Origin: Pseudomonas putida
Lineage (GTDB): Bacteria > Pseudomonadota > Gammaproteobacteria > Pseudomonadales > Pseudomonadaceae
Assembly (NCBI RefSeq): GCF_026625125.1
Contig: NZ_CP113097.1
Span: forward strand, 2,604,001 to 2,668,000
Reading direction: 5' to 3'
Length of the DNA stretch: 64,000 nt
Shown: piece by piece, positions 1-64,000 of the stretch
How positions within the stretch are numbered: the stretch's first letter is position 1
How the letters are laid out: the number at the start of each line of letters is the position of its first letter
The notes under the pieces: model-generated
Told to the model about the DNA's origin: nothing
Database searches by the model: none
Seen by the model: the letters and a program-made list of their open reading frames with translations, nothing else
Program-made: the position numbers and the translations under genes

Positions 1-1
1 C

Positions 2-556
2 ATCCGTGACGTGCTCGACGTATACCACCCGGAGGTGGTGCGCTACCTGCTGGTGGCCAGTCACTACCGCAGTGCTATCAACTACTCCGAAGACAGCCTG
101 CGTGATGCCAAAGGTGCCTTGGAGCGCTTCTATCACGCACTGCGGGGTTTGCCGCGTGTGGCAGCCAAGGGTGGCGAGGAATTCGTCGAGCGCTTCAGCG
201 TGGCGATGAACGACGACTTCAACACCCCCGAAGCCTGTGCCGTGCTGTTCGACCTGGTGCGCGAGATCAACCGCCTGCGCGACAGCGAGCCGGATGCGGC
301 TGCTGGCCTGGCCGGTCGCCTGCGCGAGCTGGGTGATGTGCTGGGTGTGCTGCAGCTGGAGGCCGATGACTTCCTGCGTGCAGGGGCTGAAGGCAAGGTC
401 GATGCGGCTGAAGTGGAGGCGCTGATCCAGGCGCGTCTGCAGGCGCGTGCCGACAAGAACTGGGCAGAGTCCGACCGGATCCGTGACCAGCTGACCGCCA
501 TGGGGGTGGTGCTGGAAGACGGCAAGGGTGGCACTACCTGGCGTCTGGCTGACTGA
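2..556 (+). CDS. cysS: Cysteine--tRNA ligase, C-terminal part (5' end outside window)
   Basis: Charges tRNA-Cys with cysteine in the cytoplasm. Only the last 184 codons are present; the reading frame is open from base 2. The visible part covers the end of the catalytic core and the helical DALR-type anticodon-binding region (VVRYLLVASHYRS, then a region around FSVAMNDDFNTPEA, typical of bacterial CysRS), and ends in the usual C-terminal helix with the segment ADKNWAESDRIRDQL, which is diagnostic for the family. The gene ends in TGA and is followed seven bases later by a GC-rich hairpin and REP sequence. The catalytic HIGH and KMSKS motifs lie upstream of the window. Confidence 0.95.
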   Translation: MRDVLDVYHPEVVRYLLVASHYRSAINYSEDSLRDAKGALERFYHALRGLPRVAAKGGEEFVERFSVAMNDDFNTPEACAVLFDLVREINRLRDSEPDAAAGLAGRLRELGDVLGVLQLEADDFLRAGAEGKVDAAEVEALIQARLQARADKNWAESDRIRDQLTAMGVVLEDGKGGTTWRLAD

Positions 557-562
557 TTAACG

Positions 563-581
563 GGGGCCGCTTAGCGGCCCC
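563..581 (+). terminator. Hairpin after cysS
   Basis: Perfect 8-bp stem GGGGCCGC / GCGGCCCC around the loop TTA, starting 7 bases after the cysS stop codon. There is no T-run after it, so it is either a weak intrinsic terminator or an RNA-stabilising hairpin. It runs directly into the REP element. Confidence 0.55.
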
Positions 582-770
582 ATCGCCGGCAAGCCGGCTC
601 CCACAGGTATTGCGCAGGGGTTGAAGGTTGCGTGGTGGTGAGAGCCGAACAAGCTCACAGGTATTGCGCAGGGCTTGAAGGTTGCGTGGTGTTGGTGAGA
701 GCTGAGCAAGCCCACAGGTATTGTGCAGGGCTTGACGGTTGTGCTGTCGTGGTGGGCTTGCCGGCGATGG
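577..770. repeat. REP element, tandem 54/57-bp repeats and inverted REP remnant
   Basis: A REP palindrome with core GCCGGCAAGCCGGC lies at 577-607 and a decayed inverse copy (GGGCTTGCCGGCGATGG) at 754-770. Between them are three degenerate direct copies of a unit starting CACAGGTATTGCGCAGGG at 602, 656 and 713, so periods of 54 and 57 bp. The arrangement looks like a REPIN (two REPs in opposite orientation) whose internal part has been amplified in tandem. No coding potential is convincing here. It separates cysS from the convergent histidine kinase gene. Confidence 0.75.
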
Positions 771-791
771 ACTGCACAGCAGTTCCCGCTT

Positions 792-2183
792 TTACCTCGG
801 CAACCCCGCCAATGGGCAATGCAAGACCAGCTTGGCCCCGCCCAGCTCACTGTCACCCACCTCCAGCCCAAACCCGTGCAAGTCGACGATCGCCGCAACG
901 ATCGACAAACCGAGGCCGAATCCCGGGTGGCGGTGGCCTTCATCGCTGCGATAGAACCGCTTCAGCACTGCAGTGCGCTCTTGTTCCGGAATCCCAGGTC
1001 CGCTGTCCTCGATAGCGATATGCACGCCTGTCTCGTCCTGCGTCGCGGTAATGGCTACCCGGCCACCTTCTGGCGTGAACTTGATGGCATTGCCCACCAG
1101 GTTGGCCAGCGCTTCGAACAGCAACTCACGGTCCCCATGCAGCGCCGCCAGGTGCTCAGGCTGCTGCAGCTGCAGGCGGATGCCGCCATCTTCAGCCAGG
1201 GGCAGGTAGAAATCGTGCAACTCCACCAGCAACTCACGCGGGTGAAGCTCAATGAAGCCGGCGCGGCGCTGGCGATCCTCCAGCTCACTGATGCGCAACA
1301 GGCCACGAAAACGTGCCATCAGGGTATCGGTTTCGCCGATGGCCTGGTCCAGTGCTTCGGCTTGCGCTGAGTCCAACCCGCTCTGCTGGCGGATGCGGTA
1401 CAGCTGCGCTCGCAGGCGGGTGAGCGGTGTGCGCAGGTCGTGGGCAATGTTGTCGCACACGCCCTTGACCTCGTGCATCAGCCGTTCGATCCGGTCAAGC
1501 ATGGCGTTGACGATGGCCGCCAGCATGTCCAGTTCGTCGCGCCGGGCCGACAGTGGCAGGCGGTGGGTGAGGTCGCCGGCGACGATCAGCTCTGCCTGCG
1601 CCTGTATCGCGCGAATGCGTTTCAAAGGCCTGCGCCGCAGCATGTACCAGCCAGCGAAGCCAGGGATGAGTGTCAGCGATATGCCCCATAGCAACGCGTG
1701 CAGGATGATGCGTGTCACCACGAACAACGAGCCGTTGTCGCGCAGCAGGACCAGCCAGCGGCCGTCCTGAACCTTGATTGCCACCGCGTCGCAGCTGTCA
1801 CGCGGCATGTGCGGGTCATCGGCGTCCAGGCAGCGCTCGAGTTCATGCACCTTGCCGTCCAGGCCCAGTTCCGGCGGGATAGCACGGATGCGCCCGCCGA
1901 TCGGGTTGAGCTGGGCGTCGAACAGGCCGTAGGCATCGAAGGCACGCTCCTCGAATGCCTGGCTGGCGATCAGGGCGTCGTCCAGCTGCTTGCCGCTCAT
2001 GTGTGCGAAAAGGTGCTGGCGCTGCAGCATGGAGTGGCGGGTAAGCTTGTTCAGGTAGCTGGACACCTCGAAATACAGCACCCCCATGAGGATGCTGCTC
2101 CAGGCCACGAAGAGGAAGCTGTACAACGCCAGCAGGCGGCTGGTCGAGGAGCTCCAGCCCTTAGTTGGGTTCAGCAATGGCAT
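792..2183 (-). CDS. Two-component sensor histidine kinase, HAMP type
   Basis: Membrane-bound sensor kinase (463 aa) that should phosphorylate the OmpR-type regulator encoded just upstream. Transmembrane helix at about residues 17-39, a periplasmic sensor region of about 115 residues, a second helix at about 158-181, then HAMP, and HisKA with phospho-acceptor His248 in DNIAHDLRTPLTRL. The HATPase_c domain has an N box at 361-365 (NLVGN) and G boxes DSGPGIP and GFGLGLSIV. The start overlaps the end of the regulator gene by 23 bp, so the pair is one translationally coupled operon. The signal is not recognisable; the layout resembles metal- or envelope-sensing kinases, but there is no metal-binding motif to confirm that. 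Confidence 0.88.
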   Translation of the reverse strand: MPLLNPTKGWSSSTSRLLALYSFLFVAWSSILMGVLYFEVSSYLNKLTRHSMLQRQHLFAHMSGKQLDDALIASQAFEERAFDAYGLFDAQLNPIGGRIRAIPPELGLDGKVHELERCLDADDPHMPRDSCDAVAIKVQDGRWLVLLRDNGSLFVVTRIILHALLWGISLTLIPGFAGWYMLRRRPLKRIRAIQAQAELIVAGDLTHRLPLSARRDELDMLAAIVNAMLDRIERLMHEVKGVCDNIAHDLRTPLTRLRAQLYRIRQQSGLDSAQAEALDQAIGETDTLMARFRGLLRISELEDRQRRAGFIELHPRELLVELHDFYLPLAEDGGIRLQLQQPEHLAALHGDRELLFEALANLVGNAIKFTPEGGRVAITATQDETGVHIAIEDSGPGIPEQERTAVLKRFYRSDEGHRHPGFGLGLSIVAAIVDLHGFGLEVGDSELGGAKLVLHCPLAGLPR

Positions 2184-2841
2184 AGCCGGAGCCCCGTACG
2201 GTACGGATCAGCGGCGCTTGCCCGGGGGAATCGATCTTCTTGCGCAGGCGGCCGATATGCACATCGATCAGGTTGGTGCCAGGGTCGAAGTGGTAGCCCC
2301 AAACTTCCTCGAAGATCATCATCCGCGTGATCACCTGGCCGCTGTGGCGCATCAGGTACTCCAGCAGTTTGTACTCGGTTGGCAACAGGTTGAGCGTCTG
2401 GTCGCCGCGGCGGGCCTCATGGCTGATCAGGTCCAGTTGCAGGTCGGCGACCTGCAGTCGGGTCTGGGTCATCGGCACGCTGTTGCGCCGCAGCAGCACT
2501 TCCACCCGTGCAGCCATCTCGTCGGAGGCGAACGGCTTGGTCAGGTAGTCGTCGCCACCGGCACGCAAGCCTCGGACACGCTCATCGACGTCGGACAGAG
2601 CGCTGATCATCAGGATTGGCGTTGCGATTTTAAGGTTGCGCAGGGTGGTGACGATGGTCAGGCCATCGACCTCAGGCAGCATGCGGTCCAGGGTGATCAG
2701 GTCATAGCCGCCGCCGATGGCTTTGGCCAGGCCTTCACGGCCATTGTCTGCCCAATCCACTTCCAGACCGTGGCTGGTGAGTTCGGCGACGATTTCCTGG
2801 CCGGTGACGGCGTCGTCTTCGATGGTCAGTACGCGTGGCAT
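2161..2841 (-). CDS. OmpR/PhoB-family response regulator
   Basis: DNA-binding response regulator (226 aa). The receiver domain spans residues 1-115 with acidic pocket E8/D9/D10, phospho-acceptor Asp52 (ITLDRMLP), Thr/Ser switch region (MISALSD) and Lys in LTKPF. The winged-helix output domain fills residues 130-222 and has the usual recognition-helix segment NLIDVHIGRLRKKID and C-terminal hairpin RTVRGSGYAI. It is the first gene of a two-gene operon with the histidine kinase. Its leader (2842-2990) contains an AT-rich stretch around 2895-2915 that could hold the promoter; no target repeat was clear. Close to CopR/QseB-like regulators in sequence style, but the specific regulon cannot be told from sequence alone. 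Confidence 0.92.
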   Translation of the reverse strand: MPRVLTIEDDAVTGQEIVAELTSHGLEVDWADNGREGLAKAIGGGYDLITLDRMLPEVDGLTIVTTLRNLKIATPILMISALSDVDERVRGLRAGGDDYLTKPFASDEMAARVEVLLRRNSVPMTQTRLQVADLQLDLISHEARRGDQTLNLLPTEYKLLEYLMRHSGQVITRMMIFEEVWGYHFDPGTNLIDVHIGRLRKKIDSPGQAPLIRTVRGSGYAIAEPN

Positions 2842-2992
2842 GCTGGTTCCTGGGCGTCTAGTGGAGGCTTGATTGTGCCAAAGAATAGACTGCCGGGAAT
2901 TTAAGAAAAATTCATCTGGCTGCAGATTTGCAAAGTTGACGCAATTGCGGGGGAGGCGGCCTGCCAGTGATGAGGCCGGTCCTATCAGGCAG

Positions 2993-3023
2993 AAAAAAGG
3001 GCATGCCAGCGTCTGGCATGCCC
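2993..3023 (-). terminator. Rho-independent terminator of ilvE
   Basis: Perfect 11-bp stem GGGCATGCCAG / CTGGCATGCCC (2999-3009 and 3013-3023) with loop CGT, preceded on the plus strand by six A, which is a U-tract on the minus-strand transcript. It lies 25 bp after the ilvE stop codon. Confidence 0.92.
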
Positions 3024-3047
3024 TGCGGTTCAGCGTTGCGCGAAGGC

Positions 3048-4067
3048 TCAGGCGACCTTGACGATCCAGCCAGCCGGTGCTTCGACGTCGCCACTCTGAA
3101 TGCCAGTCAGCTCGTTATAGAGCTTCTGGGTGACCGGGCCGACTTTTTCCAGGTCGTGGAACACGTGCAGCTTGCCGTTGTACTCGATGCCACCGATCGG
3201 GGTGATCACCGCGGCGGTGCCGCAGGCACCCGCTTCGATGAAGCGGTCGAGCTTGTTGATTTCGACATCGCCTTCGATCACGGTCAGGCCCAGGCGCGAG
3301 GACGCCAGTTCCATCAGCGACAGGCGGGTGATACCTGGCAGTACCGAGGCCGATTTCGGGGTGATGAATTCATTGTTGGCGGTGATGCCGAAGAAGTTGG
3401 CCGAGCCGACTTCCTCGATCTTGGTGTGGGTCAGCGGATCGAGGTAGATGGCGTCGGCGAAGTTGGCTTTCTTGGCTTCAGCACCTGGCTGCAGGCTGGC
3501 TGCATAGTTGCCGCCGACCTTGGCGGCGCCGGTGCCCTGTGGCGCGGCGCGGTCGAAGCTGGAAATCTGGAAGTTGTGCGGCTTCATGCCGCCTTTGAAG
3601 TACGAGCCAACCGGGATGGCGAATACCGAGAAGATGAACTCGGGGGCGGTGCGCACGCCGATGTTATCGCCGGTGCCGATCACGAACGGGCGCAGGTACA
3701 GGGCACCCTTGCCGTGTGGCGGGACGAATTTCTCGTTGGCCTTGACCACTTGCTTGCAGGCCTCGATGAACACATCGGTCGGCACCTGCGGCATCAGCAG
3801 GCGAGCGCAGCTGCGCTGCATGCGGGCGGCGTTCTGGTCAGGGCGGAACAGGTTGATCGAGCCGTCTTTGCAGCGGTAGGCCTTCAGGCCTTCGAAGCAC
3901 TGCTGGCCATAGTGCAGGGCAGTGGAGCCTTCACTGATGTGCAGCACATTGTCTTCGGTCAGGGTGCCTTTGTCCCACTCACCGTTGCGCCATACGGACA
4001 GGTAGCGCTTGTCGGTCTTGATGTAGTCGAAACCCAGCTTGTCCCAGTTAATGCTTTCGTTACTCAT
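3048..4067 (-). CDS. ilvE: Branched-chain amino acid aminotransferase
   Basis: PLP-dependent class IV (fold type IV) aminotransferase, 339 aa, that interconverts Leu, Ile and Val with their 2-oxo acids using glutamate/2-oxoglutarate; last step of branched-chain synthesis, cytoplasmic. The N-terminal part contains the pattern LHYGQQCFEGLKAYR, the PLP-lysine region follows as VGGNYAASL, and the C-terminal part has EVGSANFFGI and PGITRLSLMELA. Length and motifs match the longer BCAT subgroup shared by Pseudomonas and eukaryotes, rather than the E. coli 309-aa form. It is monocistronic: an intrinsic terminator follows. In its 5' leader there is a small hairpin (GCCCGA-TCGC-TCGGGC, 4092-4107) of unknown role. 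Confidence 0.96.
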   Translation of the reverse strand: MSNESINWDKLGFDYIKTDKRYLSVWRNGEWDKGTLTEDNVLHISEGSTALHYGQQCFEGLKAYRCKDGSINLFRPDQNAARMQRSCARLLMPQVPTDVFIEACKQVVKANEKFVPPHGKGALYLRPFVIGTGDNIGVRTAPEFIFSVFAIPVGSYFKGGMKPHNFQISSFDRAAPQGTGAAKVGGNYAASLQPGAEAKKANFADAIYLDPLTHTKIEEVGSANFFGITANNEFITPKSASVLPGITRLSLMELASSRLGLTVIEGDVEINKLDRFIEAGACGTAAVITPIGGIEYNGKLHVFHDLEKVGPVTQKLYNELTGIQSGDVEAPAGWIVKVA

Positions 4068-4091
4068 GACACCCTCGATTGTCTTGCAAGT

Positions 4092-4107
4092 GCCCGATCG
4101 CTCGGGC
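4092..4107 (-). promoter_or_regulatory. Short hairpin in the ilvE 5' leader
   Basis: Perfect 6-bp inverted repeat GCCCGA/TCGGGC with a 4-base loop, 25 bp upstream of the ilvE ATG. An AT-rich stretch (TATAAC on the minus strand, around 4110-4118) next to it could be the -10 box. No leucine/valine-rich leader peptide is seen, so classical attenuation is not supported. Confidence 0.3.
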
Positions 4108-4257
4108 TGCTGTTATATGCGCACCTCGCCACGATAATACATCCGCCGCGGATCGGGAACGCCCAGTCACGAATTGGGGGCGCGGGGCTGGCGATGGATT
4201 CGCGGTGTCCTTGGGGCCGATCAGGGCCAGCATTGCGCCATGTGACTGCCTCCAGCG

Positions 4258-4620
4258 CTAGCGCGCAGCACCGAGCCGCCTGTTCCAATCCCCGCCATGG
4301 CTTCGCTCACACGCCTCTTCGCTGTCAAAGCGCACATGCCATGCCGGGTGATCCAGCGCTACACCTGCTTCGTCCAGCGCCTGGGCTGTCAACTTGAGCA
4401 TGCGTGCCTTGGCATCACCCGCCAGCGCTGCGGCCTTGTCGACTTCGCGCTCGAAGACCCAGGTGATGCGCAAGCTGGCAGGGAACTGTTCAGGGTCCAG
4501 GCGATGGGTCAGCCAGCTGAACCCGACGATCTGTGCCTTGGCCGTTTCGCATGCGTCGGTCAGGCATGCCACCAGTTCACGCTCAAGGCGAGCCAGTTCG
4601 CGTTTGCCCAATGCTTTCAT
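4258..4620 (-). CDS. Conserved hypothetical protein, 120 aa
   Basis: I do not recognise a named family. The product is a small soluble alpha/beta-looking protein: a charged N-terminal helix (KALGKRELARLERELVACL), a central strand-rich part with FSWLTHRLDPEQFPASLRIT, and a C-terminal half with HPAWHVRFDSEEAC. No signal peptide or membrane segment. Its start codon overlaps the stop of the upstream VOC-family gene (ATGA), so the two are co-translated, and a shared function is likely but unknown. Codon use is like its neighbours, which supports a real gene. Confidence 0.7.
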   Translation of the reverse strand: MKALGKRELARLERELVACLTDACETAKAQIVGFSWLTHRLDPEQFPASLRITWVFEREVDKAAALAGDAKARMLKLTAQALDEAGVALDHPAWHVRFDSEEACERSHGGDWNRRLGAAR

Positions 4621-4994
4621 GGCGCGGCCTCGTCATCGATCTGCTGGCAGAAACGCAGCAAGTTGCCGAACGGGTCGCGTATCTGCATCTGTAGGCCCCA
4701 ATCGACGCGCTCAGCCTGTGGGCGGGCATAGCCGTACTGCTTGTCCTGCAGTTCACGTTGCAGTGCCAGCAGTTCGTCGGTGCGGGCAAACACCGACGAG
4801 CCTGGGCACGCGTCGCCGTGGTGCTCGCTCAGGTGCAGGATCAGGCCGTCGCGATGAATTTGCGCATACAAAGGCAGGTCCGGGCTGAAGCGGTGCTCCC
4901 AGTCCAGGGTGAAGCCGAGGAAGTCGAGGTAGAACTCCTTGGCCTTTTCGACCGAGAAAATACGCAGGATGGGGATGGCAGGGGCGAGAGGCAT
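4617..4994 (-). CDS. VOC/glyoxalase-superfamily protein (bleomycin-resistance-like)
   Basis: Small (125 aa) vicinal-oxygen-chelate fold protein. The N-terminal half has the beta-alpha-beta-beta-beta start PILRIFSVEKAKEFYLDFLG, and the C-terminal half ends in the family hallmark DPFGNLLRFCQ. Such proteins either bind small toxic molecules or catalyse metal-dependent chemistry; the substrate cannot be inferred. I chose the ATG at 4994 (MPLAPAIPIL) because the longer open frame upstream lacks family similarity. The gene overlaps the next one by 4 bp (ATGA), so the pair forms a small operon transcribed away from the urease genes. Confidence 0.82.
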   Translation of the reverse strand: MPLAPAIPILRIFSVEKAKEFYLDFLGFTLDWEHRFSPDLPLYAQIHRDGLILHLSEHHGDACPGSSVFARTDELLALQRELQDKQYGYARPQAERVDWGLQMQIRDPFGNLLRFCQQIDDEAAP

Positions 4995-5199
4995 GGCGGT
5001 TCCTTGGCCGTGGACGGTATGTGACTGGGTTGCCAGTCTACCGATTGTGGCGGCGGGCTGTCCTGTTCGCGGGGAAACACCCTGGCTGATTCGAGCACCG
5101 AAACAGGGCTGATGCGTGCCCTCGTGTCGTGCGCCATGAGCGGGCATGCCCCACGCCAGAGCCTTGCGCTTTATGTTTCATGTGGCTTCACCTGCGTAG

Positions 5200-5217
5200 T
5201 TGGCCCGCAAACTGCTA
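5200..5217 (+). promoter_or_regulatory. Sigma-54 (-24/-12) promoter for the urease operon
   Basis: The sequence TTGGCCCGCAAACTGCTA has GG at 5202-5203 and GC at 5214-5215 with exactly 10 bases between, and differs from the consensus TGGCACG-N4-TTGCW in one base of each block. It lies about 110 bp before the ureD start, with an AT-rich stretch after it. Sigma-54/NtrC control of urease under nitrogen limitation is known in enterics and plausible in Pseudomonas. No clear NtrC palindrome was found by eye. Confidence 0.6.
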
Positions 5218-5323
5218 TATCCCAGCCAATCGAATTTGATCGAGTGGTCAGGCCTGCAGCACGTCAGTGCGCGGCGCTGGTGCTCGCAACGGCCATGAGG
5301 CCGTGAAAATCAGGGGCTATAGG

Positions 5324-6157
5324 ATGTTGCTGGCGGAGCGCGTCGAAAAATCTGAAGATGATGCAGGCTGGAGCGCCTACCTGCAGTTGCGCTTTGTCGA
5401 GCGTGCTGGCGTGACCCGCCTTGGTGCGCGTCGTCATTTTGGCCCGCTTTTGGTGCAGCGGCCGTTCTACCCGGAAGGTGCGCCGTGCCACGTCTATGTG
5501 CTGCATCCGCCAGGGGGCATCGTTGCCGGTGATCGCCTGGAACTGGATCTTCAGCTAGAGCCTGGCAGCCATGCATTGCTGACCATGCCCGGCGCCAGCA
5601 AGTTTTATCGAAGTATCGGCCCCACCGCATGGCTGACCCAACGTTTTCATCTGCAAGCGGGCAGCACCCTGGAGTGGCTGCCCCAGGACAGCATTTTCTT
5701 TTCCGGTGCACGGGCCAGCCTCGACAGCCGCTTCACCCTCGAGCCCGGTGCTCGCCTGCTGGCCTGGGAGACGCTCTGCCTGGGCCGACCGGTGATGGAC
5801 GAGCGTTTCGCTCAGGGCGCGCTGGACAGCCGTCTTAGCATCGAGGTGCCCGACGACCCTGGCTTGAGCGAGCGCCTGCGCATCACCGGTGGCCAACTCG
5901 ACAAACTCGGCGGGCACCCCTTGCTCGCTACTTTCTGCGCGTACCCGGCAGATCCGGCCTTGCTGGAAAAGGTGCGGCCTCTGCTCGATGAACTGAAAAC
6001 GCCGGGCGGCGCCACCTTGCTCGGTTCGCTGCTGGTGATTCGCCTGCTGGACCACGACAACCAACATCTGCAACACACCCTGCAGCGCCTCTGGCACGTC
6101 CTGCGGCCGGCCGTCCTCGGCCTGCCGGCGTGCCCGCCGCGCATCTGGGCCACTTGA
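5324..6157 (+). CDS. ureD: Urease accessory protein UreD
   Basis: Scaffold that binds apo-urease and, with UreF and UreG, opens the way for nickel into the active site; cytoplasmic. 277 aa, normal for UreD (UreH). Family landmarks seen are GARRHFGPLLVQRPFYPEG near the N-terminus, HPPGGIVAGDRLELDL, the motif TMPGASKFYRS, and the later LEWLPQDSIFFSGA. The ATG at 5324 was chosen because AGGGG lies 7 bases upstream; a GTG 21 bp earlier is an alternative with poor spacing. First gene of an eight-gene operon, separated from ureA by 9 bp. Confidence 0.93.
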   Translation: MLLAERVEKSEDDAGWSAYLQLRFVERAGVTRLGARRHFGPLLVQRPFYPEGAPCHVYVLHPPGGIVAGDRLELDLQLEPGSHALLTMPGASKFYRSIGPTAWLTQRFHLQAGSTLEWLPQDSIFFSGARASLDSRFTLEPGARLLAWETLCLGRPVMDERFAQGALDSRLSIEVPDDPGLSERLRITGGQLDKLGGHPLLATFCAYPADPALLEKVRPLLDELKTPGGATLLGSLLVIRLLDHDNQHLQHTLQRLWHVLRPAVLGLPACPPRIWAT

Positions 6158-6166
6158 GAGAGCGCC

Positions 6167-6469
6167 ATGGAGCTGACCCCGAGAGAGAAAGACAAACTGC
6201 TGCTGTTCACTGCCGCGCTGTTGGCGGAACGGCGCCTGGCCCGTGGCCTGAAGCTCAACTACCCCGAGGCGGTGGCGCTGATCAGCGCCGCAGTGCTCGA
6301 AGGCGCCCGTGATGGGCGTACGGTAGCCGAGCTGATGAGCCTGGGCCGGGAAGTGATCGGCCGCGAGCACGTCATGGACGGTGTGCCCGAGATGCTCCAT
6401 GACGTGCAGGTCGAAGCCACCTTCCCTGACGGCACCAAGCTGGTGACCGTGCATGACCCCATCGTCTGA
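6167..6469 (+). CDS. ureA: Urease subunit gamma
   Basis: Smallest structural subunit of the nickel enzyme that hydrolyses urea to ammonia and carbamate. 100 aa, the standard bacterial length, with the hallmark sequences [34 protein letters not shown], and the C-terminal VTVHDPIV. It assembles as the (alpha-beta-gamma)3 trimer with the products of ureB and ureC. It lies 9 bp after ureD and 19 bp before ureB. Confidence 0.97.
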
Positions 6470-6488
6470 CCTGGCCGAGGAGCCCAGT

Positions 6489-6806
6489 ATGATCCCAGGT
6501 GAAATCCAGGTCGCCGCCGGCGACATCGAACTCAACGCCGGCCGCGAAACGGTCAGTGTCAACGTGGCCAATCATGGCGACCGGCCGGTGCAGGTGGGCT
6601 CGCATTACCACTTTTACGAGGTCAACGATGCCCTGGTGTTCGACCGCGAGCCTAGTCGCGGCTTTCGTCTCGACATTCCGGCCGGCACTGCCGTGCGCTT
6701 CGAGCCGGGCCAGGCGCGTACCGTGCAGCTGGTCGCCTACGCCGGCAAGCGCGAGGTGTATGGCTTTCAGGGCAAAGTGATGGGCGCACTGGAGGGCCAG
6801 GCATGA
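6489..6806 (+). CDS. ureB: Urease subunit beta
   Basis: Structural urease subunit (105 aa). Recognised by MIPGEI at the N-terminus, the segment [19 protein letters not shown], and the C-terminal [16 protein letters not shown]. The ATG at 6489 is preferred over an in-frame upstream start at 6453, since MIPGEI is the conserved N-terminus and GAGGA lies upstream (about 6477-6481). The last four bases overlap ureC (ATGA), indicating translational coupling so that subunits are made in equal amounts. Confidence 0.97.
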
Positions 6807-8506
6807 GCCGTATTTCACGTCGGGCCTATGCCGACATGTTCGGCCCTACTGTCGGCGACCGTGTACGGCTGGCCGACACTGCGCTGTGGGTGGAGGTGGA
6901 GAAGGACTTCACGGTTTACGGCGAAGAGGTCAAGTTCGGTGGTGGCAAGGTCATCCGCGACGGCATGGGCCAGGGCCAGATGCTTGCTGCCCAGGCCATG
7001 GACCTGGTGTTGACCAACGCCTTGATCATCGATCATTGGGGTATCGTCAAGGCCGATATCGGCGTCAAGCACGGGCGTATCGCTGCCATCGGCAAGGCCG
7101 GCAACCCTGACGTGCAGCCGGGCGTGACCGTGCCAGTGGGCCCAGGCACCGAAGTGATCGCGGCCGAAGGCAAGATCGTCACCGCCGGGGGCATCGATTC
7201 GCACATTCACTTCATCTGCCCTCAGCAGGTGGAAGAAGCGCTGACCAGTGGCGTCACCACGTTCATCGGCGGTGGCACCGGGCCGGCCACCGGTACCAAT
7301 GCCACCACCTGCACCCCGGGGCCCTGGTACCTGGCGCGCATGCTCCAGGCGGCCGACAGCCTGCCGATCAACATCGGCCTGCTGGGCAAGGGCAATGCCT
7401 CGCGTCCTGACGCGCTGCGCGAGCAGATCGCTGCGGGTGCGGTGGGCCTGAAGTTGCACGAGGACTGGGGCTCTACCCCGGCCGCCATCGACTGCTGCCT
7501 GGGCGTTGCCGAGGAAATGGACATCCAGGTGGCGATTCACACCGACACCCTCAATGAATCCGGCTGCATCGAAGACACCCTGGCCGCCATCGGTGACCGC
7601 ACCATTCATACCTTCCACACCGAAGGGGCCGGCGGCGGCCATGCACCCGACATCATCCGTGCGGCAGGGCAGGCCAACGTGCTGCCATCCTCGACCAACC
7701 CGACCCTGCCTTATACGGTCAACACCGTAGATGAACACCTCGACATGCTGATGGTCTGCCACCACCTGGACCCGAGCATCGCCGAGGACGTGGCGTTCGC
7801 CGAGTCACGCATCCGCCGCGAAACCATCGCCGCCGAAGACATCCTGCATGACATGGGCGCGTTCGCCATGACCTCGTCCGACTCCCAGGCCATGGGCCGC
7901 GTCGGTGAGGTGGTGCTGCGCACCTGGCAGGTCGCCCACCAGATGAAGGTGCGCCGCGGGCCTCTGGCACCGGACAGCAGCTACAGCGACAACTTCCGGG
8001 TCAAGCGCTACATCGCCAAATACACCCTCAACCCGGCGCTGACCCATGGCATCGCCCATGAGGTGGGGTCGGTGGAGGTGGGCAAGCTGGCTGATCTGGT
8101 GCTGTGGTCGCCGGCCTTCTTCGCGGTCAAGCCGGCACTGGTCATCAAGGGCGGGATGATCGTCACCGCGCCCATGGGCGACATCAACGGCTCGATTCCG
8201 ACCCCACAGCCGGTGCATTACCGGCCCATGTTCGGGGCGCTCGGTGCTGCCCGCCATGCCACGCGCATGACCTTCCTGCCCCAGGCCGCCATGGACCGTG
8301 GCCTGGCCCAGGAACTGGGCTTGCAGAGCCTGATCGGCGTGGCCCACGGCTGCCGCCAGGTACGCAAGGCCGACATGGTCCACAACACGTTGCAACCGGT
8401 GATCGAAGTCGATTCGCAGACCTACCAGGTACGCGCCGACGGCGAACTGCTGGTGTGCGAGCCGGCCAGCGAACTGCCGCTGGCTCAGCGTTATTTCCTG
8501 TTCTGA
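6803..8506 (+). CDS. ureC: Urease subunit alpha (catalytic)
   Basis: Catalytic subunit, 567 aa, amidohydrolase fold with a dinuclear nickel centre. All key residues are present and sit at the same numbers as in the Klebsiella enzyme: His134 and His136 (DSHIHF), the carbamylated Lys217 (LKLHEDWG), the later His ligands in AIHTDTLNE and [14 protein letters not shown], the active-site flap Cys319-His320 (VCHHLD), and the Asp ligand in SSDSQAMGR. The enzyme should be active once matured by UreDEFG. Overlaps ureB by 4 bp; ureE follows after 10 bp. Confidence 0.98.
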
Positions 8507-8516
8507 AGGAGCGAAG

Positions 8517-9002
8517 ATGATTGTCCTGACCCGCCGGATCGATGCATCCGACACTATCACCGGCACCGTTACCCTGGACGTCGATAGCCGTATCAAGAGC
8601 CGCTTGCGGGTTGCCCTCGACGATGGCCGGGAGGCGGGCCTGATGCTTGAGCGCGGCCACCTGCTGCGCGGTGGCGAGCTGCTGGCCGATGCCGCGGGCA
8701 GCCAGGTGGTGCAGGTACTCGCAGCGCCCGAGGCAGTATCGACCGTGCGTTGCAGCGACCCGCACCTGCTGGCGCGTGCCGCGTACCACCTGGGCAACCG
8801 CCACGTCCCCCTGCAGATCGAGCCGGGCCTGCTGCGTTACCAGCACGACCACGTGCTTGACGACATGCTGCGCGGCCTGGGCCTGACGGTCGAGGCCGAG
8901 CAGGCACCGTTCGAGCCAGAAGCCGGGGCCTACCAGAGCGCGCCGCACAGCCACAGCCATGGGCACGATCACCCCTTCGTGCGCCTGCCAGCCCATTCCT
9001 GA
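8517..9002 (+). CDS. ureE: Urease nickel metallochaperone UreE
   Basis: Nickel-binding accessory protein (161 aa) that donates Ni to the UreDFG-apoenzyme complex. Residues about 1-65 form the peptide-binding domain, and about 70-135 the metal-binding domain with the conserved LLARAAYHLGNRHVPLQI and YQHDHVLDDMLRGLG (interface His). The C-terminal tail HSHSHGHDHP is the typical histidine-rich extra nickel store. A good ribosome site (GAAGGAG) precedes the ATG by 5 bases. Confidence 0.96.
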   Translation: MIVLTRRIDASDTITGTVTLDVDSRIKSRLRVALDDGREAGLMLERGHLLRGGELLADAAGSQVVQVLAAPEAVSTVRCSDPHLLARAAYHLGNRHVPLQIEPGLLRYQHDHVLDDMLRGLGLTVEAEQAPFEPEAGAYQSAPHSHSHGHDHPFVRLPAHS

Positions 9003-9017
9003 ACCTTGGAGCTCACA

Positions 9018-9563
9018 ATGAAAAAAACGCTTGCCCTTGCGCTGCTGCTGGTTGCTCTGCCGGCCTTCGCCCACCCGGGCCATGACAGCAATCCGCTGCA
9101 CGATGGCCTGCTGCATCCGCTGACCGGCCTCGATCACCTGTTGATGCTGTTGGGTACCGGTGTGCTGGCGGCCTTGACCCGACGCAACCTGGCCTTGCCG
9201 CTGGCAACCTTGACGGCGATGTTCGCTGGCGCCGTGTGTGGCCACCTGTTCGGTGATGTGCTGGGCATGGAGACCATGATCGCCGTGTCGGTGCTGGTGG
9301 CAGGCGTCGCCGTACTGCTGCCTAGCCGCCAGTTGCTGCTGGCGCTGGCCATGCCTGTGTTTGCCCTGTTCCATGGCTGGGCCCATGGCGTTGAGGCCAC
9401 GCCCAGCGCCTTCTGGCTGTTCAGCGCCGGTTTCGTCACCGTCAGCGGCTTGCTGCTGGTCGTGGGCTTCGCTGTCGGTTGCCTGCTGCGCCGCCATAGC
9501 GCGCTGCAGAAAGCCTTTGGTGGCGGCATGCTTGCCGGCGCCGCAGTGGTGCTGGCCGGTTGA
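9018..9563 (+). CDS. ureJ: HupE/UreJ-family membrane protein, probable nickel transporter
   Basis: Integral membrane protein (181 aa) of the HupE/UreJ family, thought to act as a Ni or Co permease feeding urease or hydrogenase. It starts with a signal peptide (MKKTLALALLLVALPAFA) followed by the family motif HPGHD and HPLTGLDHLLMLL, whose histidines are the likely metal ligands, and has about five more hydrophobic helices. Another His motif, FALFHGWAHG, lies in the middle. The ATG at 9018 is used: an upstream TTG at 9006 would spoil the signal peptide. The stop overlaps the ureF ATG by one base (TGATG). Confidence 0.9.
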   Translation: MKKTLALALLLVALPAFAHPGHDSNPLHDGLLHPLTGLDHLLMLLGTGVLAALTRRNLALPLATLTAMFAGAVCGHLFGDVLGMETMIAVSVLVAGVAVLLPSRQLLLALAMPVFALFHGWAHGVEATPSAFWLFSAGFVTVSGLLLVVGFAVGCLLRRHSALQKAFGGGMLAGAAVVLAG

Positions 9564-10237
9564 TGAACAGCGACCTGGCATTGCTGCGCCTGCTGCAGCT
9601 GGCCAGCCCCGGCTTGCCGGTGGGGGGCTTTACCTACTCGCAAGGCCTTGAGTGGGCCGTTGAGGCGGGGTGGGTGCGAGACATCAAAAGCTTCAGCGCC
9701 TGGCAGTGCGAGCAGATGCACGACACCCTCGCTTACCTGGACTGGCCGGTCCTGGCGCGCCTGTACCACGCGTGCCAGGCCGATGATGCTGGCGCGTTTG
9801 CGCGCTGGAGCCGCTTTCTGCTGGCCAACCGCGAAACTGCCGAGCTGCGCCTTGAAGAGCAGCAGCGTGGCGCGGCGCTGGCGCGCTTGCTCGATGGTTG
9901 GCAGTTGGGCCAGGCCCCGGCCTGGCGCCCAAGCCTGGAACTCAGCCAGTTGGGCGGCATGGCCTGGCTGGCCGTGCACTGGTCGATCCCGTTGCGCCAG
10001 CTTGCCCTTGGGCATGCCTTCGCCTGGTTGGAGGGCGCGGTCATGGCTGGGGTCAAACTGGTGCCGTTCGGCCAGCAGGCGGCCCAGACCCTGCTGCGCG
10101 ACCTGGGTGAGACACTGCCCGGCATCATCGACCACGCCCTGGCGCTTGGTGACGACCAGCTCGGTGGCGGCTTGCCGCTGCTGGCCATTGCATCATCGCG
10201 TCACGAAACCCAATACACCCGTTTATTCCGTTCCTGA
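9563..10237 (+). CDS. ureF: Urease accessory protein UreF
   Basis: All-helical accessory protein (224 aa) that binds UreD and stimulates or proof-reads the UreG GTPase during nickel insertion. Family features include the N-terminal [28 protein letters not shown], split here as [18 protein letters not shown], and the conserved C-terminal helix ending in [15 protein letters not shown]. The ATG at 9563 overlaps the ureJ stop by one base, so translation is coupled. ureG follows after 11 bp. Confidence 0.96.
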
Positions 10238-10248
10238 GGACTGCCTTA

Positions 10249-10872
10249 ATGCAAAGCTATCAGCAACCCCTGCGCGTCGGTGTCGGCGGCCCGGTCGGCT
10301 CTGGCAAGACCGCGCTGCTCGAATGCTTGTGCAAAGCCATGCGCGACCACTACCAGATCGCCGTGGTCACCAACGATATCTACACCAAGGAAGACCAGCG
10401 CATCCTTACTGAGGCCGGTGCGCTGGAGCCCGAGCGCATCGTCGGCGTCGAAACCGGTGGCTGCCCGCACACCGCCATCCGTGAGGATGCCTCGATGAAC
10501 CTGGCTGCCGTGGAAGCGTTGGCGCGCAAGTTCGGCAACCTTGAAGTCATCTTCGTGGAAAGCGGTGGCGACAACCTCAGCGCCACCTTCAGCCCTGAGC
10601 TGGCCGACCTGACCATCTACGTGATCGACGTGGCCGAAGGCGAAAAAATCCCGCGCAAGGGCGGGCCTGGCATCACCAAGTCCGATTTTCTGGTGATCAA
10701 CAAGACCGACCTCGCGCCCTACGTCGGTGCCTCGCTGGAGGTGATGGAGCGTGATACCCAGCGTATGCGCCCGGAGCGCCCGTGGACGTTCAGCAACCTG
10801 AAGAAAGGCGAGGGCCTGCAGGCGGTGATCGACTTCATCGTCGAGCGGGGGATGCTGGGGGTGAGGGGCTGA
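10249..10872 (+). CDS. ureG: Urease accessory GTPase UreG
   Basis: SIMIBI-class GTPase (207 aa) whose GTP hydrolysis drives nickel delivery to urease. P-loop GPVGSGKT at residues 13-20, the switch region [12 protein letters not shown], the nickel-binding CPH in [30 protein letters not shown], and the guanine-specificity motif NKTD. Last gene of the urease operon. Its final 38 bp overlap the 3' end of the convergent diguanylate cyclase gene, so no intergenic terminator exists and transcripts of the two will be antisense at their ends. Confidence 0.97.
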
Positions 10873-12433
10873 GGTCAAGCACTTCGACGCGGTTGCGGCC
10901 GTTGTGTTTGGCTTTGTACAACTGCCCGTCGGCTTGCTTGAGCACGCTGTCGGCCTGATGCGTATCGGGCCGGCGGCAGGCCACGCCGATCGACACGCTG
11001 AGCTTGCCCACATGCGGTGCGTCGGCCTGTTCGACCGCGGCGCGTATGCGTTCGGCAATGCGCCGGGCATCGGCCAGGCCAGTGTCCGGCAGCAGCATGG
11101 TGAATTCCTCGCCGCCGACCCGGCAGGGCAGGTCGTCGTGGCGTGAATTATGGCGCAACAGCTCGGCGAGGTGTTTGAGCACCTCATCGCCCGCATCGTG
11201 GCCAAAGTTATCGTTGACCTGTTTGAAATGGTCGATGTCCAGGGCCAGCACGGCGAATGCTCTTGGGCTCTGCATCAAGGCGTCCAGCGTCAGTTGCATG
11301 GCACGCCGGTTGGCAAGGCCGGTCAGGGCATCACTCTGAGCCTGTTGGCGCAGCTTGCCGAATTTTTCCTGCAACAATTGCTCGCCTGTCAGCAAGGCGC
11401 GGCGGATGGCTGCGACCTCCACGTACCACGCATCGATTCGGCGCAGCTGATCGCCGGTCTGGGTGGCGGACAGGTGGCTGGCGCTGTGTGCCAGTTGGCG
11501 TAACGGCAAGGTCAGGCGGTAGGTCATCCAGAGCATCAACAGCAAGCCGATGATGCTGACCGGCAGGATATAGAGCAGCACCTTGCGAGTCATTTCGCCC
11601 AGGGGCGCCAAGGCCAGGTCCCGCGGTGTCTGCACCACCACTGCCCAGTGCGCTTCAGGCACCGGGGCAAAGCCCGCAAGCATGGGAACGCCGGCAGAGT
11701 TGGGCACTTCGAGGGTGCCTGTCTGGCCACGCAGCGCCGCGCTGATCGTTGGGCTGTCGCTGACCTGGGTGCCAATGCGCGCATGCTCGGGGTGGTGCAG
11801 CAGGCGTAGGTCGGCGTCGGCGACGAAGGCGAAGGTGCCGTCCTGTTGGTAGTGCAGGCCGATCAACGTATGCAATGCGCTTTCTTTCTTGAGAAACACC
11901 GAACCGCCGACAATGCCCAGGTAGCGGCCATCGGCGGCAAAGATCGGCTGCGAAACGAAGATCACCAAATCGCCCCCGCGCGAGGTGTAGGCGGAACTGA
12001 CCCACGGCTGGCGGGCTTGCACGGCTTGGCGGATTTCGCTGGAGTGCTGGTGGTGGCTGGTGACCTGTTCTATGTCCGGATGCGCCACCAGCACCTGGCC
12101 TTGGGCGTTGACGATGACGATGGAGTTGAAGTCCTTGTCCTGCACCTGCAGCCGCTCGGCTTCACTTTGCAGCGCGGCCAGGTCGTCCAGGCCGCCGCCC
12201 AGTTGCCCGGCACTGTAGGACAAGTGGTTGCGTGCCGAGCGCAGGAACTCGTCGATATCCGATGCCAGTTTGCTCGCATAGGCTTGGTTGGCCTTGAGCT
12301 CCAGGTCGACCAAGGCGCGGTGCTGTACCCGGTAGGCGACCGCGAGGGTGTTGCACAGGGTTGCCAGGCACGCCAGCACGACAATGCCAACGACCAGGGT
12401 GCGTAGGTGGAACATGGGCAAGCGCTTGAGCAT
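10835..12433 (-). CDS. Membrane diguanylate cyclase with periplasmic Cache-type sensor
   Basis: Makes cyclic-di-GMP from two GTP. Product about 532 aa: N-terminal membrane helix (about residues 6-28), a large periplasmic dCache-type ligand domain (about 35-275), a second helix (about 288-308), a HAMP-like linker and a C-terminal GGDEF domain (about 370-520). The active-site motif is GGEEF at about 440, fully catalytic by family rules, with an RxxD inhibitory site (RHDD) exactly five residues before it, so product inhibition is expected. I chose the ATG at 12433; a TTG at 12466 and an ATG at 12415 are also possible and none has a clear ribosome site. Convergent with ureG, 38-bp overlap. Confidence 0.88.
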
Positions 12434-12546
12434 GGGGGGCCTGTAATGCGAGGGCGACGGGCTCAAGTATGGCCGTATTCTGCCGAACTGCTGCCATTGC
12501 GCCGCCCGGCTGGCTCAGCCATGGCGCAGGCGGCGCTGTGGCCTGT

Positions 12547-13269
12547 TCAGTCATGGCAGCAATGCGGTTTGCCGGGCTGGATTTCGTAGCGATCGTGATG
12601 CCGCACCCAGTCCATGGTGCCTTCCTCGTTGCGCCCCAATGGCGCAATGTCGAGGAAATTGTAGGTATTGACCAGGATGTCGAGCCCGCGCGCATAGGTT
12701 GAGTAGGTATGAAAGACGCTGCCGTCCTGGTCCCGGTAGAAGGCGCTCAACCCAGGCAGCTCGCTGTCGTTGCCGGTGTAGGGTTCGTAGTTGTAGTGGC
12801 TGTTGCCGTCAGTGGCGACACTGACGCCGAAATCTTCATTGAAACTGCTGCCGTTTGACGAGTACCAGGGAAAGCGCCAGCCCATGCGCTGGGCAAATGC
12901 CTGGAACTCAGCGCGGGGCGCACGCGAAACGGCGACCAGCGAAACATCGTGATGCGCCAGGTGCAGGTTGGCGCCGTCGAAATGGTCGGCGAGGAACGAG
13001 CAGCCGGGGCAGCCTTCGCTCCAGCCCTCGGCAAACATGAAATGGTAGACCAGCAACTGACTGCGCCCGGCGAACAGGTCGCCTAAGCTCAGCTCGCCGT
13101 GCGGGCCTTGAAAAGTGTAGGGATGCTCCAGCTTGACCCAGGGCAGGGCGCGGCGGGCGGCGGCCAGTTCGTCGCGCTGGTGGGTAAAGGCTTTTTCATG
13201 CAGCCATAGCTGACGGCGGGCGGCCAACCATTGGCTGCGCGAGACGATGTCGGGCTTTTGAGGGTTCAT
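12547..13269 (-). CDS. DUF899 family thioredoxin-like protein
   Basis: Cytoplasmic protein (240 aa) of the DUF899 family, which has a thioredoxin-like fold; function unproven. Visible landmarks are the N-terminal SRSQWLAARRQLWLHEKAFT, LPWVKLEHPYTFQGPHGE, the possible redox motif CPGC inside WSEGCPGCSFLADHFDG, and the C-terminal EEGTMDWVRHHDRYE. It ends in two cysteines (HCCHD). The ATG at 13269 starts the conserved part (MNPQKPD); the longer open frame upstream is not family-like. Stands alone between the cyclase and the HAD gene. Confidence 0.88.
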   Translation of the reverse strand: MNPQKPDIVSRSQWLAARRQLWLHEKAFTHQRDELAAARRALPWVKLEHPYTFQGPHGELSLGDLFAGRSQLLVYHFMFAEGWSEGCPGCSFLADHFDGANLHLAHHDVSLVAVSRAPRAEFQAFAQRMGWRFPWYSSNGSSFNEDFGVSVATDGNSHYNYEPYTGNDSELPGLSAFYRDQDGSVFHTYSTYARGLDILVNTYNFLDIAPLGRNEEGTMDWVRHHDRYEIQPGKPHCCHD

Positions 13270-13388
13270 GGGGATGACTCCACACGTGGGGTTCAAGTGT
13301 GGTCGAGCGGGCAGGGAGGAGATCGACAGCAGGCCCTGTGCTCGCGACGAGTGGTCAGGGCCCGGCAAGTCCAGTCACAGCATGAGGC

Positions 13389-14054
13389 TCAAGCGCTGCA
13401 CTGCATCGCTTCTATCACCTCCCACAACCGCGGATCGTCAAAATCATCCACCACAAGGCTGGCCCCCGCAGCCATCAGCCGCTCTGCCGTCTGTGTCGTG
13501 GCAACCCCCACGGTAAAGATCCCGGCGCCGCTCGCCGCTTTCACACCTGGCAACGAATCCTCGAACGCCAGCGCCTCCCCGGCCGTTGCCTCCAGGCGCT
13601 GCAAGCCGGTCAGGTACGGCAACGGGTCAGGCTTGGGCCGTGCCAGTTCCTCGGCCACCAGCACATGCTCGAAGTGTGCGCCAAGGCCCATGGCAGTGAG
13701 CATGTGCTCGGCATTGAGCCTTGGTGCGTTGGTCACCACGCACATGCCGATACAGCGTGCCCGGGCATAGTCCAGCAGGCGCAGCAGCCCCGGCATGGGT
13801 TCAAGGGCAGGGGCCAGCTCGCGGAACAGCGCTTCCTTGCGATCAGCCAGCGCCAGGCATTCCTGCGCGCCGGCGTTTGGGAACAGCTCGGCAAACAAGG
13901 GCCCATTGGCCCGGCCGCTGATCTGGGCATCGAACTGGGCCTGGGTCAGCTCACGGCCATCATGGTCGCGCAACAACTGACGGAAAGCCTGCAAATGCAG
14001 GGTGTCGGTGTCGGTGAGGGTTCCGTCGAGGTCGAACAGCAGTGCAGTCAGCAT
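13389..14054 (-). CDS. HAD-superfamily phosphatase, beta-phosphoglucomutase/GPH-like
   Basis: Haloacid dehalogenase-type hydrolase (221 aa). Motif I FDLDGTLTDTD near the N-terminus gives the Asp nucleophile (Asp8) and acid/base (Asp10); the helical cap follows (about 18-85); motif II VVTNAP; motif III Lys in ARPKPDPLPYL; motif IV FEDSLPGVKAA. This set matches sugar-phosphate phosphatases, with substrate unknown. The ATG at 14054 (MLTALLFDLDG) is preferred to an upstream start that would add nine odd residues. It is transcribed divergently from lexA2, 102 bp away. Confidence 0.88.
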   Translation of the reverse strand: MLTALLFDLDGTLTDTDTLHLQAFRQLLRDHDGRELTQAQFDAQISGRANGPLFAELFPNAGAQECLALADRKEALFRELAPALEPMPGLLRLLDYARARCIGMCVVTNAPRLNAEHMLTAMGLGAHFEHVLVAEELARPKPDPLPYLTGLQRLEATAGEALAFEDSLPGVKAASGAGIFTVGVATTQTAERLMAAGASLVVDDFDDPRLWEVIEAMQCSA

Positions 14055-14141
14055 CAGGCATCCAGGCAGTAGAAAACACACGTCGGGGCATCATAACCAA
14101 ACCCAGCGACGAAGGGGGCTGTTCAGTCTTCGCTGAAAAGA

Positions 14142-14153
14142 GTACAAATGTGC
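14142..14153 (+). promoter_or_regulatory. LexA2 box overlapping the lexA2 start
   Basis: The sequence GTACAAATGTGC is an exact match to GTAC-N4-GTGC, the motif published for P. putida LexA2 (distinct from the E. coli-type CTG-N10-CAG LexA1 box). It ends only 3 bases before the ATG at 14157 and contains another in-frame ATG (14148). Bound repressor would therefore sit on the start of the gene and on the likely -10 region (TACAAAT). Confidence 0.85.
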
Positions 14154-14156
14154 TCC

Positions 14157-14765
14157 ATGGACAATCTTACCCCCAAACGCCGCGCAATCCTCGACTTCAT
14201 CCGTGAACGCATCACCGATCATGGCCAGCCGCCGAGCCTTGCCGACATCGCCCAGCGTTTCGGCTTCGCCTCCCGCAGTGTTGCGCGCAAGCACATCACT
14301 GCCCTGTGCCAGGCCGGCTACATCGACGTCACGCCCAATCAGGCACGTGGCATCCGCCTGGCCGCACCCTTGCGCCGCCCGGAAATTCTCGAAGTGCCCG
14401 TGCTGGGCCAGGTGGCTGCAGGCGCGCCGATCGGCCCCGACCTGGGCATTCACGAGCAGTTGCTGATTGACCCCAGCCTGTTCCGGCGTACACCGGACTA
14501 CCTGCTCAAAGTGCGCGGCGACTCGATGATCGATGACGGCATCTTCGACGGTGACCTGGTGGGTATTCGCCAGCAAGGTGAGGCCCGCGATGGCCAGATC
14601 GTGGTCGCCCGCCTCGACGGCGAGGTCACCATCAAACGCCTGCAACGCCAACCCGGCGGCTACCGGCTGCTGCCACGCAACCCTGCCTATGCGCCGATCG
14701 ATGTCGGGCCTGAGCGCGAATTCTTCATCGAAGGCGTGTTCTGCGGCCTGTTGAGGCGCGACTGA
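14157..14765 (+). CDS. lexA2: SOS repressor LexA2
   Basis: Self-cleaving repressor of the DNA-damage mutasome cassette. 202 aa from the ATG at 14157 (an ATG at 14148 gives 205 aa). N-terminal winged helix (about 1-65, TPKRRAILDFIRERI, then SRSVARKHI recognition region), then the S24 peptidase domain with cleavage site Ala88-Gly89 (QVAAGA), catalytic Ser123 (RGDSM) and Lys160 (VTIKR). All residues for RecA*-stimulated autocleavage are present. First gene of lexA2-imuA-imuB-dnaE2, whose cistrons touch or overlap. There is no strong ribosome site, only AAGAG before the first ATG. Confidence 0.95.
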   Translation: MDNLTPKRRAILDFIRERITDHGQPPSLADIAQRFGFASRSVARKHITALCQAGYIDVTPNQARGIRLAAPLRRPEILEVPVLGQVAAGAPIGPDLGIHEQLLIDPSLFRRTPDYLLKVRGDSMIDDGIFDGDLVGIRQQGEARDGQIVVARLDGEVTIKRLQRQPGGYRLLPRNPAYAPIDVGPEREFFIEGVFCGLLRRD

Positions 14766-15385
14766 TGGGCGCGGTGGTCGACCTTGACCGCTTGCTGGAC
14801 CAGCGCCAGGTCTGGCGCGGCCGGCAGGCGCGGGTCCGGCCGGCCGGGTTGCAGCCCACCGGCCATGCGGCGCTTGATCAACGGCTGCCGGAGGGTGGCT
14901 GGCCCGCAGCTGCGCTGAGCGAGTTGCTGTTGGCCAGCCCTGGATGTGGCGAACTGCAACTCTTGTGGCCCTCATTGGCCCGGCTGACCGCCGATGGCGG
15001 GCGAGTGGTGCTGGTGGCGCCTCCCTTTATCCCTTACGCACCGGCATGGCAAGCGGCCGGGGTGGACTTGCGCTGGCTGGTCCAGGTCGATGCCCAGCAG
15101 GCTGATGCCCTCTGGGCTGCCGAGCAGTGCCTGCGCTCTGGCAGTTGCGCCGCAGTACTGTGCTGGCCGGAGCGAGCCGATGACCGTGCGTTGCGCCGCC
15201 TGCAGGTGGCGGCAGAAACCGGGCAGGCGCTGGCTTTTGCCTGCCGGCCGCAGCAGGCTGCGCACAATCCATCCCCGGCCGCGGTACGCATCGCCATCGA
15301 CGCGCGGCCCGCGCAGTGGCGTGTGCTCAAGTGTCGCGGTGGTTTACCGCCGGCTGCAGCCATCCCCTGTGCCTGGCAGGGGTGA
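14765..15385 (+). CDS. imuA: Translesion synthesis accessory protein ImuA (RecA-like)
   Basis: Component of the ImuA-ImuB-DnaE2 mutasome that copies damaged DNA after SOS induction. 206 aa; ImuA proteins are distant RecA/SulA-like folds without a complete Walker A. Recognisable features are the typical N-terminal region ending HAALDQRLPEGGWPAAALSE, the strand GGRVVLVAPPFIPYAPAW, and the position in the operon. The ATG overlaps the lexA2 stop by one base (TGATG). The C-terminus in other species binds ImuB; here it is short and ends KCRGGLPPAAAIPCAWQG. Confidence 0.92.
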   Translation: MGAVVDLDRLLDQRQVWRGRQARVRPAGLQPTGHAALDQRLPEGGWPAAALSELLLASPGCGELQLLWPSLARLTADGGRVVLVAPPFIPYAPAWQAAGVDLRWLVQVDAQQADALWAAEQCLRSGSCAAVLCWPERADDRALRRLQVAAETGQALAFACRPQQAAHNPSPAAVRIAIDARPAQWRVLKCRGGLPPAAAIPCAWQG

Positions 15386-15391
15386 TGCAAC

Positions 15392-16810
15392 ATGCTCTGG
15401 GCCTGCATCCTACTGCCGCAATTGGCGCTGGACTCGATCCTGCGTGAACGTGATGACGCCGATGCGCCCCTGGTGCTGATCGGCGGGCCGGTACAACGGC
15501 GTGTGTTGCAAGCGGTGAACCCTGCTGCGGCAGCGCTCGGTCTGCGTGCTGGGCTAACCCTCACCGCCGCCCGCGCCTTGGCCGACGGTTTCACCTGCGT
15601 TGAAGCAGACGCGGCGCGCATCGAGCAACTGCAGCAATTGCTGGCGGCCTGGGCGTACCGCTTCAGTGCCCAGGTCAGCTTGCATTACCCGCGTGCCGTG
15701 TTGCTGGAAGTGGGCTCCAGCCTGCAACTGTTTGGCCCATGGCCCGTGTTCGAGGCGCGTCTGCGCGAGGAGCTCGCAGCCCTCGGGCTGCGTCAGCGGA
15801 TTGTCCTGGCCACCAACCCAGTGGCGGCGCGCATGCTTGCCAATGGTCATGACGGCCTGGCATTGAGCTGCCCGCAAGCAACCCGGTCGGCGCTGGCGCG
15901 TATGCCCATTGCGCGGGTGGGGTTGCCACAGGACGCCGCTGAAGCGTTCGCCAGCATGGGGCTGCATCAGCTTGACCAGGTATTGGCCTTGCCGCGGGAT
16001 GCCCTGGCCAGACGCTTCGGTGCCCAGGTCCAGTTGCACCTGGACCAGTTGCTGGGGCTGCGTACGCTCGGCTTGAGCTTCTATCAGCCGCCGGACCGCT
16101 TCGAAACGCGGCTGGAGCTCAACTTCGACGTGGAATCGCACCAGGCGTTGCTGTTCCCGTTGCGGCGCATGCTCAACGACCTGGCCGCCTTCCTGGCCGG
16201 GCGAGACTGCGGGGTACAGCGGTTCAGCCTGTACCTGGAGCACGCCGAGGGGCCGGACACGCCCCTGCAGGTCGGCCTGCTGGCGGCAGAACGTGATGCG
16301 GCAATGCTCTTCGAACTGGCGCGCGGGCGCCTGGAGCCGCTGCGCATCCCGGCACCGGTGCGTAATCTGCGCCTGGTGGCCGATGACTTGCCGGCTTTCG
16401 TGCCCCAGCACCATGCGTTGTTCGACCCACGGGCCCAGCAGGCCCAACCCTGGGAGCAACTGCGTGAGCGCTTGCGTGCCCGGCTGGGCGACGACGCGGT
16501 CAAGGGCCTGCGCGCTGAAGCCGACCACCGCCCCGAATGTGCCTGGCAGGCCGCCGAGTATGGCGGGCAGGGCAGCCTGCCCACCTTGCCCGGGAGCCGC
16601 CCAGGCTGGTTGTTGCCCCAGCCACTGGCACTGGACCCCAGCGTTCACAGGTTGCTGGGGCAGGCTGAGCGTATCGAGTCGGGCTGGTGGGATGGCGGTG
16701 ATGTGCGCCGCGACTATTACCGCATCGAAACGCGTGAAGGCCTGCGCGGCTGGGCCTACCGCGACCTGGCCCAGCCCGGAGCCTTGTGGCTGCAAGGCTG
16801 GTTCGCATGA
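15392..16810 (+). CDS. imuB: ImuB, catalytically inactive Y-family polymerase homologue
   Basis: Hub protein of the mutasome that contacts the beta clamp, ImuA and DnaE2. 472 aa with a Y-family palm/finger fold: N-terminal [15 protein letters not shown] where active polymerases have the DxD-type metal site, so the catalytic acids are missing as in all ImuB proteins. The helix-hairpin-helix region ([22 protein letters not shown]) and little-finger-like region follow. A candidate clamp-binding motif is QPLALD near residue 409. The stop overlaps the dnaE2 start (ATGA). Confidence 0.93.
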
Positions 16811-19800
16811 GCGCGCCGGGTTACGCCGAACTGCATTGCCTGTCCAACTTCAGCTTCCAGCGCGGCGCATCCAGCGCCGAAGAACTGCTGCGCCGAGCGC
16901 GGGAGCAGGGTTACCAGGCCCTGGCGATTACCGATGAGTGCACCCTGGCCGGCATCGTGCGTGCCTGGCAGGCTGCCAAAGCGCAGCAGATACGCTTGAT
17001 AGTCGGCAGTGAAGTGCGCGTGCAGGATGGCCCGAAGCTGGTGTTGCTGGTCCAGGACCTGGGTGGTTACCAGAACCTGTGCGCCTTGATCACCCGTGCG
17101 CGTCGGCGAGCGGAGAAGGGCGACTATCAGTTGTTGCATGACGACCTGCGCGAGCTGCATCAAGGGTTGCTGGCGTTATGGCTTGCCGAGGACCCCAGCG
17201 ACCTGGCAACCGGTCAATGGTTGCAGGGCGTGTTCGGCGAGCGCCTGTGGCTGGGTGTGCACCTGCACCGTGGCAGTGATGACGAGCGCCGCCTGGCCCA
17301 GCTGCGTGGCCTGGCCGGGCAACTGGGCATTCGCGCCGTGGCCTGTGGTGACGTACACATGCATGTCCGCGGCCGGCGGGCCTTGCAGGATTGCATGACC
17401 GCTATCGGTCAGCGTTGTACCGTCGCCCAGGCAGGGCAGTATCTGTTTGCCAACGGCGAGCGTCACCTGCGTACGCTGGAGCAACTGGCCGAACTCTATC
17501 CGGCCGACCTGCTGAGCGAAACGCTCTGCATTGCCGAACGCTGTCAGTTCGACCTGGGCCAATTGCGCTACCAGTACCCGCGTGAGCTGGTGCCCGAGGG
17601 GCAAACCGCGGCCAGTTGGTTGCGCCAGCTGTGCGAGCGTGGGCTGGCCCAGCGCTGGCCGGCGGGGGCGAGCGACAAGGTGCGCGAGGTGCTGGCCAAG
17701 GAGCTGGCGCTGATCGCTGAGCTTGGCTACGAAAGCTACTTTTTGACTGTGCACGATATCGTTGCCTTTGCCCGCAGCCAGCACATCCTTTGCCAGGGCC
17801 GAGGTTCGGCGGCCAACTCTGTGGTGTGTTTCGTGCTGGGCATCACCGAACTCGACCCAATGAAGCACCGGCTGCTGTTCGAACGTTTCCTGTCACGCGA
17901 GCGCAACGAGCCACCGGACATCGACGTCGACTTCGAGCACGACCGTCGCGAAGAAGTGATCCAGTACGTTTTTCGCCGTTATGGCCGGCACCGCGCAGCG
18001 CTCACTGCGGTGGTCAACACCTATCATGCTGCCGGCGCGGTGCGTGATGTCGCCCGTGTGCTGGGGTTGCCTGCCGACCAGGTCGATGCCCTGGCCAAGT
18101 GCTGTGGCCGCTGGACCGACCGCATCCCGGACGAGCAACGCCTTGCCGAGGCCGGCTTCGAACCCGGCAGCCCCTCGCTGCGGCGCATTCTGGTGCTGGC
18201 CGGGCAACTGATAGGCTTCCCCCGCCATCTGTCTCAGCATCCAGGCGGTTTCGTCATTTCCGAGCAACCGCTGGACCACCTGGTGCCGGTCGAGAACGCC
18301 GCCATGGCTGAGCGCACGGTCATCCAGTGGGACAAGGACGATCTGGACATGGTCGGCCTGCTCAAGGTCGATGTGCTCGCCCTGGGTATGCTCAGTGCCT
18401 TGCGCCGCTGTTTCGACCTGTTGCAGCAGCACCGGGGGCGGCACCTGACCCTGGCGACGATCCCTCCCGAAGACCCGGCCACCTACGCGATGATCAGCCG
18501 CGCCGAGACAATGGGCGTGTTCCAGATCGAATCACGCGCTCAGATGGCCATGCTGCCACGGCTCAAGCCCAGCACCTTCTATGACCTGGTGATCGAAGTC
18601 GCGATCGTGCGCCCGGGGCCGATTCAGGGCGACATGGTGCACCCCTACTTGCGTAGGCGTTTGAAGCAGGAGCCGGTGACCTACCCATCGCCCAAGCTCA
18701 AGGAAGTCTTCGAGCGTACCTTGGGTGTGCCGCTGTTTCAGGAGCAGGTGATGGAGCTGGCCATGGTGGCCGCAGACTACAGCCCGGGCGAGGCCGACCA
18801 GTTACGCCGCAGCATGGCCGCCTGGAAGCGCCATGGCGGCCTGGAACCACACCGCGAACGGCTGGTGCAAGGCATGCTGCGCAACGGCTACGACCTGGCG
18901 TTTGCCGAGCGCATATTCGAGCAGATCAAGGGCTTTGGCAGTTATGGCTTCCCGGAGTCGCACGCCGCCAGTTTCGCCTTGCTGTGCTATGCCAGCAGTT
19001 GGCTCAAATGCCATGAACCGGCGATTTTCACCTGTGCGCTGGTCAATAGCTGGCCGATGGGCTTCTACAGCCCCGACCAACTGTTGCAGGAGGCACGCCG
19101 TCAGGGGATCGAGGTACGGCCGGTGGATGTCGCCCACAGCCACTGGGATTGCACGCTGGAACCGGTTACCGAGGGTGTCCTTGCCATCCGCCTGGGGTTG
19201 CGGCAAATCCGCGGTTTCGCCGAAGCCGACGCGCGCCGGCTCGAAGCGGCGCGGGCGCTCAGGCCGTGGCGCGATGTCGAGGACCTGTGCTTGCGTGCCG
19301 GCCTCGACAGCAGAGCCCGCGCCCGGCTGGCCGATGCCGGTGCGTTGCGCGCCTTGGCACGTGACCGCTACCAGGCGCGCTGGCAGGTCGCGGCGGTGCA
19401 GCCGCAACTGCCCCTGTTCGCCGAGCTTCAGGCAACGCCCGAAGCCGCGGTGGCCTTGCCTGTGCCTAGCGTGGGCGAAGACCTGGTGGCCGACTACGCC
19501 ACCTTGGGAACCACGCTGGGGCCTCACCCGCTGACCTTGTTGCGCCCGCGTCTGCGGGCGCTGGGCTGTCGCAGCTCGCATGAGTTGGCGGGCGTTGAGC
19601 ATGGCGATGCAGTCGCCGTGACCGGCCTGGTGGTGGGGCGGCAACGGCCACAGACCGCCAGCGGGGTGACCTTCGTGACCCTTGAGGATGAATTCGGCAT
19701 GGTCAATGTGGTGGTCTGGCGCGAGCTGGCCGAGCGGCAGCGGCGTGCGCTGGTCGGGTCTCGATTGCTCAAGGTGAATGGCCGCCTGGAACAGCAGGAC

Positions 19801-19887
19801 GGGGTGCGGCACCTGATTGCACGGCGGCTGGAGGATGTCAGCGTGTTGCTGCAGGGGCTGGACGTACGCAGCCGGGACTTTCATTGA
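16807..19887 (+). CDS. dnaE2: Error-prone DNA polymerase III alpha subunit DnaE2 (ImuC)
   Basis: C-family polymerase (1026 aa) lacking a proofreading partner; performs translesion synthesis after damage. N-terminal PHP domain (about 1-270, [14 protein letters not shown]), then polymerase palm with the catalytic Asp pair in [14 protein letters not shown] and the third acid further on, [12 protein letters not shown], and the tail with an OB-fold (about 930-1000, [13 protein letters not shown]). The length and the short tail distinguish it from replicative DnaE (about 1170 aa). ATG at 16807 overlaps imuB; the 5' extension in the open frame is not conserved. Last gene of the LexA2-controlled operon. 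Confidence 0.96.
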
Positions 19888-19901
19888 TTCGACCGGCGAA
19901 C

Positions 19902-19918
19902 GGGCTGCACAGCAGCCC
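19902..19918. terminator. Hairpin between convergent dnaE2 and aldo/keto reductase genes
   Basis: Perfect 7-bp stem GGGCTGC / GCAGCCC with loop ACA in the 54-bp convergent gap. It is symmetrical and could stop transcription from both sides, although neither side has a T-run. Confidence 0.5.
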
Positions 19919-19941
19919 CAGTCGCCGTTGTTGCCGAGCTG

Positions 19942-20763
19942 TCAAACCATTGCCAGGTGCTGCTTGCGTGTGGGCGCCGGGAATGCCCGGTCAATGGCTT
20001 GCAAGTCCTCGCTGGTCAAGGTCAAGCCTGCGGCTGCCGCATTCAACCTTACGTGCTCCGGCGACACCGCCTTGGGGATCGCGATGACACCGTCCTCGCG
20101 CGTCACCCAGGCCAGGCAGACCTGCGCCGGGGTGGCCCCATGGCGCTCGGCAATCTCCTGCAATAACGGATGCTGCAGCAGCTTGCCGGCCTGGGCCAAT
20201 GGGCAGTAGGCCATGGTCGGTAGCCCGTGTTGCCGGCTCCAGGGCAGCAGGTCGAACTCGATGCCACGCTGCACGGGGTTGTACAGCACCTGGTTGGTGC
20301 CACAGTCAGGGCGGTCCAGCTCGATCAGGTCGTCGACATCGAAGTTGGAAACACCCCAGCGGCGAATCTTGCCCTGTTCGCGCAAGCGTTCGAACGCCTC
20401 GACGGTTTCTTCCAGCGGGTACTGGCCGCGCCAGTGCAGCAGGTACAGGTCGATGACATCGGTGCCCAAGCGAGCAAGGCTGCGTTCACAGGCAGCGGGT
20501 ACGCCGCGCCGGCTGGCATTGTGCGGGTACACCTTGCTGACCAAAAAGACTTGATCGCGCCGCCCGGCGATAGCCTGGCCGACCACTTCTTCGGCGCCAC
20601 CTTCGGCATACATTTCGGCGGTGTCGATCAGGTTCATACCCAAGTCGATGCCGTGTTGCAGGGCGGCAACCTCAGCAGCCCTGCGTGCCGGGTCTTCGCC
20701 CATGTACCAGGTGCCTTGGCCGATGGCCGGCACGTTGCAACCTGCCAGTTTCATGTAACGCAT
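19942..20763 (-). CDS. Aldo/keto reductase
   Basis: NAD(P)H-dependent oxidoreductase with a TIM barrel, 273 aa. Seen are the catalytic tetrad elements: Asp and Tyr in [12 protein letters not shown], Lys in LVSKVYP, His in LYLLHWRG; plus the cofactor segment [17 protein letters not shown] (the usual PKS-like phosphate grip reads PKA). It resembles AKR5-type or YeaE-like enzymes; substrate unknown. The gene starts inside the end of the LysR regulator gene (13-bp overlap), so the two are one minus-strand operon. An alternative ATG lies nine bases downstream (20754). Confidence 0.88.
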
Positions 20764-21656
20764 GTCACCTCCGGAATCTGGGTATGGGAAAGCAGTACCT
20801 CAAGCAGCGCCTGCGCTGCAGTGGACAGTTTATGGTCGCTCAAGGCGATTACGCCGATCCGCCGTTCGACAGTGGGCTCTACCAGGGTAATGCAACGCGC
20901 GCCGAGCTCCTGCATCTGGTTGATGCACAGCGCCGGCACCGCGCTCACGCCCAGCCCACTGGCGACCATGCGGCCAATGGTCGAGAGCTGGTGGCTTTCG
21001 AACGCCACCGCCAGCTTGCCATGCAGTGCCGCCACGTTCTGCTCCAGCAGCAGGCGCACGGCCGAAGGGCGCTGCAGGGCGATGAAATCTTCGCCCAGCA
21101 ACTGCGCCCAGCTGACTTCGGCCAGCTCGGACAACGGGGAGTCGGTGGGCACCACGGCAACGAAACGGTCCAGGTACAGCGGGCGGAAGCGCAGGCCGTC
21201 GGTGTTTTCCGGCTCGAAGCCGATGCCCAGTTCGACGCGGCGGTGGCGCACCAGTTCCAGAACCTGCTCGTTGATCACATCGTGCACCGTGACGTTGACC
21301 TTAGGGTAACGCTGGCGAAACACCTTAAGTGAGTGGGGCAGCAGGTTGCCGGCAAACGCCGGCATGGCCGCCACCGACACCCGCCCCAATTGCAGGGTGA
21401 ACCGCTGGCGCAGCATCTCCTCGGTGTCGTCCCAGTCGGCCAGCAGGCGCCGGGCCAGTGGCAGCAGGACCTCACCTTCGGCGGTCAGGCTGACGCTGCG
21501 CGTGGTTCGGGTGAGCAGGGCGCCACCCAGGTTCTCCTCCAGTGCCTTGATGGTAAGGCTCAGCGCCGGTTGCGAGACATGCAGGTGTTCGCCGGCCTGG
21601 GCAAAACTCTGGTACTTGGCCACGGCGACGAAGGCGCGCAGTTGCTTGACGTTCAT
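20751..21656 (-). CDS. LysR-family transcriptional regulator
   Basis: 301-aa regulator. The N-terminal winged helix-turn-helix (about 1-62) is [20 protein letters not shown], then [19 protein letters not shown]; the effector-binding domain of the periplasmic-binding type II fold fills about 90-295. Of the possible starts, the ATG at 21656 fits the family N-terminus. It is divergent from scoA-scoB-atoE (139 bp between starts) and co-transcribed with the aldo/keto reductase, so by LysR convention it probably controls the CoA-transferase operon and itself. The inducer is likely an acyl or keto acid, by inference only. Confidence 0.9.
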
Positions 21657-21683
21657 GGCGGGCTCACAGGCTGTTTTGAAAAA

Positions 21684-21699
21684 GTTATCAATCGATGAC
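21684..21699. promoter_or_regulatory. Candidate LysR operator between the LysR gene and scoA
   Basis: Imperfect inverted repeat GTTATC-AATC-GATGAC that contains a T-N11-A core, the general LysR-type binding pattern, 28 bp upstream of the LysR start and 97 bp upstream of scoA. A second inverted repeat, ACCGAC/GTCGGT at 21753-21770, lies in the scoA leader and looks more like an RNA hairpin. Confidence 0.4.
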
Positions 21700-21795
21700 G
21701 AAAACAAAATTAACAAATTAGTCGCCAGCGGTGAAGATGCCTGCACACGCTCACCGACAGCCTCGTCGGTCAACAACTACAAAAGGCGGATCAGC

Positions 21796-22494
21796 ATGGC
21801 CGGACTGGACAAGCGCGTAGCAACCTATGAACAGGCCCTCGAAGGCCTGACCGACGACATGACGGTACTGGCCGGCGGCTTCGGCCTGTGCGGCATCCCG
21901 GAAAACCTCATTGCCGAAATCAAGCGCCGTGGCGTCAAGGGCCTCACCGTGGTTTCCAACAACTGCGGCGTCGACGGCTTTGGCCTGGGCGTACTGCTGG
22001 AAGAGCGGCAGATCCGCAAGATGATTGCCTCCTACGTCGGCGAGAATGCCGAATTCGAGCGCCAGTTGCTCAGTGGCGAGCTGGAAGTGGAACTGACCCC
22101 GCAAGGCACCCTGGCCGAAAAAATGCGCGCTGGCGGCGCCGGCATCCCGGCCTTCTTCACCGCAACCGGCTACGGCACGCCAGTTGCCGAGGGCAAGGAA
22201 GTGCGCGAGTTCAAGGGCCGCAACTACATCCTGGAAGAATCGATCACCGGTGACTTCGCCATCGTCAAAGGCTGGAAGGCCGACCACTACGGCAACGTGG
22301 TCTACCGCAACACCGCGCAAAACTTCAACCCGCTGGCCGCCACCGCCGGCAAGATCACCGTGGTCGAAGTCGAAGAAATCGTCGAGCCAGGCGTGCTGCT
22401 GCCCAGCGAGATCCATACCCCTGGCATCTTCGTCGACCGGGTCATCGTCGGCACCTTCGAAAAACGCATCGAAAAGCGCACCGTCAAGGCCTGA
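21796..22494 (+). CDS. scoA: 3-oxoacid CoA-transferase subunit A
   Basis: Alpha subunit (232 aa) of a succinyl-CoA:3-ketoacid (SCOT-type) CoA-transferase, which activates acetoacetate or related keto acids for thiolysis. Seen are the N-terminal [18 protein letters not shown], the glycine-rich [13 protein letters not shown], and [17 protein letters not shown], all typical of subunit A. The catalytic glutamate is in subunit B. A ribosome site (AAAAGGCGGA) precedes the ATG. The operon order A-B-permease points to uptake and use of short-chain keto or fatty acids. Confidence 0.94.
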
Positions 22495-22529
22495 GCGCCG
22501 TCCTCCAGAACAATAAAGAGACTTTCACC

Positions 22530-23186
22530 ATGGCACTGACCCGCGAACAGATGGCACAACGCGTCGCACGCGAACTGCAGGACGGCTTCTACGTCAACCT
22601 CGGCATCGGCATCCCCACCCTGGTGGCCAACTACGTCCCTGCTGACATGGATGTGATGCTGCAGTCGGAAAATGGCCTGCTGGGGATGGGCGAATTCCCT
22701 ACCGAGAGCACGATCGACGCCGACATGATCAATGCCGGCAAGCAGACCGTCACCGCCCGTCGCGGCGCCTCGATCTTCGATTCGGCACAATCGTTCGCCA
22801 TGATCCGTGGCGGCCATGTCGACCTCACTGTGCTCGGCGCCTTCGAAGTGGATGTCGAGGGCAATATCGCCTCGTGGATGATCCCGGGCAAGCTGGTCAA
22901 GGGTATGGGCGGCGCGATGGACCTGGTCGCCGGTGCCGAGAACATCATCGTCACCATGACTCACGCCTCGAAAGACGGCGAATCCAAGCTGCTGCCACGC
23001 TGCAGCCTGCCGCTGACCGGCGCCGGCTGCATCCGCAAGGTGCTCACTGACCTGGCCTACCTGGAGATCGAAAACGGTGCCTTCATCCTGCGCGAAACCG
23101 CACCGGGGGTGAGCGTCGAAGAAATCGTCGCGAAAACCGCCGGCAAGCTGATCGTGCCGGATGATGTGAAGGAAATGTCTTTCTGA
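22530..23186 (+). CDS. scoB: 3-oxoacid CoA-transferase subunit B
   Basis: Beta subunit (218 aa) carrying the active-site glutamate, seen as Glu47 in LQSENGLLGMG, the family signature. Other landmarks are the N-terminal VARELQDGFYVNLGIGIPTLV and the C-terminal RETAPGVSVEEIVAKT. Forms a heterotetramer with ScoA. It lies 35 bp after scoA, with AAAGAGA as ribosome site, and is followed by a 148-bp gap containing a long stem-loop before the permease gene. Confidence 0.94.
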   Translation: MALTREQMAQRVARELQDGFYVNLGIGIPTLVANYVPADMDVMLQSENGLLGMGEFPTESTIDADMINAGKQTVTARRGASIFDSAQSFAMIRGGHVDLTVLGAFEVDVEGNIASWMIPGKLVKGMGGAMDLVAGAENIIVTMTHASKDGESKLLPRCSLPLTGAGCIRKVLTDLAYLEIENGAFILRETAPGVSVEEIVAKTAGKLIVPDDVKEMSF

Positions 23187-23199
23187 TACACCTGCCCAG

Positions 23200-23281
23200 C
23201 CCTGTGGCAGTGGCGGCAACGGCGAATGCGGTGGTGAATGCACCAACGCTTTCGACGGTGGCGCTGCTGCCACAGGGTTTT
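23200..23281 (+). terminator. Intercistronic long stem-loop between scoB and atoE
   Basis: Perfect 11-bp stem CCCTGTGGCAG (23200-23210) and CTGCCACAGGG (23267-23277) enclosing a 56-base loop, followed by TTTT. The loop can itself fold. Since atoE follows within 60 bp on the same strand without an obvious promoter, it may act as a partial terminator or RNA-processing site that lowers permease expression. Confidence 0.55.
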
Positions 23282-23334
23282 GTGCGTTGTGCCTGAAACG
23301 TTACACCCCATAAAACCAATAAAAGGAAGTTGCC

Positions 23335-24753
23335 GTGGCCGCTGAAATCCAAGACAGCCGCTCCGCCCGATTTGCCCTGCGGTGCTCCAACTGGGCCGAG
23401 CGCTGGTTCCCCGATTCCTGGGTGTTCGCTGCCCTGGCAGTGGTGCTGGTATGCCTTGGCGCCATGGCCATGGGCGCCAAACCTACCGATACCGCCAAGG
23501 CCTTTGGCGATGGCTTCTGGAGCTTGATCCCGTTCACCATGCAAATGGCCTTCGTGGTCATCGGCGGCTATGTGGTGGCCAGCTCGCCCCCGGCCGCTCG
23601 GCTGATCGATCGCCTGGCGCGGGTGCCGAAGAACGGCCGTTCGGCGGTGTGCTGGGTGGCGCTGATCTCGATGCTGGCATCCTTGCTCAACTGGGGCCTG
23701 TCCCTGGTGTTCGGTGGCCTGCTGGTGCGCGCGCTGGCACGGCGCGGTGACCTGAAGATGGACTACCGCGCCGCCGGTGCTGCTGCGTACCTTGGCCTGG
23801 GGGCCGTCTGGGCCCTGGGGCTGTCGTCTTCAGCGGCGCAGTTGCAGGCCAACCCGGCCAGCCTGCCGCCGTCCATTTTGTCGATAACCGGCGTGATCCC
23901 ATTCACCGAGACCATCTTCCTCTGGCAGTCCGGTGTATTGCTGGCCGCGCTGGTCATCGTCTCGTTGGTGATCGCCTACGCCACCGCACCTGGCCCGAAC
24001 AGTGCGCGCAGTGCCGAAGACTGCGGCGTCGACCCCAGCTTCACCGCACCGCCCGCACCCCAGCGCACGCGCCCGGGTGAATGGCTGGAATACAGCCCGA
24101 TCCTGATCCTGCTGATGGTGGCGCTGGCTGGTGGTTGGCTGTACCAAGAGTTCGCCACCAAGCCTGCCATTACCGCAATATCGGGGCTCAATACCTACAA
24201 CCTGCTGTTCATCATGCTTGGCGCCTTGCTGCACTGGCGCCCACGCAGCTTCCTGGACGCCGTGGCGCGTGCGGTGCCGACCACCACCGGGGTGTTGATC
24301 CAGTTCCCGCTGTACGGCTCGATCGCCGCCATCCTCACCCAGGTGAAGGGTGTCGACGAGCAGACCCTGGCCCACCACATCTCGTTGTTCTTCACCCAGA
24401 TCGCCACCCATGACACCTATGCCGTGCTCATGGGCGTGTACTCAGCGGTGCTGGGGTTCTTCATCCCCTCGGGGGGTGGCAAATGGATCATCGAAGCGCC
24501 CTACGTCATGTTGGTGGCCAATGACCTGCAGTACCACCTGGGCTGGGCAGTGCAGATCTACAACGCCGCCGAGGCGCTGCCCAACCTGATCAATCCGTTT
24601 TACATGCTGCCGCTGCTCGGGGTGCTGGGCCTGAAAGCGCGTGACCTGATCGGCTTTTCGTTCGTGCAACTGCTGGTGCACGTGCCGCTGGTGCTGGTGC
24701 TGCTCTGGGCGTTGGGGACGACCTTGCAGTATGTGCCGCCGGTGATGCCTTGA
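23335..24753 (+). CDS. atoE: Short-chain fatty acid transporter, AtoE family
   Basis: Inner-membrane permease (472 aa, about 12 hydrophobic segments) of the AtoE family, for acetoacetate or other short-chain acids. Landmarks are the N-terminal NWAERWFPDSWVFAALAVVLV, the conserved LNWGLSLVFGGLLVR, the central FPLYGSIAAIL, and IPSGGGKWIIEAPYVM near the C-terminus. The start is GTG at 23335, supported by AAAGGAAG 5-6 bases upstream. Third gene of the CoA-transferase operon, so the substrate is probably the acid that ScoAB activates. Confidence 0.9.
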   Translation: MAAEIQDSRSARFALRCSNWAERWFPDSWVFAALAVVLVCLGAMAMGAKPTDTAKAFGDGFWSLIPFTMQMAFVVIGGYVVASSPPAARLIDRLARVPKNGRSAVCWVALISMLASLLNWGLSLVFGGLLVRALARRGDLKMDYRAAGAAAYLGLGAVWALGLSSSAAQLQANPASLPPSILSITGVIPFTETIFLWQSGVLLAALVIVSLVIAYATAPGPNSARSAEDCGVDPSFTAPPAPQRTRPGEWLEYSPILILLMVALAGGWLYQEFATKPAITAISGLNTYNLLFIMLGALLHWRPRSFLDAVARAVPTTTGVLIQFPLYGSIAAILTQVKGVDEQTLAHHISLFFTQIATHDTYAVLMGVYSAVLGFFIPSGGGKWIIEAPYVMLVANDLQYHLGWAVQIYNAAEALPNLINPFYMLPLLGVLGLKARDLIGFSFVQLLVHVPLVLVLLWALGTTLQYVPPVMP

Positions 24754-24974
24754 GCTGAACTGGCGTCAAGGGGCGGTTGAACAAACCTTATGCAGGAGTA
24801 ACACGTAGTGGGGATGGGCGTCAGAGGTATGCTATGCCGCCCATTTCCTCGAGATGTTGGTAGTGCGTACGCGGCCATTGCCAAATCGCGTACAGGTTTT
24901 GTAATAGTTTGGCGCTATCAGAATGATATTTCGCTCTTGTAGGATTATTTTCCCTATCTTCTATCCAGGTCCCC

Positions 24975-25064
24975 ATGAGCACCTTCGCGGAACCCCCCAG
25001 TTTTCGGCCGTCCTGGCCATCCTTCACCCGTCTTCGTGACGCTTCTTTCGTGAGTACCCGCTAA
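24975..25064 (+). CDS. Putative 29-residue leader ORF coupled to the TerC/CBS gene
   Basis: Small open frame starting ATG at 24975 with AGG 5 bases upstream, and ending in TAA that shares its last A with the ATG of the next gene (TAATG). The predicted peptide begins [17 protein letters not shown] and is rich in Pro, Ser and Arg with no membrane segment. The downstream gene has no evident ribosome site of its own, so its translation may depend on ribosomes finishing this ORF. The rest of the 310-bp gap (24754-24974) is AT-richer than its neighbours and probably contains the promoter; I see no other feature there and no clear yybP-ykoY riboswitch core. Confidence 0.4.
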
Positions 25065-26635
25065 TGGAATGGCTAGCCGACCCCACGGCCTGGCTGGGCC
25101 TGTTGACGCTTATCGTCCTCGAGCTGGTGCTGGGTATCGACAACCTGGTGTTCATCGCCATCCTGGCCGACAAACTGCCGCCGCATCAGCGCGATCGCGC
25201 GCGGGTGATCGGTCTGAGCCTGGCGCTGATCATGCGCCTGGGCCTGCTGGCCAGTATCTCGTGGATGGTCACCCTGACCGCGCCGTTGTTCGAGGTGTTC
25301 GGCAAGAGCTTCTCCGGCCGTGACCTGATCATGCTGTTCGGCGGTGTGTTCCTGCTGTTCAAGGCCACCATGGAGTTGCATGAACGCCTCGAAGGCCATG
25401 TCACCCAAGCCAGTGGCGCGGTGCGCCATGCCGCGTTCTGGCCCATCGTGGCGCAGATCGTGGTGCTCGACGCCGTATTCTCGCTCGACGCGGTGATCAC
25501 TGCAGTGGGTATGGTCGAACACCTGTCGGTGATGATGATCGCGGTGATCTTCTCGATCGGCATCATGATCGTCGCCAGCAAGCCGCTGACCCGCTTCGTC
25601 AACGCCCACCCGACGGTGATCATGCTGTGCCTGGGCTTCTTGATGATGATCGGCTTCAGCCTGACCGCCGAAGGCCTGGGCTTCCATATTCCCAAAGGCT
25701 ATCTGTATGCGGCCATTGGTTTCTCGATCCTGATCGAGCTGTTCAACCAGCTGGCGCGTGCTCGCCGCAAGCGAAGCCTGCAGCAGCACCGGCCACTGCG
25801 TGAGCGTACCGCCCACGCCGTGCTGCGCCTGCTCGGCGGGCGCAGGGTGGAGGCTGACGAGGTCGGTGAGGAGATCGCTGACCTGGTCGCGGGCGGTGAG
25901 GAACATGTGCTGTTCGACCGCCGTGAACGGGTGATGATCAGTGGTGTGCTGAACCTGGCCGAGCGGCCGATCCGCACGGTGATGACTGCCCGTACCGAAG
26001 TCGACGTCCTCGACCTGGCGCAGCCTGCGGCGACGATTACCGAAGCGTTGGCCAACTCACCTTACTCGCGCCTGCCGCTGATCCGTGACGGCCGCATCGA
26101 TGAGCCGCTGGGCTTTGTGCACAAGAAAGAACTGCTCAAGGAGCTGCTCTCTGGCAACCAGCCAGACCTTGAGCGCATGGCCCGGGCGCCGTTGAACCTG
26201 CTGGAAAGCTTCAGCATCCTCAACGCGCTGGAGCAGATGCGCAGCCAGTCGACGCACATCGCCTTCGTGGTGAACGAATTCGGTGACTTCACCGGCCTGC
26301 TGACCATGACCGACATTCTCGAGTCGATCGCCGGTGAGCTGCCGGATGCCAGTGAGGTGGAAGGCCCGGCGATCGTCGAAGACGCTGATGGCTTCGTCGT
26401 CAGCGGCGCGCTGAACCTCAGCCAGGTGCAGGCGCGCACCGGCTTCAGCGCGCGTGCGACCGAAGATTACCAGACCCTTGCCGGCCTGGTGATGAGCCTG
26501 CTCGACCGCCTGCCGGTGGTCGGTGACCACCTGGCCTGGAACGGCTGGAGCATGACGGTGGTGGCGGTGGAAGAACGGCGGGTGCGCCAGGTGCGCCTTA
26601 AACCGAACGGCGACGTTGGCGCAGCAGGTGCTTGA
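25064..26635 (+). CDS. TerC-family membrane protein with CBS and CorC/HlyC domains
   Basis: 523 aa. Residues about 1-235 form a TerC-type membrane domain with seven or so helices and the family's acidic motifs in the membrane ([13 protein letters not shown] and [17 protein letters not shown]), thought to bind divalent metal. Then two CBS domains (about 300-430) and a C-terminal CorC_HlyC ligand domain (about 440-520). This is the layout of E. coli YegH/YoaE. TerC relatives export or load Mn(II) and affect tellurite resistance; metal efflux is an inference. The start overlaps the stop of a 29-codon leader ORF. The last 38 bp overlap the convergent RarD-like gene. Confidence 0.9.
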
Positions 26636-27485
26636 AACCCTCAAGCACCAGCACCAGGACCGCGGCCCAGATCGGCAGGTAAGTCAGCCACTGATCCGGG
26701 CCGATCGTCTCGCCCAGCAGCAGCGCTACGCCCACCAGCAGCACCGGTTCGACATAGCTGAGCAGGCCGAACAGGCTGAACGGCAGCAGTCGGCTGGCCA
26801 GCACATAGGCGATCAGGGCTGAGGCACTGATCGCGCCAAGCAGTGGAATCAGACCGTACAGGCCAGGATGCGCAACCAGGTCAGCACTGGACAGCGGGCC
26901 TTGGCTGACGAAGTACAGGGCCCAGGGCAGCAACAGGCACATGTCGCACCACAAGCCGCCCAGGTGGTCGGTGCGGCAGCGCCGGCGCAGCACGAAGTAG
27001 ACGGGGTAGCCGATCATCACCAGCATGGTTTCCCAGGCGAAGCTGCCGTGCTGGTAAAGCTCGTGCGCCACGCCCAGCGCAGCGCAGGCCACCGCCACTT
27101 TTTGCAGGCGTGACAGGCGTTCGCCGTACACCAGGCGCCCCGTCAGCACCATCGCCAGCGGCAGCAGGAAGTAGCCCATCGACACCTCAAGGCTACGCCC
27201 GTGCAGGGGCGCCCAGAGGAACAGCCACAGTTGCACGCCCATCAGCCATGAGGTGCCCACCATGCCCAGCAGCAGCGCTGGGGTCTGGCGCACGCGCGCG
27301 AGCAAGTCACCGACCCGTTTCCAGTCTTTGCTGGCCAGCATGAACAGTGTGAGGCAGGGCAGCGTCAGCAGCGTGCGCCAGCCAAAGATTTCTTCGCCAT
27401 CGAGCGGAGTGAGCAGGGAGGTATAGAAGTACATCACGGCGAACAGGCAGGAGGCCATGACCGAACAGAGAATGCCTTTTGACAC
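26598..27485 (-). CDS. rarD: EamA/RarD-family drug/metabolite permease
   Basis: Inner-membrane protein (295 aa) with about ten transmembrane helices, made of two EamA repeats (about 1-140 and 150-290). It starts [20 protein letters not shown]; RarD-type features are [21 protein letters not shown], and the second-half [20 protein letters not shown]. RarD was noted for chloramphenicol sensitivity in Pseudomonas, but the natural substrate is unknown. Its 3' end overlaps the TerC/CBS gene by 38 bp in convergent orientation. The symbol is a family-level call. Confidence 0.82.
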
Positions 27486-27517
27486 GAATGCCTCGAATAG
27501 CGGGGTGGGCGGTGGGA

Positions 27518-29104
27518 TCAGCCGCGCATGATCTCAGGGGCCGCGTCATGCGGCAACCGCGGCACGCCTGGTCGCGTGGCCAGTGCCTGGAGAAATTGCG
27601 CTGCCGGCATTGGCCTGGCGAACAGATAGCCCTGCTGAAAGTCCACGTCATACCGGGCCAGATAATCGCGCTGCACTTCGGTTTCCACGCCTTCGGCAAC
27701 GATGCCCAGGCCCAGCTTCCCCGACAGTTCGATGATGCTGTCGAGGATATGCTGTGACAGCGCATCACCGCCGATCATTGCCACGAAGCTCTGGTCGATC
27801 TTCAGGTAGTCGACCTTGAACTGGCGCAGGTAATTGAGGCTGGACTGGCCAGTGCCGAAGTCGTCCAGTGCGATCATCACGCCCATCTCATGGAGCTGTT
27901 CGAACAGTTCGAGGGTCACTGCGCTGGCCTCGATCAGTTTGCGCTCAGTCAGCTCCAGCGTCAGCACCACCCGCCCGGGGGGGAAGTGTTCGAGGAACGT
28001 GCGGCAGTCGTCGATCAGGGCCAGGTCACGGCAGTGATCGGCCGTGATGTTGATGCCGATGTGGAAGCCGTCTTCCAGCAATGCTGCGTAAGGCGCCAGG
28101 CTTTGTGCGGTGTGCTGCATCAGAGCTCGGGTCATGTCGACGATCTGGCCGCTGTGTTCGGCATAGGGAATGAACAGGTCGGGGCGCACCAGGCCTTCTT
28201 GCGGGTGGTCCCAGCGCATCAGCACTTCGGCGCCAGCCCAGCGATAGTCGCCCTTGCGCACCACCGGCTGGAAAAACGGCAGGAACTCGTCGGCTTCCAG
28301 CGCGCGGCGCAGTTCGGCGCGGGGGGAATTGGCGCGGCGAATTTGCCAGCGGCAGGTGCAACCGGCAGCAACACCGAGCAACAGCAGCAAGCTGAGCAGT
28401 GCCGGGTAGCGGCTGCGCAGTAATTCGCTGCGTTTGTCGGCGGTGTAACCGCCGTGGACGCTGAAAGGGTAGTGCGTCGACCCGAGTGTCACGTCGCCAA
28501 TGGCTGCAGGGGGTGGCAGGCCTTGATGCACCACGCCATCCTTGCCCATCCACGCCGTGCCGACACGCAAGTGCAGTGCCTCGCTGGGGCCGATAAGGCG
28601 CAGCGCGGTCAGCAAATGGTCGCCATCGACGGTGGTGATGGCGCCTCGGTCGCCGTCACTGGCCCGATACACCAGCAATGGGTGCCCCGGTGTCACGGAG
28701 TTGCCGTCCATCAGCCACAGCTTTCCATCGCTGTAGTCGCGGGGGTCCACCGGCTCGTCGAATTCGCCGAACAGCGAGGTGCAGTACAGCGTGTCTTGCC
28801 GGAACAGGTTGGTCGAGCGCACGAAAGCGTTGCGCGTCACCTCTTTACGCAAGGCCAGTTCGGCTTGCGCGCACGGGCTGCCCGCCAATGGCAGCAGCGT
28901 CTGAGCGGCACCGGAAAGGCTGTCGAGAATATGCTCGACCTGTTCGACCACTTGCCGTGTGGTGGCCTGGCTGCTGGCGCGCAGTTCGCGCTCGATTTGC
29001 CAGTGCATCACGATCAGGCCGAACGCCAGGGGCAAGATGCCAACGCCCCAAGGGAGGAGGGTGCGCCAGCTCCAGCGGGCGGGTCTTTTACTGCGCAGGG
29101 GCAT
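27518..29104 (-). CDS. CSS-motif cyclic-di-GMP phosphodiesterase (EAL)
   Basis: Degrades cyclic-di-GMP. 528 aa from the ATG at 29104 (MPLRSKRP). Helix at about 13-33; a periplasmic CSS-motif domain (about 40-235) with Cys in SPCAQAE and in LYCTSLF, where disulfide formation controls activity in characterised members; second helix at about 240-262; EAL domain about 275-520. The EAL core reads EVLMRW, with the other catalytic groups intact: NITADH, LELTERKLI, ALDDFGTGQSS, KIDQSFV and EGVETE. It should be active. A longer in-frame start at 29167 is less likely because it adds a polar stretch before the first helix. Confidence 0.9.
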   Translation of the reverse strand: MPLRSKRPARWSWRTLLPWGVGILPLAFGLIVMHWQIERELRASSQATTRQVVEQVEHILDSLSGAAQTLLPLAGSPCAQAELALRKEVTRNAFVRSTNLFRQDTLYCTSLFGEFDEPVDPRDYSDGKLWLMDGNSVTPGHPLLVYRASDGDRGAITTVDGDHLLTALRLIGPSEALHLRVGTAWMGKDGVVHQGLPPPAAIGDVTLGSTHYPFSVHGGYTADKRSELLRSRYPALLSLLLLLGVAAGCTCRWQIRRANSPRAELRRALEADEFLPFFQPVVRKGDYRWAGAEVLMRWDHPQEGLVRPDLFIPYAEHSGQIVDMTRALMQHTAQSLAPYAALLEDGFHIGINITADHCRDLALIDDCRTFLEHFPPGRVVLTLELTERKLIEASAVTLELFEQLHEMGVMIALDDFGTGQSSLNYLRQFKVDYLKIDQSFVAMIGGDALSQHILDSIIELSGKLGLGIVAEGVETEVQRDYLARYDVDFQQGYLFARPMPAAQFLQALATRPGVPRLPHDAAPEIMRG

Positions 29105-29192
29105 GTTGGCGTAATCTTGACTTGAAATGACTGAGGATAGCCGTTTGTCGTCGCAGCCGGAGAACAAATGCGCGACAAAGAAATTTACGCAC

Positions 29193-29209
29193 TGTAGAAT
29201 CGGTTTACG
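29193..29209. promoter_or_regulatory. Possible TyrR/PhhR-like half-match upstream of hpd
   Basis: TGTAGAATCGGTTTACG resembles TGTAAA-N6-TTTACA, the TyrR/PhhR box, but with a one-base shorter spacer and two mismatches. It is repeated in part by TTTACG at 29184-29189. PhhR controls aromatic amino acid catabolism in P. putida. The rest of the 29105-29401 gap holds the divergent promoters of the EAL gene and hpd, and nothing else clear. Confidence 0.25.
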
Positions 29210-29401
29210 ATTACAACAATAAGGTCTTTCATCACTGAAGGATCATCCCCACCGAGAATGGGAATATATGACAAACCAAGGGTTCAAGCTGATCATTGGT
29301 GACTATCTCGCCAGAAGCGTGCGCGGCATCCCCTGCTCGCCGCCATTTTCGTACCACATCCCCGGCACACAATAATTTTCGCTGCAGATGAGGACACGAA
29401 C

Positions 29402-30478
29402 ATGGCTGATATCTTCGACAACCCTATGGGCCTGATGGGCTTTGAATTCATTGAACTGGCATCGCCAACCCCAGGCGTTCTTGAGCCCGTCTTCCAGATG
29501 CTCGGTTTCACCAAGGTCGCCACACACCGCTCCAAGGACGTGCACCTGTATCGGCAAGGTGGCATCAACCTGATTCTCAACAATGAGCCGAAAAGCATCG
29601 CCTCCTACTTTGCAGCCGAGCATGGGCCGTCAGTGTGTGGCATGGCGTTCCGCGTGCGCAACGCTCATGAAGCCTACGCCCGTGCCCTGGAATTGGGCGC
29701 CCAGCCCGTCGAGATCGAAACCGGCCCGATGGAACTGCGCCTGCCGGCGATCAAAGGCATCGGCGGCGCCCCCCTGTACCTGATCGACCGCTTCGAAGAA
29801 GGCAGCTCGATCTATGACATCGACTTCAACTTCATCGAAGGCGTGGACCGCAATCCGGCCGGCGCAGGGCTGAAGATCATCGATCACCTGACTCACAACG
29901 TGTATCGCGGCCGCATGGCTTACTGGGCCGGCTTCTATGAAAAGCTCTTCAACTTCCGCGAAATCCGCTACTTCGACATCAAGGGCGAGTACACCGGCCT
30001 GACCTCCAAGGCCATGACCGCTCCGGATGGCATGATCCGCATCCCGCTCAATGAGGAGTCGTCCAAAGGGGCGGGGCAGATCGAAGAGTTCCTGATGCAG
30101 TTCAACGGTGAGGGCATCCAGCATGTCGCCTTCCTTACCGATGACCTGCTCAAGACCTGGGATGCACTCAAGGGCTACGGCATGCGCTTCATGACTGCAC
30201 CGCCGCAGACCTATTACGAAATGCTCGAGGAGCGCCTGCCAGGGCACGGTGAGCCGGTTGACCAACTGCAGGCTCGCGGCATTCTGCTCGACGGCGCCTC
30301 CGAGGCCGGCGACAAGCGCCTGCTGCTGCAGATCTTCTCTGAAACCCTGCTCGGGCCGGTGTTCTTCGAGTTCATCCAGCGCAAAGGTGATGACGGGTTT
30401 GGCGAAGGCAACTTCAAGGCACTGTTCGAGTCGATCGAGCGCGACCAGGTTCGCCGGGGCGTGCTCGACGTTCAATAA
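29402..30478 (+). CDS. hpd: 4-hydroxyphenylpyruvate dioxygenase
   Basis: Non-haem Fe(II) enzyme that turns 4-hydroxyphenylpyruvate into homogentisate in tyrosine breakdown. 358 aa, two VOC-type barrels. The iron ligands are His162 ([10 protein letters not shown]), His241 (GIQHVAFLT) and Glu323 (FFEFIQRK), each one position after the P. fluorescens enzyme. Substrate-closing C-terminal helix [15 protein letters not shown] is complete. A ribosome site GATGAGGA precedes the ATG. It stands alone between two CSS-motif membrane protein genes; the homogentisate pathway genes are not in this window. Confidence 0.97.
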
Positions 30479-30485
30479 CTGAACT

Positions 30486-30517
30486 GTACCGCCGTCACTT
30501 TTTTGGGGCGGCGGTAC
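30486..30517. terminator. Hairpin at the hpd / CSS-motif gene junction
   Basis: Perfect 9-bp stem GTACCGCCG / CGGCGGTAC with a 14-base loop containing six T, starting 8 bp after the hpd stop. The arm and loop include the last codons and stop (30495-30497) of the convergent gene. It may end the hpd transcript, but the T-run is in the loop rather than after the stem, so efficiency is doubtful. Confidence 0.4.
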
Positions 30518-31301
30518 GTTCCGCTTTACGCCACTGCCTGAACAGCCCCCAGTAGACGATCGACCCTGTAATGATGCCGATCAACGTAAGCGATGGCAGC
30601 ATCTGCATCAGCATATGGCGCCTTTCATCAGCGGCAAAGCCGTCCGGGTAGCCGACTTTCACGGTGTAGCCGTACTTGTCCGATTTCCCGGTCATTGAAA
30701 ACTCGGACTGCGAGGGGCGGGCAGGGTCCCGGCTGTCGCCATCGGCCCAGATGTAAAAATCCCCGAACTCCAGGAGCAGCACCAGCCCGGTTTGAAATGC
30801 GCGCAGTTCGTTGCGCAGTTCCAAGCCGGAGGTCGATGCGATCACACTCAGATTTTCATCACGAAGCTGGTAGGCCACAAGCACTTCATTGGGCGCTGCG
30901 GGCGAGTCGAAGATCAGTTGCACCGGAGCCTCAAGGTCAGGCGAAAACCGGTTTTGTGCACTCGGCGGAACCAGCGTGTCACAGTACGTACGGCCATCGA
31001 CAGCCAATGCCAGCGCTCGCAGGTATCGAACATCCTGAATTTGTTTCAGCAAGTGCGTCCTGGCTGTCTCGCAAGCACTGCCCGCCAGTGGCATTGCCGC
31101 CAAGGCCGCGTCGTGCAAGCGGTTGAGGGACAGATCAATGGAAAAAATGGCTTCCTTCAACGATACGCGAGCCGTCTCTTTGAGCTTGTTATCGTGCTGG
31201 TAGATCATCACCATCAAGCCTGACGCAACGGGTATCAAACTGATCGCCAGTGTCAGCAGCAGCGCCATCATGCTGCGACCGAGAACCTTGAATTTCGACA
31301 T
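30495..31301 (-). CDS. CSS-motif membrane protein without EAL domain
   Basis: 268 aa: membrane helix at about 9-29, a periplasmic CSS-motif-type domain (about 35-225) with Cys in GSACETAR and in RTYCDTLVPP, a second helix at about 232-250, then only a short basic tail (FRQWRKAERTAAPKK). It aligns in layout with the sensor half of the EAL protein 1.4 kb away, but the catalytic half is absent and no remnant follows in the DNA. It could be a stand-alone redox sensor or a partner or inhibitor of other CSS-EAL proteins. The ATG at 31301 has GGAGG 12 bases upstream; another start at 31343 is possible. Confidence 0.75.
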   Translation of the reverse strand: MSKFKVLGRSMMALLLTLAISLIPVASGLMVMIYQHDNKLKETARVSLKEAIFSIDLSLNRLHDAALAAMPLAGSACETARTHLLKQIQDVRYLRALALAVDGRTYCDTLVPPSAQNRFSPDLEAPVQLIFDSPAAPNEVLVAYQLRDENLSVIASTSGLELRNELRAFQTGLVLLLEFGDFYIWADGDSRDPARPSQSEFSMTGKSDKYGYTVKVGYPDGFAADERRHMLMQMLPSLTLIGIITGSIVYWGLFRQWRKAERTAAPKK

Positions 31302-31435
31302 AGGACTGCAGCCCTCCTGGTTCGAATTGTCCGAGATGGACAATTGACCGGAGAGCCTATGTTTTCTGCGTAGTCGCCACTGTAATCCCCAACCGTGTTT
31401 GAGTGAGGATTCGCGCGGTTGGCGCGTAAGAATGA

Positions 31436-32119
31436 TTACGGCTTGAGCGCCTGGAGCACTTTCTCTGCCAGTGAATGCGTCGAGGCGGGGTTTTGCCCTG
31501 TGATCAGGCGGCCATCACAGACCACGAAGGGCTTCCAGGGATCATCATGTTTGCTGTAACTGCCCCCTCGTGCGACCAGTTCGTTTTCGGTGAGGAAAGG
31601 CACCACCTCCTCAAGCTCGGCAAGCTTTTCTTCGGTATTGGAGAATCCGGTGACCTGTCGGTCCTTGAGCAGCAACTTGTTGTCACTGAGCTTGATGTTC
31701 AGCAGCCCTGCGACGCCATGGCACACGGCGGCCACCACGCCGTCGTTCTCGTAGATCCTGCGCGCCAGCGCCTGCAATTGCGGGTCGTCAGGGAAGTCCC
31801 ACATCACACCATGGCCGCCGGTGTAATACATGGCACAGTATTCCTCTGCCATGACCTGGCCGGGGCTTAGCGTGGTGCCCAGGCGGTTCATGAATGCCTT
31901 GTCGGTGTAGTAGCGCCAATCCAGCTCGGGGGCCATCTGCAAGCTGTGCGGATCGATTGGCACGTATCCGCCGCCAGGGCTAACGTAGTCCACTGGATGA
32001 CCTGCTTGCTCGACCGCGTCTACAAAATGCACAGCTTCACCCAGCCATAAACCGGTTGCGCGATTCAGGGTCGGATATTTGGCGGTATTGGTCAGTACCA
32101 CCAGAATTTTCTTGCTCAT
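31436..32119 (-). CDS. DJ-1/PfpI-family protein (Hsp31-like class I GATase fold)
   Basis: 227 aa. The nucleophile elbow is AAVCHGVAGLL with the catalytic Cys, preceded by MYYTGGHGVMWDF, the metal/acid part of the Hsp31-type site. Related proteins act as glyoxalase III, protein deglycase or chaperone; the exact activity is not given by the sequence. ATG at 32119 (MSKKILVVLTNT) begins the conserved core; the in-frame extension to 32176 looks untranslated. A single gene; the divergent hybrid kinase starts about 180 bp away. Confidence 0.88.
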   Translation of the reverse strand: MSKKILVVLTNTAKYPTLNRATGLWLGEAVHFVDAVEQAGHPVDYVSPGGGYVPIDPHSLQMAPELDWRYYTDKAFMNRLGTTLSPGQVMAEEYCAMYYTGGHGVMWDFPDDPQLQALARRIYENDGVVAAVCHGVAGLLNIKLSDNKLLLKDRQVTGFSNTEEKLAELEEVVPFLTENELVARGGSYSKHDDPWKPFVVCDGRLITGQNPASTHSLAEKVLQALKP

Positions 32120-32298
32120 CACGGCACTCCTGCCTGTAATCGAACGGGGAAGCCAGCACATGGCGCGGGAAGCCAATAAAGCATAGCTGGCGTTGGAAAC
32201 ACTGGCGGTGCATCGCTGTCAAAATCCCTGCAACCCGCATACGGCCTATTGCAGCGCTTGACCATGGAGTCGATGATGCAGGAGCACGTCCTTGAACC

Positions 32299-34386
32299 TT
32301 GAGCAACGGTGGAACCCACGTTTTGGCCGATAACAGTACACCTTGCGATATCTCTGCCCGTGGCGTGGCATCGTCTGCCCCACAGTCGACGGCTGGCATG
32401 CGAGAGAAAATCGTGGAGTTCGACTGGCGGGATACGGACCTGGGGCCTTTGCCGCACTGGGATGCCACCTTGCGCATTGCGATCGACATGATGCTGACAT
32501 GGTCATTTCCCAGTGCCGTGGTCTGGGGGCCGAATATGAACGTTGTTCATAACGACGCCTACGTAGCGCTGATCGGTGACCGGGACCAGGCGCTGGGCAT
32601 GCGTTTCGATGCGTTGTGGAAGGGCGTCTGGGGCGATATCGGCCCATGGGTGTTCAAGGCGCTGGGAGGTACTACCAGTTTTGTCGAGGATCAGCCTCAT
32701 CAGATCACCTGCGCAAAGTCGGGAGCCGAGGGGTGGTTCGTGTTCAGCTATGCGCCGATTCGTGACGAGCAATATGAAGTTGTCGGCATGCTGCATACGG
32801 TGATCCCGAGCTCTGCCAGCGCTGCAGTGCATGACAGGTGGCGCGAACAGGCGCAGTCATTCGAGCGGCAGATAGCGCGATACATTGCTGACCGCGATTA
32901 CATCTGGCGTCTTTCACGTGATGTCATGATCACGGTGAGCCTGGACCTCATGATGATCGGGGCAAACCCGGCCTGGCATCGCGCCCTGGGCTGGAGCGAG
33001 CTTCAGATACAGGGCATGTCGATCCTGGACCTGGTTCACCCGGCCGACAGGGAAGAAGTCGAGGCAGCTGCAATCGATTTCGTCAACGGCACAGGGCCTG
33101 CAGAGCTTGAAACACGTGTGCGCCATGTCGACGGGCATTACCGCTGGTTCCACTGGAGTGGCAGCTTCGACGGTTCGGTGCTGACTGCCGTGGGGCGGGA
33201 CATTACAGCCGACCGTGAAGAGGCCATGCGCCAGTCCCAGATACTGTTGCGCAACACCCAAAGGCTGGAGGCTGTCGGTCAAGTGGCTGGCGGCATGGCT
33301 CACGAGATGAACAACCTGTTGTCAGGTATCGGCGGCAGCCTGGAGTTGCTGCAACGGCGTCTGAGCCAAGGCCGGACGGAGGCTATCGAAGGCTACGTGG
33401 AGATGGCGCGCGATTCGGTGCAGCGCGCCATGAGCCTTACCCACCGCCTGCTGGCGTTCTCCCGCCATCAGCCCCTTGCCCCGGCACCTTTGAACGTGAA
33501 TGCCCACCTGACCACCCTGGAGCCGATGTTGCGCCATGTACTTGGGGCTGAGGTGTCTCTGTCGTGGCAAATGGATGTCGAGCCATGGACCGTGTGCCTG
33601 GATGCCGGCCAACTGGAAACCACCCTGATCAATCTGTGCGCCAATGCTCGTGAAGCCTGCCTGTGCCGGGGCAATGTTGCGATTCGCACGATCAACACAC
33701 GGTTGACCTCGGCGTTTCCTGAAGAAGGAGGCCTCCCGCCGGGGGACTACCTGGGGCTGCAGGTGATCGACGATGGCCACGGCATGCCGGCCGAAGATGT
33801 GGCCAGGGCCTTTGAGCCGTTCTTTACCAGCAAACCGATTGGGCGTGGCTCTGGGATGGGGCTGGCGATGGTGCATGGCTTCGTCGGGCAATCAGGCGGT
33901 TATGTGTGGATCGAATCGTCACACGACCAAGGTACGAAGGTCTGCATGCTGTTCCCGCGAAGCCTGGAAGCGATACCGCAAGCCCCTGCTGTGCCAGTAC
34001 CGCAGGCGTCACGGGCAAGCGGGCAGCGGGTGTTGTTGGTCGACGACGAGCACAGCCTGCGTGCAGTCATGGCCGAGTATCTGCGCGAGCGGGGTTTTAC
34101 CGTCAGTGATGTGACAGACGCCAATTCCGCGCTGGAGTGTTTTCGTCATAAGGGCCCGTACGAACTGGTCATCACCGATATCGGGCTGCCTGAAGGCTTC
34201 AGTGGTCGCCAGATGGCCAGAGCCATGCGCGCCATTACCCCTGACCAGAAGATACTGTTCATTACCGGCTATGTGGATCAGCCGCTGGAGCCGCACATAC
34301 TGGACGTGCCAGGCACGGCGCTGTTGATCAAGCCCTTCGAATTGTCGACCTTGGCCAACCAGGCGCTGTTGTTGCTGGACGACTGA
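32299..34386 (+). CDS. Hybrid sensor histidine kinase/response regulator (PAS)
   Basis: Soluble hybrid kinase of up to 695 aa. A PAS-like region at about 37-175 (EFDWRDTDLGPLPHWDATL, then VVWGPNMNVVHNDAY), a second PAS at about 200-305 (ISLDL and PADREEVEAAA), HisKA with His335 (GGMAHEMNNLLSGIGG), HATPase_c with DDGHGMP and GSGMGLAMV, and a C-terminal receiver (about 578-692) with phospho-acceptor Asp627 (VITDIGLPE). No transmembrane helix and no DNA-binding domain. Start uncertain: TTG at 32299 has no good ribosome site; TTG at 32323 or ATG at 32398 are alternatives. Convergent with a paralogous kinase five bases away. Confidence 0.88.
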   Translation: MSNGGTHVLADNSTPCDISARGVASSAPQSTAGMREKIVEFDWRDTDLGPLPHWDATLRIAIDMMLTWSFPSAVVWGPNMNVVHNDAYVALIGDRDQALGMRFDALWKGVWGDIGPWVFKALGGTTSFVEDQPHQITCAKSGAEGWFVFSYAPIRDEQYEVVGMLHTVIPSSASAAVHDRWREQAQSFERQIARYIADRDYIWRLSRDVMITVSLDLMMIGANPAWHRALGWSELQIQGMSILDLVHPADREEVEAAAIDFVNGTGPAELETRVRHVDGHYRWFHWSGSFDGSVLTAVGRDITADREEAMRQSQILLRNTQRLEAVGQVAGGMAHEMNNLLSGIGGSLELLQRRLSQGRTEAIEGYVEMARDSVQRAMSLTHRLLAFSRHQPLAPAPLNVNAHLTTLEPMLRHVLGAEVSLSWQMDVEPWTVCLDAGQLETTLINLCANAREACLCRGNVAIRTINTRLTSAFPEEGGLPPGDYLGLQVIDDGHGMPAEDVARAFEPFFTSKPIGRGSGMGLAMVHGFVGQSGGYVWIESSHDQGTKVCMLFPRSLEAIPQAPAVPVPQASRASGQRVLLVDDEHSLRAVMAEYLRERGFTVSDVTDANSALECFRHKGPYELVITDIGLPEGFSGRQMARAMRAITPDQKILFITGYVDQPLEPHILDVPGTALLIKPFELSTLANQALLLLDD

Positions 34387-34401
34387 GGCCCTCAGGCCTC
34401 A
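34384..34401. terminator. Shared hairpin across two convergent stop codons
   Basis: Perfect 7-bp stem TGAGGCC / GGCCTCA with loop CTCA. Its left arm starts with the TGA of the plus-strand kinase, and its loop and right arm cover the stop of the minus-strand kinase (34392-34394). Only 5 bp separate the two genes, so this is the only possible shared terminator. No T-run on either side. Confidence 0.5.
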
Positions 34402-36005
34402 CCGAAAATCTGTTTCACTCGGGCATGCAATTGTGCCAGTTCGAAGGGTTTGCACATCAGTTGCATGCCTGCGCCGAGAAAACCCTCCCGTGCCATTGCC
34501 GTTTCGGTGTAGCCAGTGATGAACAATATGGGCAGATGCGGGTGCAAGGTACGGGCGATTTCTGCCAATTGCCGGCCGTTCATGCCTGGCAGGCCGACGT
34601 CACTGACCAGCAGGTCGATCGCCTCGGAAGAGCGCAGTATTTGCAGGGCCTCACTGGCATTGCCGGCACTGCGGCACGGGAAGCCCTGCTCCTGAAGGGT
34701 CTGGCACAAAAGCTGTCGCACATCCGGGTCATCCTCGACCACCAGTACCGTGCGGCCGTTACGCCGTGGAGGAGGAGGCGCTGCGGGTGCCTGCGCTTGT
34801 TCCTGCTCCAGGTGGCGCGGCAGATAAAGGTCCACACGGCAGCCCTGGCCAATCTGGCTATGCAGTACCACATGCCCATGGGATTGCTTGCTGAAGCCGT
34901 AGACCATCGACAGGCCCAGGCCGATACCTTGGCCCACCGGCTTGGTGCTGAAGAACGGCTCGAAGGCATGTTCGAGTGTGCTCTGCGACATGCCTTGGCC
35001 TTCGTCGGTGACGCTCAGGCAGGTATAGTCGCCCGCCGCCAGGCTGCCATCGGCGAACGGTTGCGCGGTGACCTTTCGATTGCTGGCTTCGACAAATACC
35101 GTGCCGCCGTTGGGCATCGCCTCGCAGGCGTTGTGCAGCAAGTTGTCCAGCGCTTCTTGCAATTGTGTGTCGTCGCCGGCCACCGGCCAGGTGTCTTCCG
35201 GTACTGTCAGTTGCAGTTTCACGCCCGGTTGCAGCACGGCCTCCAGCCGCTGCGGCTGCAGCAGTGCCCGAAGGTCGATGCGACGGCTATGCAGCGACTG
35301 GCGGGAGGAAAACGCCAACAGACGATGGGTGAGGCGTGCTGCGCGTGAAACGGCCTCCTGTCCCCTGTGCAGCAGGCTTTCAAGCCCCTTGGTGCTGCCC
35401 TGTTTCACCCGCCTGTCGATCAGTTCGAAACTGCCCCCGATGCTGGTCAGCAAGTTATTGAAATCGTGTGCCACACCGCCGGCCAATTGCCCGATGGCGT
35501 CCATCTTGCGGGTCTGGTGCCGCGCTTGCTCGGCGCTCTGCAGTGCCTCGCTTTGCGCTTCCAGGCGTTGCTCCAGGTCCAGTAACTGGTCGCGCGCCAG
35601 ATACTGGCGGCGACGGTGACGCAGCGCCACCTTGATCAGCGCCAGTAGCTGTTCATTTTCGAACGGAACGGCCAGCAGGGTCAGGTTGCCCAGTGGATGG
35701 TCGGCGGGCGTGCAGGGGCTGGTTGAGTTCTGCGGGCTTTGCGTGAGCATTACGATGGGCAGGTCCGACCAAGGCGGTTGATGGTCGATGAAAGCCTGCA
35801 ACAGGCCGCTTTGGCTGCCGTTGAGCATGTGTTCGTCGATGACCACCAAGCCCGCGCCACTGCCCAGCCCATCTTGCAGGTGGGTCATGTCACGCGAACA
35901 CAGGCACTCGATGCCAGCGCTCGTCAGAAACGTCGAGGCGTGCGTGGCAAGTTGCCTGGGTGCCAGAATCAAGGCACGTTCGTCCAGCGACAGCGACCTG
36001 GCCAA
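34392..36005 (-). CDS. Hybrid histidine kinase with N-terminal and C-terminal receiver domains
   Basis: 537 aa from a TTG at 36005, chosen because AAGGAG lies 7 bases before it; a TTG at 36092 would add 29 residues but has no ribosome site. Order: N-terminal receiver-like domain (about 8-130, Asp57 in VVIDEHML), coiled-coil linker, HisKA with His180 (GGVAHDFNNLLTSIGG), HATPase_c (DEGQGMS, GIGLGLSMV), and a C-terminal receiver (about 418-533, Asp469 in VSDVGLPG). No membrane helix. The HisKA-to-receiver part is clearly paralogous to the convergent kinase. The partner and the signal are unknown. Confidence 0.87.
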   Translation of the reverse strand: MARSLSLDERALILAPRQLATHASTFLTSAGIECLCSRDMTHLQDGLGSGAGLVVIDEHMLNGSQSGLLQAFIDHQPPWSDLPIVMLTQSPQNSTSPCTPADHPLGNLTLLAVPFENEQLLALIKVALRHRRRQYLARDQLLDLEQRLEAQSEALQSAEQARHQTRKMDAIGQLAGGVAHDFNNLLTSIGGSFELIDRRVKQGSTKGLESLLHRGQEAVSRAARLTHRLLAFSSRQSLHSRRIDLRALLQPQRLEAVLQPGVKLQLTVPEDTWPVAGDDTQLQEALDNLLHNACEAMPNGGTVFVEASNRKVTAQPFADGSLAAGDYTCLSVTDEGQGMSQSTLEHAFEPFFSTKPVGQGIGLGLSMVYGFSKQSHGHVVLHSQIGQGCRVDLYLPRHLEQEQAQAPAAPPPPRRNGRTVLVVEDDPDVRQLLCQTLQEQGFPCRSAGNASEALQILRSSEAIDLLVSDVGLPGMNGRQLAEIARTLHPHLPILFITGYTETAMAREGFLGAGMQLMCKPFELAQLHARVKQIFGEA

Positions 36006-36097
36006 TGCGATTCTCCTTGGGGGCTGCCATGTCTGGCCAAGCCGTGAGTGGTCCGATACCCACTGGACCACAGGCAATCGCTTGGGGTTCAACGCAT

Positions 36098-37153
36098 CTA
36101 GAGCCCTTGTTGCAGAAATGGATCGTCCGGGTTTTGCCGCTCCAGTTCGGCAAGCAGCACCTGAACGTTCTGCAACTGCCCTGTTTCTTTCCAGTATTGA
36201 ATCAGCAACACCCGCGCCCGGCGATTGGCCGGTTGCCGGTTGAGCAGCGTCTCGAGCTGCTTTTGCGCTGCATCGGACTGTTCCAGGTCGTGCAGGGTCA
36301 CTGCCAGGTTATAGCGATAGTCGGCATTGTCCGGCTCCAGTTCGACTGCGCGGGACAACGCGAGCAGGGCGAACTCGCGCTGGCCATGGCGGATCAGCCA
36401 GCGGCCCAGTTCGTGTTGCAGGAAGGCCGAATCCGGACGCAGCGCCAGTGCCTGGGCCAGTACCTGCCGGGACTGGTCATGCTGGCCTTGACGTTCGAGC
36501 AAGCGGACCTGGGTCGCCAGGGCCTCGAGGTTGTCGGGGTTGGACGCCAGGCTGCGTTGCAGGGCGGACGCGGCCCCGTTGTAGTCATTCTCGTGCAGGT
36601 ACAGGCGTGCCAGGTGGACCTGGGCCGCAGCATCCTGGGGCTGCTGCTCCAACGTTTGCTGATACTGCTCCAGCGCCGCCTGCAGTGGGCCGAAGTACAG
36701 GCCTATGGCGTCGGGGTCCAGGCCAAGCAAGGCATCGACGGCGGCAAAGCGAACGCTTTGCTCGGCATCATCGAGCAGTGGGCCAAGCACCAGGCTGCGT
36801 TGTGCGGCAGGCAGCAGGCGGCGGATGCTGGCGATCGCTGCACGACGGACCAAGGGCTCATCGTTTTCCAGGTCCATGCGGGCCAGTTTCAGCGCTTGTG
36901 GCGAGGGGTAATTGGGCAGCTCGGCATACAGGGCGGCGCGACGGATCGGCGCCAGGTCGGTGCGTTGCAGTTGCTGGTAGAGCACGCGGGCGGCGCCCGG
37001 TAGGCCATCATGCGCCTGGCGCAGGGCTTTGGCGTAGCTGTGCGGCGGTAATGTCGGTTGTGCTGGCGGGGTATCCCGGCGCAGGTAAGCGATGCCGACT
37101 GATACCAGAATCAGCAGAAACACAGCGATCAGGTAGCGGCGGCGTGTGGACAT
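36098..37153 (-). CDS. Membrane-anchored HEAT/TPR repeat protein
   Basis: 351 aa. A signal anchor at about 5-25 (RRRYLIAVFLLILVSVGIAYL), two HEAT-like helical repeats at about 60-155 (EPLVRRAAIASIRRLL and EQSVRFAAVDALLGL), and then five or six tetratricopeptide repeats at about 160-345 (such as AAAQVHLARLYLHENDYNGAA). The chain is predicted to be periplasmic and to act as a protein-protein scaffold; no enzyme motif or haem site (CXXCH) is present. ATG at 37153; the upstream open frame is not protein-like. It precedes the hybrid kinase by 92 bp on the same strand, and lies beyond the mexEF-oprN terminator. Confidence 0.8.
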   Translation of the reverse strand: MSTRRRYLIAVFLLILVSVGIAYLRRDTPPAQPTLPPHSYAKALRQAHDGLPGAARVLYQQLQRTDLAPIRRAALYAELPNYPSPQALKLARMDLENDEPLVRRAAIASIRRLLPAAQRSLVLGPLLDDAEQSVRFAAVDALLGLDPDAIGLYFGPLQAALEQYQQTLEQQPQDAAAQVHLARLYLHENDYNGAASALQRSLASNPDNLEALATQVRLLERQGQHDQSRQVLAQALALRPDSAFLQHELGRWLIRHGQREFALLALSRAVELEPDNADYRYNLAVTLHDLEQSDAAQKQLETLLNRQPANRRARVLLIQYWKETGQLQNVQVLLAELERQNPDDPFLQQGL

Positions 37154-37270
37154 CGGAAGGGGCCATGGCGGAAGAAGTGGAAGCTTGGGGCAGATTGGCC
37201 TGGGCTGCAAGGGCGCCACAGCAATCGGGCCATGCGCCTGGCCGCGCCGACAGCGGCCTGCAACCCTGGC

Positions 37271-37303
37271 AAAAAAAGCCCCGCAAGCCAAGGCCAGCGG
37301 GGC
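37271..37303 (-). terminator. Rho-independent terminator of mexEF-oprN
   Basis: Stem GCCCCGC (37278-37284) and GCGGGGC (37297-37303) with a 12-base loop, preceded on the plus strand by seven A, giving a U-tract for minus-strand transcripts. It lies 50 bp after the oprN stop. Confidence 0.88.
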
Positions 37304-37352
37304 AAACGGTTGGGGGAGGAACCAACCAAAGGAGTCGTTGAAGAGAGGGGAG

Positions 37353-38768
37353 TCAGCGGGCGCTGGCCACCGTTTCCGGTTGCCAGCCGCCACCCAGCGC
37401 CTTGTAGATCGAGACAATGCCGCGATACAGGTCAACCTCGCCCTGCGCCTGTGCGTCTTCAGCGCTCAGCCGCTCACGCTCGGCATCGAGCAGCACCAGA
37501 TAATCCACCGTGCCTTCGCGGTAGCGCACCGAGGCCAGGTCAGCCGCCTTGCGGCTGGCCTCGCTCTGGCGCATCAGCGACAGCAGCCGCTGTTGGGTCT
37601 TGTCATAGTCGCTGAAGGCGTTGGCCGACTCTTCCAAGGCCAGCAGTACCTGTTGTTCATAGTTGGCCAAGGCGCCTTCGGCATCGGCCTTGGCACCGCG
37701 CAGGCGGGCCCGTACGCTGCCCAGATCGAACGCCGCCCACGTGATGCTTGGCCCCAGCCCCCAAGCGTTGGCGGCCGACGAACCGATCTGCGAACCGCGC
37801 GCCGCGGTAAAGCCCAAAAAGCCGCTCAGGCTCACCCGCGGGAACAGGTCGGCAGTGGCCACGCCCACATTGGCAGTGGCAGCGGCCAGTTGGCGCTCGG
37901 CACTGCGGATATCCGGGCGGCGGCGCAGCAGCTCACCCGGATCGCCCACCGGCAGGGCCTTGGCGATGGCCGGCAAGGCCTTGGGCGAGAGGTCCACGCT
38001 CAGGGCGTCCGGGCGTTGGCCGAGCAGGGTGGCAATGCGATGACGCGCGCGTGCCTGCTCGGCCTGCAGTTGTGGCACGGTGGCTTCGACGCCGGCCAGG
38101 CGGGCGTCGGCGCGTACCACGTCAAGCTCGTTGCCGACCCCGGCGTCACGCAGGGTCACGGTGATGCTGCGCGACTCCTGCTGGGTCTTGAGGTTGGCCA
38201 CGGCGATCTTCTCGCGCAGTTGTGCACCGCGCAGCTGGCCATAGGCGTCGACCAGTTCGGCGATCAGGCTGACCTGCAACTGTTGCAGGTCGGCCTCGGC
38301 GGCCGCGGCCTGCGCGTCGCTGGCCTCGATCTGGCGTTGAATACGGCCGAACAGGTCGAGCTCCCAGGCCATGTCCAGGCCCAGGTCGTAACGCTCGCTG
38401 TTGACCCGCTGATCGGTCTGGCCGGGCACCTGGCCCTTGCCGATCTCACTGCTGGCGCGGCTGGTGACCACTGGCAACTGGTCGTTCGCGGCATCATCGC
38501 GGATCGCCCGTGCCGACTTGAGCCGGGCAAAGGCCACGCGCAGGTCGCGGTTGCCGTCCAGCGAAGCCTGCACCAACTGGTTCAGTACCGGGTCATCGAA
38601 CTGCTTCCACCACACGCTCTCGAAGCGGCTACGGTCGAAGGCCTTGGCCGGCACGTCGCTGGCCATACGCGCAGGCTCAGTGGCTGGCGCTTTGTAGTCC
38701 GGGCCTACCGCGCAGGCCGCAAGGGCCAGGGCCAGCAGGCTCGGGGTCAGGGGTTTGAGCAGCTTCAT
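37353..38768 (-). CDS. oprN: Outer-membrane efflux channel OprN (TolC-like lipoprotein)
   Basis: Outer-membrane factor of a tripartite RND pump, 471 aa. N-terminal lipoprotein signal ends in the lipobox LAAC (ALALAACAVGPDYKAP, with the VGPDY typical of NodT-type factors). Two OEP repeats follow (about 60-260 and 270-460), with the conserved LRRRPDIRSAERQLAAA and GLGPSITWAAFDLG. The ATG at 38768 overlaps the mexF stop by 4 bp (ATGA), so the channel is translationally coupled to the pump. Last gene of mexE-mexF-oprN. Confidence 0.93.
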   Translation of the reverse strand: MKLLKPLTPSLLALALAACAVGPDYKAPATEPARMASDVPAKAFDRSRFESVWWKQFDDPVLNQLVQASLDGNRDLRVAFARLKSARAIRDDAANDQLPVVTSRASSEIGKGQVPGQTDQRVNSERYDLGLDMAWELDLFGRIQRQIEASDAQAAAAEADLQQLQVSLIAELVDAYGQLRGAQLREKIAVANLKTQQESRSITVTLRDAGVGNELDVVRADARLAGVEATVPQLQAEQARARHRIATLLGQRPDALSVDLSPKALPAIAKALPVGDPGELLRRRPDIRSAERQLAAATANVGVATADLFPRVSLSGFLGFTAARGSQIGSSAANAWGLGPSITWAAFDLGSVRARLRGAKADAEGALANYEQQVLLALEESANAFSDYDKTQQRLLSLMRQSEASRKAADLASVRYREGTVDYLVLLDAERERLSAEDAQAQGEVDLYRGIVSIYKALGGGWQPETVASAR

Positions 38769-41700
38769 GCGTGGTTCTCCAGCGATTGAACGCGTTCGGC
38801 CTTGCGCGCCTGGCGACGTTCGACGAAACGGCGAATCAGGAAGAAGAACACCGGGGTCAGGAACAGGCCGAACACCGTCACGCCGATCATCCCCGAGAAC
38901 ACCGCGACACCCATCGCATGGCGCATCTCCGAACCGGCCCCGGAGGAGAACACCAGCGGTACCACGCCCATGATGAAGGCGATCGAGGTCATCAGGATCG
39001 GCCGCAGGCGCAGGCGGCAGGCTTCCAGCACCGCAGCCAGTGGGTCGAGCCCCTTGGCTTGCTCGTCCTTGGCGAACTCGACGATCAGGATGGCGTTCTT
39101 GCAGGCCAGGCCCACCAGTACGATCAGGCCGATCTGGGTGAAGATGTTGTTGTCGCCACCGGACACGATCACCCCGGTGATCGCTGACAGCAGGGTCATC
39201 GGCACGATCAGGATCACCGCCAGTGGCAGGCTCCAGCTTTCGTACTGGGCCGCCAGCACCAGGAACGCCAGCAGTACGCACAATGGGAACACCAACAGTG
39301 CGGTGTTGCCGGAAAGGATCTGCTGATAGGTCAGGTCGGTCCACTCGAAGGTCATGCCGTTGGGCAGTTCCTCGTTGAGCAATTTTTCGATCGCGGCTTC
39401 AGCCTGGCCGGAACTGTAGCCCGGGGCTGCCGCACCGTTGATTTCCGCGGTGATGAAGCCGTTGTAGTGCATCACCCGATCTGGCCCGGAGGTGTCGCTG
39501 ACCTTCAGGAAGGTCGCCAGCGGGATCATTTCGCCCAGGTTGTTGCGTACCTTCAGCTGGCCGATCTGCTCGGCATCAAGGCGGAACTGCTGCTCAGCCT
39601 GGACGTTGACCTGGTAGGTGCGGCCAAAGCGGTTGAAGTCGTTGGTGTACAGCGAGCCCAGGTAAACCTGCAGGGTGTCGAAGATGTCGGTGATCGCCAC
39701 GCCGTGGGTCTTGGCCTTTTCCCGGTCGATGGCTGCATCGACCTGGGGCACGTTGACCTGGTAACTGGTGAACAGGCCTGCCAGCTCCGGCACATTGTGG
39801 CTCTTGGCGATGATGTTCTGGGTTTCCTTGTACAGCGCTTCGTAGCCCAGGTTGCCGCGGTCTTCGATCTGCAGGCGGAAGCCGCCGATGGTGCCCAGGC
39901 CTTGTACCGGCGGTGGGGGGAAGATCGCGATGTAGGCATCCTGGATGTCGGCGAACTGGGCGTTCAGCGCTGCAGCGATGGCAGCGGCCGACTGGCTCGG
40001 GTCCTTGCGCTCATCGAACGGCTTGAGCGGGGTGAACACGATGCCGCTGTTGGGGCTGTTGGTGAAGCCGTTGATCGACAGGCCCGGGAAGGCTACCGAG
40101 TCGGCCACGCCAGGTTGCTTCAAGGCGATTTCGCTCATGCGCTTGATCACCGCCTCGGTGCGGTCGAGGCTGGCGGCATCAGGCAATTGGGCGAACGCTA
40201 CCAGGTACTGCTTGTCCTGGGCCGGTACGAAGCCGGTCGGGGTGGACGAGAAGCCGAGGTAAGTCAGGCCCATCAGGCCGGCATAGACGAACAGGGCGAT
40301 GCCGCTGGAGCGGATGACCCGGCGCACGCCACCGACGTAACTGTGGCTGGCGCGGTCGAAGAAGCGGTTGAACGGGGAGAACAGCCAGCTGCCCAGCAGT
40401 TTTTCCAGCAACCGCGAAAAACGGTCCTTGGGTGCGTGGTGCTCTTTGAGCAGCACTGCGGCCAGGGCCGGTGACAGGGTCAGCGAGTTGAACGCCGAAA
40501 TCACGGTCGAGATGGCAATGGTCAGGGCGAACTGTTTGTAGAACTGCCCGGTAAGGCCGGAGATGAATGCGGCGGGCACGAACACTGCACACAGTACCAG
40601 GGCGGTGGCGATGATCGGCCCGGTCACTTCACCCATCGCCTTTTGCGTGGCCTCCAGCGGTTTGAGGCCCAGCCCGATGTTGCGTTCGACGTTCTCCACC
40701 ACGACGATGGCGTCGTCCACCACGATACCGATGGCCAATACCAGGCCGAACAGCGACAAGGCGTTGAGCGAAAAGCCGAACAGGTGCATCACCGCGAAGG
40801 TACCGATCAGCGACACTGGCACAGCCAGCAGCGGGATGATCGAGGCGCGCCAGGTCTGCAGGAACAGGATCACCACCAGCACCACCAGCACCAGCGCTTC
40901 GAACAGGGTGTGCACCACCGCTTCGATGGAGCCGCGCACGAAGATGGTCGGGTCATAGACGATGCTGTAGTCCATGCCTTCGGGGAAGTCTTTCTTCAGC
41001 TCGGCCATCTTCGCCCGCACTTCGTCGGAGATCTCGATGGCGTTGGAGCCAGGGCGCTGGAAGATCGGAAGGGCCACTGCGGGCTGGTTGTTCAGCAACG
41101 AGCGCAGGGCGTATTGGCTGGAGCCGAGCTCGACCCGGGCGATGTCCTTCAAGCGGGTGATTTCGCCATCGGCACCGGCGCGGATGATGATGTTCTCGAA
41201 CTCTTCCTCGTTGACCAGCCGGCCCTGGGTGTTGATCGACAACTGGAAGCTGGTGGAGCCGGGGGCGGGCGGGGCGCCCAGCTGGCCTGCCGCCACCTGG
41301 CGGTTCTGCTCGCGGATGGCCGCGACCACGTCGCCGGCGGTCAGGTTGCGCGAAGCGGTCTTGTTCGGGTCGAGCCACACCCGCAGCGAGTAGTCGCCCA
41401 TGCCGAACAGTTGCACATCACCCACGCCGCCCAGGCGTGCCAGTTCGTCCTTGATGTTGAGGATGGCGTAGTTGGACAGGTACAGCATGTCGTAGCGGTT
41501 GTCCGGCGAGGTCAGGTGCACCACCATGGTCAGGTCGGGCGAGGCTTTGTCGACGGTGATACCGATGCGGGTCACTTCTTCCGGCAGCTTGGGCTGGGTG
41601 CGCGTGACACGGTTCTGCACCTGTACCTGCGCGTTGTCCAGGTCGGTGCCCAGGGCGAAGGTGATGGTCAGGGTGAGCTTGCCGTCGGCGGTGGATTGCG

Positions 41701-41944
41701 AGGACATGTACAACATGTTCTCGACACCGGTGATGGCCTGCTCCAGCGGTGCGGCGACGGTTTCGCCGATCACTTTGGGGTTGGCGCCCGGGAAGTTGGC
41801 GCGCACCACCACGGTAGGCGGCACCACTTCCGGGTATTCACTGATCGGCAGCTGGAACAGGGAGATAGAGCCCGCGATCAGCAGTACCAGCGACAGCACC
41901 GCGGCGAAGATTGGCCGGGTAATGAAGAATTTCGAGAAGTTCAT
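38765..41944 (-). CDS. mexF: RND multidrug efflux transporter MexF
   Basis: Inner-membrane proton-driven pump (1059 aa), HAE1 family, about 12 helices and two large periplasmic loops. Sequence is nearly that of P. aeruginosa MexF: MNFSKFFITRPIFAAVLSLV at the start and the TM4 proton-relay acids in GIVVDDAIVVVENVERN, with the TM10 lysine in GLACKNAILIVEFAKDE. MexEF-OprN exports fluoroquinolones, chloramphenicol, trimethoprim and quorum-signal precursors in P. aeruginosa. Middle gene of the operon, 12 bp after mexE. Confidence 0.96.
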   Translation of the reverse strand: MNFSKFFITRPIFAAVLSLVLLIAGSISLFQLPISEYPEVVPPTVVVRANFPGANPKVIGETVAAPLEQAITGVENMLYMSSQSTADGKLTLTITFALGTDLDNAQVQVQNRVTRTQPKLPEEVTRIGITVDKASPDLTMVVHLTSPDNRYDMLYLSNYAILNIKDELARLGGVGDVQLFGMGDYSLRVWLDPNKTASRNLTAGDVVAAIREQNRQVAAGQLGAPPAPGSTSFQLSINTQGRLVNEEEFENIIIRAGADGEITRLKDIARVELGSSQYALRSLLNNQPAVALPIFQRPGSNAIEISDEVRAKMAELKKDFPEGMDYSIVYDPTIFVRGSIEAVVHTLFEALVLVVLVVILFLQTWRASIIPLLAVPVSLIGTFAVMHLFGFSLNALSLFGLVLAIGIVVDDAIVVVENVERNIGLGLKPLEATQKAMGEVTGPIIATALVLCAVFVPAAFISGLTGQFYKQFALTIAISTVISAFNSLTLSPALAAVLLKEHHAPKDRFSRLLEKLLGSWLFSPFNRFFDRASHSYVGGVRRVIRSSGIALFVYAGLMGLTYLGFSSTPTGFVPAQDKQYLVAFAQLPDAASLDRTEAVIKRMSEIALKQPGVADSVAFPGLSINGFTNSPNSGIVFTPLKPFDERKDPSQSAAAIAAALNAQFADIQDAYIAIFPPPPVQGLGTIGGFRLQIEDRGNLGYEALYKETQNIIAKSHNVPELAGLFTSYQVNVPQVDAAIDREKAKTHGVAITDIFDTLQVYLGSLYTNDFNRFGRTYQVNVQAEQQFRLDAEQIGQLKVRNNLGEMIPLATFLKVSDTSGPDRVMHYNGFITAEINGAAAPGYSSGQAEAAIEKLLNEELPNGMTFEWTDLTYQQILSGNTALLVFPLCVLLAFLVLAAQYESWSLPLAVILIVPMTLLSAITGVIVSGGDNNIFTQIGLIVLVGLACKNAILIVEFAKDEQAKGLDPLAAVLEACRLRLRPILMTSIAFIMGVVPLVFSSGAGSEMRHAMGVAVFSGMIGVTVFGLFLTPVFFFLIRRFVERRQARKAERVQSLENHA

Positions 41945-41956
41945 CGGTGTTGTCCC

Positions 41957-43198
41957 TTAACCGCGCGGCGCTTGGGCGCCGGCGACTTTTGCATTGGTGC
42001 CGGCCACCTTTGGCGCCGGGTTGCTGGCCTCCAGCGCCTGGCGCTGCTGGGCGAGGGCAGCGAGGGTCTGTTCGCTGGCCATCGGTGTTTCTTCGGGGGT
42101 GACTGGCGAGCCGGGGCGCACCCGCTGCAGGCCTCTGACCACGATGCGGTCGTCCTTGTCCAGGCCGCTGCGCACGATACGCAGGCCTTCGAGCTTGGGC
42201 CCCAATTCAACGGCGCGGTAGTTGGCCTTGTTGTCCTTGTCCATGACCAGCACGAACTTCTTGCCAAGGTCGGTGCCCACCGCCTCATCGTTGATCAGCA
42301 CAGCGTCGTACTGGGCGCTGCCCACCAGCTTCAGGCGGGCATACAGGCCAGGGGTGAACTGGCCGTCGCGGTTGTCGAACACGGCACGGCCACGGATGGT
42401 ACCGGTGCGCGGGTTGACCTGGTTGTCGACGAAGTTCATCTGGCCCAGGTGCGGGTTGCCGGTTTCGTTGGTCAGGCCGAGGTAGACCGGCGTGGCCTGG
42501 CCGCGCTGACCGTCACGCGCCAGCTGGGTGTACTTGAGGTACACGCGCTCGTCGGCATCGAAGTAGGCATAGACCTTGTCGGTGGAGACCACGCTGGTCA
42601 GTGGCGTGACATCGGCGGTGACGATGTTGCCGGCGGTGTACTGGGCGCGGCTGACACGGCCACTGATTGGCGCGGTGACGCGGGTGAAACTCAGGTTCAG
42701 GCGTGCCAGGTCGAGCTGAGCCTGGATCGCATCGACACCGGCGCGGGCCTCAGCGGCTGCGCTGCTGCGCGATTCGGCAAGCTCGGCCGAGATGGCGTTG
42801 CTGTCACGCAGGCGCTCGCCGCGACGGGCTTCGTTGGCACTGCGCACGGCGGTGGCCTTGGCTTGCTGCAACTGGGCTTCGAGGCGGCGCACTTCAGCCT
42901 GGAACGGGCGGGGGTCGATCTGGAACAGCAGGTCGCCTTTCTTGACCTTGGCGCCTTCGGTGAAGGCCACCAGGTCGATCTGGCCGGACACGCGCGGGCG
43001 GACTTCGACGGTTTCCGGTGCTTCGAGGCGGCCGGTGAATTCATCCCATTCGTTGATCGGCTGCTCGATCACCTTGGCGACGGTGACCTTGGGCGCGGCG
43101 GGAGCCTGCACGGCATCTGGGGTGCGGCCACAAGCGCTGAGCACCACCACTGCCAGGGCAGCGAGGGGAAAGCGCAGGGGTTTGAGTGAGTGGTCCAT
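41957..43198 (-). CDS. mexE: RND efflux periplasmic adaptor MexE
   Basis: Membrane-fusion protein (413 aa) joining MexF to OprN. Lipoprotein signal with lipobox in VVLSACGRT, lipoyl/barrel-sandwich halves (EVRPRVSGQIDLVAFTEG and LSFTRVTAPISGRVSRAQY) around an alpha-hairpin (about 95-160), then beta-barrel and membrane-proximal parts; a low-complexity Ala/Pro tail. ATG at 43198, with GGCGGAG upstream. A candidate operator (43281-43299) lies upstream. The MexT regulator gene is not next to it in this window, unlike in P. aeruginosa. Confidence 0.95.
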   Translation of the reverse strand: MDHSLKPLRFPLAALAVVVLSACGRTPDAVQAPAAPKVTVAKVIEQPINEWDEFTGRLEAPETVEVRPRVSGQIDLVAFTEGAKVKKGDLLFQIDPRPFQAEVRRLEAQLQQAKATAVRSANEARRGERLRDSNAISAELAESRSSAAAEARAGVDAIQAQLDLARLNLSFTRVTAPISGRVSRAQYTAGNIVTADVTPLTSVVSTDKVYAYFDADERVYLKYTQLARDGQRGQATPVYLGLTNETGNPHLGQMNFVDNQVNPRTGTIRGRAVFDNRDGQFTPGLYARLKLVGSAQYDAVLINDEAVGTDLGKKFVLVMDKDNKANYRAVELGPKLEGLRIVRSGLDKDDRIVVRGLQRVRPGSPVTPEETPMASEQTLAALAQQRQALEASNPAPKVAGTNAKVAGAQAPRG

Positions 43199-43280
43199 GG
43201 AGAACTCCGCCAAAGTATTAGTAGTGGGCGGAGTGTGAGTGCCTTGCGCGTGACGCACGAATCGAACGCAGCGAAGGTTA

Positions 43281-43299
43281 ATATCACGCGCAATGATAT
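43281..43299. promoter_or_regulatory. Palindromic operator candidate upstream of mexE
   Basis: Perfect inverted repeat ATATCA-CGCGCAA-TGATAT, 83 bp before the mexE start and in the gap shared with the divergent MFS gene. A related GATATTTCATC follows at 43315. The ATCA/TGAT half sites are compatible with a LysR-type site such as that of MexT, but the published MexT nod-box is not matched completely. Confidence 0.45.
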
Positions 43300-43377
43300 G
43301 TCGGGATATTTCATCGATGGCGAGCATGGTAGGGTGCCCGTTCTGATCTTTCCCCGCATGTGACCCAAGGCCCGATC

Positions 43378-44550
43378 GTGAACAGCTCCCCCCAACTCCC
43401 CGGGCCCCTCGGCATCGTCTGCCTGGGCATCCTGCAAATCCTGGTGTGGGGCGGTTCGTTCTTCCTCATGGCGGTGATGGCCGAGCCGATCAGCCACGAT
43501 ACGGGATGGCCCAGCCAGTGGGTGTACGGTGCGCTATCGCTGAGCTTGATGGTCTCGGCGCTGTGCGCCCCGCTGTCCAGCCGCCTGATCGCACGCTTCG
43601 GTGGCCGTCCACAGATGGCCGCCAGCGGCGCGGTGGTCGCGGTGGGCTTGCTGATCATGGCCACCAGCCAGAGCCTGGCGCTGTTCTTGCTGGCTTGGGT
43701 GGTGATCGGGGTGGGTATGGCAATGGGGCTGTACGAGGCACTGTTCGCCACCCTTGGCGGTTTGTATGGCGAGGGTGCGGGCAAAGCCATCACAGGGATC
43801 ACGCTGATCGCCGGTTTCGCCTCGACCCTGTCCTGGCCCACCGTGGCCCTGGCCATAGAACACCTGGGCTGGCGCACCACGTGCGGTTGCTATGCGCTGG
43901 TGCTGCTGTTGCTGGTGGCGCCGCTGTATTGGCGAGTGTTGCCGGCCGGAGGGCGGGTGGAGGTACGCAGGGCGCAGGGCCAAGGCACCGCGATTGGGGT
44001 CGATCGCCAGCTTTACCTGCTGTTGACCGGTATGTTCGCCATTGGCGCGATCATCATGACCGCCATTGCGGTGCAACTGGTGGCCGTGCTCCAGGGCCTT
44101 GGGCATTCGTTGCCTGTGGCCATCGGCCTGGCGGCGATGCTCGGCCCCAGCCAGGTGGCGTCCAGGGTGTTGCAGATTCTGGCCGGCCAACGCCATCCGA
44201 TCTGGACGGCGCTGGCCTGGGTCAGCCTGGTGCTGGTCGGCCTGCTGCTGGTGACGCTGGTCCCGGCGGCCACGGCCGTGGGCCTGCTGGTGTTCGGTTG
44301 CGGTAATGGCTTGCGGGCGATCGTGCGCGGGCTGTTACCCTTGGCGATGATGCCGCCCGCGCAATACGTGCTATTGATGGGGCGTATGTCGCGGCCTTCG
44401 CTGATCGGGCAGGCGTTGACGCCCGTGGTGGGGGGTTACCTGTTCGAGCACTTCGGCGCGATGGGGGTGCTGGTGACCTTGTGCCTGTTGGCGTTGATCA
44501 ATGTGGTGCTGGTGGGGATGGTGATGCAGCGGGTGCGCAGCGACGCGTGA
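43378..44550 (+). CDS. MFS transporter
   Basis: Major facilitator superfamily permease of about 390 aa with about 12 helices. Visible MFS signature between helices 2 and 3: SRLIARFGGRPQMAASGA (the GxxxDRxGRR-like loop). No substrate can be assigned. Start chosen at the GTG 43378 because AAGG lies 7 bases upstream; GTG at 43360 would add six residues. It is divergent from mexEF-oprN across about 180 bp, so the two may share regulation, and it is followed by a REPIN. Confidence 0.82.
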   Translation: MNSSPQLPGPLGIVCLGILQILVWGGSFFLMAVMAEPISHDTGWPSQWVYGALSLSLMVSALCAPLSSRLIARFGGRPQMAASGAVVAVGLLIMATSQSLALFLLAWVVIGVGMAMGLYEALFATLGGLYGEGAGKAITGITLIAGFASTLSWPTVALAIEHLGWRTTCGCYALVLLLLVAPLYWRVLPAGGRVEVRRAQGQGTAIGVDRQLYLLLTGMFAIGAIIMTAIAVQLVAVLQGLGHSLPVAIGLAAMLGPSQVASRVLQILAGQRHPIWTALAWVSLVLVGLLLVTLVPAATAVGLLVFGCGNGLRAIVRGLLPLAMMPPAQYVLLMGRMSRPSLIGQALTPVVGGYLFEHFGAMGVLVTLCLLALINVVLVGMVMQRVRSDA

Positions 44551-44577
44551 CGGGCGTGAAACTGATGTAGGCAATAC

Positions 44578-44724
44578 TGGCCCCATCGCCGGCAAGCCGG
44601 CTCCCACAGGGATCGCGCCAGCTTTTGCAAGTTGAGCAAGACAGTTATTGCCAGGTTTGGACAACAATCCTAAGTCCAGGCGCTGTCCATATTGTGGGAG
44701 CCGGCTTGCCGGCGATGAGGCCGG
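44578..44724. repeat. REPIN: two REP palindromes in opposite orientation
   Basis: Left REP (about 44579-44611, GCCGGCAAGCCGGCTCCCAC) and right REP (about 44693-44722, GTGGGAGCCGGCTTGCCGGC) are exact reverse complements over the core, 80 bp apart. This is the usual doublet layout of REP-derived mobile units in P. putida. They separate the MFS gene from the convergent GNAT gene and may protect or terminate both transcripts. No transposase is encoded. Confidence 0.88.
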
Positions 44725-44769
44725 CACTGCCAGCGACCGACCAACCGGCAAGGGCATCCAGGCTACCGG

Positions 44770-45249
44770 TCAACCCCGGGCAAACTGCAGCAGCTTGTCC
44801 CCATCCAACCGGTAGCGCACCCACTCATCCTGCGGCTCGGCACCCAGCGATTTGTAGAACCCGATCGCCGGCTCATTCCAGTCCAGCACACTCCACTCCA
44901 ACCGCCCGCAGCGGTTCTCCACGGCTTCGCGGGCAATGTGCCGCAGCAAATCGCGGCCTGCGCCACCGCCGCGCTGTTCTGGCGTGATGTACAGGTCTTC
45001 CAGGTAAATACCGTTGCGCCCCAGCCAGGTCGAATAGCTATAGAAATACACGGCGAAGCCCACTGCCTGGCCATCGCGCTCGCAGATCAGGCTGTGCACC
45101 GTGTTGCCTTCATCGAACAGGCTGTGCTCGATGTCGGCAAGGGTGGCGATGACTTCGTGGCGTGCCCGCTCGTAGTCGGCCAGTTCGGTGATGAATGCAA
45201 GAATTTGCGCGGCGTCAGTGCGTACTGCGGGGCGAATGGTAAGGCTCAT
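44770..45249 (-). CDS. GNAT-family N-acetyltransferase
   Basis: 159-aa acetyl-CoA-dependent acyltransferase. N-terminal strand-helix SLTIRPAVRTDAAQILAFI, motif A with the CoA-pyrophosphate loop (EDLYITPEQRGGGAGRDLL), and the C-terminal motif B with LDWNEPAIGFYKSLGA. This arrangement is close to diamine (spermidine/spermine-type) acetyltransferases and to thialysine acetyltransferase relatives; the substrate is not certain. Divergent from the LysE-type exporter, and the two could deal with the same amine or amino acid. Confidence 0.88.
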   Translation of the reverse strand: MSLTIRPAVRTDAAQILAFITELADYERARHEVIATLADIEHSLFDEGNTVHSLICERDGQAVGFAVYFYSYSTWLGRNGIYLEDLYITPEQRGGGAGRDLLRHIAREAVENRCGRLEWSVLDWNEPAIGFYKSLGAEPQDEWVRYRLDGDKLLQFARG

Positions 45250-45282
45250 GCTGGGCTTCCTTGAAATGCAGGGTGTTTCATC

Positions 45283-45300
45283 GATACAGTCATGTGTATC
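45283..45300. promoter_or_regulatory. Palindromic operator candidate between GNAT and LysE genes
   Basis: Perfect inverted repeat GATACA-GTCATG-TGTATC in the 137-bp divergent gap, 34 bp before the GNAT start and 87 bp before the LysE start. A further TACAG...CTGTA pairing (45285 and 45318) extends around it. Likely a regulator site for one or both genes; the regulator is unknown. Confidence 0.45.
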
Positions 45301-45386
45301 TGCGTAATTTAATGTAACTGTACCGGTCGCGCGGATGTCGACTGCCGTAGTGTGACAGCACTCATAACGATTCTGGAACGCCTGCC

Positions 45387-46007
45387 ATGCTTGCCTCTTT
45401 CGACCTGCTGATGGCCTTTGTGCTGTTTGCCTTCGTTTCCTCCATCACCCCGGGCCCCAACAACACCATGCTGTTGGCATCAGGGGTGAACTTTGGCGTG
45501 CGGCGCTCCATCCCTCATGCCCTGGGCATCAGCATCGGCTTCATGGTCCTGGTGCTGGCCGTTGGCCTGGGCCTGGGCGAGGTGTTCAAGGCCTGGCCTG
45601 CGTTGTACACCGTGCTGCGTTACGTGGGCGCTGCCTATTTGCTCTACCTGGCGTGGAAGATCGCCACTTCCGGCCCGCTGAGCACCGATTCGCCCAATGC
45701 CCGCAAGCCACTTGGCTTCTGGGGGGCTGCAGCGTTCCAGTGGGTCAACCCCAAAGCGTGGGTCATGGCGGTAGGGGCGATCACCACCTACACACCGGCC
45801 CAAGGCTATGTGATGAACGTGATCGTCATCGCGGCTGTGTTCGCCTTGGTCAACCTGCCCAGCGTCGGCGTGTGGGTGATGTTTGGCAGTGCGCTGCGTA
45901 ACCTGCTGCAAAACCCGCGCTGGCTGATGCTGTTCAATGTCCTGATGGCCTTGCTGCTGGTGATATCGCTTTACCCGCTGCTGTTTGTAGAATCGGCGTT
46001 TTCGTAA
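45387..46007 (+). CDS. LysE/RhtB-family amino acid exporter
   Basis: Small inner-membrane exporter (206 aa, six predicted helices) for amino acids or related metabolites. Landmarks are SSITPGPNNTMLLASGVNFG at the start, the family hallmark with the PGPN loop, the third-helix segment YVGAAYLLYLAWK, and QWVNPKAWVMAVGAIT. No substrate evidence from sequence. It is divergent from the GNAT gene and 21 bp upstream of the alpha/beta hydrolase gene, with which it may be co-transcribed. Confidence 0.9.
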   Translation: MLASFDLLMAFVLFAFVSSITPGPNNTMLLASGVNFGVRRSIPHALGISIGFMVLVLAVGLGLGEVFKAWPALYTVLRYVGAAYLLYLAWKIATSGPLSTDSPNARKPLGFWGAAAFQWVNPKAWVMAVGAITTYTPAQGYVMNVIVIAAVFALVNLPSVGVWVMFGSALRNLLQNPRWLMLFNVLMALLLVISLYPLLFVESAFS

Positions 46008-46028
46008 CGCGTCGAGTACGGCACACCC

Positions 46029-46901
46029 ATGCAGTTGATCCCCTGGTCTCACCAATGCTCCGAAGGTTTCACCTTGCGCGGCTGGCGCTCGCCGGCCAGC
46101 GGCAGGCCGCTGCTGCACTTTTTGCATGGCAATGGCTTTTGCTGCCTGGCCTACCAGCCGATGATGGCGCGTCTGGGCGAGCACTTCGACCTGTGGCTCA
46201 GTGATGTGCAGGGGCATGGCGACAGTGACCATGGCGGTGTGTTCCGCGGTTGGAACCGCACGGCTGAGTTGGCGGTTGAGGCCTTCGAAGCAGGCCGTGG
46301 CGAGTACGGCGAGGTACCTCGCTACGCACTGGGGCACAGTTTTGGCGGCGTGCTCACGGGGCTCATCCTGGCCAGCAGGCCTGGGTTGTTCGAGCGCGCC
46401 GTATTGCTCGACCCGGTATTGTTCAGCCGGCGCATGATCGGGGTCATGGGGGCTGCCGCGCTGATGGGGCTGCACCGCCGGCACGCTCTGGCACGCAAGG
46501 CCGCCAACCGCCGCAGCCATTGGCCCGACCGCGAAGCGGCACTGGCTTCGCTGCAGGGGCGGGGCATCTTCAAGGGCTGGAGCGATGCCGCGCTGCAGGC
46601 CTACATCGAACATGCCATCGGTGAGTGCGGTGAAGGCGTGGTGCTCAAGTGCCGGCCGAGCCGAGAAGTGGAAATTTTCAGTTCGTTCCCCACGCGCCTG
46701 TGGGCGCATCTTGCCGCCATTCAAACGCCCACCCGGGTGCTGTATGGCGAGCAGACCTATCCCTTCGTACCACGTTCGGTGCAGCGGCTGGCGTCGATCA
46801 ACCCCAGTGTCGAAGCCTGCCAGGTCGCCGGAGGCCATTGTTTCATGCAGGAAGATCCCGGCATGGCAACGCAGCAGGTACTGGAATACCTGCAGGGCTG
46901 A
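46029..46901 (+). CDS. Alpha/beta hydrolase
   Basis: 290-aa soluble hydrolase of the alpha/beta fold. Oxyanion part LHFLHGNGFC, nucleophile elbow GHSFGG with Ser104, a helical cap (about 130-215), and the catalytic His in GGHCFMQEDPG. Esterase- or lipase-like activity on an unknown substrate. The start ATG at 46029 follows the LysE stop by 21 bp. No signal peptide. Nothing in the surroundings narrows its role. Confidence 0.87.
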   Translation: MQLIPWSHQCSEGFTLRGWRSPASGRPLLHFLHGNGFCCLAYQPMMARLGEHFDLWLSDVQGHGDSDHGGVFRGWNRTAELAVEAFEAGRGEYGEVPRYALGHSFGGVLTGLILASRPGLFERAVLLDPVLFSRRMIGVMGAAALMGLHRRHALARKAANRRSHWPDREAALASLQGRGIFKGWSDAALQAYIEHAIGECGEGVVLKCRPSREVEIFSSFPTRLWAHLAAIQTPTRVLYGEQTYPFVPRSVQRLASINPSVEACQVAGGHCFMQEDPGMATQQVLEYLQG

Positions 46902-46968
46902 ATCACTGTTCCATCGCTGGGACGATGCATGCCATTTGCGCGGGCTACCGGCCGATTGGTCTCATTGG

Positions 46969-46987
46969 TAAGGTTAACTTAGCCTTA
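46969..46987. promoter_or_regulatory. Near-palindrome upstream of the pirin gene
   Basis: TAAGGTTAACTTAGCCTTA is symmetrical except for three positions (TAAGG-N-TAA-N-TTA-N-CCTTA). It ends 15 bp before the pirin ATG, overlapping the likely promoter/transcription start. Candidate repressor or activator site. Confidence 0.45.
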
Positions 46988-47002
46988 GAGAGGAGACTTC
47001 TT

Positions 47003-47878
47003 ATGAAAAAGATCCTGGGTCTTCACCGCAGCCCCCACACCCACTGGGTGGGGGATGGCTTCCCGGTGCGCAGCCTGTTCACCTACGACCACCTGGCCAG
47101 CCAGATCAGCCCGTTCCTGCTGCTGGATTATGCCGGCCCGCATGCCTTCACCCCCACCAGTGCCCGGCGTGGCGTAGGCCAGCACCCTCACCGTGGTTTC
47201 GAAACGGTGACCATCGTTTATCAAGGCGAACTGGAGCACCGTGATTCGACCGGCGCCGGCGGCCTGATTGGCCCTGGCGATGTGCAATGGATGACGGCCG
47301 CCAACGGCATCCTCCACGAGGAATTCCATTCCCCGGCGTTCGCTCGCAGTGGCGGCACACTGGAAATGGTGCAGCTGTGGGTCAACCTGCGTGCCCAGGA
47401 CAAACGCGCCGCTGCCGGTTACCAGACGCTGCTGGCAGCGGACATTCCTGAGGTGCCGCTGCAGGGCCAGGCAGGCAGCCTGCGGGTCATCGCCGGCAGC
47501 TACCAAGGGCACCCAGGCCCGGCGCGCACCTTCACCGCGATGGATGTCTGGGATATGCGCCTGGGTGCAGGTGCTGCGCTGCAGCTGCCTGTCGCTGCTG
47601 GCCGCAATGCTGCACTTGTGGTGTTGCGTGGCACTGTGCGGGTCAATGGTGAGCGTGACGCCGGGCCGGCCAGCCTGGTATTGCTGGAGCGAGCGGGGGA
47701 AGGCGTGGCCATAGAGGCGCTGGAAGGCGCAAGTGTGCTGCTGCTCAGCGGCGAGCCGATCGACGAGCCGATCGTGGGCTATGGGCCATTCGTGATGAAC
47801 AGCCAAGCGGAAATTGCCGAGTCCTTCGATGATTTCCATGCCGGGCGCTTCGGCCAGATGGCAGCCGAGCCACACTGA
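47003..47878 (+). CDS. Pirin family protein (bicupin)
   Basis: 291-aa two-cupin protein of the pirin family. The N-terminal cupin has the metal site His/His in GVGQHPHRGFETVTIVYQG and His/Glu in GILHEEFHS, the four ligands of iron-binding pirins; some members have quercetinase activity and others act as redox-responsive regulators. The C-terminal pirin domain includes the FVMNSQAEIAESFDDF motif. ATG at 47003 follows GAGGAGA by 6 bases; a long 5' open frame into the preceding gene is a shadow. A near-palindrome lies just upstream. Confidence 0.92.
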   Translation: MKKILGLHRSPHTHWVGDGFPVRSLFTYDHLASQISPFLLLDYAGPHAFTPTSARRGVGQHPHRGFETVTIVYQGELEHRDSTGAGGLIGPGDVQWMTAANGILHEEFHSPAFARSGGTLEMVQLWVNLRAQDKRAAAGYQTLLAADIPEVPLQGQAGSLRVIAGSYQGHPGPARTFTAMDVWDMRLGAGAALQLPVAAGRNAALVVLRGTVRVNGERDAGPASLVLLERAGEGVAIEALEGASVLLLSGEPIDEPIVGYGPFVMNSQAEIAESFDDFHAGRFGQMAAEPH

Positions 47879-48098
47879 CCGGCCTTGCACCGCTGACCGC
47901 CTGTCGTGAAGTGCCATGATTGGATCGAACGGTAGCAGGGCGCGCCCGTTCTTTTACTAAGGTGCTAGATGATTCTCCGCATCACTATTGCCGCGGCGCA
48001 TGGACGGCCGCCCTGGCATGCTCATTATCAATTGGCACCGCGCCTGCCAAAGGCGTATTCCAATAAACAGGCCATCCACTCAAGAGAGGGTCGCGACA

Positions 48099-48359
48099 AT
48101 GTCATTGATAGGCGTTTCGATGCTGGAAATGAGGCAAATGATTGAACAGGCCTGCCTGCCTGATCACTGTGAAGTCAGTTGCCTGGACGGCACCAGCCTG
48201 ACCATTCGTTTGGCTCATGGGCAGAACATGGAACAGGGCGTGACGCTCAGTGGGGTCTCGTTGCAGGACCTGAACAGTTGCCGTGACGTGGTGAAACTGG
48301 TCGATCAGCTGCATGCGCTGCGCGACCGTCAGCCAGCGTCACTAAGGGCCACTGCCTGA
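48099..48359 (+). CDS. DUF1652 family protein
   Basis: Small (86 aa) protein of a family found mainly in Pseudomonas, of unknown function. Typical start MSLIGVSMLEMRQMIEQACLP followed by a strand-rich middle (SLTIRLAHGQ) and a helical end. A ribosome site AGAGAGGG lies about 9 bases upstream of the ATG at 48099. No signal peptide or membrane segment. The 220 bp before it contain no clear feature beyond a probable promoter. Confidence 0.82.
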   Translation: MSLIGVSMLEMRQMIEQACLPDHCEVSCLDGTSLTIRLAHGQNMEQGVTLSGVSLQDLNSCRDVVKLVDQLHALRDRQPASLRATA

Positions 48360-48444
48360 CCACACGGTGTGCCAAGGTCAGCCGATGCTGGCCGTGGCAC
48401 ATATAGGTCAGTCCCGTGCCAGTTCAAGTTGGTTGACCGCCGCT

Positions 48445-48732
48445 TCATTGCAATTCAACCAGCAGATTAAGACCGCCATCGCCGCATTTGCCCTTGTCAC
48501 GAACGACGCCGTGATAACTGCGGCCATCCCACACGAAAGCCACACTGTGCGCGCGCTCGACTTTGTCCGGAAGCGGCGGGCAGATGTGCAAGCGCAGGGC
48601 AGGGCGGCCCTGTAAATTAAGCGCGGCGAGCTGGCACTGGCATTCCACGCTCAGGGCGACCGGGCCAAACAGCGTGTCGCGCACATAATCGAGTTGCACA
48701 TTGGCGTTCGGGGCGCGGCCGGGCATCTTCAT
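48445..48732 (-). CDS. Hypothetical protein, 95 aa
   Basis: Not recognised. The predicted product begins MKMPGRAPNANVQLDYV and has a strand-rich core (PVALSVECQCQLAALN, ALRLHICPPLP) ending in GKCGDGGLNLLVELQ; four or so cysteines are present. Its third-position GC and lack of rare codons fit a real gene. It is convergent with the DUF1652 gene and divergent from mnxG. An ATG six bases downstream (48726) is an alternative start. Confidence 0.55.
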   Translation of the reverse strand: MKMPGRAPNANVQLDYVRDTLFGPVALSVECQCQLAALNLQGRPALRLHICPPLPDKVERAHSVAFVWDGRSYHGVVRDKGKCGDGGLNLLVELQ

Positions 48733-48901
48733 CGTTGCGGGGCTCCAGGGAGTTGGTCTCAATCATCATCTTGAAAGCGCGTGTGCGTGGACGTTCAATT
48801 TTTTTCGAAAGTTGTAGACAAAGCAGTCACCCCGGGCCCCAAAACCATCCGTGAATAATCCATTGCCAGGTGTGCCGCTCCCTGCAATGACAACCAATGC
48901 C

Positions 48902-48939
48902 ATCCCCTGATGTGGGGATCGCAGCGGGGAATCCTCCCC
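48902..48939. promoter_or_regulatory. Two GC palindromes, candidate enhancer sites for mnxG
   Basis: ATCCCC-TGATGT-GGGGAT (48902-48919) and GGGGA-ATCC-TCCCC (48926-48939), centred about 82 and 60 bp upstream of the sigma-54 -24 element. The first shares 13 of 14 bases (CCCC-N-GATGT-GGGG) with a palindrome upstream of the receiver-gspE promoter at 60591-60604. Distance and symmetry suit an NtrC-type activator such as MnxR. The rest of the 313-bp gap (48733-49045) shows only the promoter. Confidence 0.6.
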
Positions 48940-48990
48940 AATCCGGTTCAATTTCCAGGCCAAGGCATTGATCTAGAAGAAAAAATTGTT

Positions 48991-49008
48991 CTGGCATACA
49001 CCTTGCTG
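48991..49008 (+). promoter_or_regulatory. Sigma-54 (-24/-12) promoter of mnxG
   Basis: CTGGCATACACCTTGCTG has GG at 48993-48994 and GC at 49005-49006 with 10 bases between, and TTGCT intact in the -12 block. Transcription would begin near 49017, about 28 bases before the ATG, leaving room for the ribosome site GGAGG (49035-49039). Confidence 0.75.
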
Positions 49009-49045
49009 ACCCTCTTGCACAGTTTCTGTGTCCCGGAGGTGCAGC

Positions 49046-52000
49046 ATGTCGACCCCCAATAAAGGCCCCGTCCTCACATCACTTGTATTGGCCCTGCTGA
49101 GCGTTACAGCGACCAGCGAAGCGGCTGTGCAATGCCAGCGCACCTTGGTGGCCAACGTGATTGCCCTGGACCAGCCGCTGATGTTCAACCGCCTTGGTGC
49201 GCAAAACGCCAACGGCATGATGTTCGCCCTGCGCCAGGATGTGGTGGACGAACACCAGGTACCGCTGAGCAAGGGGGGCGCCGCAGTGCCGGGCAAAGTA
49301 ACCCTGCGCCCGGACAAACGCCCGCGCCCCATAGTGCTGCGGGTGGCCGCGGGTGATTGCCTGACGGTCAACCTGACCAACCTGTTGGCTTACCAGGCCA
49401 ATCCCAATAAACACGGTATCGACCATGATGACAACGAGGTCGAAGGTGTAGAGGAAGAAGAAGGCGAAGAAGGCGAAGAAGCCGCAGAGGTGGAAAATGA
49501 GGGCGGCGAGAACTTCGTTGTCGACGAGCAGGTCACTGACCGCCACGTCGGCTTTCAGGTCAATGGCCTGCAGGCGGTCAACAGCATCGGCGACATTGCC
49601 GCCAACACCGGCCGCAACGGCAACTTCCTGATCGCCCCAGGCGCCACCCGCAGTTACACCCTTTATGCCGAACGCGAAGGTGCCTTCGCCGCCACCAGCC
49701 AGGGCGCTACCTTCGGCGGCCAGGGTAACGCTGGCAACGTAGCCAATGGCCTGTTTGGCCAAGTGGTCGTGGTACCCAAAGGTGGGCGCACCTACCGCAA
49801 CACCCTGAGCGAAGAGGAGATGCGCCTGGCCAGTACCGGCCGGGCCGCCACCGGCCAGCCCGTGGTCGATTATGAGGCCCGCTACCCTCAGGTTGAGCCG
49901 TGGATCGCCGAAGGCAAGGCGGGCAAGCCGATCATCGCGATGGTCGACGGCAACGAAATCCTCAGCAGTGAAACCGATGCCATCGTCATGGGGCCCAACC
50001 CGGACGGTAGCTTCCCACGTTCCACCTACCCTCTGGAAAGCATCAACAAGCGCAACCCGGCCTTGCCCAACCGGCTGGAAGCGTTTCGCGACTTCGCCTC
50101 GCAGTTTGCCGATGAAGTGGCCTCCACTCAGGCCTTCCCCGCCTACTGGGCTGACCCTGTCATGGGCCACGTGCTGGAGCCTGCGCGCGACGCCTTCATG
50201 ATCAACTACGGCTCGGGCGGCATGGGTGCCGAAGTCGTTGCCAACCGCTTGGGTGTCGGGCCGATGCACGATTGCCTGTCCTGCGCCTTCGAGGAGTTCT
50301 TCCTCAGCGCGCACACCGTGGGTGATATCGGCACCCTGGTGGACGTGCCAGCCAACGTCGGCCTTGAACACATTCGCCCAGGCGATACCCCACCGGCCAG
50401 CGCCACTGGCGTCAAGGCCAGCATGGCGCTGTACCCGTCCGAGCCGTCCAACGTGCACCACAGCTACATTGGCGACTTCACCAAGTTCCGCAACACCCAC
50501 AACGGCCATGAGCAACACATTTTCCACCTGCACGGCCACCAGTGGCTGTTCAACCCCAATGACGACAACTCCGACTACATCGATGCCCAGGGCATAGGTC
50601 CAGGTGTGGGGTACACCTATGAGATAGCCAATGGCGGCTCGGGCAACCGTAACCGTGTGGCGGGCGATGCCATCTACCATTGCCACTTCTATCCGCACTT
50701 CGCCCAAGGCATGTGGGCCATGTGGCGGGTGCACGATGTGTTCGAGGAGGGGACCCGCCTGGAAGTCAGCGTGCAGGGCCAGGATGGCTTCCATGACACG
50801 CCGTTCGCCTTGCGCAGCGGCAAGCCGGCGGCCGGCGCACGTGCGCTGCCTGACGGCGAAATCATCGCGGGTACGCCGATACCGGCGATCGTGCCGCTGC
50901 CAGGCAAAGCCATGGCGCCGATGCCGGGCAAGGTGGTGGTCGTGCCGAAGCTGGCGCAAGAGCTGGTCGCCGAAGGTGACGACGATCACGAAGACCCAGA
51001 GCATGGCGATGACGATCACGGCAGTGCGCCGGGCGCGGCCAAGGCTATAGGCTCGCTGGCACTGGTCGACCGCAGTGAAACCAACCGCAACGCTGATGGC
51101 ACCCTGAAAAACCCAGGCTACCCCTTCTGGATCGGCGGTATGGAAAGCAGCGTCGGCCAGCGTCCGCCGACCCCGCCGCTGGACATGCTCGACCCGGCCA
51201 TGGCTCGCCAGCTCAAGGACAGCGGCGCAGCGCTGTGGGCCAACCTCGACGGCAACCAGGTCGACGGATGGGACGGCGGCCTGGGCCGACATGCGCTCGA
51301 TGGCGTCTCCGCTGGGGGCGAAGCCGTGACCACCACCACCAAGCTCGATTTCTCCAAGGTGGTAGAAAAGGCCAAACCGATCTACCTGCCCGAGGAGGGC
51401 ACCGAGGTCGAGCAGGCCGCCATGCAGTTCCACGCCAAGGCCGAGCACCCAAGCTTTGCCCTGATCCCTGGCAGCCAGCCGGTGGCCAAGGCGTTTCGCA
51501 CCAACGGTGCTCTGCCAACCGCCGGCGCCCCGTTCTTCGAGCCGTGCATGGATGACCGCGGCAAACGTCTGACCCAAGCCTCGTCCACGGGCGAATACAA
51601 CAGCGGTGAAAGCCTGAGCAGCATCAGCTTCCGGGGTGCCTCCACGTTCACTGCCGACCGTCCTCGCATCTACAAGGCGGCCAATATCCAGTTCGACGCG
51701 GTGTTCAACAAGGTCGGCTATCACTTCCCGCAGACGCGCATCCTTGCGCTGTGGGAAGACGCCTGGCCGGTGATCACCAAGCAGCGCCCGCCAGAGCCGC
51801 TGGTGATGCGCATGAACACCTTCGACTGCACCATGTACCAGCAGACCAACCTGATCCCGGCGTTCTATGAAATGGACGACTACCAGGTGCGTACACCGAC
51901 CGATGTGATCGGCCAGCACATCCACCTGCCCAAGTGGGACCTGACCTCAGCCGACGGTTCGGCCAATGGCTGGAACTACGAAGACGGTGTCCTCTCGCCC

Positions 52001-54925
52001 GGCAGCGTGGTGGAGCGCGTGCATGCCATCCGTGCGTTCAATGGCTGTTCCGAGGGCGACAGCCGCGACGGCACTGCAGCCTGCCCGACGGCCAAGCCGC
52101 ACCCGTACTTCGGCCGCTTTGGCCGGGCCGACTGGGTGGGCGCGCGCACGGCCATGCAGCGCTGGTTCGCCGACCCGCTGGTCAACGTGCACAACGTCGA
52201 CCGGGGGCTGGGCACCATCTTCACCCATGACCACTTCGGCCCATCGACCCACCAGCAGTTGGGCCTGTACGCCACTGTGCTGGCCGAGCCTGCCGGCTCT
52301 ACCTGGCACCACGCCGAAACCGGCGAGCAGCTGTACAACCCGGCACTGCGCCAGGACGGTGGCCCGACCTCGTGGCAGGCGGTGATCAATACCGGCGACA
52401 ATGACGGCGATGGCAAGAACGACAGCTACCGCGAGTTCTTCCTCGAGTACAGCGACTTTCAGCATGCCTATGAAGCAGGCGTGTATGTGGGCGCCGGCCC
52501 CGATGGCGTGCCTAACGCCCAGGCCTACCCAGCCTCGGGCGACAGCTTCCGCTACGCCATCAACCCGCCCGTTCGGCAGAAGGCCTCGAACCTGCTGGAG
52601 TCGGTCGTCGAATCGCGCGGGGGCCTCAACCCTGGTTGCCCGACCCGGCCATGCCCACAGGCGATCTCGGTGGATGACCCGGGCATGTTCGTCGTCAACT
52701 ACCGCAACGAGCCATTGGCCCTGCGCGTCTTCGACCCGAACAAGGTGGCGCCGGATGGCAAACGCGGCATGCAGGCCGATGGCCTGGGAGGCGACCTGGG
52801 CTATGCCCTGCAGAGCCGCACCGACCGAGCCATCCCGGCCATGAACCTGGCCCCCTCGGCGATCAACTCGGCGGTGGGCCCCACCGGTGGCACCACCTTG
52901 TTCCCACCGCACATCAATACAGCAGGCAGCGAACCAGGCGACCCGTTCACCCCGATGCTGCGCACCTACTCTGGCGACAACGTACGGTTGCGTATGCACG
53001 CTGGCGGCTATGAGGAGGAGCACAACGTCACGATGCACGGCGTCAAATGGCTTCAGAACGGCACCGGCTACGGCAGCAGTTCCAACTCGGGGTGGAAGGC
53101 CTCGCAGATGATCGGCATTTCCGAGCAACTGGGCTTCCTGGCGCCGGTATCGATGATCTCCAGCTCGGCAGCCACCAATGGTGACTACCTGTATTCGCTG
53201 GACGCGGCGCTGGAAGGCTACTGGAACGGCATCTGGGGCGTCATGCGCAACTACACCGCGCAACGGCCCGACTTGTTCGCGCTGCCGAACAACCCGCAGC
53301 CGGTGGCCATGCGCAACACCACCAATTTCGATGGCATCTGCCCGAAAACCACGGCCAACCCCAACGGCGTCGGCACCCGGCCAACGGTCAAGCGCAACTA
53401 CGAAGTGGTCGCCGCGCTGGCCAACGACATCCTGGAAAACCGCCATGGTGTGAGCATCAGCGACCCGGCCGGTATCGGCCAGCACGTCGGCGGCCCGCTG
53501 AAGGCCAATGGCGGCACCCTGGTATTCAACAGCCGTACTACCAGCATCCCGCAGGTGACGGTGACCGACGAGGAGGATGGCACCACCTTCACCGTGGGCG
53601 GGCACAGCGCGCCCCTGCACGACCCGACCGCCGTGCTGTACGTGCGCAAGGCCGACCTGGATACCAGTACCGGCAAGCTCAAGGCTGGGGTGCCGGTCGA
53701 GCCTCTGGTGTTGCGCGCCAATGCCGGGGACTGCATCAGCATCACCCTGGAGAACCGCCTGCCGCTGGTGATGCCGGACCTGCCCAGCACGGCGGTGATG
53801 CAGAACGTGGTCAAGCGCGACCGCAACGACAGCGAAGGCTCCACCGCCTTCAACAACAACCTGATGCGGCCCTCCAGCCACGTCGGCCTGCACGCCCAAC
53901 TGCTGGCCTATGACATCACCAAGTCCGATGGCGTCAACGTCGGCCTCAACCCGGTGCAGACCGTACCGCCGCGCAGCGGTAACAGCGGTGCCTACCCGAC
54001 CAGGGTGTACCAGTACTATGCCGGGCACCTGGAGCGCGAAGGCAAGGCGGTGCTGCAACTGGGCCGCACGGTGGACAACATCCGCAACACGGCAATCGAG
54101 TTCGGCGCCCTCAACCTGACCCCGGCGGATGTCATCAAGCAACCGCAGAAAGGCCTGGTCGGTGCCATGAGCATCCTGCCGCAGACCGCTACCTTCACCG
54201 AGGACGCGGCCAGCCGCGTGCAAGCCACGGTCAAGGTCAGTGGCCAGCCAGACTACCGTGACTTCGTCACCGTCTGGCAGCGGGCGCTGAACATGCGTTG
54301 GGCCGACGGCCGCCCGGTGGAGGGCATCGCCACCGAAGGTAACGGTGTGCCGGGTGACCCGAAAGACAACGGCAACATGGCCATCAACTACAAGACCGAG
54401 CCGCTGTGGTTGCGCTTCGGCCTGGCACCGGACGCTCCGTTCGGCCGTGCCGATGGCTTTGGCTTCGGCGATGTACCCAACGCGCACATGGCCTACAGCA
54501 ATGCCCTGGTGGGTAGCGACCCGCAAACCCCGGTGCTGTACGCCAAACCCGGCCAACCCGTGCGCAGCCATGTGGTGATGCCCAGTGGCGGCAGCCGTGG
54601 CATCACCTACCAGCTCGATGGGCACCTTTGGCCGCTGCATGCCTACCAGGCCGAGAAAAATGACCTCGACGGCTACCCGATGAAGCAGCCTGGTATCGGC
54701 TCGGTACGCTTTGGCTACAACCCGATGTCGATGTACATCGGTGCCCAGGAGAGCGTGCTGCCCGCCGCGCACTTCAGCTTCATGTTGCCCAGCGCCGGGG
54801 GCGCCAATGCCGTACCGGGCGACTACCTGTTCCGTGACTATGCCGCCTACGGCAATACATCGGGGCTGTGGGGGATTCTGCGGGTTACCGACGACGCACC
54901 GCCGGCAACGGCGCCAGCACAATAA
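49046..54925 (+). CDS. mnxG: MnxG-type giant multicopper oxidase, Mn(II)-oxidising
   Basis: Very large multicopper oxidase (1959 aa) of the MnxG type reported to oxidise Mn(II) to Mn(IV) oxide in P. putida GB-1. Signal peptide about 1-26 (VLTSLVLALLSVTATSEA). Many cupredoxin domains. Copper motifs: HIFHLHGHQ (about 491-499) and HCHFYPHFAQGMW (about 545-557), the classic HCH-x3-H-x4-M site; further His clusters THDHFGPSTHQ (about 1058), HNVTMHGVKW (about 1323) and YQLDGHLWPLHAY (about 1855). Two acidic inserts: a Glu-rich run at 126-155 and an Asp/His-rich run at about 642-660, possible Mn(II) or Ca(II) sites. ATG 49046 has GGAGG six bases upstream. First gene of the mnx operon. Confidence 0.92.
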   Translation: MSTPNKGPVLTSLVLALLSVTATSEAAVQCQRTLVANVIALDQPLMFNRLGAQNANGMMFALRQDVVDEHQVPLSKGGAAVPGKVTLRPDKRPRPIVLRVAAGDCLTVNLTNLLAYQANPNKHGIDHDDNEVEGVEEEEGEEGEEAAEVENEGGENFVVDEQVTDRHVGFQVNGLQAVNSIGDIAANTGRNGNFLIAPGATRSYTLYAEREGAFAATSQGATFGGQGNAGNVANGLFGQVVVVPKGGRTYRNTLSEEEMRLASTGRAATGQPVVDYEARYPQVEPWIAEGKAGKPIIAMVDGNEILSSETDAIVMGPNPDGSFPRSTYPLESINKRNPALPNRLEAFRDFASQFADEVASTQAFPAYWADPVMGHVLEPARDAFMINYGSGGMGAEVVANRLGVGPMHDCLSCAFEEFFLSAHTVGDIGTLVDVPANVGLEHIRPGDTPPASATGVKASMALYPSEPSNVHHSYIGDFTKFRNTHNGHEQHIFHLHGHQWLFNPNDDNSDYIDAQGIGPGVGYTYEIANGGSGNRNRVAGDAIYHCHFYPHFAQGMWAMWRVHDVFEEGTRLEVSVQGQDGFHDTPFALRSGKPAAGARALPDGEIIAGTPIPAIVPLPGKAMAPMPGKVVVVPKLAQELVAEGDDDHEDPEHGDDDHGSAPGAAKAIGSLALVDRSETNRNADGTLKNPGYPFWIGGMESSVGQRPPTPPLDMLDPAMARQLKDSGAALWANLDGNQVDGWDGGLGRHALDGVSAGGEAVTTTTKLDFSKVVEKAKPIYLPEEGTEVEQAAMQFHAKAEHPSFALIPGSQPVAKAFRTNGALPTAGAPFFEPCMDDRGKRLTQASSTGEYNSGESLSSISFRGASTFTADRPRIYKAANIQFDAVFNKVGYHFPQTRILALWEDAWPVITKQRPPEPLVMRMNTFDCTMYQQTNLIPAFYEMDDYQVRTPTDVIGQHIHLPKWDLTSADGSANGWNYEDGVLSPGSVVERVHAIRAFNGCSEGDSRDGTAACPTAKPHPYFGRFGRADWVGARTAMQRWFADPLVNVHNVDRGLGTIFTHDHFGPSTHQQLGLYATVLAEPAGSTWHHAETGEQLYNPALRQDGGPTSWQAVINTGDNDGDGKNDSYREFFLEYSDFQHAYEAGVYVGAGPDGVPNAQAYPASGDSFRYAINPPVRQKASNLLESVVESRGGLNPGCPTRPCPQAISVDDPGMFVVNYRNEPLALRVFDPNKVAPDGKRGMQADGLGGDLGYALQSRTDRAIPAMNLAPSAINSAVGPTGGTTLFPPHINTAGSEPGDPFTPMLRTYSGDNVRLRMHAGGYEEEHNVTMHGVKWLQNGTGYGSSSNSGWKASQMIGISEQLGFLAPVSMISSSAATNGDYLYSLDAALEGYWNGIWGVMRNYTAQRPDLFALPNNPQPVAMRNTTNFDGICPKTTANPNGVGTRPTVKRNYEVVAALANDILENRHGVSISDPAGIGQHVGGPLKANGGTLVFNSRTTSIPQVTVTDEEDGTTFTVGGHSAPLHDPTAVLYVRKADLDTSTGKLKAGVPVEPLVLRANAGDCISITLENRLPLVMPDLPSTAVMQNVVKRDRNDSEGSTAFNNNLMRPSSHVGLHAQLLAYDITKSDGVNVGLNPVQTVPPRSGNSGAYPTRVYQYYAGHLEREGKAVLQLGRTVDNIRNTAIEFGALNLTPADVIKQPQKGLVGAMSILPQTATFTEDAASRVQATVKVSGQPDYRDFVTVWQRALNMRWADGRPVEGIATEGNGVPGDPKDNGNMAINYKTEPLWLRFGLAPDAPFGRADGFGFGDVPNAHMAYSNALVGSDPQTPVLYAKPGQPVRSHVVMPSGGSRGITYQLDGHLWPLHAYQAEKNDLDGYPMKQPGIGSVRFGYNPMSMYIGAQESVLPAAHFSFMLPSAGGANAVPGDYLFRDYAAYGNTSGLWGILRVTDDAPPATAPAQ

Positions 54926-54943
54926 GAAAAGGGGCGTACCAAC

Positions 54944-56926
54944 ATGCATAACAAGAAAACCCGCCCCGCCGTGCTGGGGGTATTGCTGGGCGCGGCGTTG
55001 ATCGGCCTGGGCGTGGCCTACGAGGAGCTTTGGTGCGACCCGCGCGAGCTGCTGCAGGCGCCTGCCGACCCGCAGGCGCTGCACCGGCTCAGCCGGGATG
55101 GGGTGACGGTGGAGTTCGAGGCCCGGCCGCTGGCCGGGAGCGAGTTGCGCGAAGGCGCCTTCGCCAATATCCGCTTCAAGGTCACCGACCAGACCAGCGG
55201 CCAACCGCTGTCGGGGATGGCGCCAGGGGCGTGGATCGACCCGGCACAAGCGGCACCGCAGGAAAGCAGCCGTGACCAGAGCTGCAAGGCCCGGGTGGCG
55301 CTGTTTCTCAAGAGCAGCATCGGTGCCAGGCCGCTGCTGGATCTGAACAGTTACTTCCTGCTGGTGCTGAACAAGGATGCCAGCCTGACGGTGATCGACC
55401 CGACCGTCTCGGTGGGCGGTGTCACCAGCACCCTGGCACGCATCGAACTGCCGGGGCGGCCCATGGACTGGGTAGCTACCGCCGATGACAAGCAGGTATT
55501 CGTGTCGATACCTGAGCGCGGCGAGGTCGCGGTGATCGACACCGAAACCTTTACCCGTGTGGCCAACCTGGAGGCTGGCGAGATGCCGCTGCGTGTAGCC
55601 CTGCAGCCGGACCAGCGCCGGTTGTGGGTCGGCAACAACAGTGATGACCCGGCCAAGGGCGGGGTGACGGTGATCGATGTGCACAGCCGCAGCATGCTGA
55701 AAAGCTTCGCCACCGGCTCCGGGCACCACGAAATCGCCTTCAGCGCCGATTCGCGCTACGCCTTCGTCAGCAACCGCGACGGCGGCACCCTGAGCATTAT
55801 CGACATCCCCGAGATGCGCTTGGTGAACACCCTGGAAGTCGGCCCGCATCCGTTGGCTGTGGCCTACTCGGCGCTGTCGCAGGCGGTGTACGTCAGCGAT
55901 GGTTCAGAGGGCACGGTGCGGGTGTACGATGCCCGCAGCCATCAGTTGCGCCATACCGTCCAGGCCGAGCAAGGCCTCGGGCCGATGCGCTTCAGCAGTG
56001 ATGGCCGGTACGGCATCGTCCTCAACACCCTGGAAAACCAGGCCCTGGTGATCGATGCCAGTACCGACAGGTTGATCCACCGCATCCCGGTCGCCGCCGA
56101 GCCGTACCAACTGACGTTCACCAAGGGTTATGCCTACGTGCGCGGCCTGGCGTCTTCGAAGGTCAGCATGATCAACCTGAGCAGCCTGGGCGAAGGCCGT
56201 CAGCCGATCGTCCAGGGTTTCGATGCCGGCCCCGCCGCGCCGCGCCAGGCCGGCGACCTGCCGCTGGCCCAGGCGCTGTCGGTGTCACGCGATGACAATT
56301 CGGTGTTCGTGGTCAACCCGGTGGACAACACCACGTACTTTTATACCGAAGGCATGAATGCACCGATGTCGGGTTACAACAACCGCGGCCACCAGGCCCG
56401 GGCCGCCATCGTCATCGACCGCAGCCTGCGCGAACTGGCCCCGGGGGTGTATGGCTCGACGGTGAAGATGCCGGCGTCGGGCAAGTTCGACGTGGCGTTC
56501 CTGCTCAACCAGCCGCAGATCATCCACTGTTTCAGCACCGACGTGGCCGCCGTGCCGGATGCGGCCAAGCGCAAGGGCGCGCATGCCGAGTTCATCGGCC
56601 TCGACCAGCCCTTGGCGCAGCACCGCGCCATCACCGCCAAAGTGCGCATCTTCGGTGACGACGGCCGCCCGCGGGTGGGCCTGGACGACCTGACCCTGCG
56701 CTACTTCCTGGCGCCGTCATCGATGCCACGCAACCTGCGCCTGGAAGAGGTGGGCGAGGGGGTTTACCAGGCTGCACTGATGCTGCCTGAAGCCGGCGCG
56801 TGGTACCTGCATGTGCAGTCGCCATCGCTGGGGCACAAGTTTGCCGAAGAGAACTACACCAGCCTGCGTGTCCTGCCGGCCGCAGCGTCTACCGCTTCCC
56901 AGACTGAAGTGAGGAATGTGCAATGA
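54944..56926 (+). CDS. YncE-like beta-propeller protein with N-terminal anchor
   Basis: 660 aa. Uncleaved signal anchor (about 8-26), an N-terminal FixH-like beta domain (about 48-105, GVTVEFEARPLAGSELREG), a seven-bladed YVTN/YncE-type propeller (about 130-480; blades with repeated patterns such as PDQRRLWVGNNSDD and YAFVSNRDGGTLSIID), and another FixH-like Ig domain at the C-terminus (about 570-640). No enzyme motif. It begins 18 bp after mnxG and overlaps the next SCO gene by 4 bp, so it is part of the same operon. It may hold copper or help assemble or anchor MnxG in the periplasm; this is inferred from position. Confidence 0.8.
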   Translation: MHNKKTRPAVLGVLLGAALIGLGVAYEELWCDPRELLQAPADPQALHRLSRDGVTVEFEARPLAGSELREGAFANIRFKVTDQTSGQPLSGMAPGAWIDPAQAAPQESSRDQSCKARVALFLKSSIGARPLLDLNSYFLLVLNKDASLTVIDPTVSVGGVTSTLARIELPGRPMDWVATADDKQVFVSIPERGEVAVIDTETFTRVANLEAGEMPLRVALQPDQRRLWVGNNSDDPAKGGVTVIDVHSRSMLKSFATGSGHHEIAFSADSRYAFVSNRDGGTLSIIDIPEMRLVNTLEVGPHPLAVAYSALSQAVYVSDGSEGTVRVYDARSHQLRHTVQAEQGLGPMRFSSDGRYGIVLNTLENQALVIDASTDRLIHRIPVAAEPYQLTFTKGYAYVRGLASSKVSMINLSSLGEGRQPIVQGFDAGPAAPRQAGDLPLAQALSVSRDDNSVFVVNPVDNTTYFYTEGMNAPMSGYNNRGHQARAAIVIDRSLRELAPGVYGSTVKMPASGKFDVAFLLNQPQIIHCFSTDVAAVPDAAKRKGAHAEFIGLDQPLAQHRAITAKVRIFGDDGRPRVGLDDLTLRYFLAPSSMPRNLRLEEVGEGVYQAALMLPEAGAWYLHVQSPSLGHKFAEENYTSLRVLPAAASTASQTEVRNVQ

Positions 56927-57576
56927 ACGCCAGACATTCTTGCAAGCTGCTCGTACTTTCCATGGCCATGGCCAGCCAATTCGCCCTGGCCCACGCGGGC
57001 CATGACCACAGTGGGCATGCGCAGCCGCCAGCGGCACATCAGGAGAAAGCCAGCGTGCGTTTCGCCGATGTTTCACTGCTTGACCAGGATGGCATGCCGG
57101 TGCGCCTGGAAAAGGACCTGGTCGGCGATCATCTGGTGGTGATGGGCTTCATTTACACCAGTTGCACCACGGTGTGCCCGGTGGTGTCTTCGATCATGGG
57201 CAAGGTGCAGCAGCAACTGGGGGGGCGGGTAGGCGAGGAAGTGCGCCTGGTGTCGATCAGCGTGGACCCACAACGTGACGACTCCAAACGCTTGCAGAGT
57301 TACGCCAAGGCCTTCCAGCATGGCCCCGGCTGGAGCTGGCTGACCGGCTCGCCCTATGCCATTACCGAGACCCTCAAAGGCCTGGGCAGCTTCAGTGCCG
57401 ACCTCAGCCAGCACCCGCCGCTGATTCTGGTGGGTGACGGGCACAGCGGGCACTGGACGCGTTATTACGGCTTCACCGACCCGGCCGTGCTGATCGACGA
57501 AATCAACCGCCTCAGTGCCCGTCGGGTGCATGCCAAGAGCACGGCCATCGCCGAACACCAGGAGGTGCAACCATGA
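56923..57576 (+). CDS. SCO1/SenC-family copper/thiol protein, first of two
   Basis: 217-aa periplasmic thioredoxin-like protein of the SCO family, which delivers Cu(I)/Cu(II) or reduces Cys ligands of copper sites. Signal peptide MNARHSCKLLVLSMAMASQFALA, a His-rich mature N-terminus (HAGHDHSGHAQPPAAH), the CxxxC copper/thiol motif in SCTTVCPVVSS, and the third ligand His in SQHPPLILVG. The His-rich tail may collect copper. Overlaps its neighbours at both ends by 4 bp (ATGA). The role suggested by context is copper loading of MnxG. Confidence 0.92.
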   Translation: MNARHSCKLLVLSMAMASQFALAHAGHDHSGHAQPPAAHQEKASVRFADVSLLDQDGMPVRLEKDLVGDHLVVMGFIYTSCTTVCPVVSSIMGKVQQQLGGRVGEEVRLVSISVDPQRDDSKRLQSYAKAFQHGPGWSWLTGSPYAITETLKGLGSFSADLSQHPPLILVGDGHSGHWTRYYGFTDPAVLIDEINRLSARRVHAKSTAIAEHQEVQP

Positions 57577-58238
57577 GCAGCCAAGCGTCCTGTCGTGTCG
57601 GCATGCGCAGCTTCGACTGGCTGGCCCTGGCCGGTTGCCTGTGGATCTTCGCGTCGGTGGCCCTGGCCCATGAAGGCCACGCACCGAGCGCGCCCAGCCC
57701 TCAGCCTTCGCCACCGGCGATGGCCAGTGGCGAAGGCACCCGCGACGCGCAGACCTGGTTCACCGACACCGTGCTCCAGGACCAGAACGGCCGCGCGTTG
57801 CGCTTCTACAGCGATGTGCTCAAAGACAAGGTGGTGATGCTCAACGTCATCTTTACCCACTGCACCGATGCCTGCCCGCTGATCACCCGCAAACTGCGTG
57901 AGGTGCGCGAGGCCATGGGCCCTGAGCTGGCCAGCCAGGTGACCTTCGTGTCCATCAGCAGCGACCCGCTCAACGACACCCCAGCTGCGCTCAAGGCCTT
58001 CGCTGAAAAACAAGGGGTGGACAGCGCCAACTGGCTGTTCCTGACCGGCGACAAAGCCAGCGTCGACCTGGTGCTGGGGCGTATCGGCCAGTTCCTGCCC
58101 AGCCCCGAGCAGCACTCGACCCAGCTGATAGCCGGTGACGTGGCGGGCAAGCGCTGGAGCAAGATCCGCCCCGATGCACCGCCAGCGGCCATCGCCCAGC
58201 GCATGAAGCTGCTGGCCCAGCCGTTGGCCGGACGCTGA
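57573..58238 (+). CDS. SCO1/SenC-family copper/thiol protein, second of two
   Basis: 221-aa SCO protein. Signal or anchor helix at about 13-32 ending AHEGHAP, CxxxC in HCTDACPLITR and the later His in PSPEQHSTQLIAGD. It differs from its neighbour enough that the two are old paralogues, perhaps one reducing thiols and one carrying copper, as in other paired SCO systems. It overlaps the first SCO gene by 4 bp. The following 110 bp hold a tandem duplication and a REP element. Confidence 0.9.
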   Translation: MSSQASCRVGMRSFDWLALAGCLWIFASVALAHEGHAPSAPSPQPSPPAMASGEGTRDAQTWFTDTVLQDQNGRALRFYSDVLKDKVVMLNVIFTHCTDACPLITRKLREVREAMGPELASQVTFVSISSDPLNDTPAALKAFAEKQGVDSANWLFLTGDKASVDLVLGRIGQFLPSPEQHSTQLIAGDVAGKRWSKIRPDAPPAAIAQRMKLLAQPLAGR

Positions 58239-58241
58239 ATG

Positions 58242-58346
58242 CACTGACAGCCTGTGCGCAGCGGCGCAGAACACAGTGGCAGCACTGACAGGATCTGTTC
58301 AGCGGCGCAGAACAAAGTGGGAGCCGGCTTGCCGGCGATGAGGCCA
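58242..58346 (+). repeat. 41-bp tandem duplication running into a REP element
   Basis: Two direct copies of a unit starting CACTGACAG and including GCGGCGCAGAACA(C/A)AGTGG begin at 58242 and 58283 (period 41). The second copy runs straight into a REP core, GTGGGAGCCGGCTTGCCGGC (58318-58337). The REP ends in GATGAGGCC, whose GAGG (58340-58343) lies five bases before the next ATG and is the only apparent ribosome site of that gene. Confidence 0.8.
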
Positions 58347-58348
58347 GA

Positions 58349-59875
58349 ATGAACACAGCGAGATCACTTTGCTTAGCGCTAGGCCTGACCTGCTGCGTTC
58401 AGGCGCTTGCCCTGGACCTCACCGCCCACGAGCAAGCCGGTAAACGCCTGTACCGCGAAGGCGTGTCCAGCAGCGATGCACAGTTGATGGCCCGGATAGG
58501 TGCCAGCGAAATGAGCGTCCCCGCTAGCGTATTGCCCTGTGCCAGTTGCCACGGCAATGACGGCCGTGGCCGCGCTGAAGGCGGGGTGCGCCCGCCCAGC
58601 CTCGACTGGCAGCGCCTGGCCCTGGGCCAGGGTGCACGCCAAAGCAACGGCCGCAGCTACCCGGCCTACACCGATAACAGCCTGGCCCGCGCCATCCAGC
58701 ACGGTCTGGACCCCGCCGGCAACCGCCTGGACCCAGCCATGCCTCGTTTCGAGCTCACCCTGGCTGACCAGCGCAACCTAACCGCCTACCTCAAGCGCCT
58801 GGCTGACGAGCGCGACCCCGGCGTGGAAGAAGGGGTGCTACGCCTGGGGACCCTGTTGCCCGCCAGCGGGCCGTTGGCAGAGGCCGGGCACGTGGTGCGC
58901 ACGGTGCTCGAAGACGGGGTGGCCCAACTCAATCAACAGGGCGGCGTGCATGGCCGGCGCTTGGCGCTGGTGGTGGTCGACCCCGGCAGCGACGCGGCAA
59001 GTGCCGAGCATGCGCTGCGCCAGTTGCTAGAGCAGCAGCGGGTATTTGCGCTGATCAGCCCGTTGGCACCGATGCTCGATTCGCGCCTGGCCCTGCTGCT
59101 CGAACAACACGGCGTGCCCTTGGTTGGCAGTGCCCCGCGTAGCGGCGGCAACGCGCACATCTTCGACCCCTTGCCAGGCATTGCCACGCAGTTGCTGAGC
59201 CTGGCCGTGCATGCCCGCGAAACGCTGGGCCTGGCGCGAGATGGCTTGCGCGTCGTGTATGCCGGCGATGACCAGGCAATGCTGGCCGAACAGGTGCGTG
59301 GGCGCCTGCAGCAGCAGGGTTGGGCGCCGGGGCCGATCGAGGCCTTCAGTGGCCAGGCGGTGCAGGGGCAGGGCATTGTGTTCGTCGGCCGCGCCCAGGC
59401 CTTTGCCGAGCTGGCTGCAGCGTTGCAAGCGGCAGGCCGTAACCCCTACCTGTTCGCCACCTCCAGCCAGGTGGCCGGCGCCGTGGCCGCGCTGCCGGTG
59501 CAGTGGTCGCAGCGGGTGTTCCTGGCCTATCCGTTCGTGCCAAGCGACTGGACCGAACAAGGCATGGCGACCTTGGCCGGCCTGCAGCAGCGCCAAGGCC
59601 TCGACCCACGCCAGGCCTCGTTGCAGGTGAACACCCTGTGCGCACTGCGCCTGCTTGGCGAAGCCCTCAAGCAGATCGGCCGTGATGCCAGCCGCGAACG
59701 CCTGGTCGCGGCGCTGGAGGGCTTGCATGACGTCGATACCGGCCTGACCCCGCCGCTGGGTTTCGGGCCCGGCCAGCGCCAGGGCCTGGCTGGCGCCCAT
59801 GTGGTGGCGGTGGCGCTGCCTGGGCCGCGCTTTACCGCTGTCGCCCCCTATCGGCCTGTGCCGGTCAGCCCATGA
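58349..59875 (+). CDS. Cytochrome c fused to ABC-type periplasmic substrate-binding domain
   Basis: 508 aa. Signal peptide (about 1-22), then a cytochrome c domain (about 23-152) with one haem site CASCH in VLPCASCHGNDGRGR and a likely axial Met in AMPRFELTLADQ. From about 160 to 495 a Leu/Ile/Val-binding-type (Peripla_BP_6) domain: LRLGTLLPASGPLAEAG, VHGRRLALVVVDPGSDA and later ALEGLHDVDTGLTPPLG. Exported haem plus ligand-binding modules in one chain suggest a redox-linked sensor or electron carrier. Fifth gene of the mnx operon; the ribosome site comes from a REP element. Confidence 0.87.
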   Translation: MNTARSLCLALGLTCCVQALALDLTAHEQAGKRLYREGVSSSDAQLMARIGASEMSVPASVLPCASCHGNDGRGRAEGGVRPPSLDWQRLALGQGARQSNGRSYPAYTDNSLARAIQHGLDPAGNRLDPAMPRFELTLADQRNLTAYLKRLADERDPGVEEGVLRLGTLLPASGPLAEAGHVVRTVLEDGVAQLNQQGGVHGRRLALVVVDPGSDAASAEHALRQLLEQQRVFALISPLAPMLDSRLALLLEQHGVPLVGSAPRSGGNAHIFDPLPGIATQLLSLAVHARETLGLARDGLRVVYAGDDQAMLAEQVRGRLQQQGWAPGPIEAFSGQAVQGQGIVFVGRAQAFAELAAALQAAGRNPYLFATSSQVAGAVAALPVQWSQRVFLAYPFVPSDWTEQGMATLAGLQQRQGLDPRQASLQVNTLCALRLLGEALKQIGRDASRERLVAALEGLHDVDTGLTPPLGFGPGQRQGLAGAHVVAVALPGPRFTAVAPYRPVPVSP

Positions 59876-59887
59876 ATGGAGGTTGCC

Positions 59888-60529
59888 ATGCGTATCGTGA
59901 TGCTGTGCCTGTTGCTGCTGATCGCCAAGGCGGGCTGGGCCGATAGCCCGGCGGCGCGGGTCAATGGTGTGGGCATCGGGCTGATGCGCCTGGAGCGCTA
60001 TTTCAGTGACTATCTGCAGGCACAGGGGCGGGCTGTGACCAGCATCCGTAACCCCACGCTGTACAAGCGTCTGCGTAGCCAGGCGCTGGATGAACTGATC
60101 GACAAGGAATTGCTTTGGCAAGAAGCCCAGCGCCGCGGCATCGCCATCAGCGATGAGCAGGTGTCGGCGCAGCTAGGTGAAGTGGAAGCCGCATTCGGTG
60201 ACCCGGCGCTGTTTGAAAGACGGCTTGCAGATGCAGGGTTCGACCGCGCAGCATACGCTGACTACCTGCACCGGGAGCTGGCAGCGCAACAGGTGTATGC
60301 CCAGCTCAGCGCGGTAGCCGAACCCACCCAGGCCGAGGTGGAAGCGTTTTATCAGGCCAACCAACAGCGGCTGCAAGGAGCGCAGAACCAAAGTGATAAT
60401 TCTTCGGTCATACGCGAACAGGGCCTGGTGCTGGCCAGGGCTTCGCTCATCAGCCAATTGCAGGCGCAGGCACGGCAAGCGGCGCGCCAACGTTTGCGCG
60501 AATCCGCTAAAGTGGAAATCGCTGACTGA
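59888..60529 (+). CDS. SurA N-domain-like periplasmic protein lacking a PPIase domain
   Basis: 213 aa. Signal peptide MRIVMLCLLLLIAKAGWA, then a helical SurA_N-type chaperone core (about 20-150): SPAARVNGVGIG, LRSQALDELIDKELLWQEAQRRGI and SDEQVSAQLGEVEAAFGD. The parvulin catalytic domain expected after this is absent; instead the chain ends in a short helical tail. It probably binds unfolded polypeptide without isomerase activity, perhaps helping fold the 1959-aa MnxG. The ATG at 59888 has TGGAGG eight bases upstream; the ATG at 59876 is less well placed. It lies 12 bp after the preceding gene. Confidence 0.8.
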   Translation: MRIVMLCLLLLIAKAGWADSPAARVNGVGIGLMRLERYFSDYLQAQGRAVTSIRNPTLYKRLRSQALDELIDKELLWQEAQRRGIAISDEQVSAQLGEVEAAFGDPALFERRLADAGFDRAAYADYLHRELAAQQVYAQLSAVAEPTQAEVEAFYQANQQRLQGAQNQSDNSSVIREQGLVLARASLISQLQAQARQAARQRLRESAKVEIAD

Positions 60530-60544
60530 AGCCTGCGATGGCGT

Positions 60545-60604
60545 TTCCCCAAAGCTGGGGAATAACGGCTTGGCAAAGTGCCATCAGCTGCCCCGGATGT
60601 GGGG
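60545..60604. promoter_or_regulatory. Two CCCC-N6-GGGG palindromes, candidate enhancer sites
   Basis: TTCCCC-AAAGCT-GGGGAA (60545-60562) and CCCC-GGATGT-GGGG (60591-60604), centred about 138 and 94 bp upstream of the sigma-54 -24 element. The second matches the palindrome before mnxG in 13 of 14 bases. The first might instead be a hairpin ending the mnx transcript, since it lies 16 bp after the preceding stop codon, but it has no T-run. Confidence 0.55.
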
Positions 60605-60688
60605 CACCGGGCCTCGGCCTGTTCGTAGGGCTGGCAAAGGTGCTTTGAAAATCAACAACTTGACGTGGTGCAACATGACTATTCATGC

Positions 60689-60706
60689 CTGGCACGAAGC
60701 CTGCTC
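60689..60706 (+). promoter_or_regulatory. Sigma-54 (-24/-12) promoter of the receiver-gspE unit
   Basis: CTGGCACGAAGCCTGCTC has a perfect -24 block (TGGCACG), GG at 60691-60692 and GC at 60703-60704 with 10 bases between, and CTGCT against TTGCW at -12. Predicted start near 60716, about 54 bases before the GTG of the receiver gene. Confidence 0.72.
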
Positions 60707-60769
60707 AAGCCTTCCCAAGGCCGCACTTCGCAGACCGGGGAACCGGGCAGTTCTTGGGAGTCGACCTTG

Positions 60770-61300
60770 GTGAACAGAGTATTGGTAGTCGATGACGAAC
60801 AGACCCTTGCGCAAAACCTGCAAGCGTACCTGCAGGCGCAAGGCCTGGAAGTCCATGTTGCCCACGACGGTGCCAGTGGTATCGGCCTGGCTGAACGCCT
60901 GGCACCGGATGTGATTGTGCTGGATTACCGCTTGCCCGATATGGAGGGTTTTCAGGTCCTGCAGACCGTGCGCAAGAACAGGCAGTGCCACTTCGTGCTC
61001 ATCACCGCCCACCCGACCGCCGAGGTCCGTGAGCGAGCCGCCGAACTTGGCGTGACCCATGTCCTGTTCAAGCCGTTCCCGCTCTCGGAACTGGCGCGCC
61101 CGATCTTCGACCTGATGGGCATCGAGCGCCGGCGCAGGGCCACGGACAACCCGGCAGAAGGGTTCGTCGAACGACGCCAGAACAGGAACGAATCGTTCCC
61201 CTTGCAGTTGTACGATGGTAGCTGGGTACTGGCCGACCGCCGCCGTAATGGCGCCAAGCCCTCTGGACCCGACGACGACCAACTGCTCACCGGGGAATAG
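60770..61300 (+). CDS. Single-domain response regulator with C-terminal extension
   Basis: 176 aa from GTG at 60770 (GGGAG nine bases upstream; the in-frame TTG at 60767 is equivalent). A receiver domain (about 1-118) with acidic pocket D8/D9/E10, phospho-acceptor Asp52 (VIVLDYRLPD), Thr in LITAHPT and Lys in LFKPF. Residues 119-176 are an Arg-rich, disordered-looking extension (ERRRRATDNPAEGFVERRQ) with no DNA-binding or enzyme domain. It probably acts by protein contact, possibly on the secretion machinery encoded 57 bp downstream. First gene of that unit, behind the sigma-54 promoter. Confidence 0.85.
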   Translation: MNRVLVVDDEQTLAQNLQAYLQAQGLEVHVAHDGASGIGLAERLAPDVIVLDYRLPDMEGFQVLQTVRKNRQCHFVLITAHPTAEVRERAAELGVTHVLFKPFPLSELARPIFDLMGIERRRRATDNPAEGFVERRQNRNESFPLQLYDGSWVLADRRRNGAKPSGPDDDQLLTGE

Positions 61301-61357
61301 CGGCGCCCGCAGCCCTCACTGAGCCTGCGACGCGCCCCCTGAGCGGAGTCGCAGGCC

Positions 61358-63037
61358 ATGTCCGATGCAGTACAACCTCTGCCAATCTCGGGATACCCCC
61401 GCGATCTGCTGGCCCAGGCCCGCTTGCAAGCCGGCGACGAGCGCCTGCTCAACTGCCTCGAGCGCCTCGCCTGCGACACCCCTGCCACCTTCATCCGCCG
61501 CCTGGGCAGCACATTGCATTACCCGGTGCTGGACAGCCAGCGCCTGTTGGCCAGCAGCCCCCGGTTCGACAAGATCAGCCTGGCCCAATGCCTGAAGCGC
61601 GAGTTCGTGCTGATAGAGCAGGGCGGTGAACTGCGGGGTGTGTTCGCCGACCCCTTCGACCACGCCCGCCTGGCCTGGATCGACGATGTGCTGCAAGGGG
61701 CGCCATTGTACCTGGCCCACGCCGCCGACCTGGCCACGTTCCTGGCCCGCCACGAAGAAAGCTTTCACGCCGTCGATGCCCTGGATCACGACGCCGAAGC
61801 CAGCAGCGAAAGCGACCCGCTGCAACGGCTGTCGCTGACCAGCATCAGCGAAGACCAGAGCAAGGTGGTCAAGCTGGTCAACTCAACCCTTTACGACGCC
61901 CTCAAGCAGCATGCCAGCGATATCCACCTGGGCATGACCGGCCAGGGCCTGACCATCAAATACCGCATCGACGGCGTGCTCAATGCGGCCGGCAAGGCCA
62001 GTGGCAGCGCCTTCGCCGACCAGGTGATTTCGCGCATCAAGGTCATGGCCGAGCTGGATATCGGTGAGAAGCGCGTGCCACAGGACGGCCGCTTCAAGGT
62101 TGCCGTAGGCGAACGCCAGATCGACTTCCGCGTGTCGATCATGCCGAGCATCTTCGGTGAAGACGCCGTGCTGCGGGTGCTCGACAAGCAGGATTTGTCC
62201 GACCGGGTCAGCGGCGTACAGCTGCAGGCCCTGGGGTTTGCCGATGAAACCCTGCGCGCCCTGCGCCGCCTGGCCGCCGAGCCCTACGGGATGATCCTGG
62301 TCACCGGCCCCACCGGCAGCGGCAAGACCACCACCCTGTACGCCATGATCAGCGAGATCAACCACGGGGTGGACAAGATCATCACCATCGAAGACCCGGT
62401 CGAGTACCAACTGCCCGGCGTGCTGCAGATCCCGGTCAACGAGAAGAAAGGCCTGACGTTCGCCCGTGGCCTGCGTTCGATCCTGCGCCACGACCCGGAC
62501 AAGATCCTGGTCGGCGAAATACGCGACCCCGACACCGCGCAGATCGCCGTGCAGTCGGCACTCACCGGCCACCTGGTGTTCACCACCATCCACGCCAACA
62601 ACGTCTTCGATGTGATCGGCCGCTTCAGCCAGATGCAGGTCGACCCCTACAGCTTCGTCTCCGCCCTCAACGCCGTGCTGGCCCAACGCCTGATCCGCCT
62701 GGCCTGCCCGCATTGCAGCACGCCGTGCGAGGCCGATGACGAAACCCTGGCCGCCTCTGGCCTTACCCGTGACGCCGTGCAGGGCTGGACGTTCGTCCGT
62801 GCCCCGGGCTGTGGCCAGTGCCGCGGCAGTGGCTACCGCGGCCGCAGTGCCATCGCCGAACTGCTGCACCTGGACGATGACCTGCGGCAGATGATCGTCG
62901 AACGTCGCCCACTGGCGCAGATCAAGGCGCTGGCCTGCCAGCGCGGCCTGCGGCTGCTGCGCGCATCCGCCCTGGACCTGGTCCGCGAGGGCCGTACCAC
63001 GCTTGAGGAGATCAACCGTGTCACATTCATTGCGTGA
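61358..63037 (+). CDS. gspE: Type II secretion/type IV pilus assembly ATPase, GspE-like
   Basis: Cytoplasmic hexameric motor ATPase (559 aa). An N-terminal MshEN/T2SSE_N domain (about 20-150), then the catalytic half: Walker A GPTGSGKTTT at 317-326, Asp box IITIEDPVEYQL, Walker B region ILVGEIRDPDTA, His box ALTGHLVFTTIHANN, and a zinc-binding tetracysteine C450-x2-C453 ... C485-x2-C488 as in GspE and PilB. It powers pseudopilus extension for protein export across the outer membrane. Its close linkage to the mnx genes agrees with reports that type II secretion exports the Mn-oxidising factor. The next gene starts within its last 20 bp. Confidence 0.93.
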   Translation: MSDAVQPLPISGYPRDLLAQARLQAGDERLLNCLERLACDTPATFIRRLGSTLHYPVLDSQRLLASSPRFDKISLAQCLKREFVLIEQGGELRGVFADPFDHARLAWIDDVLQGAPLYLAHAADLATFLARHEESFHAVDALDHDAEASSESDPLQRLSLTSISEDQSKVVKLVNSTLYDALKQHASDIHLGMTGQGLTIKYRIDGVLNAAGKASGSAFADQVISRIKVMAELDIGEKRVPQDGRFKVAVGERQIDFRVSIMPSIFGEDAVLRVLDKQDLSDRVSGVQLQALGFADETLRALRRLAAEPYGMILVTGPTGSGKTTTLYAMISEINHGVDKIITIEDPVEYQLPGVLQIPVNEKKGLTFARGLRSILRHDPDKILVGEIRDPDTAQIAVQSALTGHLVFTTIHANNVFDVIGRFSQMQVDPYSFVSALNAVLAQRLIRLACPHCSTPCEADDETLAASGLTRDAVQGWTFVRAPGCGQCRGSGYRGRSAIAELLHLDDDLRQMIVERRPLAQIKALACQRGLRLLRASALDLVREGRTTLEEINRVTFIA

Positions 63038-63812
63038 TCATGCCTCTACCCGTTATTGCATCGTGCTCGGCGCCGAAGGCGTCGGTGTGGGCCGCTGGCA
63101 CGGCAACCAGCACCAGTGGCTGGGCAGCCGCGCCTTCACCAGTGACGCCGGCGAACCGGCCTGGGCAGCGGCCTTGCCGGCCCTGGCTGCGCTGCTGGGC
63201 GAGCATGCCGTGCGCGCAGGCCAATGCCAGGTGCTGCTGTCGGCGCGTTACAGCCGCTTCTGCCTGGTGCCATGGAGCGCTGCCATCAGCCATCCACGCG
63301 AGCTGCAGGCCTACGCCCAAGCCTGCTTCGAGAACCTCTATGCCCAGCCGCTCGACGGCTGGCGCATCGTCCTCTCGCCAGAGCCAGCCGGTGCCGCGCG
63401 TATCGCCACGGCGTTGCCCGAGGCATTGCTGCAGGGCCTGCAGGCACTGGCCCAGGACAACCGCTTACGCCTGCGCTCGGTGCAGCCGTACCTGATGGCT
63501 GCCTACAACCGCTGCTCAGCGCACTTGCAGGCAGGGGATTTCCTGTTTGTCCTTGCCGAGCCACGGCGCAGCGTGCTGCTGCTGGCCGCCGGAGGTGCCT
63601 GGCAGCAGGTGCTGACCCAGGGCTGCGCCGACAGCGACCAAGCCCTGCAGGCGCTGATCGAGCGGACGTGCGAGCTGTATGGCGAGCACATGCCGCAGGT
63701 CTACCTGCATGCCCCTGGGCGGGGCGACGTGCCGCAACTGGCGGCGGTGCAGCTGTGCCAGCCGGCCAGCGAAACCGACCCGCTGTGCGCCATGTGGCGG
63801 GCGGTGGCCTGA
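63018..63812 (+). CDS. Probable secretion assembly-platform protein (PilM/GspL-cytoplasmic-like position)
   Basis: 264 aa from GTG at 63018, with GAGGAG seven bases upstream, inside the end of gspE. No signal peptide or membrane helix. Sequence similarity to a named family is weak by eye: a strand-rich alpha/beta chain (YCIVLGAEGVGVGRW, QCQVLLSARYSRFCLVPW, VLLLAAGGAWQQVLTQG) compatible with an actin-like or GspL-cytoplasmic fold. The position between the ATPase gene and a one-helix protein is that of pilM-pilN or the split equivalent of gspL. The function is inferred from position only. Confidence 0.55.
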   Translation: MSHSLRDHASTRYCIVLGAEGVGVGRWHGNQHQWLGSRAFTSDAGEPAWAAALPALAALLGEHAVRAGQCQVLLSARYSRFCLVPWSAAISHPRELQAYAQACFENLYAQPLDGWRIVLSPEPAGAARIATALPEALLQGLQALAQDNRLRLRSVQPYLMAAYNRCSAHLQAGDFLFVLAEPRRSVLLLAAGGAWQQVLTQGCADSDQALQALIERTCELYGEHMPQVYLHAPGRGDVPQLAAVQLCQPASETDPLCAMWRAVA

Positions 63813-63813
63813 C

Positions 63814-64000
63814 ATGCGCCGCCTCGACCTGGAATTCCAGCCCCGGCGCAGCAGCCCGCTGGCCTGGTCACTGCTGGCCTTGGGCGGCGCCGTGGTGGCC
63901 GTGCTGGTGCTGCTGCAACAGCACCTGCAAGCCGAGCAGGTCCACCTTGAGGCCCGGCTGCACAGCCTGGAGCTGCAACTGGGGCGCCGCTCGGCCACGG
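63814..64000 (+). CDS. PilN/GspL C-terminal-like membrane protein (3' end outside window)
   Basis: First 62 codons only. A short basic cytoplasmic N-terminus (MRRLDLEFQPRRSSP), one membrane helix at about 16-36 (AWSLLALGGAVVAVLVLL), then the start of a periplasmic coiled coil (HLEARLHSLELQLGRR). This is the pattern of PilN and of the C-terminal half of GspL, which links the cytoplasmic ATPase complex to the inner-membrane platform. ATG at 63814 one base after the preceding stop. The gene runs off the window. Confidence 0.6.
   Translation, partial: MRRLDLEFQPRRSSPLAWSLLALGGAVVAVLVLLQQHLQAEQVHLEARLHSLELQLGRRSAT

Follow-up and report, generated by a model that had tools for sequence, protein, structure and literature searches.

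A CCCC-N6-GGGG palindrome as the probable enhancer that joins manganese oxidation and secretion genes in a sigma-54 regulon of Pseudomonas putida

Introduction

In the window, i.e. the whole stretch of 64,000 nucleotides of Pseudomonas putida DNA that was analysed, nearly the same palindrome stands upstream of two sigma-54 promoters, one preceding the Mn oxidase gene mnxG and the other a receiver gene followed by gspE. This raises the question of whether these palindromes are enhancers of one regulon, and which regulator binds them. Judged from sequence data, they are probably (about 85%) enhancers of a sigma-54 regulon for Mn oxidation, which would comprise the mnxG operon, the receiver-gspE unit, an unstudied protein pair and, with a weaker promoter match, gspG-gspF, with MnxR as the presumed binder.

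Results

Palindromes and promoters in the P. putida genome

The following features were located in the window.

48904-48917, + strand: predicted mnxG enhancer palindrome CCCC-N6-GGGG, CCCCTGATGTGGGG, ending 74 bp before the -24/-12 element
48926-48939, + strand: adjoining GGGG-N6-CCCC element (half-sites reversed), read by eye from sequence and alignment
48961-48973, - strand: near-match to the IHF consensus, between palindrome and promoter of mnxG (sequence match)
48992-49007, + strand: mnxG sigma-54 promoter, TGGCATACACCTTGCT
49046-54925, + strand: mnxG, Mn-oxidizing multicopper oxidase (NCBIfam NF041487, 3870 bits, cut-off 3100)
54944-56926, + strand: beta-propeller protein, mnxG operon (Pfam)
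56923-57576 and 57573-58238, + strand: two SCO1/SenC proteins, mnxG operon (Pfam)
58349-59875, + strand: binding protein with cytochrome c domain, mnxG operon (Pfam)
59876-60529, + strand: SurA-like protein, mnxG operon (Pfam)
60547-60560, + strand: distal CCCC-N6-GGGG palindrome of the receiver-gspE promoter, CCCCAAAGCTGGGG
60591-60604, + strand: proximal CCCC-N6-GGGG palindrome of the receiver-gspE promoter, CCCCGGATGTGGGG, 85 bp upstream of it
60650-60662, + strand: match to the IHF consensus (WATCAANNNNTTR), between palindrome and promoter of receiver-gspE (sequence match)
60690-60705, + strand: receiver-gspE sigma-54 promoter, TGGCACGAAGCCTGCT
60767-61300, + strand: stand-alone response-regulator receiver protein (Pfam PF00072, residues 5-110 of 177; start codon provisional)
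61358-63037, + strand: GspE/PilB-type secretion ATPase with MshEN domain (Pfam T2SSE, MshEN)

Both promoters, described as GG-N10-GC elements in an earlier sequence-only reading of this DNA, fitted the sigma-54 consensus TGGCAC-N5-TTGCW at 10 of the 11 scored positions, the receiver-gspE promoter being scored on the identical element of the related locus L013. The two palindromes singled out in that reading, CCCCTGATGTGGGG and CCCCGGATGTGGGG, were confirmed and are identical in 13 of 14 bases. Measured from the palindrome end to the TGG of the sigma-54 element, the gaps are 74 bp and 85 bp, and the proposed difference of one helical turn was thus borne out. The third CCCC-N6-GGGG, at 60547-60560, was also present; it makes up a conserved pair with the proximal palindrome of the receiver promoter. 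The element with reversed half-sites beside the mnxG palindrome was visible by eye in many putida-type alignment rows (uncounted). After mnxG, the rest of the operon spans 54944-60529 (+ strand), and its gene order is that of the GB-1 operon (PMC11409713, Table 4).

In the whole 5.86-Mb genome, the exact pattern CCCCNGATGTGGGG occurred at two places only, the mnxG and receiver-gspE promoters. Five further places were found with one mismatch, compared with two for the backwards-read control pattern. Four of the five lie inside mechanically called open frames of at least 300 residues, without a usably placed sigma-54 element, and were dropped as sites; the fifth adjoins gspG and the mnxS1-mnxS2-mnxR genes. 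Within the window alone, CCCCNGATGTGGGG with up to two mismatches was no rarer than expected by chance (6 found, 4.12 expected), so the weight of the case rests on the genome and the relatives.

Among the relatives, CCCCNGATGTGGGG proved too narrow and was rejected as the motif, the exact 14-mer being carried by only 2 of the 81 mnxG sequences and by 7 of the 67 receiver promoters. The inner GATGT was not conserved. Of the consensus first proposed, the CCCC and GGGG arms therefore stood, whereas the exact inner sequence did not; the motif reads CCCC-N6-GGGG, and its centre is rich in A+T.

Conservation and spacing in relatives

The mnxG set consisted of 81 upstream regions (the window and 80 loci), all of which had a sigma-54 element scoring at least 9/11. 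A palindrome with at least seven of the eight arm bases was found 60-125 bp upstream of the promoter in 75/81, and one with all eight in 56/81. The gap of sites with at least 7/8 arm bases was 70-77 bp in 53 of the 81 and 96-102 bp in 24, with one or the other in 70. No site in range was found in six of the 81 loci (L038, L060, L062, L081, L083 and L084); L083 and L084 are diverged copies.

Of the 67 receiver promoters, 66 were of the TGGCAC or TGGCAT type. All 67 loci had two sites with at least 7/8 arm bases, 41-45 bp apart in 63; in every locus one or both of the two, whether proximal or distal, had all eight. The nearer site was 74-76 bp from the promoter in 37 loci, 85-86 bp in 13, 96 bp in 9 and at other distances in 8; the gap thus fell into one of three classes one turn apart in 59/67. 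NtrC-type enhancers are inverted repeats about 100 bp upstream, often paired and phased to the promoter, with an IHF site between. The palindromes resemble them in all these respects, being conserved upstream inverted repeats helically phased to the promoter; their own feature is the CCCC-N6-GGGG arms.

Other genes of the clusters were compared under a looser criterion (at least seven arm bases and a promoter score of 8), leaving out loci with less than 250 bp upstream of the gene. Sites were found at sco1 in 2/70, sco2 in 0/67, the binding protein gene in 0/67, surA in 2/67, gspE in 3/67, gspF in 0/41, the SLT gene in 1/41 and the SCO gene beside mcoA in 0/54. The beta-propeller gene gave 6/73, mnxS1 and mnxS2 1/7 each, and mnxR 0/7. 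A similar loose test was passed by 117 of 4000 random 480-bp windows of the loci, true sites included, 65 of them with all eight arm bases. The exact IHF consensus was found no more than 75 bp from the promoter in 17/67 receiver loci, compared with 0/67 upstream of the palindrome; it was present in only 6/73 mnxG loci and in 0/8 loci of the protein pair.

Genome-wide scans and further candidate targets

Scanning the P. putida genome for palindrome plus promoter at a spacing of 60-90 bp yielded three places (reversed control, 0): the mnxG and receiver-gspE sites and one preceding the first gene of the unstudied protein pair, at 3.32 Mb. The neighbouring spacing of 91-121 bp also yielded three matches, none of which was correctly oriented at a promoter of the regulon, and single-genome counts therefore prove little. 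The scan of 159 Pseudomonas genomes returned 29 rows, i.e. 28 places after removal of the duplicate row L195, and none with the reversed control. These comprised 18 at mnxG, 2 at mcoA, 2 at mnxS2-mnxR (in two genomes), 2 at the second gene of the mnxG operon and 4 others. Far from occurring freely inside genes at a chance rate, which would have spoken against the proposal, the pattern fell on Mn-oxidation genes at 24 of the 28 places. The scan patterns were shaped on known sites, so that the 18 mnxG matches (and, in the own genome, receiver-gspE) were to be expected; the six at mcoA, mnxS2-mnxR and the second operon gene form the independent part.

The protein pair, which looks exported, was found in 52 genomes. 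In the 30 loci examined, all eight arm bases were present upstream of its first gene in 24 and at least seven in 26, with gaps of 77-78 bp in 3 of these 26 and 88-92 bp in 23. At gspG-gspF, beside mnxS1-mnxS2-mnxR at 3.15 Mb, the site has a weaker promoter match, the GG of GG-N10-GC being missing at gspG; the gspG promoters of relatives passed the strict test in 0/41 and the loose test in 30/41. For mcoA, 30 loci were examined from 49 genomes, mostly with a shorter form: all eight arm bases were found in 4/30 and at least seven in 28/30, at varied distances, and in the comparison of cluster genes mcoA gave 0/7 (strict) and 6/7 (loose). The regulon of relatives probably also includes mcoA and, in the two genomes, mnxS2-mnxR, as far as their upstream sequences indicate.

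MnxR as candidate activator

MnxR of this genome has a receiver, a sigma-54 activator and a Fis-type HTH domain, i.e. the architecture of an NtrC-type response regulator. The contact loop of sigma-54 activators is GAFTGA; MnxR has GAFTDA instead, in 8/8 distinct orthologs examined. The name was given on the strength of synteny and domain content rather than of a comparison to the GB-1 protein. A search by way of kinase motifs neighbouring the sigma-54 activators of the genome was unsuccessful, and synteny in relatives settled the assignment; two other candidates, a 458-aa regulator at 5.75 Mb and an amyloid-gene neighbour at 3.12 Mb, were discarded. The order mnxS1-mcoA-SCO-mnxS2-mnxR, found in the relative L161, has been described for MS-1/DSV-1 (PMC11409713, section 8).

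An MnxR ortholog was present in 52 of the 159 genomes and mnxG in 51, every one of them MnxR-positive. The gene of the protein pair occurred in exactly the same 52 genomes as MnxR, and the list of sites and targets draws attention to this pair. MnxR was carried by 23 of the 26 motif-positive genomes (Fisher p 1.5e-10, the genomes not being independent and the co-occurrence being confounded by gene content). In the three exceptions, none of the tested Mn genes matched beside the sites; elsewhere the regulator was present wherever sites and targets were. Only one of the 49 mcoA-matching genomes (G030) lacked MnxR, and its mcoA match is a fragment. The sequence-only reading had taken the palindromes for enhancer sites of MnxR. 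Conservation and phasing supported their role as enhancers, while binding by MnxR, which is likely, is what we infer from gene co-occurrence and domains.

Alternative explanations

The palindromes might be real sites of another sigma-54 activator, a repressor or a co-regulator, with MnxR acting elsewhere or indirectly. The genome has 19 strong matches to the sigma-54 activator domain, MnxR has the GAFTDA variant of the loop, and of the 52 MnxR-positive genomes only 23 showed the strict composite, which is missing in 29. A house-keeping activator would, however, be expected in most genomes, whereas MnxR, mnxG and the gene of the pair have a near-equal distribution (52, 51 and 52 of 159), and the motif also precedes mcoA and mnxS2-mnxR, genes of the known pathway. 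Another binder is thus improbable, although it is the most serious of the alternatives. That mnxG and the secretion unit belong to two regulons, with similar palindromes by coincidence, was judged more improbable still: two sites were found by the same test at only 12/73 mnxG promoters, compared with 67/67 at receiver-gspE, but the arms are identical, the spacing classes overlap, and the receiver gene lies less than 10 kb from mnxG in 67 of the loci, while gspG genes stand close upstream of mnxG in 41.

Short G/C arms are frequent in a G+C-rich genome, and the site at 60547 directly follows the surA-like gene, as might be expected of hairpins, terminators or chance repeats without a regulatory role. 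None of the three sites is followed by a T-run, though; the sites are kept where the surrounding DNA aligns poorly (by eye), their promoter distances are set and helically phased, and they are rare ahead of most of the control genes in these clusters, which leaves this explanation hardly credible. That one sigma-54 regulon joins the protein pair and a type II-like secretion system to the Mn oxidases is very probable on the sequence evidence; for oxidase and secretion genes, this upholds the earlier proposal, palindrome and promoter being kept at both mnxG and receiver-gspE in relatives.

Proposed mechanism and relation to known systems

In the enhancer model, the activator would be a two-component regulator, in all likelihood MnxR with MnxS1/MnxS2 as its kinases; in its phosphorylated form it would occupy the CCCC-N6-GGGG sites as a dimer, some 75-120 bp ahead of the -24/-12 promoter. 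The DNA between palindrome and promoter would be bent by IHF, and the activator would reach the sigma-54 polymerase through DNA looping. The palindrome, which in many Pseudomonas species precedes oxidase, secretion and pair genes at set distances, suggests one master switch for making, and perhaps exporting, Mn-oxidizing enzymes. It is a tentative and rather doubtful extension that Mn sensing controls both oxidase synthesis and export. MnxR, working with its GAFTDA loop and phosphorylated by MnxS1/MnxS2, would then activate the oxidase, pair and secretion genes at the CCCC-N6-GGGG sites, and the two kinases would also phosphorylate the stand-alone receiver encoded ahead of gspE, by which a dedicated secretion motor would be regulated.

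As in the MnxS1/MnxS2/MnxR pathway of GB-1, with its targets mnxG and mcoA, two histidine kinases and a sigma-54-type response regulator are encoded side by side. Unlike in that pathway, mcoA was not detected in this P. putida genome with the query that matched 49/159 genomes. The regulon proposed here adds to it a binding site, the secretion unit, the protein pair and, in two genomes, self-regulation. Insertion of Tn5 in rpoN abolishes Mn oxidation in MS-1 (PMC11409713). According to the portions of PMC11930936 considered here, the activity of PmnxG and PmcoA requires Mn, and sigma-54 and IHF sites were predicted at both promoters, including IHF at PmnxG; the promoters described here are of the same type, and the text there, taken without Supplementary Fig. 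1, names no activator palindrome. The sigma-54/IHF sites and the rpoN dependence are thus already in print. The palindrome (three spellings) and the wider regulon were not found in the literature searched, a set without supplements and the 2010 MnxS/MnxR paper.

The sites and targets also name a likely dedicated secretion route for Mn oxidation, by which the oxidases or the pair might be exported. This system differs from canonical type II secretion in its division between two loci in this genome, in the stand-alone receiver ahead of it and in its GspE and GspD, which scored below the curated cut-offs (TIGR02533, 484 bits, cut-off 630; TIGR02517, 157 bits, cut-off 351). In the receiver protein, PF00072 was the sole Pfam family at E up to 0.01, and no DNA-binding domain was found. 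The GspE/PilB-type ATPase is the first gene of a cluster extending beyond the window end; in the related locus L008, gspE is followed by PilN-, PilO/GspM-, secretin- and pseudopilin-type genes. With these types and the GspF and GspG families (T2SSF and T2SSG), which were matched in the genome, the system resembles a type II secretion/type IV pilus-type assembly.

Sites upstream of mnxG and the receiver-gspE unit

PMC11930936 describes sigma-54 and IHF sites at the promoters of mnxG and mcoA, another Mn oxidase gene, and a need for Mn at both; PMC11409713 describes Mn oxidation as rpoN-dependent and MnxR as required (further background: PMC8218464, PMC9765421, PMC12210982). A sigma-54 activator with distant sites is a well-known kind of system; this member and its reach are new within the literature searched. 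No published proposal of the palindromic site, or of the secretion unit as a target, was found in that search, which covered paper listings and passages, mostly of openly available literature. The following sites were located in the window:

48904-48917: mnxG palindrome CCCCTGATGTGGGG, 74 bp before the sigma-54 element
48992-49007: mnxG sigma-54 promoter TGGCATACACCTTGCT; mnxG starts at 49046
60547-60560: receiver-gspE distal palindrome CCCCAAAGCTGGGG
60591-60604: receiver-gspE proximal palindrome CCCCGGATGTGGGG, 85 bp before the promoter
60650-60662: IHF-like site in the receiver-gspE upstream DNA, an exact match to the IHF consensus
60690-60705: receiver-gspE promoter TGGCACGAAGCCTGCT, followed by the receiver gene and a gspE-type ATPase gene

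The letters, positions and distances of palindromes and promoters given in the sequence-only reading agreed with the window sequence. Judging from sequence comparison, palindromes and promoters very probably form a conserved enhancer and regulon, to which we assign a probability of about 0.85.

Conservation and form of the motif

The window was compared with 80 mnxG loci, retained out of 215 encoding a relative. A sigma-54 element scoring at least 9/11 lay upstream of mnxG in all 81 sequences, preceded at 60-125 bp by a palindrome that was perfect in 56 and had at least 7/8 arm bases in 75. The inner six bases were variable, with 32 distinct centres in 58 perfect mnxG sites and 30 in 67 receiver sites; A+T content, computed over distinct centres, was 64% and 68%, respectively. 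The exact 14-mer with GATGT, earlier taken as the motif, proved too narrow: it occurred at mnxG in just 2/81 sequences, the window and L013, a locus whose MnxG is 99% identical to that of the window. A search of the 5.86-Mb chromosome gave no copy beyond the mnxG and receiver-gspE sites. Diverged mnxG copies (about 73-74% identical) were present at L083, L084 and L089, and second copies in genomes G095 and G159; L083 and L084 had no palindrome within 60-125 bp and L089 merely a 7/8 site.

Among the promoters compared, receiver-gspE is the strongest case for the motif. All 67 related loci with the gene and sufficient upstream DNA had a palindrome with all eight arm bases, in many of them the distal one, and 66 had a promoter of the TGGCAC/TGGCAT type. 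Paired sites, each with at least 7/8 arm bases, were likewise found in 67/67, spaced 41-45 bp apart in 63. The proximal site lay 74-76 bp from the promoter in 37 loci, 85-86 bp in 13 and 96 bp in nine, classes that step by one helical turn; the remaining eight had other values, from 60 to 79. The IHF consensus was matched exactly, no further than 75 bp from the promoter, in 17/67 receiver, 6/73 mnxG and 0/8 protein-pair loci. By a loose test of control genes from the same clusters, the composite of palindrome and promoter occurred in 0-3 of 41-70 loci for eight genes and in 6/73 for the beta-propeller gene, second in the mnxG operon. Strict composites before this second gene were seen in L172 (G135) and L178 (G033).

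Genome-wide scans

Scanning the genome itself for palindrome and promoter at a spacing of 60-90 gave three matches, and the reversed pattern none. Two were mnxG and receiver-gspE, which had both shaped the pattern; the third, at 3,322,503, preceded the genes of two related proteins, of 442 and 755 aa. Since a spacing of 91-121 gave three matches, none usable, the single-genome scan carries little weight. Across 159 Pseudomonas genomes, a more stringent composite modelled on the mnxG sites matched in 29 rows, representing 28 places, and its reversed control in none. Typing by tblastn with 20 proteins assigned 18 places to mnxG and two each to mcoA, mnxS2-mnxR and the mnxG operon's second gene, these six non-mnxG places not being among the pattern's input; the other four were without any such gene. 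The strict composite covered only 23 of the 52 MnxR-positive genomes, which slightly tempers our confidence; the 29 misses arose partly because the pattern did not admit the wider spacings and alternative promoter bases that occur at mnxG loci.

Between mnxS1 and mnxS2-mnxR, L177 and L179 (G112 and G110) carried a perfect palindrome and a sigma-54 promoter, an arrangement which suggests that mnxS2-mnxR may regulate itself in these genomes.

The regulator MnxR

Among the matches listed, a sigma-54 activator lay 36-38 kb from mnxG in six of eight relatives; none of those listed for G002 was near mnxG. The activator near mnxG in G007 was rejected as MnxR, being by eye an amyloid-gene neighbour instead. 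At L127:2416-10468, genes resembling by eye a functional-amyloid operon precede a sigma-54 activator, the initial residues of which fail to match the regulator model. In the relative's locus L161, the order was kinase, McoA-like, SCO-like, kinase, regulator, a multicopper oxidase domain being found in the McoA-like protein and the SCO-like label being based on gene order. PMC11409713 gives the same order for MS-1/DSV-1, so that the L161 cluster matches their mnxS1-mnxR cluster in this respect, and an MnxR identity of 77.3% between GB-1 and MS-1/DSV-1. The counterpart of the L161 regulator here, adjoined by two kinases, is:

3,144,961-3,146,439 (L168:8961-10439), minus strand: MnxR, about 0.49 Mb from mnxG

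Its orthologs were 78-79% identical in six relatives and 67% in L079. mnxG was found in 51/159 genomes, all with MnxR; MnxR without mnxG occurred solely in G029. No mcoA match was obtained in this genome, where the regulon is otherwise present, and MnxR without an mcoA match was also seen in G068, G070 and G138.

The GAFTGA loop of sigma-54 activators contacts sigma-54 and is, to our knowledge, nearly invariant. All eight distinct MnxR orthologs (L168, L161-L165, L167, L079) read GAFTDA, by sequence a natural variant of this loop. AFTGA was read in 45 of 58 comparison alignments, the loop being unreadable in the other 13.

The protein pair at 3.32 Mb

L099:6676-10268 (G000:C1:3322676-3326268): tandem related proteins of 442 and 755 aa

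The 442-aa gene had a relative in 52/159 genomes, precisely those carrying MnxR; the G057 match was split in two, with a stop. Upstream of it, the palindrome was perfect in 24 of 30 loci examined and had at least 7/8 arm bases in 26, the gap to the promoter being 77-78 in three loci and 88-92 in 23. Pfam gave no match for the 442-aa protein or its 448-aa relative, and cadherin/Ig-like repeats for the 755-aa protein. From the look of their N-termini, our guess is that both might be exported. In L161 the pair is transcribed divergently from a kinase gene of the mnxS1-mnxR cluster, and because of this linkage to the cluster and to MnxR we infer a role in Mn oxidation.

Secretion genes

Downstream of gspE lie PilN-, PilO/GspM-, secretin- and pseudopilin-type genes. 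The genes gspG and gspF adjoin mnxS1 in this genome and lie close upstream of mnxG in 41 related loci. A palindrome, CCCCCGATATGGGGG, was found upstream of gspG and, by eye, about 89 bp on, a sigma-54-like element without GG, GTGCACGGCTGTTGCA; a comparably weak pattern was present in 30/41 loci by a loose criterion and in 0/41 by a strict one. We regard gspG-gspF as probably belonging to the regulon. The secretion system may export MnxG or the protein pair. A transglycosylase (SLT) gene (L168:13711-14301, minus strand) accompanies gspG-gspF, beside mnxS1 here and beside mnxG in relatives.
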